Positions 1-29,707 of a stretch of DNA of 29,707 nt are shown here, piece by piece. The notes under the pieces are model-generated. The model searched no databases and was not told the origin of the DNA. It saw nothing but the letters and a program-made list of their open reading frames with translations. The stretch covers positions 1 to 29,707 of the IMG/VR virus record IMGVR_UViG_3300042870_000438, one strand, 5' to 3'. This DNA comes from a virus. The position numbers were made by a program, and so were the translations under genes. Position 1 is the first letter of the stretch. Each line of letters begins with the position of its first letter.

Positions 1-105
1 GTATCTATACGGAATTAAACCGTGGGATATTGGGCGACTGTCGCCCGCTGAACTAATCGTTTACCTAGACGATCTCGAAGAAACAAACCGCGCACGTATG
101 AAAGG
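1..105. repeat. Terminal direct repeat, left copy (contig circularity)
   Basis: The first 105 bases are identical to the last 105 bases (29603-29707). The repeat lies inside a coding sequence (the frameshifted part of the tail assembly chaperone) and reading is continuous across the joined ends. This is what an assembler produces from a circular or circularly permuted molecule, rather than a biological terminal repeat. The unique genome length is then 29,602 bp. Confidence 0.95.
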
Positions 106-112
106 ACGGTAA
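1..112 (+). CDS. Tail assembly chaperone, frameshifted C-terminal part (continuation from the right end)
   Basis: This is an open frame without its own start, ending in TAA at 110-112. It encodes ...YLYGIKPWDIGRLSPAE... and ends ...NRARMKGR. The 'G-I-K-P-W-D-I..L-S-P-A-E' pattern is typical of the second (T) half of gpG/gpGT-type chaperones in actinophages. When the ends are joined, the frame extends back to 29541 and lies in the -1 frame relative to the chaperone gene at 29203-29565. No ATG occurs before codon 98-100, so translation most likely arrives by programmed frameshift. It sits directly before the tape measure gene, the usual place. The tape measure ribosome-binding site (AAAGGA, 101-106) lies within its end. 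Confidence 0.85.
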   Translation, partial: YLYGIKPWDIGRLSPAELIVYLDDLEETNRARMKGR

Positions 113-115
113 GCG

Positions 116-2422
116 ATGGCTTCTACGAAATATCTTTCTATCGTTTTTACCGGTGAGGATCGGGGCGCGACTAAGGCGTTTCGTTCCGTGGACGATGCCG
201 CCGAAAATACCGGTTCTAAACTTGCGCTACTAGGTTCTAAAATCTCTCCGGCGGTAGCGGCCGCTTCCGCTGCGGTAGTTGCTGGCGTCGGGTTCGCTAT
301 GAAATCCGCGTTCGATGCGGCTACCGAATCGGCTCTAGTTGCCCGCGAAACTGAACGCGTTATCCAAACTACCGGCGCTTCCGCGTGGACTACTGCCGAC
401 CAGATCAGCGAACTAGCTACGTCGGTTTCTAACTTGACCGGCAAAGACGATGAGCTAGTGCAATCGTCCGCGAATCTGTTACTTACGTTCGCGAAGGTAC
501 GTAACGAGGTTGGCGAAGGTAACGACGTATTCGACCAAGCCGTAGGGCTTTCCTTAGACCTTTCCGTAGCGTTAGGTACTGACGCGTCTAGCGCGTCTAT
601 TCAGTTAGGCAAGGCGCTTAACGATCCGGTTAAGGGTATTACCGCTTTGTCTCGCGCGGGCGTTTCGTTTACTGCTGAGCAGAAGGAACAGATTAAAACG
701 CTGGTCGCTACTGGCGATGTTCTCGGCGCGCAGAAAGTTATTCTTGGCGAACTTAAGAACCAGTTTGGCGGAGCTGCGGAAGCCGCTAAGACACCTATTG
801 AGGCTTTGCAAACGAAGCTAGGTAATTTGCAGGAGAGTATTGGTACGGCGCTTATGCCGACTATCGGCGCTATTGCTGATGCGGTTGGCGTTGCGGTGGA
901 CGCGTTCAGCGCGTTACCCGATCCGGTTAAGAATGCGGTCGTTATTGTTGGCGGTATTGGTACTGCTGCGCTAGGCGCTATTCCGTTGGTCGCAAAAATC
1001 GCGGACACGTTTAGCGATGTAGTCGGTCCGGCTATGGGAATGTTTCGCGGCGTTGTCGATAACGTCGCGCTAGGTATCGGTAATCTCGCTACGAAGCTCG
1101 GCGCGTCTCAGGATATGGGCGCGAAGCTTGCTACCGGTTTAGCGGGTGCGGTTACTCCTGCGCTCCTCGGCGTTACTGCCGCGGCCGTTATCGGTTTCGG
1201 AATTTGGACGATGTACCAAAACGCGCAACGCGAAAACGAAGAACGCTCTAACGATTTTGCCGAAGCTCTCAAATCTGAAACGTCAGCAATTAAAGAAAAC
1301 GTCGCGGCGACAATCGCAAAGCAACTGGCGGACAACGGAGCCGCAGATGTTTTAGCAGGCAGTAGCGCTGAAATTGGTATCTTTACCGACGCAATTACAG
1401 CAAACGGTGACGCCTTAGAACAAACCGCGCACTACGCGACGCAGTTAAGCGGTACTCAATTAGTAGAAAAATTGCGCGATCTTGGCAATAACGGCAACGC
1501 CGTCGCCGCTGAAATGGTACGACTAGCCGACGCAGGCGAATTAACTAACGACGAAATTCGTACGCTTGCTACTGGTCTAGATCAAACGTCAGACGCCTAC
1601 GATAACGGCAAAGCTTCCGCCGAAGTTTACACGTCGGTAACTGATGGCATGGCCGCCGCAACCGGTCAGGCTACTACTAGTACGCTCGCGCAAATTGAGT
1701 CGCTTAAAACGCTGGCAGACGAATTACGTGCGCAAACGGACCCGTGGTTTGCAGCTTATAAATCTCAGCAAGCGGTTACCGATGCGCAAACGAAACTTAA
1801 CGAAGCTACTCGTAAGTACGGGCCGGACTCGAAAGAGGCTAAAGACGCTGCGCTAGCGAACGCGGAAGCGGCTATCGGTTTGAAGGGCGACCTTATCGAA
1901 TTGAAGCAAGCGAACCTAGACGGCGCAGGCGCACCCGAACTAGCCGCGCAGCTTAACGACTTAACGCGTTTCGGCTTTGATCCGACTAGCGAAGCGGCGC
2001 GAGGTGTCGGCTACGACATTCTCACCGTAGGCGCAGCGGCCGATAGCGTCGACGGTAAGGAAGTAAACGTAGGCGTAAATTTGGATATGAAACAAGCGCA
2101 AGCGCGCCTTGCTTATCTGAATAGCGTAAAAGACCCGGTTACCGGTTACATCTCGCTAGGCGATATTTACGCGGCTTCGAATATGTACGCGAAAGGCGGA
2201 ATGGTTGCCGATGGTCCGTTTATCGTAGGCGAACAGGGTCCGGAGCTTGGTTATAAAATCGGGTCGAGTGTTCGCATCTTCTCTAACCCGGACACTAAAC
2301 AAATGCTTTCGTCCGGTGGCTCTATGTCAGGCGGTCCCGTAAACGTGTACGTAACTAACGCGCAAGCCTCACCGTACGAAATCGGTAAAGAAGTCCTATG
2401 GGCTACGAAGGTGGCGGGCTGA
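116..2422 (+). CDS. Tail tape measure protein
   Basis: At 768 aa this is the longest protein in the genome. It follows the chaperone pair and precedes the distal tail gene, the classical tape measure position. It sets tail length by spanning the tail tube during assembly. There are Ala/Val-rich hydrophobic stretches at about residues 43-62, 275-295 and 342-367, and a charged helical segment around 550-610. A C-terminal Gly-rich motif (AKGGMVADGPFIVGEQGPEL) resembles the conserved tail-end motif of many tape measure proteins. By the usual ratio of about 1.5 angstrom per residue, the tail would be a little over 100 nm. ATG at 116 has AAAGGA nine bases upstream. Codon style changes near base 1200 from T-ending to more A/C-ending codons, which may mark a mosaic joint. 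Confidence 0.95.
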   Translation: MASTKYLSIVFTGEDRGATKAFRSVDDAAENTGSKLALLGSKISPAVAAASAAVVAGVGFAMKSAFDAATESALVARETERVIQTTGASAWTTADQISELATSVSNLTGKDDELVQSSANLLLTFAKVRNEVGEGNDVFDQAVGLSLDLSVALGTDASSASIQLGKALNDPVKGITALSRAGVSFTAEQKEQIKTLVATGDVLGAQKVILGELKNQFGGAAEAAKTPIEALQTKLGNLQESIGTALMPTIGAIADAVGVAVDAFSALPDPVKNAVVIVGGIGTAALGAIPLVAKIADTFSDVVGPAMGMFRGVVDNVALGIGNLATKLGASQDMGAKLATGLAGAVTPALLGVTAAAVIGFGIWTMYQNAQRENEERSNDFAEALKSETSAIKENVAATIAKQLADNGAADVLAGSSAEIGIFTDAITANGDALEQTAHYATQLSGTQLVEKLRDLGNNGNAVAAEMVRLADAGELTNDEIRTLATGLDQTSDAYDNGKASAEVYTSVTDGMAAATGQATTSTLAQIESLKTLADELRAQTDPWFAAYKSQQAVTDAQTKLNEATRKYGPDSKEAKDAALANAEAAIGLKGDLIELKQANLDGAGAPELAAQLNDLTRFGFDPTSEAARGVGYDILTVGAAADSVDGKEVNVGVNLDMKQAQARLAYLNSVKDPVTGYISLGDIYAASNMYAKGGMVADGPFIVGEQGPELGYKIGSSVRIFSNPDTKQMLSSGGSMSGGPVNVYVTNAQASPYEIGKEVLWATKVAG

Positions 2423-3273
2423 TGCCTAGCGACTGGACGTTTACGTATAACGGTTTAACGATCGGCGGCGACGGTTCGCCGTATCAGATTACGCAGCTAA
2501 CCGGGTTGCATGACTCGCCCGAAGTGCGCACTAGCGACCAAATCCGCGCACGCGCTCACGGACTATTCGCCGGTACTGATCTTCTCGGCGGGCGTTCACT
2601 TATGGCGCAGGTCGAGGTAGTCGCAGCGCACCCGGACGAAACGGTATGGTCAGATTTTTCGCGTGCGCTCGTTCCCGGTCAGGGCGACGAACTGCCGTTA
2701 GTGTTTCAAATTCCCGGCGTAGCTGGCGGTATATCTATCGAGGTTGGGGCGCGGGTGCGGCGTTTATCGTTGCCGGTGGACCGTTCGTATTTCTTCGGGC
2801 ATGGTTCCGCGGCGGTCGAGTTTTGGGCGACTGACCCGCGTATTTATTCGCAGGCGGCTACTACGCAATCCGTTTCGCAGGCTTCGGTTTCCGGTACCGG
2901 TCTAACGTTCCCTATTACGTTTCCGCTTTCTTTTGGCGGTGCGGTTACTGGCGGGCAGTTTGTAGCCACTAACGCCGGAGAATTTGCCGCACCGTGGACG
3001 GCGACTATTGCCGGTCCGATCGTTAACCCGGTCCTAGAAAACGTGACGACCGGACAGGCTATAGCGTTTACTATTTCAGTAGGCGCAGGGGAAACGCTGG
3101 TCGTTTCGTCGCTTGACCGTTCGGTTTTGCTTAACGGTACGGCTTCGCGTTATTCGTCGCTGGTCGTGGGTTCCTCATGGTGGGAGCTTGCGCCGGGTGA
3201 TAATACGGTTCGTCTTGCTGGTACGTCCGGTTCCGGTTCTGTTTCGTTTACCTTCCGCTCAGCGTGGGTTTAG
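2422..3273 (+). CDS. Distal tail / minor tail protein
   Basis: This 283-aa protein follows the tape measure gene. It begins MPSDWTFTYNGLTIGG and contains 'D.LGGR.LMAQVEVVA' and 'V.FWATDPRIYS', patterns seen in siphovirus Dit-like proteins that form the hub at the tube end. I chose ATG at 2422, which overlaps the tape measure stop (TGATG), suggesting translational coupling. An in-frame ATG at 2398 would add eight residues (MGYEGGGL) and is possible. The C-terminal half (about residues 150-283) is rich in Gly, Ser, Thr and Val and is probably a beta-sandwich. Position and sequence agree; the exact family is an inference. Confidence 0.8.
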   Translation: MPSDWTFTYNGLTIGGDGSPYQITQLTGLHDSPEVRTSDQIRARAHGLFAGTDLLGGRSLMAQVEVVAAHPDETVWSDFSRALVPGQGDELPLVFQIPGVAGGISIEVGARVRRLSLPVDRSYFFGHGSAAVEFWATDPRIYSQAATTQSVSQASVSGTGLTFPITFPLSFGGAVTGGQFVATNAGEFAAPWTATIAGPIVNPVLENVTTGQAIAFTISVGAGETLVVSSLDRSVLLNGTASRYSSLVVGSSWWELAPGDNTVRLAGTSGSGSVSFTFRSAWV

Positions 3274-3285
3274 AAAGGTTTTGTT

Positions 3286-4365
3286 ATGACTGTTCGTAGT
3301 GTCCCTATCTTTTTGCAGGCGGGTTCGCATCCCGCAGAAGAAACCCGGTTAATGCTCGGCGGTATGTTGGGTACTGTTACCGGTTCGTTTGCGGGTGGTG
3401 TCGCGTCGAGTGACCCGGCACACGGCGTAGTTCGTGCTACAGATTTTGCGGTTACGCAGAACGGTACGCCGAATATGTCGGTTAACGTTGCTGCCGGTGG
3501 CGCGTTTATCCGTGGAACGCAGAACGCTAACCAAGGCGCGTATCATGTATGGAACGACGGCACTGTTAATCTTTCGATCTCGGCGGCTGACGCTACGAAC
3601 GGTCGTAGGGATTTAGTTATTGCTCAGGTTCGCGACGCGTTTTATTCGGGTGCTACAAATGATGCGCGTATTACCGTTGTTACTGGTACCCCGGCGGCGT
3701 CTCCGGCGGACCCTTCGCTAGCTTCGTTTCCGAACGCGCTCGTTCTTGCACGTATCACGGTTGCGGCTGGCGATACTGCGATTAACACGGCGGATATTAC
3801 GGACCTTCGAACGGTAGCGAATCAGTCTGGGAAGCTTCCGGTTTTTACTACGCAGGCTCTCGCGACTACTGCTATTCCTTCACCGTATGACGGTCAGGGC
3901 TACTACCTGAATTCCGGAACGGCGACCGAAGGCCCGCTGTATTGGCATGGCTCCGCGTACCGTCTCCCGTGGTCTATGCCGTGGGGCTTCGTCGGGCAAT
4001 CCGTAACCGGTGCCAACACAACTAGCACCACCGGGGTTTGGGCAAACGCCACTACTTTAGGTTTCACGGTTCCCGCAAACCGGCGTATTCGCGTCGAAGG
4101 TGCTTGCACAATTTTCAACAACGGCGGGTCGGCAAGTGATTTCGCGGTGGGGGTTGGGCCGACACTCGGCGCGCCTCTCAACAACAATCAGGTATACTTG
4201 CCTATTGGCTATCGCGCGGCAATTTATGCTTCCCACGTTTTCACAAGCACCGCGTCAGCGGTAACCGAACGCCTACAATTTCAGGGCGCTTTGTCTGCCC
4301 CGCTTGTTCTAATTGGCGCAACGCTTATCGTTACCGACATCGGCCCGGCTGGCGCTCCGGCGTAA
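3286..4365 (+). CDS. Minor tail protein (baseplate/receptor-binding type)
   Basis: This 359-aa protein has the N-terminal pattern common in actinophage minor tail proteins: 'NVAAGGAFIRGTQ', 'QGAYHVWNDGTVNLSI' and 'RRDLVIAQVRDA', then 'NALVLARITVAAG' and 'ITDLRT'. This domain (about residues 60-185) probably anchors the protein to the tail tip. The C-terminal part, from about residue 225, begins 'PWGFVGQSVTG' and looks like a beta-rich head domain that could contact the host. ATG at 3286 follows AGAAAGG with a 9-base spacer. It lies between the distal tail protein and a Gp37-like protein. The assignment as receptor-binding is inference from position and domain style. Confidence 0.8.
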   Translation: MTVRSVPIFLQAGSHPAEETRLMLGGMLGTVTGSFAGGVASSDPAHGVVRATDFAVTQNGTPNMSVNVAAGGAFIRGTQNANQGAYHVWNDGTVNLSISAADATNGRRDLVIAQVRDAFYSGATNDARITVVTGTPAASPADPSLASFPNALVLARITVAAGDTAINTADITDLRTVANQSGKLPVFTTQALATTAIPSPYDGQGYYLNSGTATEGPLYWHGSAYRLPWSMPWGFVGQSVTGANTTSTTGVWANATTLGFTVPANRRIRVEGACTIFNNGGSASDFAVGVGPTLGAPLNNNQVYLPIGYRAAIYASHVFTSTASAVTERLQFQGALSAPLVLIGATLIVTDIGPAGAPA

Positions 4366-4367
4366 TC

Positions 4368-5510
4368 GTGGCCGTTTATCGTTGCATAGCTGCGGACCTT
4401 CGGACCGGTACGCGCATAACTGAACTACCGCTAGCGGGTCTCAGTTTTGGCGCACGCCTAAACGACGTAGGGCAGGCTTCCGGCAAGCTGCCGCTTCCGG
4501 CACCTAACAGCGCAACAAACCGCGCACTAGCGACACTCCTAAACGATGCGGTAGACGAAGCGCGGCGTATGCTCATTATCGAGCGCGATGGCGTTATAGT
4601 TTGGTGCGGCATTATTTGGGTAGCGGCCTACAACGATAGCGACCAGTCTCGCGATATACGCGCATCCGATGACGGTTCGTACTGGCGGAAACGGATCGTA
4701 AACTATAACCAAACGTTTACCGCATCCACCGCAACTACCATCGCGCAGACCGTTATAACGACGGCGCAAGCTGCGCAAGGCGGAAACGTAAACGTAACGG
4801 TAGTACGCGAAATAGACGCAGCGTTTACAGAACCGCCGGTAACGTTAACGCTAGACCGCTACGAACTACAGACCGTAGGCGATGTAATCGAGGAACTAGC
4901 GAAAGCCGACGCCGGGTTTGAATACGACTATTCGTACGCGTGGAATAGCGGCGGCACCGTAGACAAAACGTTAACAATGTCGTACCCGCGCCGCGGTCGT
5001 AACTTCTCCCGTTCCGGTCACGTATTCGAAGTAGGCCGCAACGTAACCGAATTTACGTGGCCGTCCGATGGTACCCGCGTAGCAAATAAAGTATGGGCGA
5101 CCGGCAACGGCGAAGGCGACGCGATGCTCATTAGCTCCGCCGCTGATACGTTCCAAATTCTACCCGGCAGCTCAGGCGGTCCCGGCTACCCGCTACTAGA
5201 GGAAGTAACCGCTTCTAAACGTACACGCGGTACCGACGGGCAGACGCAACTAGACGCGCTCACCGCCGGACGTATTACGGCAGTAGCTACGCCGGTCGTG
5301 CTACCGGAGATCACGGTACGCGCAGACCTCGACCCGGTATTCGGTTCGTACATTACGGGCGACGCGTGCCGTCTGATTATCCCGCCGAACCTTTCGCCAC
5401 GTTTCCCGGACGGTCTCGACCAGTACCGTAGGATCGTCGGGTGGAATGTTCGCGTAGACGACGAAGGAACCGAAGCGGTTTCGTTAATCTTGGGAGAGGA
5501 ACCTAACTGA
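4368..5510 (+). CDS. Minor tail protein, ReqiPepy6 Gp37-like
   Basis: This 380-aa protein starts with GTG two bases after the preceding stop. It opens 'CIAADLRTGTRITELPL.GLSFGARLND.G', followed by 'RMLIIERDGVIVWCGIIW', a pattern known from Gp37-like tail proteins of actinophages that form part of the tail-tip hub (Tal-like). A later segment 'VGDVIEELAKADAGFEYDY' and the C-terminal 'YRRIVGWNVRVDDEGTEAV..IL' also fit the family. The gene overlaps the next start by one base (TGATG). I see no peptidase motif, so a purely structural hub role is the conservative reading. Confidence 0.8.
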   Translation: MAVYRCIAADLRTGTRITELPLAGLSFGARLNDVGQASGKLPLPAPNSATNRALATLLNDAVDEARRMLIIERDGVIVWCGIIWVAAYNDSDQSRDIRASDDGSYWRKRIVNYNQTFTASTATTIAQTVITTAQAAQGGNVNVTVVREIDAAFTEPPVTLTLDRYELQTVGDVIEELAKADAGFEYDYSYAWNSGGTVDKTLTMSYPRRGRNFSRSGHVFEVGRNVTEFTWPSDGTRVANKVWATGNGEGDAMLISSAADTFQILPGSSGGPGYPLLEEVTASKRTRGTDGQTQLDALTAGRITAVATPVVLPEITVRADLDPVFGSYITGDACRLIIPPNLSPRFPDGLDQYRRIVGWNVRVDDEGTEAVSLILGEEPN

Positions 5511-6121
5511 TGCCGGACATTCCGCTACCCGAAGATTTATCTACCTACATTCGTAGTATGGAATCGCGTATACGTGCGCTCGAAACCGCACCGCGGCTAC
5601 AAAATTCGTCGGTCGTGGACGGTGTAACGACCGTAAACGATACGAGCGGAGTAGTACGTACGCAGTTTGGTTTACTGTCTGACGGTACCTACGGGCTAGC
5701 GGTTCGTAACCCGACCGGCTCACTAGTGAACGTGAACAATACACTTTTTCCGGTAATCGGTAGTTACGGTCCGACACAAAACGTGACCACGACGACGCTT
5801 CAGTTGTTGCCGTCAGGGCCGAGCGTCAGCGCGACTATTGGAGAATCCGGGCGCGCGCTTGTTACCGCAACTTCTGACGTAGGTATGCTTAATTCTAACG
5901 TCACGGCTATTCTTGGTTTTCGTTATAATGGCATAGACGTAGGCTCAGGTTTTGTTAGCGTCACCGATCCCGCCGCGCTTATCCGTATCGCGTCATCCGT
6001 TGGCAGACCGGTTTTAGTTACCGGTATCACTCCCGGAGTTACTACGTTCGCTTGCGTCGCACGAGTTAGTTCGGGTACCGGGCAATTTTCGAATACAACT
6101 ATTGTCGTGCAACCGTTTTAG
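5510..6121 (+). CDS. Probable minor tail protein with short N-terminal coiled coil
   Basis: This 203-aa protein starts at ATG overlapping the previous stop. Residues 10-30 (YIRSMESRIRALETAPRLQ) form a short amphipathic helix, like the helical adaptor at the start of tail-tip and fibre proteins. The rest is Ser/Thr/Val/Gly-rich and probably beta. 'VVRTQFGLLSDGTYGLAVRN' resembles tail-tip segments in actinophages where a glycine-rich beta repeat describes the bound state. It is the last of the main tail block before the lysis genes. No enzymatic motif is visible. The function is assigned by position and composition only. Confidence 0.6.
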   Translation: MPDIPLPEDLSTYIRSMESRIRALETAPRLQNSSVVDGVTTVNDTSGVVRTQFGLLSDGTYGLAVRNPTGSLVNVNNTLFPVIGSYGPTQNVTTTTLQLLPSGPSVSATIGESGRALVTATSDVGMLNSNVTAILGFRYNGIDVGSGFVSVTDPAALIRIASSVGRPVLVTGITPGVTTFACVARVSSGTGQFSNTTIVVQPF

Positions 6122-6133
6122 AAAGTGGTAACT

Positions 6134-6259
6134 ATGTTCGGTCTTTTGGATAGTGAACCTACGCAACCGGACCCGGATACCGAAAACCGTATTCCGTATT
6201 TCGAAGCTCCCGCAGGCGAAGAACTTCCGATCGAAGGCGTAACCGATGGCGACCGCTGA
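6134..6259 (+). CDS. Small acidic protein (41 aa), unknown
   Basis: A short frame beginning MFGLLDSEPTQPDPDTENR and ending ...EGVTDGDR, rich in Asp, Glu and Pro. The start lies 12 bases after the tail gene stop with GAAAG upstream, and the end overlaps the endolysin start by 14 bases. The tight fit in the operon and the phage-like codon choice argue that it is translated. I do not recognise a family. It may couple translation of the endolysin to the tail genes. Confidence 0.5.
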   Translation: MFGLLDSEPTQPDPDTENRIPYFEAPAGEELPIEGVTDGDR

Positions 6260-7004
6260 ACAGGTACTAGCAATCGAAGCGCAGTATCTAGGTAGCAACG
6301 GCGACAAGGTTCGCGCGTGGTATCCGCTTCCGGCGTCAGCTCCATATTGCTGCGCTGGTCAGTCTATGGCGTTAACCGAAGCGGGTATTCCTACTCATTT
6401 CGCATACGTGACGTATCTACTGAACGCGTACGAAGGCGACGGGCATTTTACTAGTAACAATGTTCGCGAGGCTTTGCCCGGCGATTTGGTTTGTTTTGAT
6501 TGGGGCGGCGGACGTTACGCGCTCGATCATATAGCGATGATTATTAGCCTCACCGAAACGGGCGCGTGGACTCGAAACGCAAACGTAAACGGCGGCAAGT
6601 GGGCAGACCTTTGGTTTCCATTTAACGGCGGCGGTATGGCATATATCGCGCGCCCGTTCTACGACAATTCCCCTACCCCTACACCGGGTCCACTATCTGC
6701 GAAAGCTACCGATATGTTCCATATGGTTAATACAGACAAACGCGACGAATACATTGCGCTCACCGACGGCGGGCAAGTTGTGTCGTGCTGGTCGGGGACA
6801 CCCGGCGGACCTATTGGGCCGTGGATGGAACTAAAGCCCGGTATCGCAGGTTCTAACCTTGTCGCAGAGTACGCCGCAGACGGTCGCCTTTGTGTCACGC
6901 TCGCCGCTATGGGTGAGCTTTGGGGATCATGGCAGGCGGCACCGTCCGCGGGTCCGTGGTGCGACTGGTTTCGCGTAAACGATCTCCGCGCACTAGTCGC
7001 GTAG
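6246..7004 (+). CDS. Endolysin: CHAP/NlpC-like cysteine peptidase with C-terminal binding domain
   Basis: This 252-aa protein has two parts. The N-terminal ~140 residues resemble a CHAP or NlpC/P60-type amidase/endopeptidase. The likely catalytic Cys is at 35 or 36 (PYCCAGQSMAL), 'LPGDLVCFDW' lies around 78-86, and the likely catalytic His is at 95 (ALDHIAMI). A Pro/Thr linker (NSPTPTPGP, about 141-149) joins a C-terminal part of about 100 residues. That part has Trp/Gly-rich repeats ('GGPIGPWMELKPG', 'GELWGSWQAAPSAG') that look like a cell-wall or sugar-binding beta domain. It would cut peptidoglycan at the end of infection. The next gene encodes a membrane protein, supporting a lysis cassette. 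No signal peptide is visible, so release would need a holin. Confidence 0.8.
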   Translation: MATAEQVLAIEAQYLGSNGDKVRAWYPLPASAPYCCAGQSMALTEAGIPTHFAYVTYLLNAYEGDGHFTSNNVREALPGDLVCFDWGGGRYALDHIAMIISLTETGAWTRNANVNGGKWADLWFPFNGGGMAYIARPFYDNSPTPTPGPLSAKATDMFHMVNTDKRDEYIALTDGGQVVSCWSGTPGGPIGPWMELKPGIAGSNLVAEYAADGRLCVTLAAMGELWGSWQAAPSAGPWCDWFRVNDLRALVA

Positions 7005-7008
7005 TGCC

Positions 7009-7326
7009 ATGCTCGCGCAAGCTTCGACAACGATAGTAGACGGTCCGGGTTTCGGCGTTGCCGAATGGCTCGGAATCGCAACGGTATTTACCGTCGCGGT
7101 CGGCGCGATCGTCGGCGCGATCGTCCAACTAGTACGGCTACGCCGTGAGAACACGACGCAACACGCCGAAGGGCGCGCGCTCGTAACCGACGTACGCGAC
7201 CGACTCTTAGACCTTCACAATTCGGTAAACAAAATAGACGACAAAGTAGACGCACGTTTCGACGCAGTTACAGACGAGCTACATAGGCATGAGAATATCC
7301 ATCACCGCGGCCGCCGTAAATGGTGA
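7009..7326 (+). CDS. DUF2746-like membrane protein, candidate holin or lysis accessory
   Basis: This 105-aa protein begins four bases after the endolysin stop. One hydrophobic helix (about residues 18-42) is followed by 'RLRREN' and a charged coiled coil with heptads 'DLHNSVNKIDDKVDARFDAV', ending in a His-rich 'HRHENIHHRGRRKW'. This matches the style of DUF2746 proteins next to lysins in mycobacteriophages, often listed as putative holins. An r1t-type holin is also encoded at 9342, so this protein may be a holin, an antiholin or a lysis regulator. A 12-bp tandem duplication (7099-7122) encodes VGAIVGAI inside the membrane helix. Confidence 0.7.
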   Translation: MLAQASTTIVDGPGFGVAEWLGIATVFTVAVGAIVGAIVQLVRLRRENTTQHAEGRALVTDVRDRLLDLHNSVNKIDDKVDARFDAVTDELHRHENIHHRGRRKW

Positions 7327-7346
7327 ACCCGCCGAAAGGGGACGGT

Positions 7347-7571
7347 ATGAGCTTTGCAGACGAAGTAAAGAAAGAGAACCGCGGAACCGGGCAACGCTGC
7401 CGGACGTGCGTACTTCTCGAACAGTTAGACCCTAACGAAGCCGCAGAAATCGCTACCGTACTCGCAGATAAAGCAATACCTACGGAACCGATCGTACGCG
7501 CAATGAATAACCGCGGGCTAGATATCTCCGGCAACGCAGTTAGAAAGCATCGGTTACGTTGTGGCGTTTAG
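7347..7571 (+). CDS. Small Cys/HTH protein upstream of the metallophosphoesterase
   Basis: I chose ATG at 7347 (74 aa, MSFADEVKKENRG...) because AAAGGGGA lies just upstream. An in-frame ATG at 7320 would add nine residues. The protein has a CxxC pair (RCRTCVLLEQLDP, about residues 18-21), a helical middle and a C-terminal 'RGLDISGNAVRKHRLRC', the look of a helix-turn-helix with a basic recognition helix. Similar small proteins sit just before a calcineurin-like phosphatase in other actinophages, from my memory of such genomes. It overlaps the next gene by 11 bases, so the two are probably co-produced. A DNA-binding partner role is inference. Confidence 0.65.
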   Translation: MSFADEVKKENRGTGQRCRTCVLLEQLDPNEAAEIATVLADKAIPTEPIVRAMNNRGLDISGNAVRKHRLRCGV

Positions 7572-8637
7572 GGACGAACTAGACGAAGAGGAAGTAGCGC
7601 TAGACGTAGACGCGATCGCACGACGCAACGCGAAACTACGCCGCGACAATTCGACGCTACGCCGTCAGTTAGACCAGTCCGAAGCGAAGACGGAAGAACT
7701 AACGCGGCTACTAGATTTTCACGATGCAATAACCGCAGCTGATACGCGCCCGCCTAAATGGCTTGCACCTAAGAAACCGCGTAGCGGTCATCACGCGACA
7801 CTAGTCGCGGTGCTTTCCGATACTCATTTTGATGAGGTAGTAAACCCTCACGAAGTGGGCGGGCTGAACGCCTATAACCGGGTCATAGCTACGCAGCGGC
7901 TCGAACGTTGGGCGGAAGGCGTCATAAAACTAGCTCGGCATTATCTAACCGGCGTCACTTATGACGGTGCGGTAGTGATGCTCGGCGGCGATATGTTTAC
8001 CGGCAACCTTCACGACCTCGCAGAAACAAACGAAGACACTATTTTCGGTTCGCTTCTCTACTGGTCTGAGCAGTTAGCGGCAGCTTTACAACTAATCGCG
8101 GACGAATTCGGCAAGCTGCACGTTCCGGTAGTGGTCGGTAATCACGGTCGGTTGACGCGCAAGCCGCGAACGAAACAACGCGCGCGCGATAATCTCGACT
8201 ATCTGTTAGGGCATATGCTCGCCCGGCAGTTACGCAGCGACTCTATAACGTTTGATATTCCTGACGGAACCGACGCTTGGGTACCGGTTTACGGTGTTAC
8301 GCATCTGCTGACGCATGGCGACCAGACTACGGGCGGCGGCGGTATCGGCGGTATATGGTCTCCGATTATGCGAATGTCTGCGCGTAAGGCGCAACGTTAC
8401 GCTGCCGAAGGGCGAACCTTTGACACTATGGTTATGGGCCATTGGCACCAACTTATAAGCGCACCGGAGCAGGGTTTGATTGTGAACGGTTCGCTTAAAG
8501 GCTACGACGAATACGCAGCCGTATGTAACTTCCGACCGGAGCAAGCTCAGCAAGCTTTATGGTTAGTTACACCGGAGCGCGGTATAACACTTTCCGCGCC
8601 GGTCATGGTCGCGGACCGTAAAAAAGAGGGATGGTAG
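7561..8637 (+). CDS. Calcineurin-like metallophosphoesterase
   Basis: This 358-aa protein starts with GTG. Residues 15-55 form a charged coiled coil (ARRNAKLRRDNSTLRRQLDQ). The catalytic core shows the full set of metal-binding motifs in order: SDTHFD (86-91), LGGD (141-144), GNH (193-195), THGD (251-254) and GHWH (293-296). This is a two-metal phosphoesterase that could act on nucleic acid, nucleotides or a phosphoprotein. It overlaps the CxxC/HTH protein and is followed four bases later by a DUF6378-like gene. The place in the late operon is odd for a nucleotide enzyme, but phosphoesterases of this type are seen in such positions in actinophages. The substrate is unknown. Confidence 0.9.
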   Translation: MAFRDELDEEEVALDVDAIARRNAKLRRDNSTLRRQLDQSEAKTEELTRLLDFHDAITAADTRPPKWLAPKKPRSGHHATLVAVLSDTHFDEVVNPHEVGGLNAYNRVIATQRLERWAEGVIKLARHYLTGVTYDGAVVMLGGDMFTGNLHDLAETNEDTIFGSLLYWSEQLAAALQLIADEFGKLHVPVVVGNHGRLTRKPRTKQRARDNLDYLLGHMLARQLRSDSITFDIPDGTDAWVPVYGVTHLLTHGDQTTGGGGIGGIWSPIMRMSARKAQRYAAEGRTFDTMVMGHWHQLISAPEQGLIVNGSLKGYDEYAAVCNFRPEQAQQALWLVTPERGITLSAPVMVADRKKEGW

Positions 8638-8640
8638 GCA

Positions 8641-8991
8641 ATGGGTACGCAGGAACCCGAAACGATTAAATGGGACTCGATCACGGCCGACGCGCATAAG
8701 CTCGTTTACGGCGACCGACAATTTGCGTACGCGCACCCGGTAGAAGACTGGACGCGAACGGTAGATATCTTCCGCGCTATTACAAATATTGAGCTGACGC
8801 CCGAAGAAGGCGCGCTTTTTATGGCGGCGGTTAAGTTGTCGCGCATCGCCTACGGACTAGAACAAATGCACCCGGCCGAACTAGTCCGCGACTCGGTAGT
8901 AGACCTAGCCGGATACGCCGAAGTCCTATGGGGAATTATGATTTACGAACCCGAAGACCATACAGAACCCGACGACGACTACGACGAATGA
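8641..8991 (+). CDS. DUF6378-like phage protein
   Basis: This 116-aa protein has the pattern 'A.KLVYGDRQFAYAHPVEDW.R' (about residues 17-38), then 'LTPEEGALFMAAVKLSRIAYG' and 'DSVVDLAGYAEVLWG'. These are the conserved blocks of DUF6378, a family found in phages next to nucleotide-metabolism genes and resembling all-alpha nucleotide pyrophosphohydrolases. The C-terminus is very acidic (EPDDDYDE). It ends in an ATGA overlap with the next gene. The biochemical role of the family is not established. A nucleotide-handling role is only a suggestion. Confidence 0.75.
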   Translation: MGTQEPETIKWDSITADAHKLVYGDRQFAYAHPVEDWTRTVDIFRAITNIELTPEEGALFMAAVKLSRIAYGLEQMHPAELVRDSVVDLAGYAEVLWGIMIYEPEDHTEPDDDYDE

Positions 8992-9254
8992 CCGAAGAAA
9001 CGTGGCCGTGGCTACTGTTCGCTTTCGAGCTGGTCGGCTTATTCGCTATGTCTCAGCTAGTCGGCAAACGAAAACGCTGGTACGGATGGCTTATCGTCGC
9101 GGCGTGTATGTCGCTACCGTGGCTTACCTACTCGCTTACTACCGGTCCGCGTTACGGTTTCGTAGCGTTGTCGCTTCTATGGCTTTCCGTACACATTACG
9201 AACGCTTACCGATGGAGGTTAGACGATGGCAGTAATAACGTTTCCGCATCCTGA
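8988..9254 (+). CDS. Small three-helix membrane protein, PnuC-like
   Basis: This 88-aa protein starts at ATG overlapping the previous stop (ATGA). Three hydrophobic helices lie at about residues 7-25, 32-50 and 56-72. 'W-Y-G-W-L-I-V' in helix 2, 'LPWLTYSLTTGPRYGFVALS' between helices 2 and 3, and 'ITNAYRWR' at the end recall short PnuC-like or NrdH-region membrane proteins of actinophages. It could be a transporter fragment or a membrane-altering protein. Its place between the phosphoesterase block and the holin makes a lysis-linked role possible too. A longer frame from 8928 exists but would overlap the upstream gene by 60 bases and lacks the coupling. Confidence 0.65.
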   Translation: MTEETWPWLLFAFELVGLFAMSQLVGKRKRWYGWLIVAACMSLPWLTYSLTTGPRYGFVALSLLWLSVHITNAYRWRLDDGSNNVSAS

Positions 9255-9342
9255 ATGGGACCTAGACGACGATCTAGACGACGACGAACGCGAATACGAA
9301 GACGAACCCGCAGTACCCTTAACTACACCCGGAGAAAACTAA
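9226..9342 (+). CDS. Small acidic protein (38 aa), unknown
   Basis: A frame of 38 codons beginning MAVITFPHPEWDLDDDL and ending ...PLTTPGEN, with about a third Asp and Glu. It has the best ribosome-binding site in this area, GGAGGT at 9214-9219, six bases before ATG. It overlaps the membrane protein by 29 bases and the holin start by one base (TAATG). The good site and precise junctions make translation likely. I recognise no family. It may couple holin translation to the upstream genes. Confidence 0.6.
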   Translation: MAVITFPHPEWDLDDDLDDDEREYEDEPAVPLTTPGEN

Positions 9343-9569
9343 TGTTCAATATTCAATGGCTACGCGACGCTACCGAACGCGCGCTTAAATCCGCAGCGCA
9401 AGCGATCGTACTCGCGTTAGGCGCGTCGCAAGGTTTCGACCTTTTCGCGGCTGACTGGCAGAACGTCGCAGGTATCGCGGCGGGTGCTGCGGTTCTGTCG
9501 GTTCTTACGTCGGTTATCTCCGCGCCGCTCGGCGTTAAAGGTTCCGCTTCGCTTCTGTCGGGTAAGTAA
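9342..9569 (+). CDS. Holin, r1t type
   Basis: This 75-aa protein opens 'MFNIQWLRDATERALKSAAQ', then 'AIVLALGAS', 'DWQNVAGIAAGAAVLSVLTS' and a C-terminal 'SASLLSGK'. The order 'ERA.KS.AQ' - hydrophobic - 'DW' - hydrophobic - 'S.A' is the pattern of r1t-type phage holins, which have two membrane helices and a short tail. It would permeabilise the membrane so that the endolysin at 6246 can reach the wall. I chose ATG at 9342 because it overlaps the preceding stop. An upstream start at 9255 would add a very Arg-rich stretch that is out of character. It lies 2.3 kb from the endolysin, so the lysis genes are split. Confidence 0.8.
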   Translation: MFNIQWLRDATERALKSAAQAIVLALGASQGFDLFAADWQNVAGIAAGAAVLSVLTSVISAPLGVKGSASLLSGK

Positions 9570-9907
9570 TGGCTACTCCGGCTTACTATCCTATTTCGAT
9601 TCGTATTGGCGATACGGAAACGGTAACGGTTACTTTGCAGGAATCTAACGGCACGCCGGTAGATATCACCGGGCGTACATATGCTGCGCAGATTCGAGCT
9701 ACTGCCGATGCCGCTTCCACTATTGCTACGTTTACTTGTGCGATTACGAACGCCGCTGCCGGGCAATTCGCTTGCACGCTTTCCGCGACTACGACCGGTG
9801 CGCTCAGTATCGGAACTGGCGTATGGGATTTACAGGAAACGAACGGCACCGTTAAGACGACGATCCTCGCCGGGCCGGTCCGTATTGACTACGACGTTAC
9901 GCGATGA
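9569..9907 (+). CDS. Beta-rich structural protein, BppU/Ig-like
   Basis: This 112-aa protein starts one base into the holin stop (TAATG). It reads 'ISIRIGDTETVTVTLQESNGTPVDITGRTYAAQIR', then 'GQFACTLSATTTGALSIGTGVWDLQETNG'. The alternation of beta strands and 'G.T....L....G.PVDITG.T..AQIR' resembles the N-terminal domains of baseplate upper proteins and tail-fibre linked proteins. It is followed with a 4-base overlap by a TNF-like fibre head, so the pair may form one adhesion device. The function is inferred. Confidence 0.6.
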   Translation: MATPAYYPISIRIGDTETVTVTLQESNGTPVDITGRTYAAQIRATADAASTIATFTCAITNAAAGQFACTLSATTTGALSIGTGVWDLQETNGTVKTTILAGPVRIDYDVTR

Positions 9908-10485
9908 GTAGCAACGTGACGGTTCGGGTTACGGATGTAGTCGTACGGTCGGCGTCTTCGGATGTTGTCGTACGGTCTGCCGGTCCCGTTGTCGTCGCTG
10001 CGGGCGGTTCCGGTCCTGCCGGGCCTACGTGGGAAGGCTGGTACGGATCGTTCAGCGACTCGACTACGCAAACGCTAACGGCGAATACGGCTACGCCTAT
10101 TCGGTTTAATACGACCGAGGAAAGCTACGGCGTAACAGTAGGGTCGCCTACGTCGCGGCTCGTAATCGCTAACGCCGGTACGTATAACGTTCAGTTTTCC
10201 GCGCAGTTAGATAAAACCGATAGCGGCGAAGATAACGTTTCGGTATGGCTGCGCGTTAACGGTTCGGACGTGGCGCGGACGTGTACCGATTTAACGCTTC
10301 CGAAGAATGACGCAAAAGCGGTAGCGGCGTGGAATTTTGTTTACACGTTTACCGCTGGTCAGTATCTCGAAATCGTATGGTCTTCGGCCGATCACGATAT
10401 GAGGCTTTACGCGGAAGGCGCGCGGACGGGTCCGGTTCGCCCGGCGGTGCCGTCGGTTATTTGTACGGTTACGCGGGTGGCTTAG
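9904..10485 (+). CDS. Tail fibre / receptor-binding protein with C1q/TNF-like head
   Basis: This 193-aa protein has an N-terminal repeat of Val/Arg/Ser (VTVRVTDVVVRSASSDVVVR) and then a short collagen-like 'GGSGPAGPTWEG' at about 34-46. A C-terminal beta domain follows, containing 'NTATPIRFNTTEESYGVTVG', 'LVIANAGTYNVQFSAQLDK', 'VWLRVNGSDV' and 'AWNFVYTFTAGQYLEIVWSS'. This order is the hallmark of C1q/TNF-like trimeric head domains in phage fibres. It is the last gene of the late transcription unit and is followed by hairpins and a terminator. The host receptor is unknown. Confidence 0.75.
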   Translation: MSSNVTVRVTDVVVRSASSDVVVRSAGPVVVAAGGSGPAGPTWEGWYGSFSDSTTQTLTANTATPIRFNTTEESYGVTVGSPTSRLVIANAGTYNVQFSAQLDKTDSGEDNVSVWLRVNGSDVARTCTDLTLPKNDAKAVAAWNFVYTFTAGQYLEIVWSSADHDMRLYAEGARTGPVRPAVPSVICTVTRVA

Positions 10486-10670
10486 GTCTCCGGCTCAGCG
10501 ACGGCGCGTATTCCTGCACGCGCCGAATAGACGGTTTGCACCGTATGGGGCAACCAGTCACTAATACCATTAGAGCCGGTCGCGAATGGCCCGGTTACCT
10601 TCACGGGTGGCCGGGCCATTTTGCGTTTTCCGGTGCATTTCCCCACGTCAGAAACTCAGAAAATAAACCC
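10486..10670. other. Intergenic region with two hairpins and a terminator between late and early operons
   Basis: No convincing gene lies here. Directly after the fibre gene stop there is an 8-bp stem (10502-10509 with 10518-10525, loop of eight) and a 5-bp stem (10531-10535 with 10540-10544, loop TTGC). Further on is a strong terminator hairpin (10585-10629). The first two may protect the 3' end of the late mRNA. The early promoter begins at 10671. Confidence 0.7.
10585..10629 (+). terminator. Rho-independent terminator of the late operon
   Basis: A perfect 10-bp stem, AATGGCCCGG (10585-10594) with CCGGGCCATT (10611-10620), is followed by TTGCGTTTTC. The loop contains a smaller ACC/GGT pairing. 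It ends the long late unit and lies 42 bases before the early promoter. Confidence 0.85.
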
Positions 10671-10700
10671 TTGACAGACCGTGACGGTTTGTGATTGGAT
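10671..10700 (+). promoter_or_regulatory. Promoter P1 of the early region (sigma70-like)
   Basis: A perfect -35 box TTGACA lies at 10671-10676, with an 18-base spacer to TTGGAT (10695-10700). A second, homologous copy lies at 11018-11046. Both copies share ACCGTGACG in the spacer and the leader that follows. It stands right after a terminator and before the first early gene. The -10 box is weak by the usual consensus, so activation by a protein (for example the phage WhiB) is conceivable. Confidence 0.7.
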
Positions 10701-10744
10701 ATCCATATCGGGAGGACAGACCTACCGAATAGCTCCGAAGGGGA
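10699..10744 (+). repeat. Conserved leader, copy 1 (blocks A and B)
   Basis: Block A, ATATCCATATCGGGA (10699-10713), and block B, AGCTCCGAAGGGGA (10731-10744, includes the ribosome-binding site), recur at 11045-11059 and 11075-11088. The sequence between the blocks differs, but in both copies CGGGA can pair with a partner just before block B. That suggests a conserved hairpin ahead of the start codon. Confidence 0.75.
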
Positions 10745-10748
10745 CACA

Positions 10749-11012
10749 ATGACCAGCACCGTAAGTATCAAAATCGCAGGACGCAGCTATACCGTAGATA
10801 TCGAAAGCCGCAAGACCGGAACGTTTGCCGACGTATACGAAGTGCGCGGCAACCGGAGCGCGTTCGGCGGGCTATTTGTTCGCGAAGACGGCGTATTCGT
10901 GGTGATCGGAATTAGTGCGCTAGAGCGTGCGCATAGCTTCGAGATCGCCGCCGCTCTTGGCGACCACGCTGCCGCGATGCTTGCGGCTAAGCGGGAAGCG
11001 GTAGCGGCGTAG
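10749..11012 (+). CDS. Small early protein (87 aa), unknown
   Basis: The start ATG at 10749 follows the ribosome-binding site CCGAAGGGGA in the conserved leader. An in-frame ATG at 10695 lies within the promoter and is rejected. The protein (MTSTVSIKIAGRSYTVDIES...) has an N-terminal beta part with 'KIAGRSYTVDI' and 'FADVYEVRGN', and an Ala-rich helical C-terminus. It is the first gene of the early region and has its own promoter, so it is probably made early and in quantity. I recognise no family. A host take-over role would be typical for such a position but is not shown. Confidence 0.7.
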   Translation: MTSTVSIKIAGRSYTVDIESRKTGTFADVYEVRGNRSAFGGLFVREDGVFVVIGISALERAHSFEIAAALGDHAAAMLAAKREAVAA

Positions 11013-11017
11013 GGTAC

Positions 11018-11046
11018 TTGCATACCGTGACGCAATGTGCTTAAAT
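11018..11046 (+). promoter_or_regulatory. Promoter P2 of the early region (duplicate of P1)
   Basis: TTGCAT (11018-11023) and TTAAAT (11041-11046) are separated by 17 bases. ACCGTGACG (11024-11032) lies in the spacer, exactly 12 bases before the conserved ATATCC, as in P1. It lies in the short gap after the first early gene. It has a weaker -35 but better -10 than P1. Confidence 0.6.
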
Positions 11047-11088
11047 ATCCATATCGGGACGGCAAGCGTTCCGCAGCTCCGAAGGGGA
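11045..11088 (+). repeat. Conserved leader, copy 2 (blocks A and B)
   Basis: ATATCCATATCGGGA (11045-11059) and AGCTCCGAAGGGGA (11075-11088) match copy 1 exactly in both blocks, with 15 rather than 17 bases between them. CGGGA can pair with TTCCG (one G-U) just before block B. The start codon follows four bases after block B in both copies, and the coding starts both read ATGACCA. Confidence 0.75.
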
Positions 11089-11092
11089 GACA

Positions 11093-11401
11093 ATGACCAC
11101 GATTAAGCTTACGAAACTACAAGCCGAAGAAATCGCTTACCGGCTCAGCATTAACGAAGACTCACAAACCGAAGCGCACCCGGAAGACCGTCTTCCGGTA
11201 TGGGGATCGGTTAACGGTTTGCAACTCACGATTACGGACCGCGATAACTGTCTAGACGACATAGACGAAATTACCGACCGGTGGAGCGACTACGCCGCTA
11301 GCGGAGAAGCTGACTCGTTCGCCGCGTACGGTTCGGTTCGTTCCATGATTGGACTACGGGCAAAGATCGTAGACGCGTTCGCCGTGGCGGTGTCAGCATG
11401 A
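11093..11401 (+). CDS. Early protein (102 aa), unknown
   Basis: ATG at 11093 follows the second conserved leader with GAAGGGGA. The protein begins MTTIKLTKLQAEEIAYRLSI and contains 'VNGLQLTITDRDNCLDDIDEITDRWSDYA'. It is mixed alpha/beta and acidic, with an Ala/Val-rich C-terminal helix. It ends in an ATGA overlap with the next gene, so the two are coupled. I do not recognise a family. With its own promoter it is likely an early, regulated product. Confidence 0.75.
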   Translation: MTTIKLTKLQAEEIAYRLSINEDSQTEAHPEDRLPVWGSVNGLQLTITDRDNCLDDIDEITDRWSDYAASGEADSFAAYGSVRSMIGLRAKIVDAFAVAVSA

Positions 11402-11619
11402 CCGAACCGCTAGACCTAACCGAAGGCGATCGGCGGCTATTAGTCGCCGCTCTCCTGCAATACCGTTCGCACCTACTCGGCTACGTACATTCTCTCGCCT
11501 TAGAGAACGGCGACCAGTACGCCGCCGACTCCGCGATATTGCGCGACGGCCACGCCGAACGCCTCACCGACCGTATTCGTAATACAGGCGGTGCAGTCCT
11601 AACCGATGGCGAAGAATGA
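11398..11619 (+). CDS. Early helical protein (73 aa), unknown
   Basis: It starts in an ATGA overlap. The sequence (MTEPLDLTEGDRRLLVAALLQYRSHLLGYV...) is probably all-helical, with 'EGDRRLLVAALLQYRSHL' as a clear amphipathic helix. There are no Cys clusters or catalytic motifs. It overlaps the following gene by 14 bases. Likely a small phage regulator or accessory protein, but nothing in the sequence proves this. Confidence 0.65.
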   Translation: MTEPLDLTEGDRRLLVAALLQYRSHLLGYVHSLALENGDQYAADSAILRDGHAERLTDRIRNTGGAVLTDGEE

Positions 11620-11812
11620 TGCACAACGCGCCCGCGAATATCGAGATCGCAAACGCGGTAGACCGCCTAGAGACTTGCAGCCTTGCGGAACGTACGCCGC
11701 AGCGGTCCGGCACCGACGCAAAGCCGAACCGGTCTGCGATCTATGTCGTACCGTCTTGGCTGAACGCGCTAGAACGTATTACCGCACCACTACTGGCCGT
11801 GACGAATTGTAA
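11606..11812 (+). CDS. Small basic Cys protein (CGTYAA...RHRR family)
   Basis: This 68-aa protein has the pattern 'PCGTYAAAVRHRRKAEPVCDLCRTVLAERARTYYR'. That pattern recurs in many actinophages as a short basic protein with a CGT..A..RHRR motif and a CxxC pair, possibly binding zinc and nucleic acid. The N-terminus is basic (MAKNDAQRAREYRDRKRGRPP) and looks like a DNA-binding tail. An overlapping frame at 11616-11876 has no such pattern and is rejected. The family is known to me only as hypothetical. Confidence 0.7.
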   Translation: MAKNDAQRAREYRDRKRGRPPRDLQPCGTYAAAVRHRRKAEPVCDLCRTVLAERARTYYRTTTGRDEL

Positions 11813-11872
11813 CTATGCGCGCGAGTGTCACACGGACGCGGCAAACTATCCAACACTCAGCAAGGGGACCGA

Positions 11873-12208
11873 ATGACCATCTACGAAGCACCTACACTTT
11901 TTCCGGCATGGCAAACGACTACCGGAAAATTCGAGACCATAGACGACAAGTTTCGCGCCTTTCACGACGCTAACCCGTGGGTAGCCGATGAGCTAGAGAA
12001 GCTCGCTGACGTGGAATACCGACACGGCGACGGTCGCATAGGGATTAAGTATCTAATCGAGGTGCTGCGATGGAACTATCGACGTGCTACGACCGGGCAA
12101 CCGTTCCGAATCGACAACGATTTTACGTCTCGCTACGCCCGGTTACTGGTCGATCGTCGTCCGGAATTTTCCGACCTATTCGAAACACGTACACTACGAA
12201 GAGAGTAA
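11873..12208 (+). CDS. Conserved phage protein (kFxxFHxxNP family), unknown function
   Basis: I chose ATG at 11873 (111 aa), preceded by AAGGGGA. An in-frame start at 11825 would place the binding site inside the gene. The protein has 'DKFRAFHDANPWVADELEKLA', 'GRIGIKYLIEVLRWNYRRATTG', 'RIDNDFTSRYARLLVDRRPEF' and 'LFETRTLRRE'. This set of blocks is common in phages and mobile elements of many bacteria, and I know no assigned function. It is followed by a 211-base noncoding region with strong RNA folding. Confidence 0.75.
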   Translation: MTIYEAPTLFPAWQTTTGKFETIDDKFRAFHDANPWVADELEKLADVEYRHGDGRIGIKYLIEVLRWNYRRATTGQPFRIDNDFTSRYARLLVDRRPEFSDLFETRTLRRE

Positions 12209-12216
12209 GTAGGCTG

Positions 12217-12339
12217 CGTAGTATTGCGGTAGTCGTATCGGTGGTCGCTCTATAAATAGCGGCGAGTCGCGTAACTTAGGAAGGCGCGCGACTCCGGGTA
12301 CCCGCCATCCGTCACCGGTACGGCTATCGGAATACTACG
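12217..12339 (+). ncRNA. Candidate structured RNA / folded leader
   Basis: In the 211-base gap before the gene at 12420 the sequence can fold into nested long stems. CGTAGTATT (12217-12225) pairs with AATACTACG (12331-12339), a perfect 9 bp. CGTATCGGTG (12234-12243) pairs with CACCGGTACG (12313-12322), 10 bp with one G-U. Inside, GAGTCGCG (12264-12271) pairs with CGCGACTC (12287-12294), extended by GCGG (12259-12262) with CCGC (12302-12305). An alternative 7-bp hairpin (12321-12327 with 12344-12350) competes with the closing stems, as in a switch. A TATAAA at 12251 could be a -10 box, but no good -35 is seen. No known RNA family is recognised. Confidence 0.55.
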
Positions 12340-12365
12340 GGCCATAGCCGTTCGGGAGTCCGGTT

Positions 12366-12381
12366 CTGTCTAGGCGGACAG
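12366..12381 (+). other. Small hairpin upstream of the gene at 12420
   Basis: CTGTC (12366-12370) pairs with GACAG (12377-12381), extended by a T-G pair to an AGGC tetraloop. It stands between the large folded element and the ribosome-binding site GGGGAAAG at 12412-12419. It could be part of the same leader RNA. Confidence 0.4.
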
Positions 12382-12419
12382 CGAGTAGTAGACCACTAAC
12401 CAAACAGATAGGGGAAAGA

Positions 12420-12839
12420 ATGTACGTAATCGAAAACGAAGCGCAGTTTATTTACGCTTCCGTAACTAAGACCGGGCGACCGCTTGTAAATTTTAAGGGT
12501 CTCCTATTCTCCGGCGACGATCCCGCCGCGCTTCTCGACCAGCTCACAAAGGCGACCGCAGCGCTACGCAAAGCACTAGACGAATACAATGCGACGCAGC
12601 TCGCCGGGACTGAACTAAAAGCCCGCGACCCTTTCGAACGTCTCAACACTTCCACCCGTTCGGTAGATATTGAAGACGTAAACGCAGGCGACCAAATTCG
12701 CATAGGGGGATGGTGGCACCGGGTAGAGGAAATCAAAGAACGTCGCCACGGCGTAACCGTTAAGACGACCCGTAACGAATGGTTCGCGTTTGACCACGGC
12801 GACCGAGTAACGATCGCGACGGGCGGCGACAATGAATAG
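12420..12839 (+). CDS. Protein with C-terminal small beta-barrel, unknown
   Basis: This 139-aa protein starts at ATG after AGGGGAAAG. The N-terminal ~65 residues (NEAQFIYASVTKTGRPLVNFKG...) end in a helix 'AALLDQLTKATAALRKALDE'. The C-terminal part from about residue 82 (SVDIEDVNAGDQIRIGGWWHRVEEIKERRHGVTVKT) reads like a small KOW- or Hint-like beta-barrel, with 'AGDQI...G.W..V..I' and 'HGDRVTIA'. It stands after the folded noncoding region and before a membrane protein with an 8-base overlap. The function is not known. A nucleic acid-binding role is possible. Confidence 0.65.
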   Translation: MYVIENEAQFIYASVTKTGRPLVNFKGLLFSGDDPAALLDQLTKATAALRKALDEYNATQLAGTELKARDPFERLNTSTRSVDIEDVNAGDQIRIGGWWHRVEEIKERRHGVTVKTTRNEWFAFDHGDRVTIATGGDNE

Positions 12840-13113
12840 CGCAGCTAAGTACGGTGCCGCTCTCGCGTTTATCGGTTTCGCATTGTTTACGCTGAACTGG
12901 TTTATAGAAACGTCTATAGCTGCCGGGACGATCGTTTACGCGTTACTCACGTTGGTTTCGGCTACGGTCGGTATCGGTCTACTAGTGGTGCATCACCGCG
13001 CAGAAACGAAACGCGAACAGGCGCGGGAGCGGCGTTACCGGGCGTCAGAGGATCGCGCCCGGCTGATGGAAGAAACGTATAACTGGCAGCGGGAGCGTAC
13101 GCAATGGAATTAG
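12832..13113 (+). CDS. Membrane protein with basic cytoplasmic tail
   Basis: This 93-aa protein has two hydrophobic helices (about residues 8-28 and 31-54). A highly charged tail follows, with 'HHRAETKREQARERRYRASEDRARLMEETYNWQRERTQ', a likely coiled coil. It is located in the early/replication block, so it is more likely a membrane anchor, superinfection or host-modifying protein than a holin. It overlaps the next gene by 10 bases. No family is recognised. Confidence 0.65.
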   Translation: MNSAAKYGAALAFIGFALFTLNWFIETSIAAGTIVYALLTLVSATVGIGLLVVHHRAETKREQARERRYRASEDRARLMEETYNWQRERTQWN

Positions 13114-13280
13114 AAGCCGATCAAACTACCCGGCCTTGCCGATGCGGTGAATATCAGCTACCGGTAAGCGTGGAAAGTGCAGAACGGGTAGACGCCGGTA
13201 AAGCAGACTTACTATGTAGCCCTAACTGTTGGGGCATCTACTTGGCTCGACGTGGCAACAACGATAAGGGGAACGAATGA
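13104..13280 (+). CDS. Small zinc-ribbon protein (58 aa)
   Basis: A frame of 58 codons (MELEADQTTRPCRCGEYQLP...). It has a Cys pair CRC at 12-14 and a second C-x3-C at 38-42 (LLCSPNC), which can form a zinc ribbon. It overlaps the membrane protein by 10 bases and shares an ATGA junction with the ERF gene, so it is well embedded in the operon. It may be an accessory of the recombination gene that follows. It is below the size many gene finders accept. Confidence 0.7.
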   Translation: MELEADQTTRPCRCGEYQLPVSVESAERVDAGKADLLCSPNCWGIYLARRGNNDKGNE

Positions 13281-13921
13281 CTACGCTTAGTGTTGTGCAG
13301 GCTCTCGCGGCCGCATCCGAAGACGTACGAAGCGTACGTAAAGACTCTAAGAACGAAGCGCAGCGGTTTAACTTCCGCGGTATTGACGCGGTTATGAACG
13401 CGTGCGGTCCGGCGTTCCGTAAGCATGGCATTATTTGTATTCCGCAAACCGAAGACGTGCAGTTTGAGCCGATGCAGCTCGCGAGCGGTAAGACTGCTAC
13501 GCGCGTGGTCGTTAAAATCCGGTACGTATTTTACGGTCCCGAAGGGGACTCACTCGCAGCGGTCGTATACGGCGAGTCTTTCGACATGGGCGACAAAGCA
13601 CTAGCGAAGGCTTATAGCGTCGCATATCGAACGTGCCTACTACAGACCCTCACTATTCCGACCGACGACCCGGACCCGGACGCGGAAGTATTCGAAGCCG
13701 CACCGAAACCGAAACGCCAGCCCGCAGCGAAACCATCCGGGGAACCGATCGCGACGCGCGCAACCGTGGACGAACTACACGCCCGGTTAGCGTCACTACC
13801 CGCCGACCTACTCGACCAGTACGGCGACTGGCGTACGGTAAGCAATATTCCGAAGCTCTCCGAATCTTTGACGGTTAAGCAAGCCGAAAAGGTAGTTACG
13901 TGGCTGAACGAAAACGCTTAA
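13277..13921 (+). CDS. erf: ERF-family single-strand annealing protein
   Basis: This 214-aa protein has the ERF pattern: 'RFNFRGIDAVMNACGPAFRKHGI' (31-53), 'SGKTATRVVVKIRYVFYGPEGD' (70-91), then 'GESFDMGDKALAKAYSVAYRTCLLQTLTIPTDD' (99-131). ERF proteins anneal complementary single strands and promote phage recombination and circularisation. From about 140 a Pro/Lys/Ala-rich linker leads to a small C-terminal helical domain (about 160-214). ATG at 13277 follows AAGGGGAACGA. The gene is in a recombination cluster with an HNH endonuclease and a resolvase-like nuclease. The assignment is strong. Confidence 0.93.
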   Translation: MTTLSVVQALAAASEDVRSVRKDSKNEAQRFNFRGIDAVMNACGPAFRKHGIICIPQTEDVQFEPMQLASGKTATRVVVKIRYVFYGPEGDSLAAVVYGESFDMGDKALAKAYSVAYRTCLLQTLTIPTDDPDPDAEVFEAAPKPKRQPAAKPSGEPIATRATVDELHARLASLPADLLDQYGDWRTVSNIPKLSESLTVKQAEKVVTWLNENA

Positions 13922-14142
13922 CGGTTTCGCAATGGCAAGCGCATAACCGGCAGCTTGTCCGGTTGCCGGATGGCCGTTTAGGGCGTATGCAGTATGTAAC
14001 ACCTTCGTCGCTTGTCGCTACGGTCGTGGTCGGCGGACGCCGTATCCGGCTACCGTATTTTGATCTAGAACTAATCGAGGCGGGTGAGTATGAAACGTTC
14101 GGGACCGTTACGCAGGAACAAACCGCTAGCGAAAATGTCTAA
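13900..14142 (+). CDS. Small basic beta-rich protein (80 aa), unknown
   Basis: It starts with GTG at 13900, overlapping the ERF gene by 22 bases. The sequence (MAERKRLTVSQWQAHNRQLVRLPDGRLGRM...) has a basic N-terminus and then a probable small beta barrel: 'VRLPDGRLGRMQYVTPSSLVATVVVGGRRIRLPYFDLELIE'. This could be an SH3-like nucleic acid-binding fold. The end overlaps the HNH gene by about 53 bases, which is long, so the true end of function may lie earlier. No family is recognised. Confidence 0.6.
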   Translation: MAERKRLTVSQWQAHNRQLVRLPDGRLGRMQYVTPSSLVATVVVGGRRIRLPYFDLELIEAGEYETFGTVTQEQTASENV

Positions 14143-14419
14143 GAAACGACGTGGAGAATATGCGCAGCGTATGAATCTTCGCCGCGACGTATTCGAGAAA
14201 GCCGATTACCGTTGCGAAGCCGCCGCCATTGTTCCGCAGGTCGTTTGCTTTGGCGGTCTCGACGCGCATGAGATCACGCCACGCGCAACGCATCCCGGCG
14301 CGCACTTAGACCCGACCGTTATTATTGCTATCTGTCGCGGGCATCATACGTGGACGCATGAGAACCCGGCCGACGCATACGCGTACGGTCTGCTAGTACG
14401 AAGGGTAGACAATGGATAG
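14090..14419 (+). CDS. HNH-like endonuclease / recombination-associated nuclease
   Basis: I chose ATG at 14090 (109 aa, MKRSGPLRRNKPLAKMSKKR...) with GAGG at spacing nine. A GTG at 14084 is possible. The core has 'RDVFEKADYRCEA' (32-44), 'GLDAHEITPRATHPG' (56-70) and 'AICRGHHTWTHENP' (80-93). The D-A-H-E and C..HH..H-E-N-P set is typical of phage HNH proteins similar to NinG/Rap-type or 'HNH/endonuclease VII-like' proteins close to recombination genes. It would cut branched or double-stranded DNA. The basic N-terminus probably binds DNA. Confidence 0.8.
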   Translation: MKRSGPLRRNKPLAKMSKKRRGEYAQRMNLRRDVFEKADYRCEAAAIVPQVVCFGGLDAHEITPRATHPGAHLDPTVIIAICRGHHTWTHENPADAYAYGLLVRRVDNG

Positions 14420-14507
14420 AGAACCGGTATGGCCGATGGTCGCGGTATGCGCGATCGTATGGGCGTTTATGTTTTTTGTTTATTTAATCGTGGCCGGGAA
14501 GCTATGA
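14412..14507 (+). CDS. Single-span membrane microprotein (31 aa)
   Basis: A frame of 31 codons encodes a protein (MDREPVWPMVAVCAIVW... to ...YLIVAGKL) with one long hydrophobic helix. It overlaps the HNH gene by eight bases and the next start by an ATGA junction. Good junctions on both sides, a hydrophobic product and phage codons argue for translation, though the size is marginal. It may couple the two nucleases or act on the host membrane. Confidence 0.5.
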   Translation: MDREPVWPMVAVCAIVWAFMFFVYLIVAGKL

Positions 14508-14872
14508 CCGGTGCGGCGTCTCGTCGGCGTGGTGCTGACGCTGAGCGCAAGGTAGTTAACTGGTTACGCGACAACGGCTACCCGGACGCGCGCCGCTATT
14601 TAGCGGGCGACGGACGCCAGCCGGGCGACATTGACGCTATACCGGGCGTAGTGATTGAAGTTAAAGACGTATCCGCGTCGGCGTGGCCGTCATGGTGCCG
14701 GCAAGCGGAAACGCAAGCGGGACCGGACCGGCTGCCGATCGTGGTACGTCGGACCCGTGGCGTACCGGACGTGGCGCAATGGGCTGCGCGATGGCTACCG
14801 GGTCACGGTACAGACTGGTTTAGTGGTACGTTCGGGCAAGTTATTGAAGACATACGTAAGGGGAGAATATGA
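14504..14872 (+). CDS. PD-(D/E)XK nuclease, Holliday junction resolvase-like
   Basis: I chose ATG at 14504 (122 aa) overlapping the microprotein stop. A start at 14429 would add 25 unrelated residues. The core shows 'GADAERKVVNWLRDNGYPDARR' (10-31, Glu at 14), 'GRQPGDIDAIPGVVIEVKD' (37-55; Asp42/44, Glu52, Lys54) and 'SAWPSWCRQAETQAG'. This fits PD-(D/E)XK resolvase-like nucleases in actinophages. It would resolve branched DNA before packaging. The location after ERF and HNH is typical of a recombination cassette. It overlaps the WhiB gene by four bases. Confidence 0.8.
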   Translation: MTGAASRRRGADAERKVVNWLRDNGYPDARRYLAGDGRQPGDIDAIPGVVIEVKDVSASAWPSWCRQAETQAGPDRLPIVVRRTRGVPDVAQWAARWLPGHGTDWFSGTFGQVIEDIRKGRI

Positions 14873-15276
14873 ATAACACCCGCCTCGCGTGGTTCAGAGC
14901 GCGCCACCGCAAGCAAGGCGTAACCGACTGGATGACCGACGCGTTATGTCGTATCGAGAAGGTACCGACCGAAGTCTTTTATTCGGGTACTTCCGATGCG
15001 CGCGAATACTGCGAACGCTGCCCGGTCTCCTATGACTGCCGTAAGCACGCTTTCGAGACGGAAGAGAAGTACGGCATATGGGGCGGCGTGAGCTTTGCCG
15101 ACTGGTATCACCCGCAGCACACGGACCGCCTAGAGGGTTTAAACGATCCGCGGATACGGGAGGCATACCGCCGGGTTTGGTCCCGATCCGGCGAAGGATC
15201 GGAAACCCGTAAACACTTACGGCGACTGTCCGACCCGGAGCTAGAGCTACTCGCCGCGCAAGAGGATTTTATTTAA
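14869..15276 (+). CDS. WhiB-family transcription regulator
   Basis: This 135-aa protein has the four-Cys pattern of WhiB iron-sulfur proteins: Cys27 (DALCRIE), then Cys48, Cys51 and Cys57 (REYCERCPVSYDC). 'KHAFETEEKYGIWGGVS' (59-75) follows, including the conserved G-[I/V]-W-G-G turn. WhiB proteins hold a 4Fe-4S cluster, bind the sigma factor and control transcription. They are restricted to actinobacteria and their phages, which is the best host evidence in the window. The C-terminus from about 76 is longer than usual and ends with an acidic 'LELLAAQEDFI'. It may direct host sigma factor to phage promoters such as P1/P2, or block superinfection as in some mycobacteriophages. Confidence 0.93.
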   Translation: MNNTRLAWFRARHRKQGVTDWMTDALCRIEKVPTEVFYSGTSDAREYCERCPVSYDCRKHAFETEEKYGIWGGVSFADWYHPQHTDRLEGLNDPRIREAYRRVWSRSGEGSETRKHLRRLSDPELELLAAQEDFI

Positions 15277-15422
15277 TGCGACCCGACCCGGCTACTGACT
15301 GGCATTGCCCCAAATGCGACACCGATTACGTTTCTCCGCTACCGGTTACCGCGGTGCGGTGCGGATGCTCGAAACGCGCTAACCGCGATCACTGGATGAA
15401 ACCTAGAGAGGCTACGAAATGA
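15276..15422 (+). CDS. Small zinc-ribbon protein (48 aa)
   Basis: A frame of 48 codons (MRPDPATDWHCPKCDTDYV...) starts in the WhiB stop (TAATG) and ends in an ATGA junction with the lipoprotein gene. Cysteines are at 11 and 14 (CPKC) and again at 29 and 31 (CGC), with a basic C-terminus. It looks like a zinc ribbon with a nucleic acid-binding tail. It is too short for many gene callers. It is the second of several such small Cys proteins in this operon. Confidence 0.7.
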   Translation: MRPDPATDWHCPKCDTDYVSPLPVTAVRCGCSKRANRDHWMKPREATK

Positions 15423-15895
15423 AAAAGAAACTTACGCTTACGGTGCTTTTGTTGTTGCTGACCGGTTGCGTCTCGACGCAAGGTAACGAACCGGCACCGC
15501 CTACACCTACGAACGAGCTAGCAGGCGCACCGCTACCGGAAACGACGACGACGCTACCGGACCTTTCGTTTTTGAATACGACGACAACGCAACCGAAACC
15601 GAAACCGCGACCGGTAACAATTGAACCGCAAACCAGCGAACCAACCGAAGCGCAATGGGACGCGCTCGCCTACTGCGAATCCGGCAACCGTCACGACTAC
15701 CCGCCGGTAAGCGGCGGCTTCTCAGGGCTTCTAATGTTCCATACGGCTACGTGGAACGGATACGGCGGCCAAGAGTACGCGCCGCAAGCGTGGCAAGCAT
15801 CTAGGTCGCAGCAAATCGAAATAGCTTTACGTTTATGGCGGGCGCGCGGCTGGCAACCGTGGCCCGGATGCCGCGCGAAGCTCGGCTTTAGTTAA
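15419..15895 (+). CDS. Secreted lipoprotein with Rpf/transglycosylase-like domain
   Basis: This 158-aa protein has an N-terminal signal with a lipobox (LTGC, Cys17). A Pro/Thr-rich linker follows (about 22-75, with TTTT runs). The C-terminal Rpf-like domain (about 77-158) reads 'QWDALAYCESGNRHDY', with the likely catalytic Glu87 in CESG. Then come 'TATWNGYGGQEYAPQAWQASRSQQI' blocks and 'RARGWQPWPGCRAKLGF'. The Cys pair 86/151 is likely bridged. Rpf domains cut peptidoglycan glycan strands. It is placed in the early block between WhiB and the replication gene, away from the lysin and holin, so it may remodel the wall of the infected cell rather than lyse it. GGLQF in the family is here SGLLMF. 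Confidence 0.88.
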   Translation: MKKKLTLTVLLLLLTGCVSTQGNEPAPPTPTNELAGAPLPETTTTLPDLSFLNTTTTQPKPKPRPVTIEPQTSEPTEAQWDALAYCESGNRHDYPPVSGGFSGLLMFHTATWNGYGGQEYAPQAWQASRSQQIEIALRLWRARGWQPWPGCRAKLGFS

Positions 15896-15915
15896 CTAAC
15901 CAGCAAGGGGAAACA

Positions 15916-16077
15916 ATGCACTACACCGGCTTTAGTGTCGCGAAAATCGCGGCGCGACTTATGAGACTCAGCGAAGAAACTACCGACATATTCGACGGCG
16001 TATATCTACTAGAGGCAGCTCGCCTACTGGTAGAACAATACGACGCACTAGCCGAAGGGGTCACTAATGGAAAGTGA
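15916..16077 (+). CDS. Small helical protein (53 aa), unknown
   Basis: A frame of 53 codons (MHYTGFSVAKIAARLMRLSE...), with the strong binding site AAGGGGA at 15905-15911, five bases before ATG. It is helical, with a likely amphipathic helix 'GVYLLEAARLLVEQYDALA'. It overlaps the following gene by 11 bases. I recognise no family. Confidence 0.65.
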   Translation: MHYTGFSVAKIAARLMRLSEETTDIFDGVYLLEAARLLVEQYDALAEGVTNGK

Positions 16078-16276
16078 AGTATGGGCGTTATCGCCTATCT
16101 CGGATTGCTTTATAGACGCACCGTGTACGCAGAATACCGGCGCTATATGGTGGTGCGGCGGCTGTATGGGTAACGGACGTCGGGTAGTTACGTCGCACGT
16201 TATTGAAGTAATGGTTCTTATTGGTCACGACGGCCGACCTATGGCCTATGAAACCCGCGAGGACGGCGAACAATGA
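16067..16276 (+). CDS. Small Cys-rich protein (69 aa), zinc-binding candidate
   Basis: It starts at ATG 16067 after GAAGGGG. The sequence (MESEVWALSPISDCFIDAPCTQNT...) has C14 and C20, then CGGC at 30-33 (WWCGGCMGNG), enough for a zinc site. The C-terminus is mixed beta ('RVVTSHVIEVMVLIGHDG'). It overlaps the preceding and following genes by a few bases. No family is recognised. Confidence 0.65.
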   Translation: MESEVWALSPISDCFIDAPCTQNTGAIWWCGGCMGNGRRVVTSHVIEVMVLIGHDGRPMAYETREDGEQ

Positions 16277-16413
16277 ACAGAGCAGCACGACGCGCGCAAG
16301 ATAAGCAAGAGACACGCGCCTACCGTTTACGTAAACGTCAGGGCTCACCGGCCCGAAAAGTGTTACACCGTCACCGGTCAATTACCGCAGCAACACAAAA
16401 GGGGAAAGAATGA
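16273..16413 (+). CDS. Small very basic protein (46 aa)
   Basis: A frame of 46 codons (MNRAARRAQDKQETRAYRLRKRQ...) with a high share of Arg, Lys and His. It starts in an ATGA junction and ends in an ATGA junction with the next gene, while the binding site AAAGGGGAAAG of the next gene lies in its end. It is probably nucleic acid-binding. It is not recognised as a known family. Confidence 0.55.
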   Translation: MNRAARRAQDKQETRAYRLRKRQGSPARKVLHRHRSITAATQKGKE

Positions 16414-16622
16414 CACGCGACGAACTAACCCGGCTACGTAACGTATCCATAGCACCTAACGCGATCGACCCTATTTGGCTTAGGCAAGCGGTACGCGAGA
16501 TAGACGAACTGCGCGCAGCTCTCGACGGCGTATGTCGGCTTTATGAGCAGTCGCAGAAGATCGTTAACGAACGCGGTGCGGAGCTTTCCCGTATGCGCGC
16601 AGAAGCTCAGGAGCGTGCCTAG
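16410..16622 (+). CDS. Small coiled-coil protein (70 aa)
   Basis: It starts at ATG 16410 after AAAAGGGGAAAG. The sequence (MTRDELTRLRNVSIAPNAID...) is mostly helical, with heptads in 'LRQAVREIDELRAALDGVCR' and 'NERGAELSRMRAEAQERA'. It lies directly before the replication initiator and shares one base with it. A partner role in replication is possible by position only. Confidence 0.7.
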   Translation: MTRDELTRLRNVSIAPNAIDPIWLRQAVREIDELRAALDGVCRLYEQSQKIVNERGAELSRMRAEAQERA

Positions 16623-17332
16623 TGTGGGCAAAAGTGGACGACGGGTTTTGGTGTCATCCGAAAGTGATCGGGCTACCCCTAGCCGCATCGGGTTTATGGG
16701 TGCGCGCGTTGTCGTGGTCGTGCGCTCAGCGTCTCGACCTAGTACCGGAATCGTTCGTACGCATGGTCGGCGGCACGACCGAAGACGCTGCCGCGCTAGT
16801 GGACGCCGGGTTATGGATCGCAACCGACGACGGGTACCAAATCCATAACTGGACGGAATACCAGACGCTCACAACTTCGGAACGCAGAGCCGAAGCCGGG
16901 CGTAAAGGCGGCATAGTTTCCGGTCAGAAACGAAGCAAAGCCGAAGCAAAGCCGAAGCAAACCGCAAGCAAAAACGTTTTGCTAACGAAGCAAAGCTACG
17001 AAGCAGGTACCCATCCCATCCCGACCCGACCCGTAAAACCATCTTCGGAACCGTCCGCAAACGAAACCGTAACCGCAGCAATCGAAGAGGCAGTACGTCA
17101 GCGGCAAGCAACTACGACCGGGATACGAAACCCGGAAGCATGGCGACGCACCGTACGCGAACAAATGACCAGCGACGAAGACGCGATAGCGAAAGCAACG
17201 CGACTCCTAGAGCAATACCCGACGGCGAACGTTTCACAAATCGCCGCGGCGCTAAACGGCTCTACAGTCGCCCTACGACTGCTTAAGCGGGAAAGCCTAC
17301 CGAACGAACCCGCAAGCCCGCAGAACGCTTAA
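16622..17332 (+). CDS. Replication initiator, DnaD/helix-turn-helix type
   Basis: This 236-aa protein starts with GTG. The N-terminal domain (1-~90) reads 'MWAKVDDGFWCHPKVIGLPL', 'GLWVRALSWSCAQ', 'PESFVRMVGG', 'DAAALVDAGLWIATDDGYQIHNWTEYQ', the known winged-helix start of phage replication/DnaD-like proteins. A low-complexity Lys/Ala/Ser linker (about 95-150) is encoded by the iteron array described separately. The C-terminal helical part (about 155-236) may bind the host helicase or loader. In lambda the O protein also carries the origin inside its gene. Here the same layout is likely. There is no polymerase or helicase in the genome, so host replication enzymes are needed. Confidence 0.85.
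   Translation: MWAKVDDGFWCHPKVIGLPLAASGLWVRALSWSCAQRLDLVPESFVRMVGGTTEDAAALVDAGLWIATDDGYQIHNWTEYQTLTTSERRAEAGRKGGIVSGQKRSKAEAKPKQTASKNVLLTKQSYEAGTHPIPTRPVKPSSEPSANETVTAAIEEAVRQRQATTTGIRNPEAWRRTVREQMTSDEDAIAKATRLLEQYPTANVSQIAAALNGSTVALRLLKRESLPNEPASPQNA
16931..17007. repeat. Iteron array (candidate replication origin)
   Basis: CGAAGCAAAGC occurs at 16931-16941 and 16942-16952, with CGAAGCAAACC (one change) at 16953-16963, a degenerate copy at 16964-16974, an exact copy at 16986-16996 and a partial copy, CGAAGCAGG, at 16999-17007. The period is 11 bp, about one DNA turn. Because 11 is not a multiple of three, the copies are read in different frames, so the repeat is kept at the DNA level and not for the protein. 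A dyad, AGCAAAA (16967-16973) with TTTTGCT (16977-16983), sits in the array. Confidence 0.75.
17010..17032 (-). other. G-quadruplex motif next to the iterons
   Basis: On the minus strand there are five GGG tracts with uniform two-base loops. On the + strand they are five CCC runs at 17010-17012, 17015-17017, 17020-17022, 17025-17027 and 17030-17032. Such a spacing is a textbook G-quadruplex former. It begins three bases after the last iteron, so it is probably part of the origin. Confidence 0.7.
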
Positions 17333-17375
17333 CTAACGAACCTACGCCACTACAGACGACCGGAGACCCTAAGCA

Positions 17376-17975
17376 ATGGCAATACCGCGCGACACCCACG
17401 AAACCGCGACCACCGCGCTAACGATCCTACGCTTAATCCAAACCCGCGACGAATACGGCGGCACCGTACTCGACCGCATACGCGACGCCCGCAACGGCCA
17501 ACCGTCCGCAATCCGCTACGACTCCGACAAAATCACCGCAACCGGAACCAGCGACCCAACCGCCGCCGCCGCGCTCAGACCCGACAACGCCGCACGCGAC
17601 CAGCACGACCTAGAACAGAACCTAGCTAAAGCCCGGCAACACTTAGACCGCGCCCTAGCCATCGTAAACACCTACACGCCGCGACCACCTAACGCCCTAG
17701 AACGTCAGCGCATGGCCGACGCTAACGAACCGCATTGCGAGAGCTGCGCACGAATCGAAGTAGCAAACGGAATACCACGGTGGGAACCGCCACTAACGCA
17801 AGAGCGCAGTACCGTAGGCGACCGCCTACCCGAACCGTTATGGCTCTGCCGATGGTGCTACGACCATGTAGCGCAGACCGGGACGAAACCGAACACCGAC
17901 GAACTAGACCAGCATCACAGCGGCGCGCGCGTCCGTTGCCCGCACCCGCGAACCGAACCGATGTTCCCCGAATGA
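17376..17975 (+). CDS. Phage protein with zinc-binding C-terminal domain
   Basis: This 199-aa protein. The N-terminal half (1-~110) is helical with 'LILRLIQT..EYGGTVLDRIRDA'-like content. The C-terminal part has CxxC (EPHCESCARIEV, about 119-122) and 'PEPLWLCRWCYDHVAQTGTKPN' (about 151-172), then 'GARVRCPHPR'. Two CxxC pairs indicate a zinc ribbon. Similar 'LCRWCYDFV' proteins are frequent in actinophages, but I know no function. C-ending codons are much more frequent than in the late genes. It ends in an ATGA junction with the methyltransferase. Confidence 0.7.
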   Translation: MAIPRDTHETATTALTILRLIQTRDEYGGTVLDRIRDARNGQPSAIRYDSDKITATGTSDPTAAAALRPDNAARDQHDLEQNLAKARQHLDRALAIVNTYTPRPPNALERQRMADANEPHCESCARIEVANGIPRWEPPLTQERSTVGDRLPEPLWLCRWCYDHVAQTGTKPNTDELDQHHSGARVRCPHPRTEPMFPE

Positions 17976-19156
17976 CGGACGCACCGGTAGTAGACGTACG
18001 TAACGGCGACTGTCGCGAGCTGATCGCGGCTATGCCGAGCGAATCGGTAGACGCAATAGTTACGGACCCGCCTTACGAACTTGGGTTTATGGGTAAAGGT
18101 TGGGACGCGTCCGGCGTAGCTTACGACGTGAACCTATGGCGCGAATGTCTGCGCGTACTTAAACCGGGCGGGCATTTACTCGCTTTCGGCGGTACTCGCA
18201 CTTATCACCGTATGGCGTGCGCGATTGAAGACGCCGGTTTCGAAATTCGCGACTCGATTCAATGGTTGTATGGCTCAGGCTTCCCGAAGTCGCATGATGT
18301 GAGCAAGGGGATTGATAAGGCGGCCGGGGCTGAGCGTGAGGTAGTCGGCGTTAATCCGATGGTCAATGTGTATCGCAACCGTGGACCCTTCGACGCACTT
18401 GAGGAAGGGGACATCTACGAGAAATCACCGATAACCGCACCCGCTACCGACGCCGCTAAGCAATGGCAAGGCTGGGGGACGGCACTCAAGCCCGCCCACG
18501 AACCCATCGTCGTCGCCCGCAAACCGCTCATCGGCACCGTCGCCGCCAACGTGCAGCAACACGGCACCGGGGCGCTCAACATTGACGCCGCACGCATCGG
18601 TCGCGCCGAAGGCGACTCGTCCATAGCGGGCAACCGCACCGCCACGTTCGGAACTCAGGAAACAAAACCGGGCGGCGACGGTTCCGGGGGTTGGAAACAA
18701 AACGACGCTGGCCGCTGGCCCGCGAACGTCATCACCGACGGCAGTATCGACGCCGAATGGGTGCGCTACTTCTACGTCGCCAAACCGTCAAGACGCGAAC
18801 GCAACGCAGGACTCGAGCACCTAGACGAAGTCACTAAAGGAAGCAACTTTGGCAACAATGGCGCACGACCGCATACTTCGCCCGATTACAAGTACGAAGC
18901 CAACACACGAAACATACATCCAACCGTAAAACCGCTCGCCCTCATGCGCTATCTAGTGCGACTTGTCACGCCACCCGGCGGCACCGTCCTAGAACCGTTC
19001 GCAGGCTCAGGCACAACTTTAGCCGCCGCAGTATTAGAAGGCTTTAACGCGATCGGGTGCGAACTAACCGAAGACTACCTACCCATCATTGAAGGCCGCG
19101 TACAATGGGCGCAGCAAGAACGCGCAAACAAAACCGAAAGCCTATTCCCCGAATGA
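17972..19156 (+). CDS. DNA methyltransferase (N6-adenine/N4-cytosine, beta-type order)
   Basis: I chose ATG 17972 (394 aa) at the ATGA junction. An earlier start at 17735 would overlap the previous gene by 240 bases. Motif IV is TDPPYEL (31-37). Motif I FAGSGTT (343-349) is near the C-terminus with 'HPTVKPLALMRYLVRL' (316-331) before it. Catalytic motif first, SAM-binding motif last, is beta-class order. DPPY is most common in N6-adenine enzymes. A long middle part (about 100-300) is the target recognition region and has a distinct codon style. It may protect the phage from host restriction. No restriction enzyme partner is visible. Confidence 0.88.
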   Translation: MTDAPVVDVRNGDCRELIAAMPSESVDAIVTDPPYELGFMGKGWDASGVAYDVNLWRECLRVLKPGGHLLAFGGTRTYHRMACAIEDAGFEIRDSIQWLYGSGFPKSHDVSKGIDKAAGAEREVVGVNPMVNVYRNRGPFDALEEGDIYEKSPITAPATDAAKQWQGWGTALKPAHEPIVVARKPLIGTVAANVQQHGTGALNIDAARIGRAEGDSSIAGNRTATFGTQETKPGGDGSGGWKQNDAGRWPANVITDGSIDAEWVRYFYVAKPSRRERNAGLEHLDEVTKGSNFGNNGARPHTSPDYKYEANTRNIHPTVKPLALMRYLVRLVTPPGGTVLEPFAGSGTTLAAAVLEGFNAIGCELTEDYLPIIEGRVQWAQQERANKTESLFPE

Positions 19157-19452
19157 GCCGCCTACCTTCTCGACCCCTATACGACGCCGCCGCATACGTA
19201 GCCGGTAAACCCCTACACGGTCCCAACTGCCGCTACTGCCACGACATAGCAAACGAACGAACCGCGTGCGTAAAGCAAGAAGAACTAGCGCAGCTACTCG
19301 GCGTCACCCGGCGCACTATCCAACGCTGGACGAAGCCCGGTATACCCCTGCACTACGCAGACCAGTTAGCTACCCGGCTCGGCTACAACCCCATAGCCGT
19401 ATGGGGCTTATGGTGGGACGACCCCGAATACCTAAGCCTTGTGGATAACTAA
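19153..19452 (+). CDS. HTH DNA-binding protein with CxxC
   Basis: I chose ATG 19153 (99 aa) at the ATGA junction with the methyltransferase. Residues 41-75 (KQEELAQLLGVTRRTIQRWT then HYADQLATRLGYNP) form a helix-turn-helix of the Cro/MerR-like kind, with 'VTRRTIQRW' as recognition helix. Before it is a Cys pair CRYC (26-29) and Cys39, possibly a zinc site. The C-terminus is Trp-rich (VWGLWWDD). It is the only HTH regulator besides WhiB and could control the switch to late genes that begin 0.6 kb further on. No repressor or lysogeny context is seen. Confidence 0.75.
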   Translation: MSRLPSRPLYDAAAYVAGKPLHGPNCRYCHDIANERTACVKQEELAQLLGVTRRTIQRWTKPGIPLHYADQLATRLGYNPIAVWGLWWDDPEYLSLVDN

Positions 19453-19499
19453 CGATTACGCTACGACGACAATGCAAGAACTAGGTAACGCTTAAACAA

Positions 19500-19811
19500 A
19501 TGCGTCGCCCGTGTATTGATTGCGGAACCCCTACCACTACCGACCGGTGTAACCCCTGCCGACTGGTACGGAACCGCAGACGAATACGCGCAAGCTCGAC
19601 CGCACGCGGCTACGACCTTCAGCACAAGCAAGCTAGAGCCGACCTACTAACGCAACTACCTACCCTATGCGGGTACGGGTGCGGGACCCTACTGGTCTCG
19701 CCTACCGATATGGTCGCAGCGCACGTAATCGACGGGGACCCGGCGGCCGGGTGGCTACCCTCTTGCCGATCTTGTAACGAACGTGCGAAGCGCAGACGCG
19801 TCAGAGGCTAA
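19500..19811 (+). CDS. HNH endonuclease next to terminase
   Basis: This 103-aa protein has an N-terminal zinc ribbon (MRRPCIDCGTPTTTDRCNPC; Cys 5, 8, 17, 20). The HNH core has 'RGYDLQHKQAR' (36-46), 'LCGYGCGTLL' (56-65), 'MVAAHVIDGDPAAGW' (71-85) and 'CRSCNERAKRR' (89-99). HNH proteins directly upstream of the terminase genes are common in HK97-like phages, where they work with the terminase in DNA cutting for packaging. Here it is separated from terS by 208 bases with a terminator. Confidence 0.88.
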   Translation: MRRPCIDCGTPTTTDRCNPCRLVRNRRRIRASSTARGYDLQHKQARADLLTQLPTLCGYGCGTLLVSPTDMVAAHVIDGDPAAGWLPSCRSCNERAKRRRVRG

Positions 19812-20019
19812 CCGTAGGCATATACGGTACGAATCGCTAACGAAATCGCGCGCAAATCCGAACGGACTCGACCGCACCCGCGCCGGTAGGCCCCCGGCCA
19901 CCCGATTTTTTCACAACACGCGAGCGGCCAAGACCCACGCCCTACCCAATTTTGTGCATCGTCATAATTATTGAAGGGGTCGCGAATTACGCCGACCCCG
20001 GCTTTTTTAAGGGGAACCT
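19812..20019. other. Intergenic region with terminator; candidate packaging site
   Basis: It has no convincing gene (a 63-codon frame at 19783-19974 is unlike phage proteins). It holds a T6 run near 19905-19911 after a GC-rich stretch and a CATAAT at 19963-19968 without a matching -35. A terminator hairpin stands at 19976-20008. Being between the HNH and terS genes, it is a typical place for cos or pac. I cannot define the cut site from sequence alone. Confidence 0.45.
19976..20008 (+). terminator. Rho-independent terminator before terS
   Basis: The stem GGGGTCG (19976-19982) with CGACCCC (19993-19999) is followed by GGC and a run of six T (20003-20008). It lies only 11 bases before the terS ATG. 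It would end the early operon unless antitermination or readthrough occurs. Confidence 0.85.
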
Positions 20020-20451
20020 ATGAGCAGAGCGGGCCGACCGGCCACGCCGAACGAAGTAAAAAAACGACGCGGTACCGCGCGCCCCGACCGGGTTCCTAAT
20101 TTGGGAAACCTTGCGGCGGTGCCAGCGGTTGCACCCGAACCGGTAGAACTAGACCCGGTAGACGCGTTGGATTATGTCCTAACTGCTGGCCAAATTTGGC
20201 TAGCTCAGACCGATACCCTCGCTTGCGCAATGTTGCGCGAGTCAATCGAAGAGCGCGCTAGCTTGCGCACCGTGGTTATGGCTACGCAATCGGCCGAAGC
20301 GCGTAAGGCTTTACGCGATTTAGACAAGCAAATACTTTCGCAAATGGGGACGCTCGGTTTCGATCCTTCGGGCCGGTCACGTCTCGGACTAGCCGAAGTG
20401 AAATCGGCTACGAAACTAGAGCAGTTACGCCGGGCGCGTGGCGAGGGTTAG
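20020..20451 (+). CDS. terS: Terminase small subunit, P27 type
   Basis: This 143-aa protein begins MSRAGRPATPNEVKKRRGTARPDR, the common start of P27-family small terminases ('GRP.TP.E.KK.RGT.R..R'). A helical region follows, with 'LAQTDTLACAMLRESIEERASL' and 'LGFDPSGRSRLGLAEVKSATKL' near the end. 'LG.DP..RSRLG.AEVK' is characteristic. It binds the packaging site and regulates the large subunit. The binding site AAGGGGAA is seven bases upstream of ATG. It overlaps the large subunit by 14 bases. Confidence 0.9.
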   Translation: MSRAGRPATPNEVKKRRGTARPDRVPNLGNLAAVPAVAPEPVELDPVDALDYVLTAGQIWLAQTDTLACAMLRESIEERASLRTVVMATQSAEARKALRDLDKQILSQMGTLGFDPSGRSRLGLAEVKSATKLEQLRRARGEG

Positions 20452-21982
20452 CGGCTGGCCGTCGCGATGGCTTTCGTTTAACGCAACCGCTAAGACGAAG
20501 ACGCGCGGTAGCGAAGCTGCGGAATTTATTAACAGTTACGCCCGTGTAGTTAAAGCGTCTGTCGGCGGTTCCGCTGGCGACCTTATTCGCCTACGGCCGT
20601 GGCAGCTAAAGCTACTAGACAGTTTGCTAGCGGAGACTCCTGACGGAAAACTTAAGCACCGGTCCGCGCTTGTCGGCTTACCACGTAAGCAGGGCAAGAG
20701 CGCGTTAGGTGCCGGGCTTGCTTTGTGGTCGCTTTATTGCGGCGACGCGGGCGGCGAAGTTTATTCTTGCGCTGGTACCCGTGAGCAGGCTCGTATTGTT
20801 TTCGGTTCGGCTAAGCGCATGGTTGAGTTAGACCCGGAGCTTTCGAGTATCTCTAAAGTTTACCGGGACGCTATCGAGGTTCCCGAAACCGGTTCGGTTT
20901 ATCGGGTGCTAAGCCGCGAAGCGGGAGCGTCCGAAGGTCTCTCTCCGACAATGGTCGTATTCGACGAAGTTCACGTTCAGCCGGACCGCGAGCTATGGGA
21001 TGTTATGGCGCTCGGCGCTGGCGCTCGGCACGAACCTTTAATGCTCGGTATCACTACTGCCGGGTCACGTACCGACAACTACGGCCGCGATTCTTTCTGC
21101 TATTCGCTTTACCAGCATGGTAAACAAGTAGCCGCTAAAGAGATAGACGACCCTACGTTTTTCTTCTCATGGTGGGAACCGAAAGCCGGTTCAGACTCCG
21201 ACCATACCGACCCTAAAGTTTGGGCCGAAGCTAACCCCGGTATCGGTGACTTAAACAGTTACGAAGATTTCAGGTCTACGCTAGTGCGTACACCGGAGTC
21301 AGAATTTCGTACGAAGCGAACTAACGTATGGGTAGTGGGTTCTTCTGCTGCGCTGCCGCATGGCGCGTGGGGAAAGCTTGCCGACCCTGACCGTATCGCT
21401 GACCCTTCCGTACCCGTTGTGCTTATGGCCGATGGATCGTGGAGCGGAGATAGTACCGGCGTAGTAGTGGTCACGGTCGAGGAACGGCCGCATATGTACG
21501 TTCTTGACTTATGGGAAAAGCCCGGCGACTCTAACGAATGGCGCGTACCGATTAGCGAAGTAGAAACCGCTATACGTAACGCAGCACGTTCTATGCAGGT
21601 TGCCGAAATCGGTATGGACCCGTACCGCTGGCAACGCTCTATGCAAGCATTAGAAGACGAAGGTCTACCTATGCTCGAATACCCTATGGGATCGGTTCAG
21701 CGCATGGTGACCGCGTGGAAACTTTTCTACGATGCGGTGCTAGACAAAACGTTTACTCATAGCGGCGACCCGCGACTAGCGCGACACGTTGAAAATATGG
21801 TTCTGAAGATTGACGCTCGCGGCGCGCGCCCTACAAAAGAAAACAAACAAAGCACCCGCCATATCGACTTAGGCGTATGCGCAGTTGCAGGTTTAGAGCG
21901 CGCCGTATGGCACGCTACGCACGTTCCGACACCGGCTACGGTGCCGCAGATTATCGACCCGTGGAGCTTTACCGATGCGTAA
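20438..21982 (+). CDS. terL: Terminase large subunit
   Basis: This 514-aa protein starts with GTG. The N-terminal ATPase part shows Walker A GLPRKQGKS (80-88) and Walker B VVFDEVH (173-179), with 'GITTAGSR' (204-211) as the coupling motif. The C-terminal nuclease part has 'LMADGSWSGDST' (329-340, Asp332) and further acidic residues ('IGMDPYRW'). It pumps DNA into the head and cuts it. The length is normal. It overlaps the small membrane protein gene by eight bases. Confidence 0.97.
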   Translation: MARVSGWPSRWLSFNATAKTKTRGSEAAEFINSYARVVKASVGGSAGDLIRLRPWQLKLLDSLLAETPDGKLKHRSALVGLPRKQGKSALGAGLALWSLYCGDAGGEVYSCAGTREQARIVFGSAKRMVELDPELSSISKVYRDAIEVPETGSVYRVLSREAGASEGLSPTMVVFDEVHVQPDRELWDVMALGAGARHEPLMLGITTAGSRTDNYGRDSFCYSLYQHGKQVAAKEIDDPTFFFSWWEPKAGSDSDHTDPKVWAEANPGIGDLNSYEDFRSTLVRTPESEFRTKRTNVWVVGSSAALPHGAWGKLADPDRIADPSVPVVLMADGSWSGDSTGVVVVTVEERPHMYVLDLWEKPGDSNEWRVPISEVETAIRNAARSMQVAEIGMDPYRWQRSMQALEDEGLPMLEYPMGSVQRMVTAWKLFYDAVLDKTFTHSGDPRLARHVENMVLKIDARGARPTKENKQSTRHIDLGVCAVAGLERAVWHATHVPTPATVPQIIDPWSFTDA

Positions 21983-22118
21983 CGCGTTAACTACTTTCGC
22001 TGAGATTATCGGGGCCGCGGCGATCGTTTGCGGTATCGCTATGCTCTCGGTTCCGGTTGCTTTCATTAGTGGCGGCGTTTTGATTATTGCCGGTTCTTAC
22101 TTGGCGGCTACCCGATGA
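21975..22118 (+). CDS. Small membrane protein (47 aa) between terL and portal
   Basis: A frame of 47 codons (MRNALTTFAEIIGAAAIVCG...) encodes two hydrophobic helices (about 8-27 and 28-44). It overlaps terL by eight bases and shares an ATGA junction with the portal gene. Small two-helix proteins at this place are frequent in actinophages. Good junctions support translation. The role is unknown. Confidence 0.65.
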   Translation: MRNALTTFAEIIGAAAIVCGIAMLSVPVAFISGGVLIIAGSYLAATR

Positions 22119-23290
22119 GTCTCTTCGCTAAGCGGGCCATGCCCGCACCGTTACGAAATTCCGGTTTCCTAGTTGGTAACAACTGGTCGGGCGAAAACGT
22201 TACGGAAGAAACCGCGCTAGAAGTTGCTGCGGTTTTGTCGTGCGTTTCTCTACTGGCCGATTCGGTAGCGGCGTTGCCGTTGCGCGCGGTCAGTCAGACG
22301 GGCGAACGTAATACACGTATCGAGACCCCTAGCTTTTTAACTGACCCGGCCGAAACGGTTACGCAATACGAGCTTATCCATATGGTCGTTTCGTCGCTGG
22401 CATTGCATGGCAACGCGTACCTATGGCTTGACTATGCAGGCGGTACCGGCGGGCTTCCTTCTCAGATCGTGCCGCTACACCCGGATAACGTAAACGTAAC
22501 TATCGTAGGAAATTCGCGTACGTACACGGTCGCCGGTTCCGACATTGACGCTAACCAGATTTTGCACTTGCGATGGTTTACACCGCCGCAAGCCGCTAAG
22601 GGTATTAGCCCGTTACATCAGCAACGAAACACGATCGGGTCCGCGCTTGCCGTGGAACGTCACGTATCGCAATGGTACGGCGAAGGCGGTACGCCGTCTT
22701 CGGTTCTAGAGGTAGACGGCGATATTACCGTAGAGGCCGCGAAGGTTTTACAAGCTACTTGGGAGACGCAGCACCGCCGCCGCCGCCGTCCCGCAGTTCT
22801 TTCCGGTGGCGTTAAGTGGAAACCTATTAGCGCATCCGCCGCCGATATGGAATTAAACGCGTCGCGAGAGTATGCAGTAGCAGAGATCGCGCGTATATTC
22901 CGTATTCCGGCGCATATGATCGGCGCAAAATCAGCTAGCCAAACCTACACAAATAACGAGCAGGCTGGTCTCAACTTTCTAACGTTCACTCTGTTGCCGT
23001 GGTTGCGCAGAATCGAAGCGGCGTTTTCTAACCTTATGCCTACCGCGCAGCGCGTCGAGTTTGATACGTCCGCGTTTCTTCGCGCCGATACGATTAACCG
23101 ATATCGCGCGCATCAGCTCGGCATCGCTTCCGGGTTTATTACGCCGAACGAAGCGCGCCACGTCGAAGGTATGGAACCTTACCCGAACGGCGATAATTTC
23201 GTAATGGCGTTGCCGGGCGCACCTATGGCCGGTCCCGGTGGGAATCCTGATTTACCGCCGGTCGGCGTAGACGCAGACCCGCCCGAATAA
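22115..23290 (+). CDS. Portal protein, HK97 family
   Basis: This 391-aa protein has 'NVTEETALEVAAVLSCVSLLADSVAALPLRA' (about 29-58), 'YELIHMVVSSLALHGNAYLW', 'ILHLRWFTPPQAAKGISPLHQ' and 'IARIFRIPAHMIGAKSASQTYTNNEQAGLNFL', typical of HK97-type portals. It forms the dodecameric ring through which DNA passes. It ends one base into the protease gene (TAATG). The C-terminal end is Pro/Gly-rich. The assignment is secure. Confidence 0.96.
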   Translation: MSLFAKRAMPAPLRNSGFLVGNNWSGENVTEETALEVAAVLSCVSLLADSVAALPLRAVSQTGERNTRIETPSFLTDPAETVTQYELIHMVVSSLALHGNAYLWLDYAGGTGGLPSQIVPLHPDNVNVTIVGNSRTYTVAGSDIDANQILHLRWFTPPQAAKGISPLHQQRNTIGSALAVERHVSQWYGEGGTPSSVLEVDGDITVEAAKVLQATWETQHRRRRRPAVLSGGVKWKPISASAADMELNASREYAVAEIARIFRIPAHMIGAKSASQTYTNNEQAGLNFLTFTLLPWLRRIEAAFSNLMPTAQRVEFDTSAFLRADTINRYRAHQLGIASGFITPNEARHVEGMEPYPNGDNFVMALPGAPMAGPGGNPDLPPVGVDADPPE

Positions 23291-24621
23291 TGCCCGACGC
23301 GTTTCCGCCTAACGACGGAATGGTTACCGAAGCTGCACGCGGTTTAGCGTGGCGCACCGAATACGGGCGCGGCGGTACCGCTATCGGTATCGCTAGAGCG
23401 CGCGACATTGTTAACCGCAAAGATTTACCCGTAGCTACATGGCGACGGATTAAAGCCTATTTCGATAGGCACGAAGTAGATAAACGCGCAGAAGGTTTCA
23501 GCCCCGGCGAAGACGGTTACCCTTCTAATGGCCGTATCGCGTGGGCATTATGGGGAGGCGACGCAGGCTATACGCGCGCTAAGTCAATCGTAGAAACCGC
23601 TAACGAAACGAAAGCGTCAGCTATGGAACAGCAAAACGAAACCCGTAACGGCGAGGGTATGTACCCGCTTACGCCGCGTCAGCAGAAACAATACGAAGAC
23701 CTAGAAGCGGTTACCGAATTGTTCGGGCAGTTTAATACTGGCATCGGTGAGGCTGGCGCGCATTACGTGGACGCTGCCGCTAACCCGTTCGCTAGTGAAG
23801 GTTTGGTTTGTTCGAACTGTTCTTTCTATGAGGGTCCGCGCGCGTGCGAAATTGTTGCGGGCGATATTGACCCTTCTGCTATATGTAAGTTTTGGATCAT
23901 CCCGGAAAGTTTAACGTCGGGCGTTGTGCCGGTGGACGTAGAGACGGTGGAAGATATGAGCGAAGAACCAGTTACGGAACCGGAACCGGTGCGCTACGCC
24001 GCCTATCCGGTAGAGGCTCGCCGTATCGCCGGGCGCGACGTAGAGTTTCGTACCGTAGAGGTAGGGACGCTAGAGGCTAGCGACGAAGACGCCGAAGGTT
24101 TCGCGCGTTCGTTTACTGGTTACGCTGCCGTCTTCAATTCACCTAGCGAACCGCTGCCGTTTATCGAGACGATCGCACCCGGCGCGTTTAAACGTTCGCT
24201 AAATTCCGGTAAGGAAATTCGCGCATACGTAAACCACAATTCCGATATGCCACTAGCGACCACTAAGAACGGATCGCTACAGCTCGCAGAGGATGAGCGC
24301 GGGCTACGCGTTAATATGACGCTACCCGACACTACCGCCGGGCGTGACCTTTCGGTACTTCTCCGCGAAGGCGTGGTTCACTCTATGAGCTTTGGTTTTA
24401 CTGTCCCGAAGTCCGGCGACGTTTGGAGCGCGGACGGTTCCGCGCGCACGCTGCGCGAGATTCGCCTGCACGAAGTTTCTGTAGTCAGCGGTCAGCCCGC
24501 GTATGCAGCGACGACCGGAGCAACCGTACGCACCGCCGACGATGCTACCGACACTCCCGAACCGGGACGGTCTGTAGATATCGCCCGACGGTATTTAGAA
24601 CTAGCGCGAAAGCGTAAGTAA
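23290..24621 (+). CDS. Prohead protease with N-terminal domain and Cys-cluster insert
   Basis: This 443-aa protein has three parts. Part 1 (about 10-105: 'VTEAARGLAWRTEYGRGGTAIG', 'ARDIVNRKDLPVATWRRIKAYFDRHEVDKRAEGF', 'NGRIAWALWGGDAGYTRAKSIVE') is a helical domain found fused to head-maturation proteins. Part 2 (about 160-205) has four Cys in C-x2-C-x8-C-x12-C (174, 177, 186, 199), like a HiPIP-type iron-sulfur or zinc site. Part 3 (about 270-400) is the HK97 U35-type protease, with 'GYAAVFNSPSE', 'IAPGAFKRSL', 'VNHNSDMPLATT' (His316) and 'GVVHSMSFGF' (Ser365 or Ser367). It cuts the capsid scaffold (delta) domain. The usual protease is about 200 aa, so this is a large fusion. Confidence 0.9.
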   Translation: MPDAFPPNDGMVTEAARGLAWRTEYGRGGTAIGIARARDIVNRKDLPVATWRRIKAYFDRHEVDKRAEGFSPGEDGYPSNGRIAWALWGGDAGYTRAKSIVETANETKASAMEQQNETRNGEGMYPLTPRQQKQYEDLEAVTELFGQFNTGIGEAGAHYVDAAANPFASEGLVCSNCSFYEGPRACEIVAGDIDPSAICKFWIIPESLTSGVVPVDVETVEDMSEEPVTEPEPVRYAAYPVEARRIAGRDVEFRTVEVGTLEASDEDAEGFARSFTGYAAVFNSPSEPLPFIETIAPGAFKRSLNSGKEIRAYVNHNSDMPLATTKNGSLQLAEDERGLRVNMTLPDTTAGRDLSVLLREGVVHSMSFGFTVPKSGDVWSADGSARTLREIRLHEVSVVSGQPAYAATTGATVRTADDATDTPEPGRSVDIARRYLELARKRK

Positions 24622-24631
24622 CCAGCGACCC

Positions 24632-24674
24632 GAATAAACGCGCCCGGACGCTCAGCGCACCACCGCGTTTATTC
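24632..24674 (+). other. 11-bp hairpin between protease and capsid genes
   Basis: GAATAAACGCG (24632-24642) is perfectly paired with CGCGTTTATTC (24664-24674), with a 21-base loop. There is no T run after it, so it is probably an RNA processing or stability element, or a partial terminator that adjusts capsid expression. It lies 46 bases before the capsid ATG. Confidence 0.6.
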
Positions 24675-24719
24675 ACTTGCTACCCCTACAAAAATCCAAC
24701 TAAGGAAAGGACTCGAACT

Positions 24720-25922
24720 ATGTCCGAGTTTATTAAGAACCTTAGCGAACAGCGCGCCCGCGCATGGGAGCAGGCAAAGGGTCTACTTGACCACGCCGCT
24801 ACCGAAGCCCGCGACCTGTCTGCCGAGGAATCAGAGCAATTCGACCGCATTAACGCAGAACTTGATACCGCCGACGCGCGTATTAAGTCAATCATCGACG
24901 CGGAGCAGCGTAACCGTGATATCGAAGAAAGCCGCGCCCGTCTTGGCGTCCCGGCCGACCTCGGCGCAACCGCTACCGCAGCAATCGAAAACACCGACGA
25001 AGATACCGTTCGTTCACTTATGAATGGCGAAATTCGTAGCGCACGTTTCGAGAAGCGCGCTATTACGTCTTCTTCTTCGGGTGGTGCGGTTCCGACTTCT
25101 GTTTACGATCGCATCGTGGAACACCTCGTTCAGACGAACGTTGTTCGTAACGTCGCTACCATTGTTACCACTAATTCAGGCGAGACCCTGAACGTTCCTA
25201 CGTCTACCGCGTTTAGTACCGCGTCGATCGTTGGCGAAGCCGCTCAGACTTCACCTTCGGACCCGACACTTGCTACCCGCGCGCTTGGAAGCTATAAGTA
25301 TTCGGTACTCGTACAGCTCTCTAATGAATTGGCAACAGATGGAGCCGTCGACGTCGCTGGCTTCCTCGCCCGTCAGGCTGGTACCGCTATCGGTGTCGCT
25401 ACTCGCGGTCATATGACCACGGGCGCTACTGGTGGTACTAACCCAGTTGGTATCGTTACTAGCTCTTCCGCTGGTGCTACCGGTGCTACCGGCGTAACCG
25501 GTGCTTTCACCGGCGATAAACTGATCGACCTTCGCTATAGCGTTGGATCAGCGTACACGTCACAACCCGGCTGCGGTTTCATGATGAATAATACCGCTAT
25601 GGCTGCGGCTCGTAAGCTTAAGGGTACCGCGAACGATCACTACATTTTTGCCCCCGGCATGAATGGCGACCCCGATCAGCTTCTCGGCTTCCCGGTGTAC
25701 CTGAACGACTCAATGGCTAACCCGGCGTTGTCGGCTAAGTCTGTTCTTTTCGGACACTTCCCTAGCTACTACATCCGCGAAGTTAACGGTATCGACGTTG
25801 CAGTTTCGGACGATTTCGCGTTCGATTATTCTGTTCGTACGTTCCGTGTGCAGCTCCGTACCGATGGTCTACTCATTGACCAGACCGGCGCGGTTAAGCA
25901 TTTCGTCGGCGGCGCAAGCTGA
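24720..25922 (+). CDS. Major capsid protein, HK97 fold
   Basis: This 400-aa protein has an N-terminal helical delta domain (about 1-85: 'SEQRARAWEQAKGLLDHAAT', 'LSAEESEQFDRINAELDTAD'). The mature part has 'AVPTSVYDRIVEHLVQTNVVRNVATIV', 'SIVGEAAQTSPSDPTLATRALGSYKYSVLVQLSNEL', 'AGFLARQAGTAIG' and 'GFPVYLNDSMANPA...VLFGHFPSYYIREV'. This is a typical HK97 fold, and the delta domain is the protease target. The start follows AAGGAAAGGA. A long hairpin on each side suggests an independent mRNA level for the capsid. Confidence 0.96.
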   Translation: MSEFIKNLSEQRARAWEQAKGLLDHAATEARDLSAEESEQFDRINAELDTADARIKSIIDAEQRNRDIEESRARLGVPADLGATATAAIENTDEDTVRSLMNGEIRSARFEKRAITSSSSGGAVPTSVYDRIVEHLVQTNVVRNVATIVTTNSGETLNVPTSTAFSTASIVGEAAQTSPSDPTLATRALGSYKYSVLVQLSNELATDGAVDVAGFLARQAGTAIGVATRGHMTTGATGGTNPVGIVTSSSAGATGATGVTGAFTGDKLIDLRYSVGSAYTSQPGCGFMMNNTAMAAARKLKGTANDHYIFAPGMNGDPDQLLGFPVYLNDSMANPALSAKSVLFGHFPSYYIREVNGIDVAVSDDFAFDYSVRTFRVQLRTDGLLIDQTGAVKHFVGGAS

Positions 25923-25943
25923 TATAGCTTCACCGTTTGGTTT

Positions 25944-25987
25944 GGTTTACGCCGGTCCGGTATCCCCTTCCCGGACCGGCGTAAACC
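25944..25987. terminator. 17-bp perfect hairpin after the major capsid gene
   Basis: GGTTTACGCCGGTCCGG (25944-25960) pairs fully with 25971-25987, with loop TATCCCCTTC. It is the longest perfect stem in the window. No T run follows on either strand, so it is more likely a partial terminator or a 3' stabiliser that raises capsid mRNA above the downstream genes. The next gene starts 30 bases later. Confidence 0.6.
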
Positions 25988-26016
25988 GCCACCACCTATA
26001 AAGGAAACTTTCTCTT

Positions 26017-26247
26017 ATGCGTATTCGTATGCTCGCTGACATTTCGGGAACCATTGACGGCCAAGACTGGCCGGGCAAAGGTAACGAATTCGACGTACCC
26101 GAAAACGTCGCAGCCGATCTATTCGCAAACGGTTTCGCAGAACCAGTAACCCGCAAAACGGCAAAGGTCGAGACGACCACCGTAGACCCGGTTACCGAAA
26201 CCGCAGCCGAACCGAAGCCGCGCGCCCGTCGCGCCGCTAAGGATTAA
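26017..26247 (+). CDS. Small head-associated protein (76 aa)
   Basis: ATG at 26017 follows TAAAGGAAAC. The sequence (MRIRMLADISGTIDGQDWPGKGNEF...) has 'ML.DISGTIDGQDWPGKGNEFDVPENVAADLFANGFAEPV', a compact beta/helix domain (1-~45) that is common directly downstream of actinophage capsid genes. A Lys/Arg/Pro/Thr-rich tail with 'KPRARRAAKD' follows. It may be a capsid cement or head-fibre piece. The family is known to me only as uncharacterised. Confidence 0.75.
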   Translation: MRIRMLADISGTIDGQDWPGKGNEFDVPENVAADLFANGFAEPVTRKTAKVETTTVDPVTETAAEPKPRARRAAKD

Positions 26248-26252
26248 ACGCC

Positions 26253-26825
26253 GTGGCGTATCTCACTCCCGCGCAGGTTCGTTCACGTATCCCGGCGTTA
26301 TCTAATCAGACAACGTACACGGATACGGAACTAACTAACCTAGTTGCCGAGTTTGAAGATATAGCCGAACGGTATCTACAAACAGCTTTTCAGACGCGCA
26401 CCGCGACCGCTGAACAAACGGTACGCCCGAATAAATGGGTTCAGCTCGCAAACCGTCCGGTAGTTAGCGTCTCAGCGTTCACCGTAGACGGCGTAGCCGG
26501 AACACTAACGGACCTCACTACGGAGAAGGCTACGGGCTTAATTTACGGTCCTGCATGGTATGGGGCGGACGTACTGACCGTGACATATACCTACGGTATC
26601 GCTACACCGCCGGAACCTTTGCTACGCGCTTGCGCGGAATACTGCCGGTCCGTTGCTTTCGCGGATCGTTCGGGACAATCTCGCGACGTTATCGCGCAAA
26701 GCTTCGACGGTTCTATGACCCGCTACTCGACTCCGGACTGGAATAGAGGCCGACCTACTGGATTCTTAGAGGTTGACCGACTGCTAAACAGTTTCCGCGA
26801 ATACATTTCACCGGGTCTAGCGTGA
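26253..26825 (+). CDS. Head-to-tail connector (gp6-like adaptor)
   Basis: This 190-aa protein starts with GTG. It reads 'YLTPAQVRSRIPALSNQTTYTDTELTNLVAEFEDIAERYLQTAFQTR', 'VQLANRPVVSVSAFTVDG', 'VLTVTYTYGIATPPEPLLRACAEYCRSVAFA'. These are the helix-beta-helix blocks of HK97 gp6-like adaptors that sit below the portal. It is followed by a tail-terminator-like gene with a 4-base overlap. Role by family and position. Confidence 0.85.
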   Translation: MAYLTPAQVRSRIPALSNQTTYTDTELTNLVAEFEDIAERYLQTAFQTRTATAEQTVRPNKWVQLANRPVVSVSAFTVDGVAGTLTDLTTEKATGLIYGPAWYGADVLTVTYTYGIATPPEPLLRACAEYCRSVAFADRSGQSRDVIAQSFDGSMTRYSTPDWNRGRPTGFLEVDRLLNSFREYISPGLA

Positions 26826-27268
26826 CCGCTACCACGTCTATTCGCTGGCAAGCCGCCGAACGCGTAGTTTCTTTGCTACGTGCTGAGCCGCTACTAGCAA
26901 ACGTGACAGTAGAACCGGGCTGGCCCGGCGACCGAGTACCGCAAGCCGAACTTATATGGCTAGACGAAATCGACGGCACCGTAAATATTCCGGTAATGAC
27001 CGGCGGACGCAAACAACGCGACGACATTTTTAACCTACCGCTACAAATTCGCGTACTCGGCTACGGAACACTCACCGACACTATGCAACGGCTAACCGAA
27101 ATCGTCGCAACGATCGAAGACACACTTGCCGATGACACGTCTCTAGCTGATCTCGACGGCGTTCTTTCCGCAGAAGTAACCGAAGAACGGCAAACGTCCG
27201 CAATGTTTCCCGAAGGGCCTACCGGTTTCGCGGAAGTTGTCGTAACAGTTTCTACCCGCCTTTTATAA
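26822..27268 (+). CDS. Tail terminator / completion protein (candidate)
   Basis: This 148-aa protein reads 'AAERVVSLLRAEPLLANVTVEPGWPGDRVPQAELIWLDEI', then 'RDDIFNLPLQIRVLGYGTLTDTMQRLTEIVATIEDTLADD' and 'GFAEVVVTVSTRLL'. The mixed alpha/beta arrangement resembles phage tail terminator/neck proteins that cap the tail tube. Its place between the connector and the major tail gene supports this. It overlaps the connector gene by four bases. Confidence 0.7.
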   Translation: MTATTSIRWQAAERVVSLLRAEPLLANVTVEPGWPGDRVPQAELIWLDEIDGTVNIPVMTGGRKQRDDIFNLPLQIRVLGYGTLTDTMQRLTEIVATIEDTLADDTSLADLDGVLSAEVTEERQTSAMFPEGPTGFAEVVVTVSTRLL

Positions 27269-27281
27269 AGGAACGTAAACA

Positions 27282-27479
27282 ATGCAGGTAACGAACACTA
27301 CCGGCGTAGACCTATATCTAGCCGCGTTACAAATTGTCGTAGCGGATGGCGAAACCGTCACCGTAGACGAAACCTACGCCGAACTTTTGACGGCGCAAGG
27401 CTGGACAAACAAACCGTTAAAAACGTCGGCTAAAGCCGTAGACAAGACCGAACCGGTCGAGACGAAGGAAGTTAAATAA
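27282..27479 (+). CDS. Small structural protein (65 aa), unknown
   Basis: ATG at 27282 is preceded by AAAGGAACG. The sequence (MQVTNTTGVDLYLAALQIVV...) has a short beta domain ('VTNTTGVDLYLAALQIVVADGETVTVDETYAELLTAQGW') and a Lys/Thr/Glu-rich tail, a build similar to the head-associated protein at 26017. It ends one base into the major tail gene. Perhaps a decoration or chaperone-like piece. It is not recognised. Confidence 0.65.
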   Translation: MQVTNTTGVDLYLAALQIVVADGETVTVDETYAELLTAQGWTNKPLKTSAKAVDKTEPVETKEVK

Positions 27480-28627
27480 TGGGTTACACAGGTATCGACG
27501 CGCAGATCGGTTACGCGACTGAAGTTACCGTAGGTACACCGGCAACGGTTACCGCGTTCCTTCCGCTCGTTTCGGAAAGTCTTATGCAAGAGCGCGCGCG
27601 CTTAGAGTCGGCGGGCATCATTGCCGGTCGTCGCGTGCTCGCTTCTCAGCAATGGAACGGCGGCGACATTACCGTTTCCGGTTCTGTTCAGCATGAGCTC
27701 TATAACCGTGGTCTCGGCAAACTATTTACCGCCATGTTCGGTGACGTTGCTACTACTGGCGCGGGACCGTATACGCATACGTTTACGCCCGGCGACCTTA
27801 CCGGCGACGCGCTTACTATTCAGGTCGGACGCCCGGCTACGAATGGCACGACGTACCCGTTTACCTATGCGGGTATGAAAGTCGCCTCGTGGGAAATCGC
27901 TTGCTCTGCCGGTGAAATCGCTACGCTCGGTATGGATGTAGTCGGTACCCGTGAGATCGACTACCGGGTAGTTACTGACGGTGTTACTACTTCCGGGTCC
28001 GCTTCGATTACGTCGGCTAGCGCAGCGTTTAACGCTTCCGATATTGGTAACCCGATTTCCGGTACTGGTATCCCGTCCGGGGTTACGATTCTTTCGGTTC
28101 AGTCCGCAACGGCCGCGACGCTTTCCGCGAACGCTACCGCATCCGGTACCAGTATTTCGTTTACGCTCGGTATCGCGCTTGCTGCCGCTTCGTACCCGAC
28201 TGGTATTAAGCCGCTTAAGTTTAACCATGCTGCTATTTCTATCGGTGGCGTTTCGGTTAACGCTAAGAGCCTCACCATTTCCGGTAATAACGGACTAGAC
28301 GACGCTCGTCGCTTCCTCGGTAATCAGCGTATTTCGGAACCGTTGGAAGCTAACCTTCGGGAATACTCCGGCACGATCGAAGTAGAGTTTACCGACCTTA
28401 CGCAGTACCGCCGTTTCGTTACCGGTTCGGAAGCTGCGCTAGTCGCTTCGTTCACTTCCGGTACCGACTCGGTTACCATTACGACAAATATTCGCGTAGA
28501 CGGTTCTACACCTCAGGTTGCCGGGCGCGAAATTCTCGTTCAGTCGCTACCGTTTAAGTGTGTCGCATCGTCTACCGATGCTTCCGCTATTACTGTCGCT
28601 CTCGTTAATAGCGACGCTACGCCGTAA
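27479..28627 (+). CDS. Major tail protein with inserted beta domain
   Basis: This 382-aa protein starts 'MGYTGIDAQIGYATEVTVGT' and has 'QQWNGGDITVSGSVQHELYNRGLGKLFTAMFGDV', then 'PYTHTFTPGDLTGDALTIQVGRP', the usual blocks of siphovirus tube proteins. An insert at about 166-231 ('SGSASITSASAAFNASDIGN', 'SGTGIPSGVTILSVQSATAA') interrupts the tube domain after 'GMDVVGTREIDYRV'. It looks like a surface-exposed beta domain as in lambda gpV or other Ig-decorated tubes. After it the tube sequence resumes with 'GIKPLKFNHAAISIGGV'. The position before the chaperone pair fits. Confidence 0.88.
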   Translation: MGYTGIDAQIGYATEVTVGTPATVTAFLPLVSESLMQERARLESAGIIAGRRVLASQQWNGGDITVSGSVQHELYNRGLGKLFTAMFGDVATTGAGPYTHTFTPGDLTGDALTIQVGRPATNGTTYPFTYAGMKVASWEIACSAGEIATLGMDVVGTREIDYRVVTDGVTTSGSASITSASAAFNASDIGNPISGTGIPSGVTILSVQSATAATLSANATASGTSISFTLGIALAAASYPTGIKPLKFNHAAISIGGVSVNAKSLTISGNNGLDDARRFLGNQRISEPLEANLREYSGTIEVEFTDLTQYRRFVTGSEAALVASFTSGTDSVTITTNIRVDGSTPQVAGREILVQSLPFKCVASSTDASAITVALVNSDATP

Positions 28628-28630
28628 CCG

Positions 28631-29167
28631 ATGGCGTATAAGCCCGGCAAATCTTCCGGCGCGGCTCTCGCGTCTGAGTTCGGCGGGCGTTACGCCGTTA
28701 ACGTTATTGGTTTACGCGAGTTTCGTAAGGCGCTTAAAGCTGTCGGGCCGGAATGGCCGAAAGAGTTAAGTCGCGCAAACCGTGAGATAGCGAAGATAGG
28801 CGAACGCGTCAGCCAGAACGAAGCCCGCAGTATGGGCGGAGTTCAGGCGCGCGCCGCGAACGCTATTAAAGGTTCGGCTAGCGCACGCGAGGCACGCGTA
28901 CAAATTAAACCGTCGTCGGGTAAACGAAACCCTACGGCTATGGCTAACGTCGCGTTTTGGGGAGCTAAGAAACGTACCGGCTGGTATCGAACGAAACCGC
29001 CGGGTAAGGCTCAGCACCCGGAATGGGTCGGTAACCGTTGGGAGGTAGCCGACCTAAATAGCGGACCGTATGCGATTAACGCTGCGCTTGCCCGTCACCT
29101 CGACGACATTGTAGCGGCGCACCGCGCAGCACTAGACCGGCTTGCCGCTAAAGCATTCACCGACTAA
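28631..29167 (+). CDS. HK97 gp10-like tail/neck protein
   Basis: This 178-aa protein reads 'VNVIGLREFRKALKAVGPEWPKELSRANREIAKIGERVSQNEARS' (about 24-66), then 'AREARVQIKPSSG' and 'PTAMANVAFWGAKKRTGWYR', ending in a helix 'LARHLDDIVAAHRAALDRLAAKAF'. 'F.KAL...' followed by two long helices and a beta hairpin is the HK97 gp10 pattern. It lies after the major tail gene instead of before it, as found in some actinophages. It is three bases behind the major tail stop. Confidence 0.8.
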   Translation: MAYKPGKSSGAALASEFGGRYAVNVIGLREFRKALKAVGPEWPKELSRANREIAKIGERVSQNEARSMGGVQARAANAIKGSASAREARVQIKPSSGKRNPTAMANVAFWGAKKRTGWYRTKPPGKAQHPEWVGNRWEVADLNSGPYAINAALARHLDDIVAAHRAALDRLAAKAFTD

Positions 29168-29202
29168 CCGAAATAACCGAACCTTGCAGGAGGGTTCTAA
29201 CT

Positions 29203-29565
29203 ATGGCAAACGCACCACGTCCCGGAACCGGGCGACGCAAGCAAGCAACCGAACAAGCGCAGCGCGTTCTACGTATCACCGTTGCAGGCGAGACCTATAC
29301 GTTCTGTCCCGATAACATTCCTTTTAATGAGCAGATCGCGGTTCGTAAGGCTTGCGGCGGTTTACCGTTCTCGGCTTTTTGGGGCGGCGAAAATACCGTA
29401 GGCGTGGACTCGCTACAGATTATGTTCTGGCTGGCGCGTCGCGCGTCGGGTGAACCGAACCTTTCGCTAGCTGCGGTACTGGACGAATGGCCCGACGTAC
29501 TTAACCCGGCCGATTTTGAAGTAGCTATTGAAGACCCTAACGAAACCGACGATACCCCGGAATAG
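29203..29565 (+). CDS. Tail assembly chaperone (G product)
   Basis: This 120-aa protein (MANAPRPGTGRRKQATEQAQ...) has a strong binding site, AGGAGGG at 29189-29195, before ATG. It holds 'LRITVAGETYTFCPDNIPFNEQIAVRKACGG' and 'LQIMFWLARRASGEPNLSLAAVLDEWPDVLNPADFEVAIED', typical of the G-type chaperone that coats the tape measure. Its stop TAG (29563-29565) is followed by a 12-bp hairpin. A -1 slip near 29556-29562 would give a longer GT product of about 170 aa whose end is at bases 1-112. Confidence 0.9.
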   Translation: MANAPRPGTGRRKQATEQAQRVLRITVAGETYTFCPDNIPFNEQIAVRKACGGLPFSAFWGGENTVGVDSLQIMFWLARRASGEPNLSLAAVLDEWPDVLNPADFEVAIEDPNETDDTPE

Positions 29566-29707
29566 TACGGGCAAGGCTTCTAAAAGTCTTGCCCGCTTTG
29601 TCGTATCTATACGGAATTAAACCGTGGGATATTGGGCGACTGTCGCCCGCTGAACTAATCGTTTACCTAGACGATCTCGAAGAAACAAACCGCGCACGTA
29701 TGAAAGG
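29541..29707 (+). CDS. Tail assembly chaperone, T frame (frameshifted, runs over the contig end)
   Basis: This frame is open from 29541 after a stop at 29538-29540 and reads past the contig end into 1-112. It lies in -1 relative to the chaperone gene and overlaps its end by 25 bases. It gives ...GIVRARLLKVLPALSYLYG... directly after the slip, then the conserved 'KPWDIGRLSPAEL'. There is no good start codon. The likely slip site is around CCCCGG (29555-29560), where Pro-CCG can re-pair on CCC in -1. It is not a perfect X-XXY-YYZ heptamer. Bases 29603-29707 repeat 1-105. Confidence 0.8.
29568..29595 (+). promoter_or_regulatory. Frameshift-stimulating hairpin
   Basis: CGGGCAAG (29568-29575) pairs with CTTGCCCG (29588-29595). 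A G-U pair and CTT/AAG continue the stem to a CTAA loop, 12 bp in all. It starts five bases after the presumed slip region, the usual distance for -1 frameshifting. The T run after it is too weak for a terminator, and the T frame codes through it. Confidence 0.75.
29603..29707. repeat. Terminal direct repeat, right copy
   Basis: It is identical to bases 1-105. See the left copy. The overlap closes the molecule into a circle of 29,602 bp. Confidence 0.95.

Follow-up and report, generated by a model that had tools for sequence, protein, structure and literature searches.

Repeats with an 11-bp period inside a phage replication initiator gene as a likely intragenic origin

Replication origins that lie inside the gene of their own initiator are already known, the described cases being lambda O and the RepA_N plasmids. 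In phage lambda the iterons bound by the O initiator lie in the middle of its gene, where added iterons just lengthen the protein, and the four iterons (six in Stx phages) adjoin an AT-rich tract (PMC7466680). In pSK41 the N-terminal domain of Rep binds four boxes within the rep gene, and the linker can be dispensed with as a peptide; in RepA_N plasmids the linker is encoded by origin DNA, and the N-terminal domain and origin are exchangeable as one module, as in pPR9 (PMC5703833).

The locus described here fits this kind. It lies in a stretch of 29,707 nucleotides from an IMG/VR virus record, hereafter the window, whose 105-bp terminal repeat was confirmed and agrees with the 29,602-bp circle of the original prediction. 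We consider it likely that the repeat array at 16931-17007, placed inside the initiator gene, forms the iteron part of the phage replication origin, where the initiator would bind; both the binding and the origin activity of the array are what we infer from the comparisons that follow. The features are:

16622 to 17332, plus strand: replication initiation protein gene (PHROG 2447), GTG start, 236 aa
16622 to 16867, plus strand: N-terminal winged-helix domain, aa 1-82 (AlphaFold2), presumed to bind the iterons
16874 to 17056, plus strand: linker-coding DNA, aa 85-145, predicted disordered, carrying the iterons and the 5-bp tract
16931 to 16941, plus strand: iteron 1, CGAAGCAAAGC, exact copy
16942 to 16952, plus strand: iteron 2, CGAAGCAAAGC, exact copy
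16953 to 16963, plus strand: iteron 3, CGAAGCAAACC, one change
16964 to 16974, plus strand: iteron 4, CGCAAGCAAAA, degenerate, in register
16967 to 16983, no strand assigned: dyad AGCAAAA-ACG-TTTTGCT, iteron 4 facing the inverted half-site
16978 to 16983, minus strand: inverted iteron half-site TTTGCT, within 16975-16985
16986 to 16996, plus strand: iteron 5, CGAAGCAAAGC, exact copy, 55 bp (5 x 11) from iteron 1
16997 to 17007, plus strand: iteron 6, TACGAAGCAGG, degenerate, 2 bp off the 11-bp grid
17010 to 17033, plus strand: tract CCCAT CCCAT CCCGA CCCGA CCCG, reading HPIPTRP, 24 bp, candidate second origin element

Three exact copies of CGAAGCAAAGC occur in the window (starts 16931, 16942 and 16986), a fourth copy at 16953 differs from them by one base, and degenerate and inverted copies are interspersed. 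This composition of the array was as originally predicted, and the 7-bp dyad with a 3-base loop that had been proposed at 16967-16983 is real. With at most one mismatch, CGAAGCAAAGC is matched five times in the window against 0.66 expected, a count reached by 0 of 100 dinucleotide shuffles; the fifth of these matches is an isolated copy at 11714, outside the array. Among the tandem repeats of the window the array ranks first (score 68; runner-up 59). The folding stability of the whole array stretch was not unusual against shuffles (z -1.28), and a stable hairpin was dropped as a feature of the array for this reason.

In the window gene, and at the corresponding position of related genes, what is conserved in the repeats is the DNA and not the protein. 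The 120-bp segment that contains the array holds 62 pairs of repeated 6-mers, whereas shuffling of synonymous codons with protein and codon usage fixed left 7.9 on average (z 12.6); none of 300 shuffles reached the observed number. An alignment of the window with six close relatives at 93-96% protein identity (seven sequences) had no variable columns among the 46 of the repeat core versus eight among the 31 other array columns (Fisher p 3.7e-4); at third codon positions the corresponding counts were 0/16 in the core and 60/207 in the rest of the gene (p 0.007). Changes within the array hit all codon positions, so that variation tracks the repeat and not the codon, and the AGCAAA and TTTGCT of the dyad are invariant in all seven sequences despite changes in the spacer. 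The synonymous shuffles and invariant cores thus bear out the earlier proposal that the 11-bp repeat is maintained as DNA. A step of 11 bp is not divisible by three and shifts the frame from copy to copy; the word is therefore translated in all three frames, giving the hydrophilic disordered chain RSKAEAKPKQ. Such three-frame coding was considered as the cause of the word and rejected: 2.8% of all 11-mers give an equally hydrophilic open array, and coding constraint alone therefore does not select this one.

The adjacent 5-bp tandem tract varies by whole units, an extra CCCGA unit replacing CCCAT in three close relatives. Tracts of 23-33 bp are present in nine of the eleven named homologs listed, with none in Jinkies or SF3; their units are CCCGA, CCCAA, CCCAT or CCCGT, arranged as perfect repeats directly behind the iterons and read in three frames.

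The array starts about 310 bp into a gene whose product matches the PHROG 2447 'replication initiation protein' profile (E 2.1e-31) over residues 1-194, that is, the N-terminal domain and beyond. By tblastn this protein matched 342 actinophage records; a search of bacterial genomes with it gave no confirmed match, and a Pfam scan of the initiator returned no match, including neither RepA_N nor DUF6291. In the AlphaFold2 model the N-terminal domain (pLDDT about 67-89) consists of helices followed by a two-strand wing, the linker mostly has pLDDT below 50, and the C-terminus is helical and poorly predicted. Neighbouring genes in the window encode ERF, RusA-like, WhiB-like, DNA methylase and terminase proteins, the terminase genes lying 3 kb from the array; the window proteins that were scanned included no recognisable helicase or helicase loader. 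The host is presumably actinobacterial, judging by the WhiB gene and the actinophage homologs. Between 17376 and 19156 two long ORFs on the same strand overlap: one spans 17376-17975, the other is a methylase ORF with a TTG start, running from 17735. The methylase domain starts well inside the latter, whose true start is probably later.

Structural comparisons of the N-terminal domain were less specific. The model matched the RepA_N structures 4pql, 4pt7, 4pta and 5kbj, one RepA_N structure among the matches being DNA-bound, at middling Z scores of 6.6-7.1 (none reached 8), and unrelated winged helices score alike. The DnaD N-terminal fold 2vn2 gave E 0.47 and a TM-score by target of 0.52, again with many unrelated winged helices scoring alike. 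A profile of the actinophage N-terminal domain found no match among PDB sequences, and no RepA_N chain.

The window array is absent from all fifteen named actinophage loci examined; among these, the gene of Propionibacterium phage B22 is short and has one AAGCAAA at its end. In 12 of the 14 named full-length genes, repetition at the DNA level nevertheless peaks around gene position 300-430, in words other than that of the window; the exceptions are Jinkies, with weaker repetition, and Streptomyces phage SF3. Gordonia and Microbacterium phages, for example, have inverted and direct GTGAC, and Arthrobacter phages have CCGAAC. Another 22 IMG/VR genes, picked via the N-terminal domain only, gave linker z scores of at least 3.5 in 18 cases, with the N-terminal part mostly at z 0 to 2. 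Across 32 homologs with the 5-bp tracts masked, direct-repeat lags peak at 12 and 11 (z 11.4 and 7.5) and inverted-repeat lags at 18 and 6-8. Significant linker repetition was absent in a few homologs (SF3; L281, L287 and L292). The word GAAGCAAA itself occurs in the close group of the window and in some IMG/VR members, and in 0/14 of the named phages with a full-length gene. The original prediction had looked to homologous genes for the same 11-mer and had counted homologs without linker repeats as evidence against it; most homologs do repeat at the same place and with a period of about 11-12 bp, but mostly in a different word. A place and near-helical period that are kept while the word turns over are as expected if initiator and origin co-evolve, which suggests such co-evolution in this actinophage family. 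Open-licence papers, to which the literature search was limited, gave no description of such arrays for this family.

An incidental match, L008, has the linker as the sole part in common with the window protein, and this linker-only similarity led to a scan of IMG/VR for the word that disregarded genes. Three GAAGCAAA at 11-bp steps were found in 60 stretches, about 51 of them in linkers of initiator-like genes with differing N-terminal domains, a class count made from sequence signatures and reading by eye that includes close duplicates. As controls, the G/C-swapped core GAACGAAA of the same composition gave eight stretches, none in initiators, and the reversed core AAACGAAG gave four, all belonging to a single different initiator family that carries an 11-bp repeat of its own, GGGCAAACGAA. 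At a spacing of 10 bp there were 32 stretches, nearly all in initiator linkers too; at 12 bp, which is in frame, 39 stretches mixed ordinary EAK protein repeats with initiator linkers. Some initiator matches lie within bacterial genome contigs, Oscillospiraceae, other Clostridia and Bacteroidales among them.

GGGCAAACGAA is the 11-bp linker repeat of a DnaD-like initiator family (L140-L143). Several further arrays were observed beside these. Apparently non-coding period-11 GAAGCAAA arrays lie upstream of a terminase small-subunit-like gene (L019:7787-7860, and the same in L038 and L046) and of a terminase large subunit gene (L026, about 14030-14080); these could be origins or packaging sites. 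Period-11 GAAGCAAA is also found near the C-terminus of similar archaeal ORFs that are unlike phage initiators (L163, L164), and in Paraburkholderia (L159, L161).

The biggest group among the scan stretches was DUF6291, a Pfam family of unknown function. In 59 distinct DUF6291 genes sampled by N-terminal patterns alone, with the linker disregarded, the linkers hold 911 five-base matches at lag 11 where synonymous shuffles predict 115 (z 38); lag 22 is similarly enriched (z 36), lag 10 shows none, and the N-terminal control region at lag 11 gives z 0.3. Lysine codon choice tracks the word: after serine AAA is used 71 times and AAG nine, before glutamine AAG 76 times and AAA 17, against a background of 770 AAA to 314 AAG. 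At least three AAGCAA occur in 37/41 genes without a GG motif at the linker start and in 0/18 with it, a split that is partly built in, the linker start itself being encoded by repeats; the genes with GG mostly carry AACCAAA, again at lag 11 (z 23). Behind the DUF6291 iterons stand 6-bp repeats of the AATGTA type (NVNVNV). The N-terminal model is all-helical and wingless, and matched none of the solved structures; hhalign profile comparison with the window N-terminal domain gave a probability of 0.3%, from shallow alignments that leave a distant common origin possible. DUF6291 is rare in the sampled genomes, and neither its name nor such arrays were met with in the open-licence papers that were searched. 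DUF6291 (L193-L272) appears to form a class of phage replication initiators whose iterons, of the AAGCAAA or AACCAAA type, are intragenic.

A broader reading, possible but put forward tentatively, is that one word, GAAGCAAA, repeated once per helical turn, serves as an intragenic origin for initiators without detectable N-terminal kinship in phages of Actinobacteria, Bacteroidetes and Firmicutes. The word would then either move as a module with the linker or be recognised by a shared element outside the N-terminal domain, and DUF6291 would be a large unrecognised initiator class.

The original prediction of a lambda-like origin is partly supported, in that DNA-conserved intragenic iterons lie in the disordered linker of a winged-helix initiator. 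An AT-rich tract of the lambda type is absent: AT content beside the array is 0.42-0.52, and the stretches of the window richest in AT (0.60-0.63) lie elsewhere. Cumulative GC skew turns at 16,816, near the 17 kb that had been forecast, but as a maximum, whereas an origin with a G-rich leading strand is expected at a minimum. The sign is thus opposite to that expected, and the placing of the main genes on one strand confounds the measure; GC skew decides nothing and was dropped as an origin test. The strongest strand asymmetry of the window is found at 17001-18000, right after the array (GC skew -0.20, AT skew +0.47; an A- and C-rich top strand).

If the array is the origin, the N-terminal winged-helix domain would bind the iteron copies, which would be presented on the same side of the DNA by their spacing of one helical turn, while the dyad supplies an inverted copy. 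Once bound, the complex would melt DNA nearby, possibly over the adjacent 5-bp tandem tract, the C-terminal part would recruit the host replicative helicase, and the encoded linker peptide would be a by-product. The missing AT-rich tract, and the position of the AT-richest stretches elsewhere in the window, would also suit an initiator site used chiefly for autoregulation or copy control, with replication starting elsewhere, and the iterons of iteron plasmids often have a control role too. An array about 310 bp inside the gene would be odd for an operator, however, and the best-studied intragenic arrays, in lambda O and pSK41 rep, are origins (PMC7466680, PMC5703833); we regard a chiefly regulatory site as unlikely.

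Selection on the protein, by which a flexible linker rich in K, S and Q would have grown by slippage and the DNA word would have no role, is hardly plausible. The linker is indeed predicted to be disordered, and low-complexity linkers are common, but the synonymous shuffles, the frame-dependent lysine codons and a period that is not a multiple of three argue against this, invariance follows the 11-bp word rather than the codon, and the word recurs in sequence-unrelated initiators and in a few apparently non-coding arrays. Those last arrays, with their period-11 GAAGCAAA just upstream of terminase-like genes in L019, L038, L046 and L026, would instead favour a packaging or partition site lying in the initiator gene by chance. 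This is very improbable for the window, given the 3-kb distance of its terminase genes and the large majority of arrays that are in initiator linkers.

Origins are unmapped for most phages known only from metagenomes. If the array is an origin as proposed, origins could be read from the linker of the initiator gene through a 10-12 bp period that ignores codon frame, and DUF6291 would gain a role. The occurrence of fast-changing words at a fixed place, set against one word across unrelated initiators, would make initiator and origin co-evolution directly testable. As far as the open-licence literature was searched, the new elements are a period of 10-12 bp seen across phage initiators, rapid turnover of the word within one family, a word common to sequence-unrelated initiators and the short-unit tract behind the repeats.

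Among known systems, the window resembles lambda O in having iterons in the middle of the initiator gene. It differs in having five to six copies of 11 bp spaced by one helical turn, in belonging to another initiator family, and in carrying a 5-bp tandem tract instead of an AT-rich one. With the RepA_N plasmids pSK41 and pSK1 it shares repeats placed centrally inside the initiator gene, and its N-terminal domain is predicted to be a winged helix, of middling similarity to theirs; there is no Pfam RepA_N match, the repeat word is another and the setting is a phage. The PHROG 2447 proteins, such as Gordonia phage EMoore gp50 and Microbacterium phage Dropshot gp42, are the window gene's own family: in most tested members repeats kept as DNA stand at this gene position, together with a CCCGA-type 5-bp tract, while the words of named members differ (GTGAC, GTTAC, CCGAAC, GGGAC). 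DUF6291 shares with the window GAAGCAAA, the 11-bp period, the site behind the N-terminal domain and a short-unit tandem tract next to it, and differs in an N-terminal domain predicted to be all-helical without a wing and in the AACCAAA of a subgroup.
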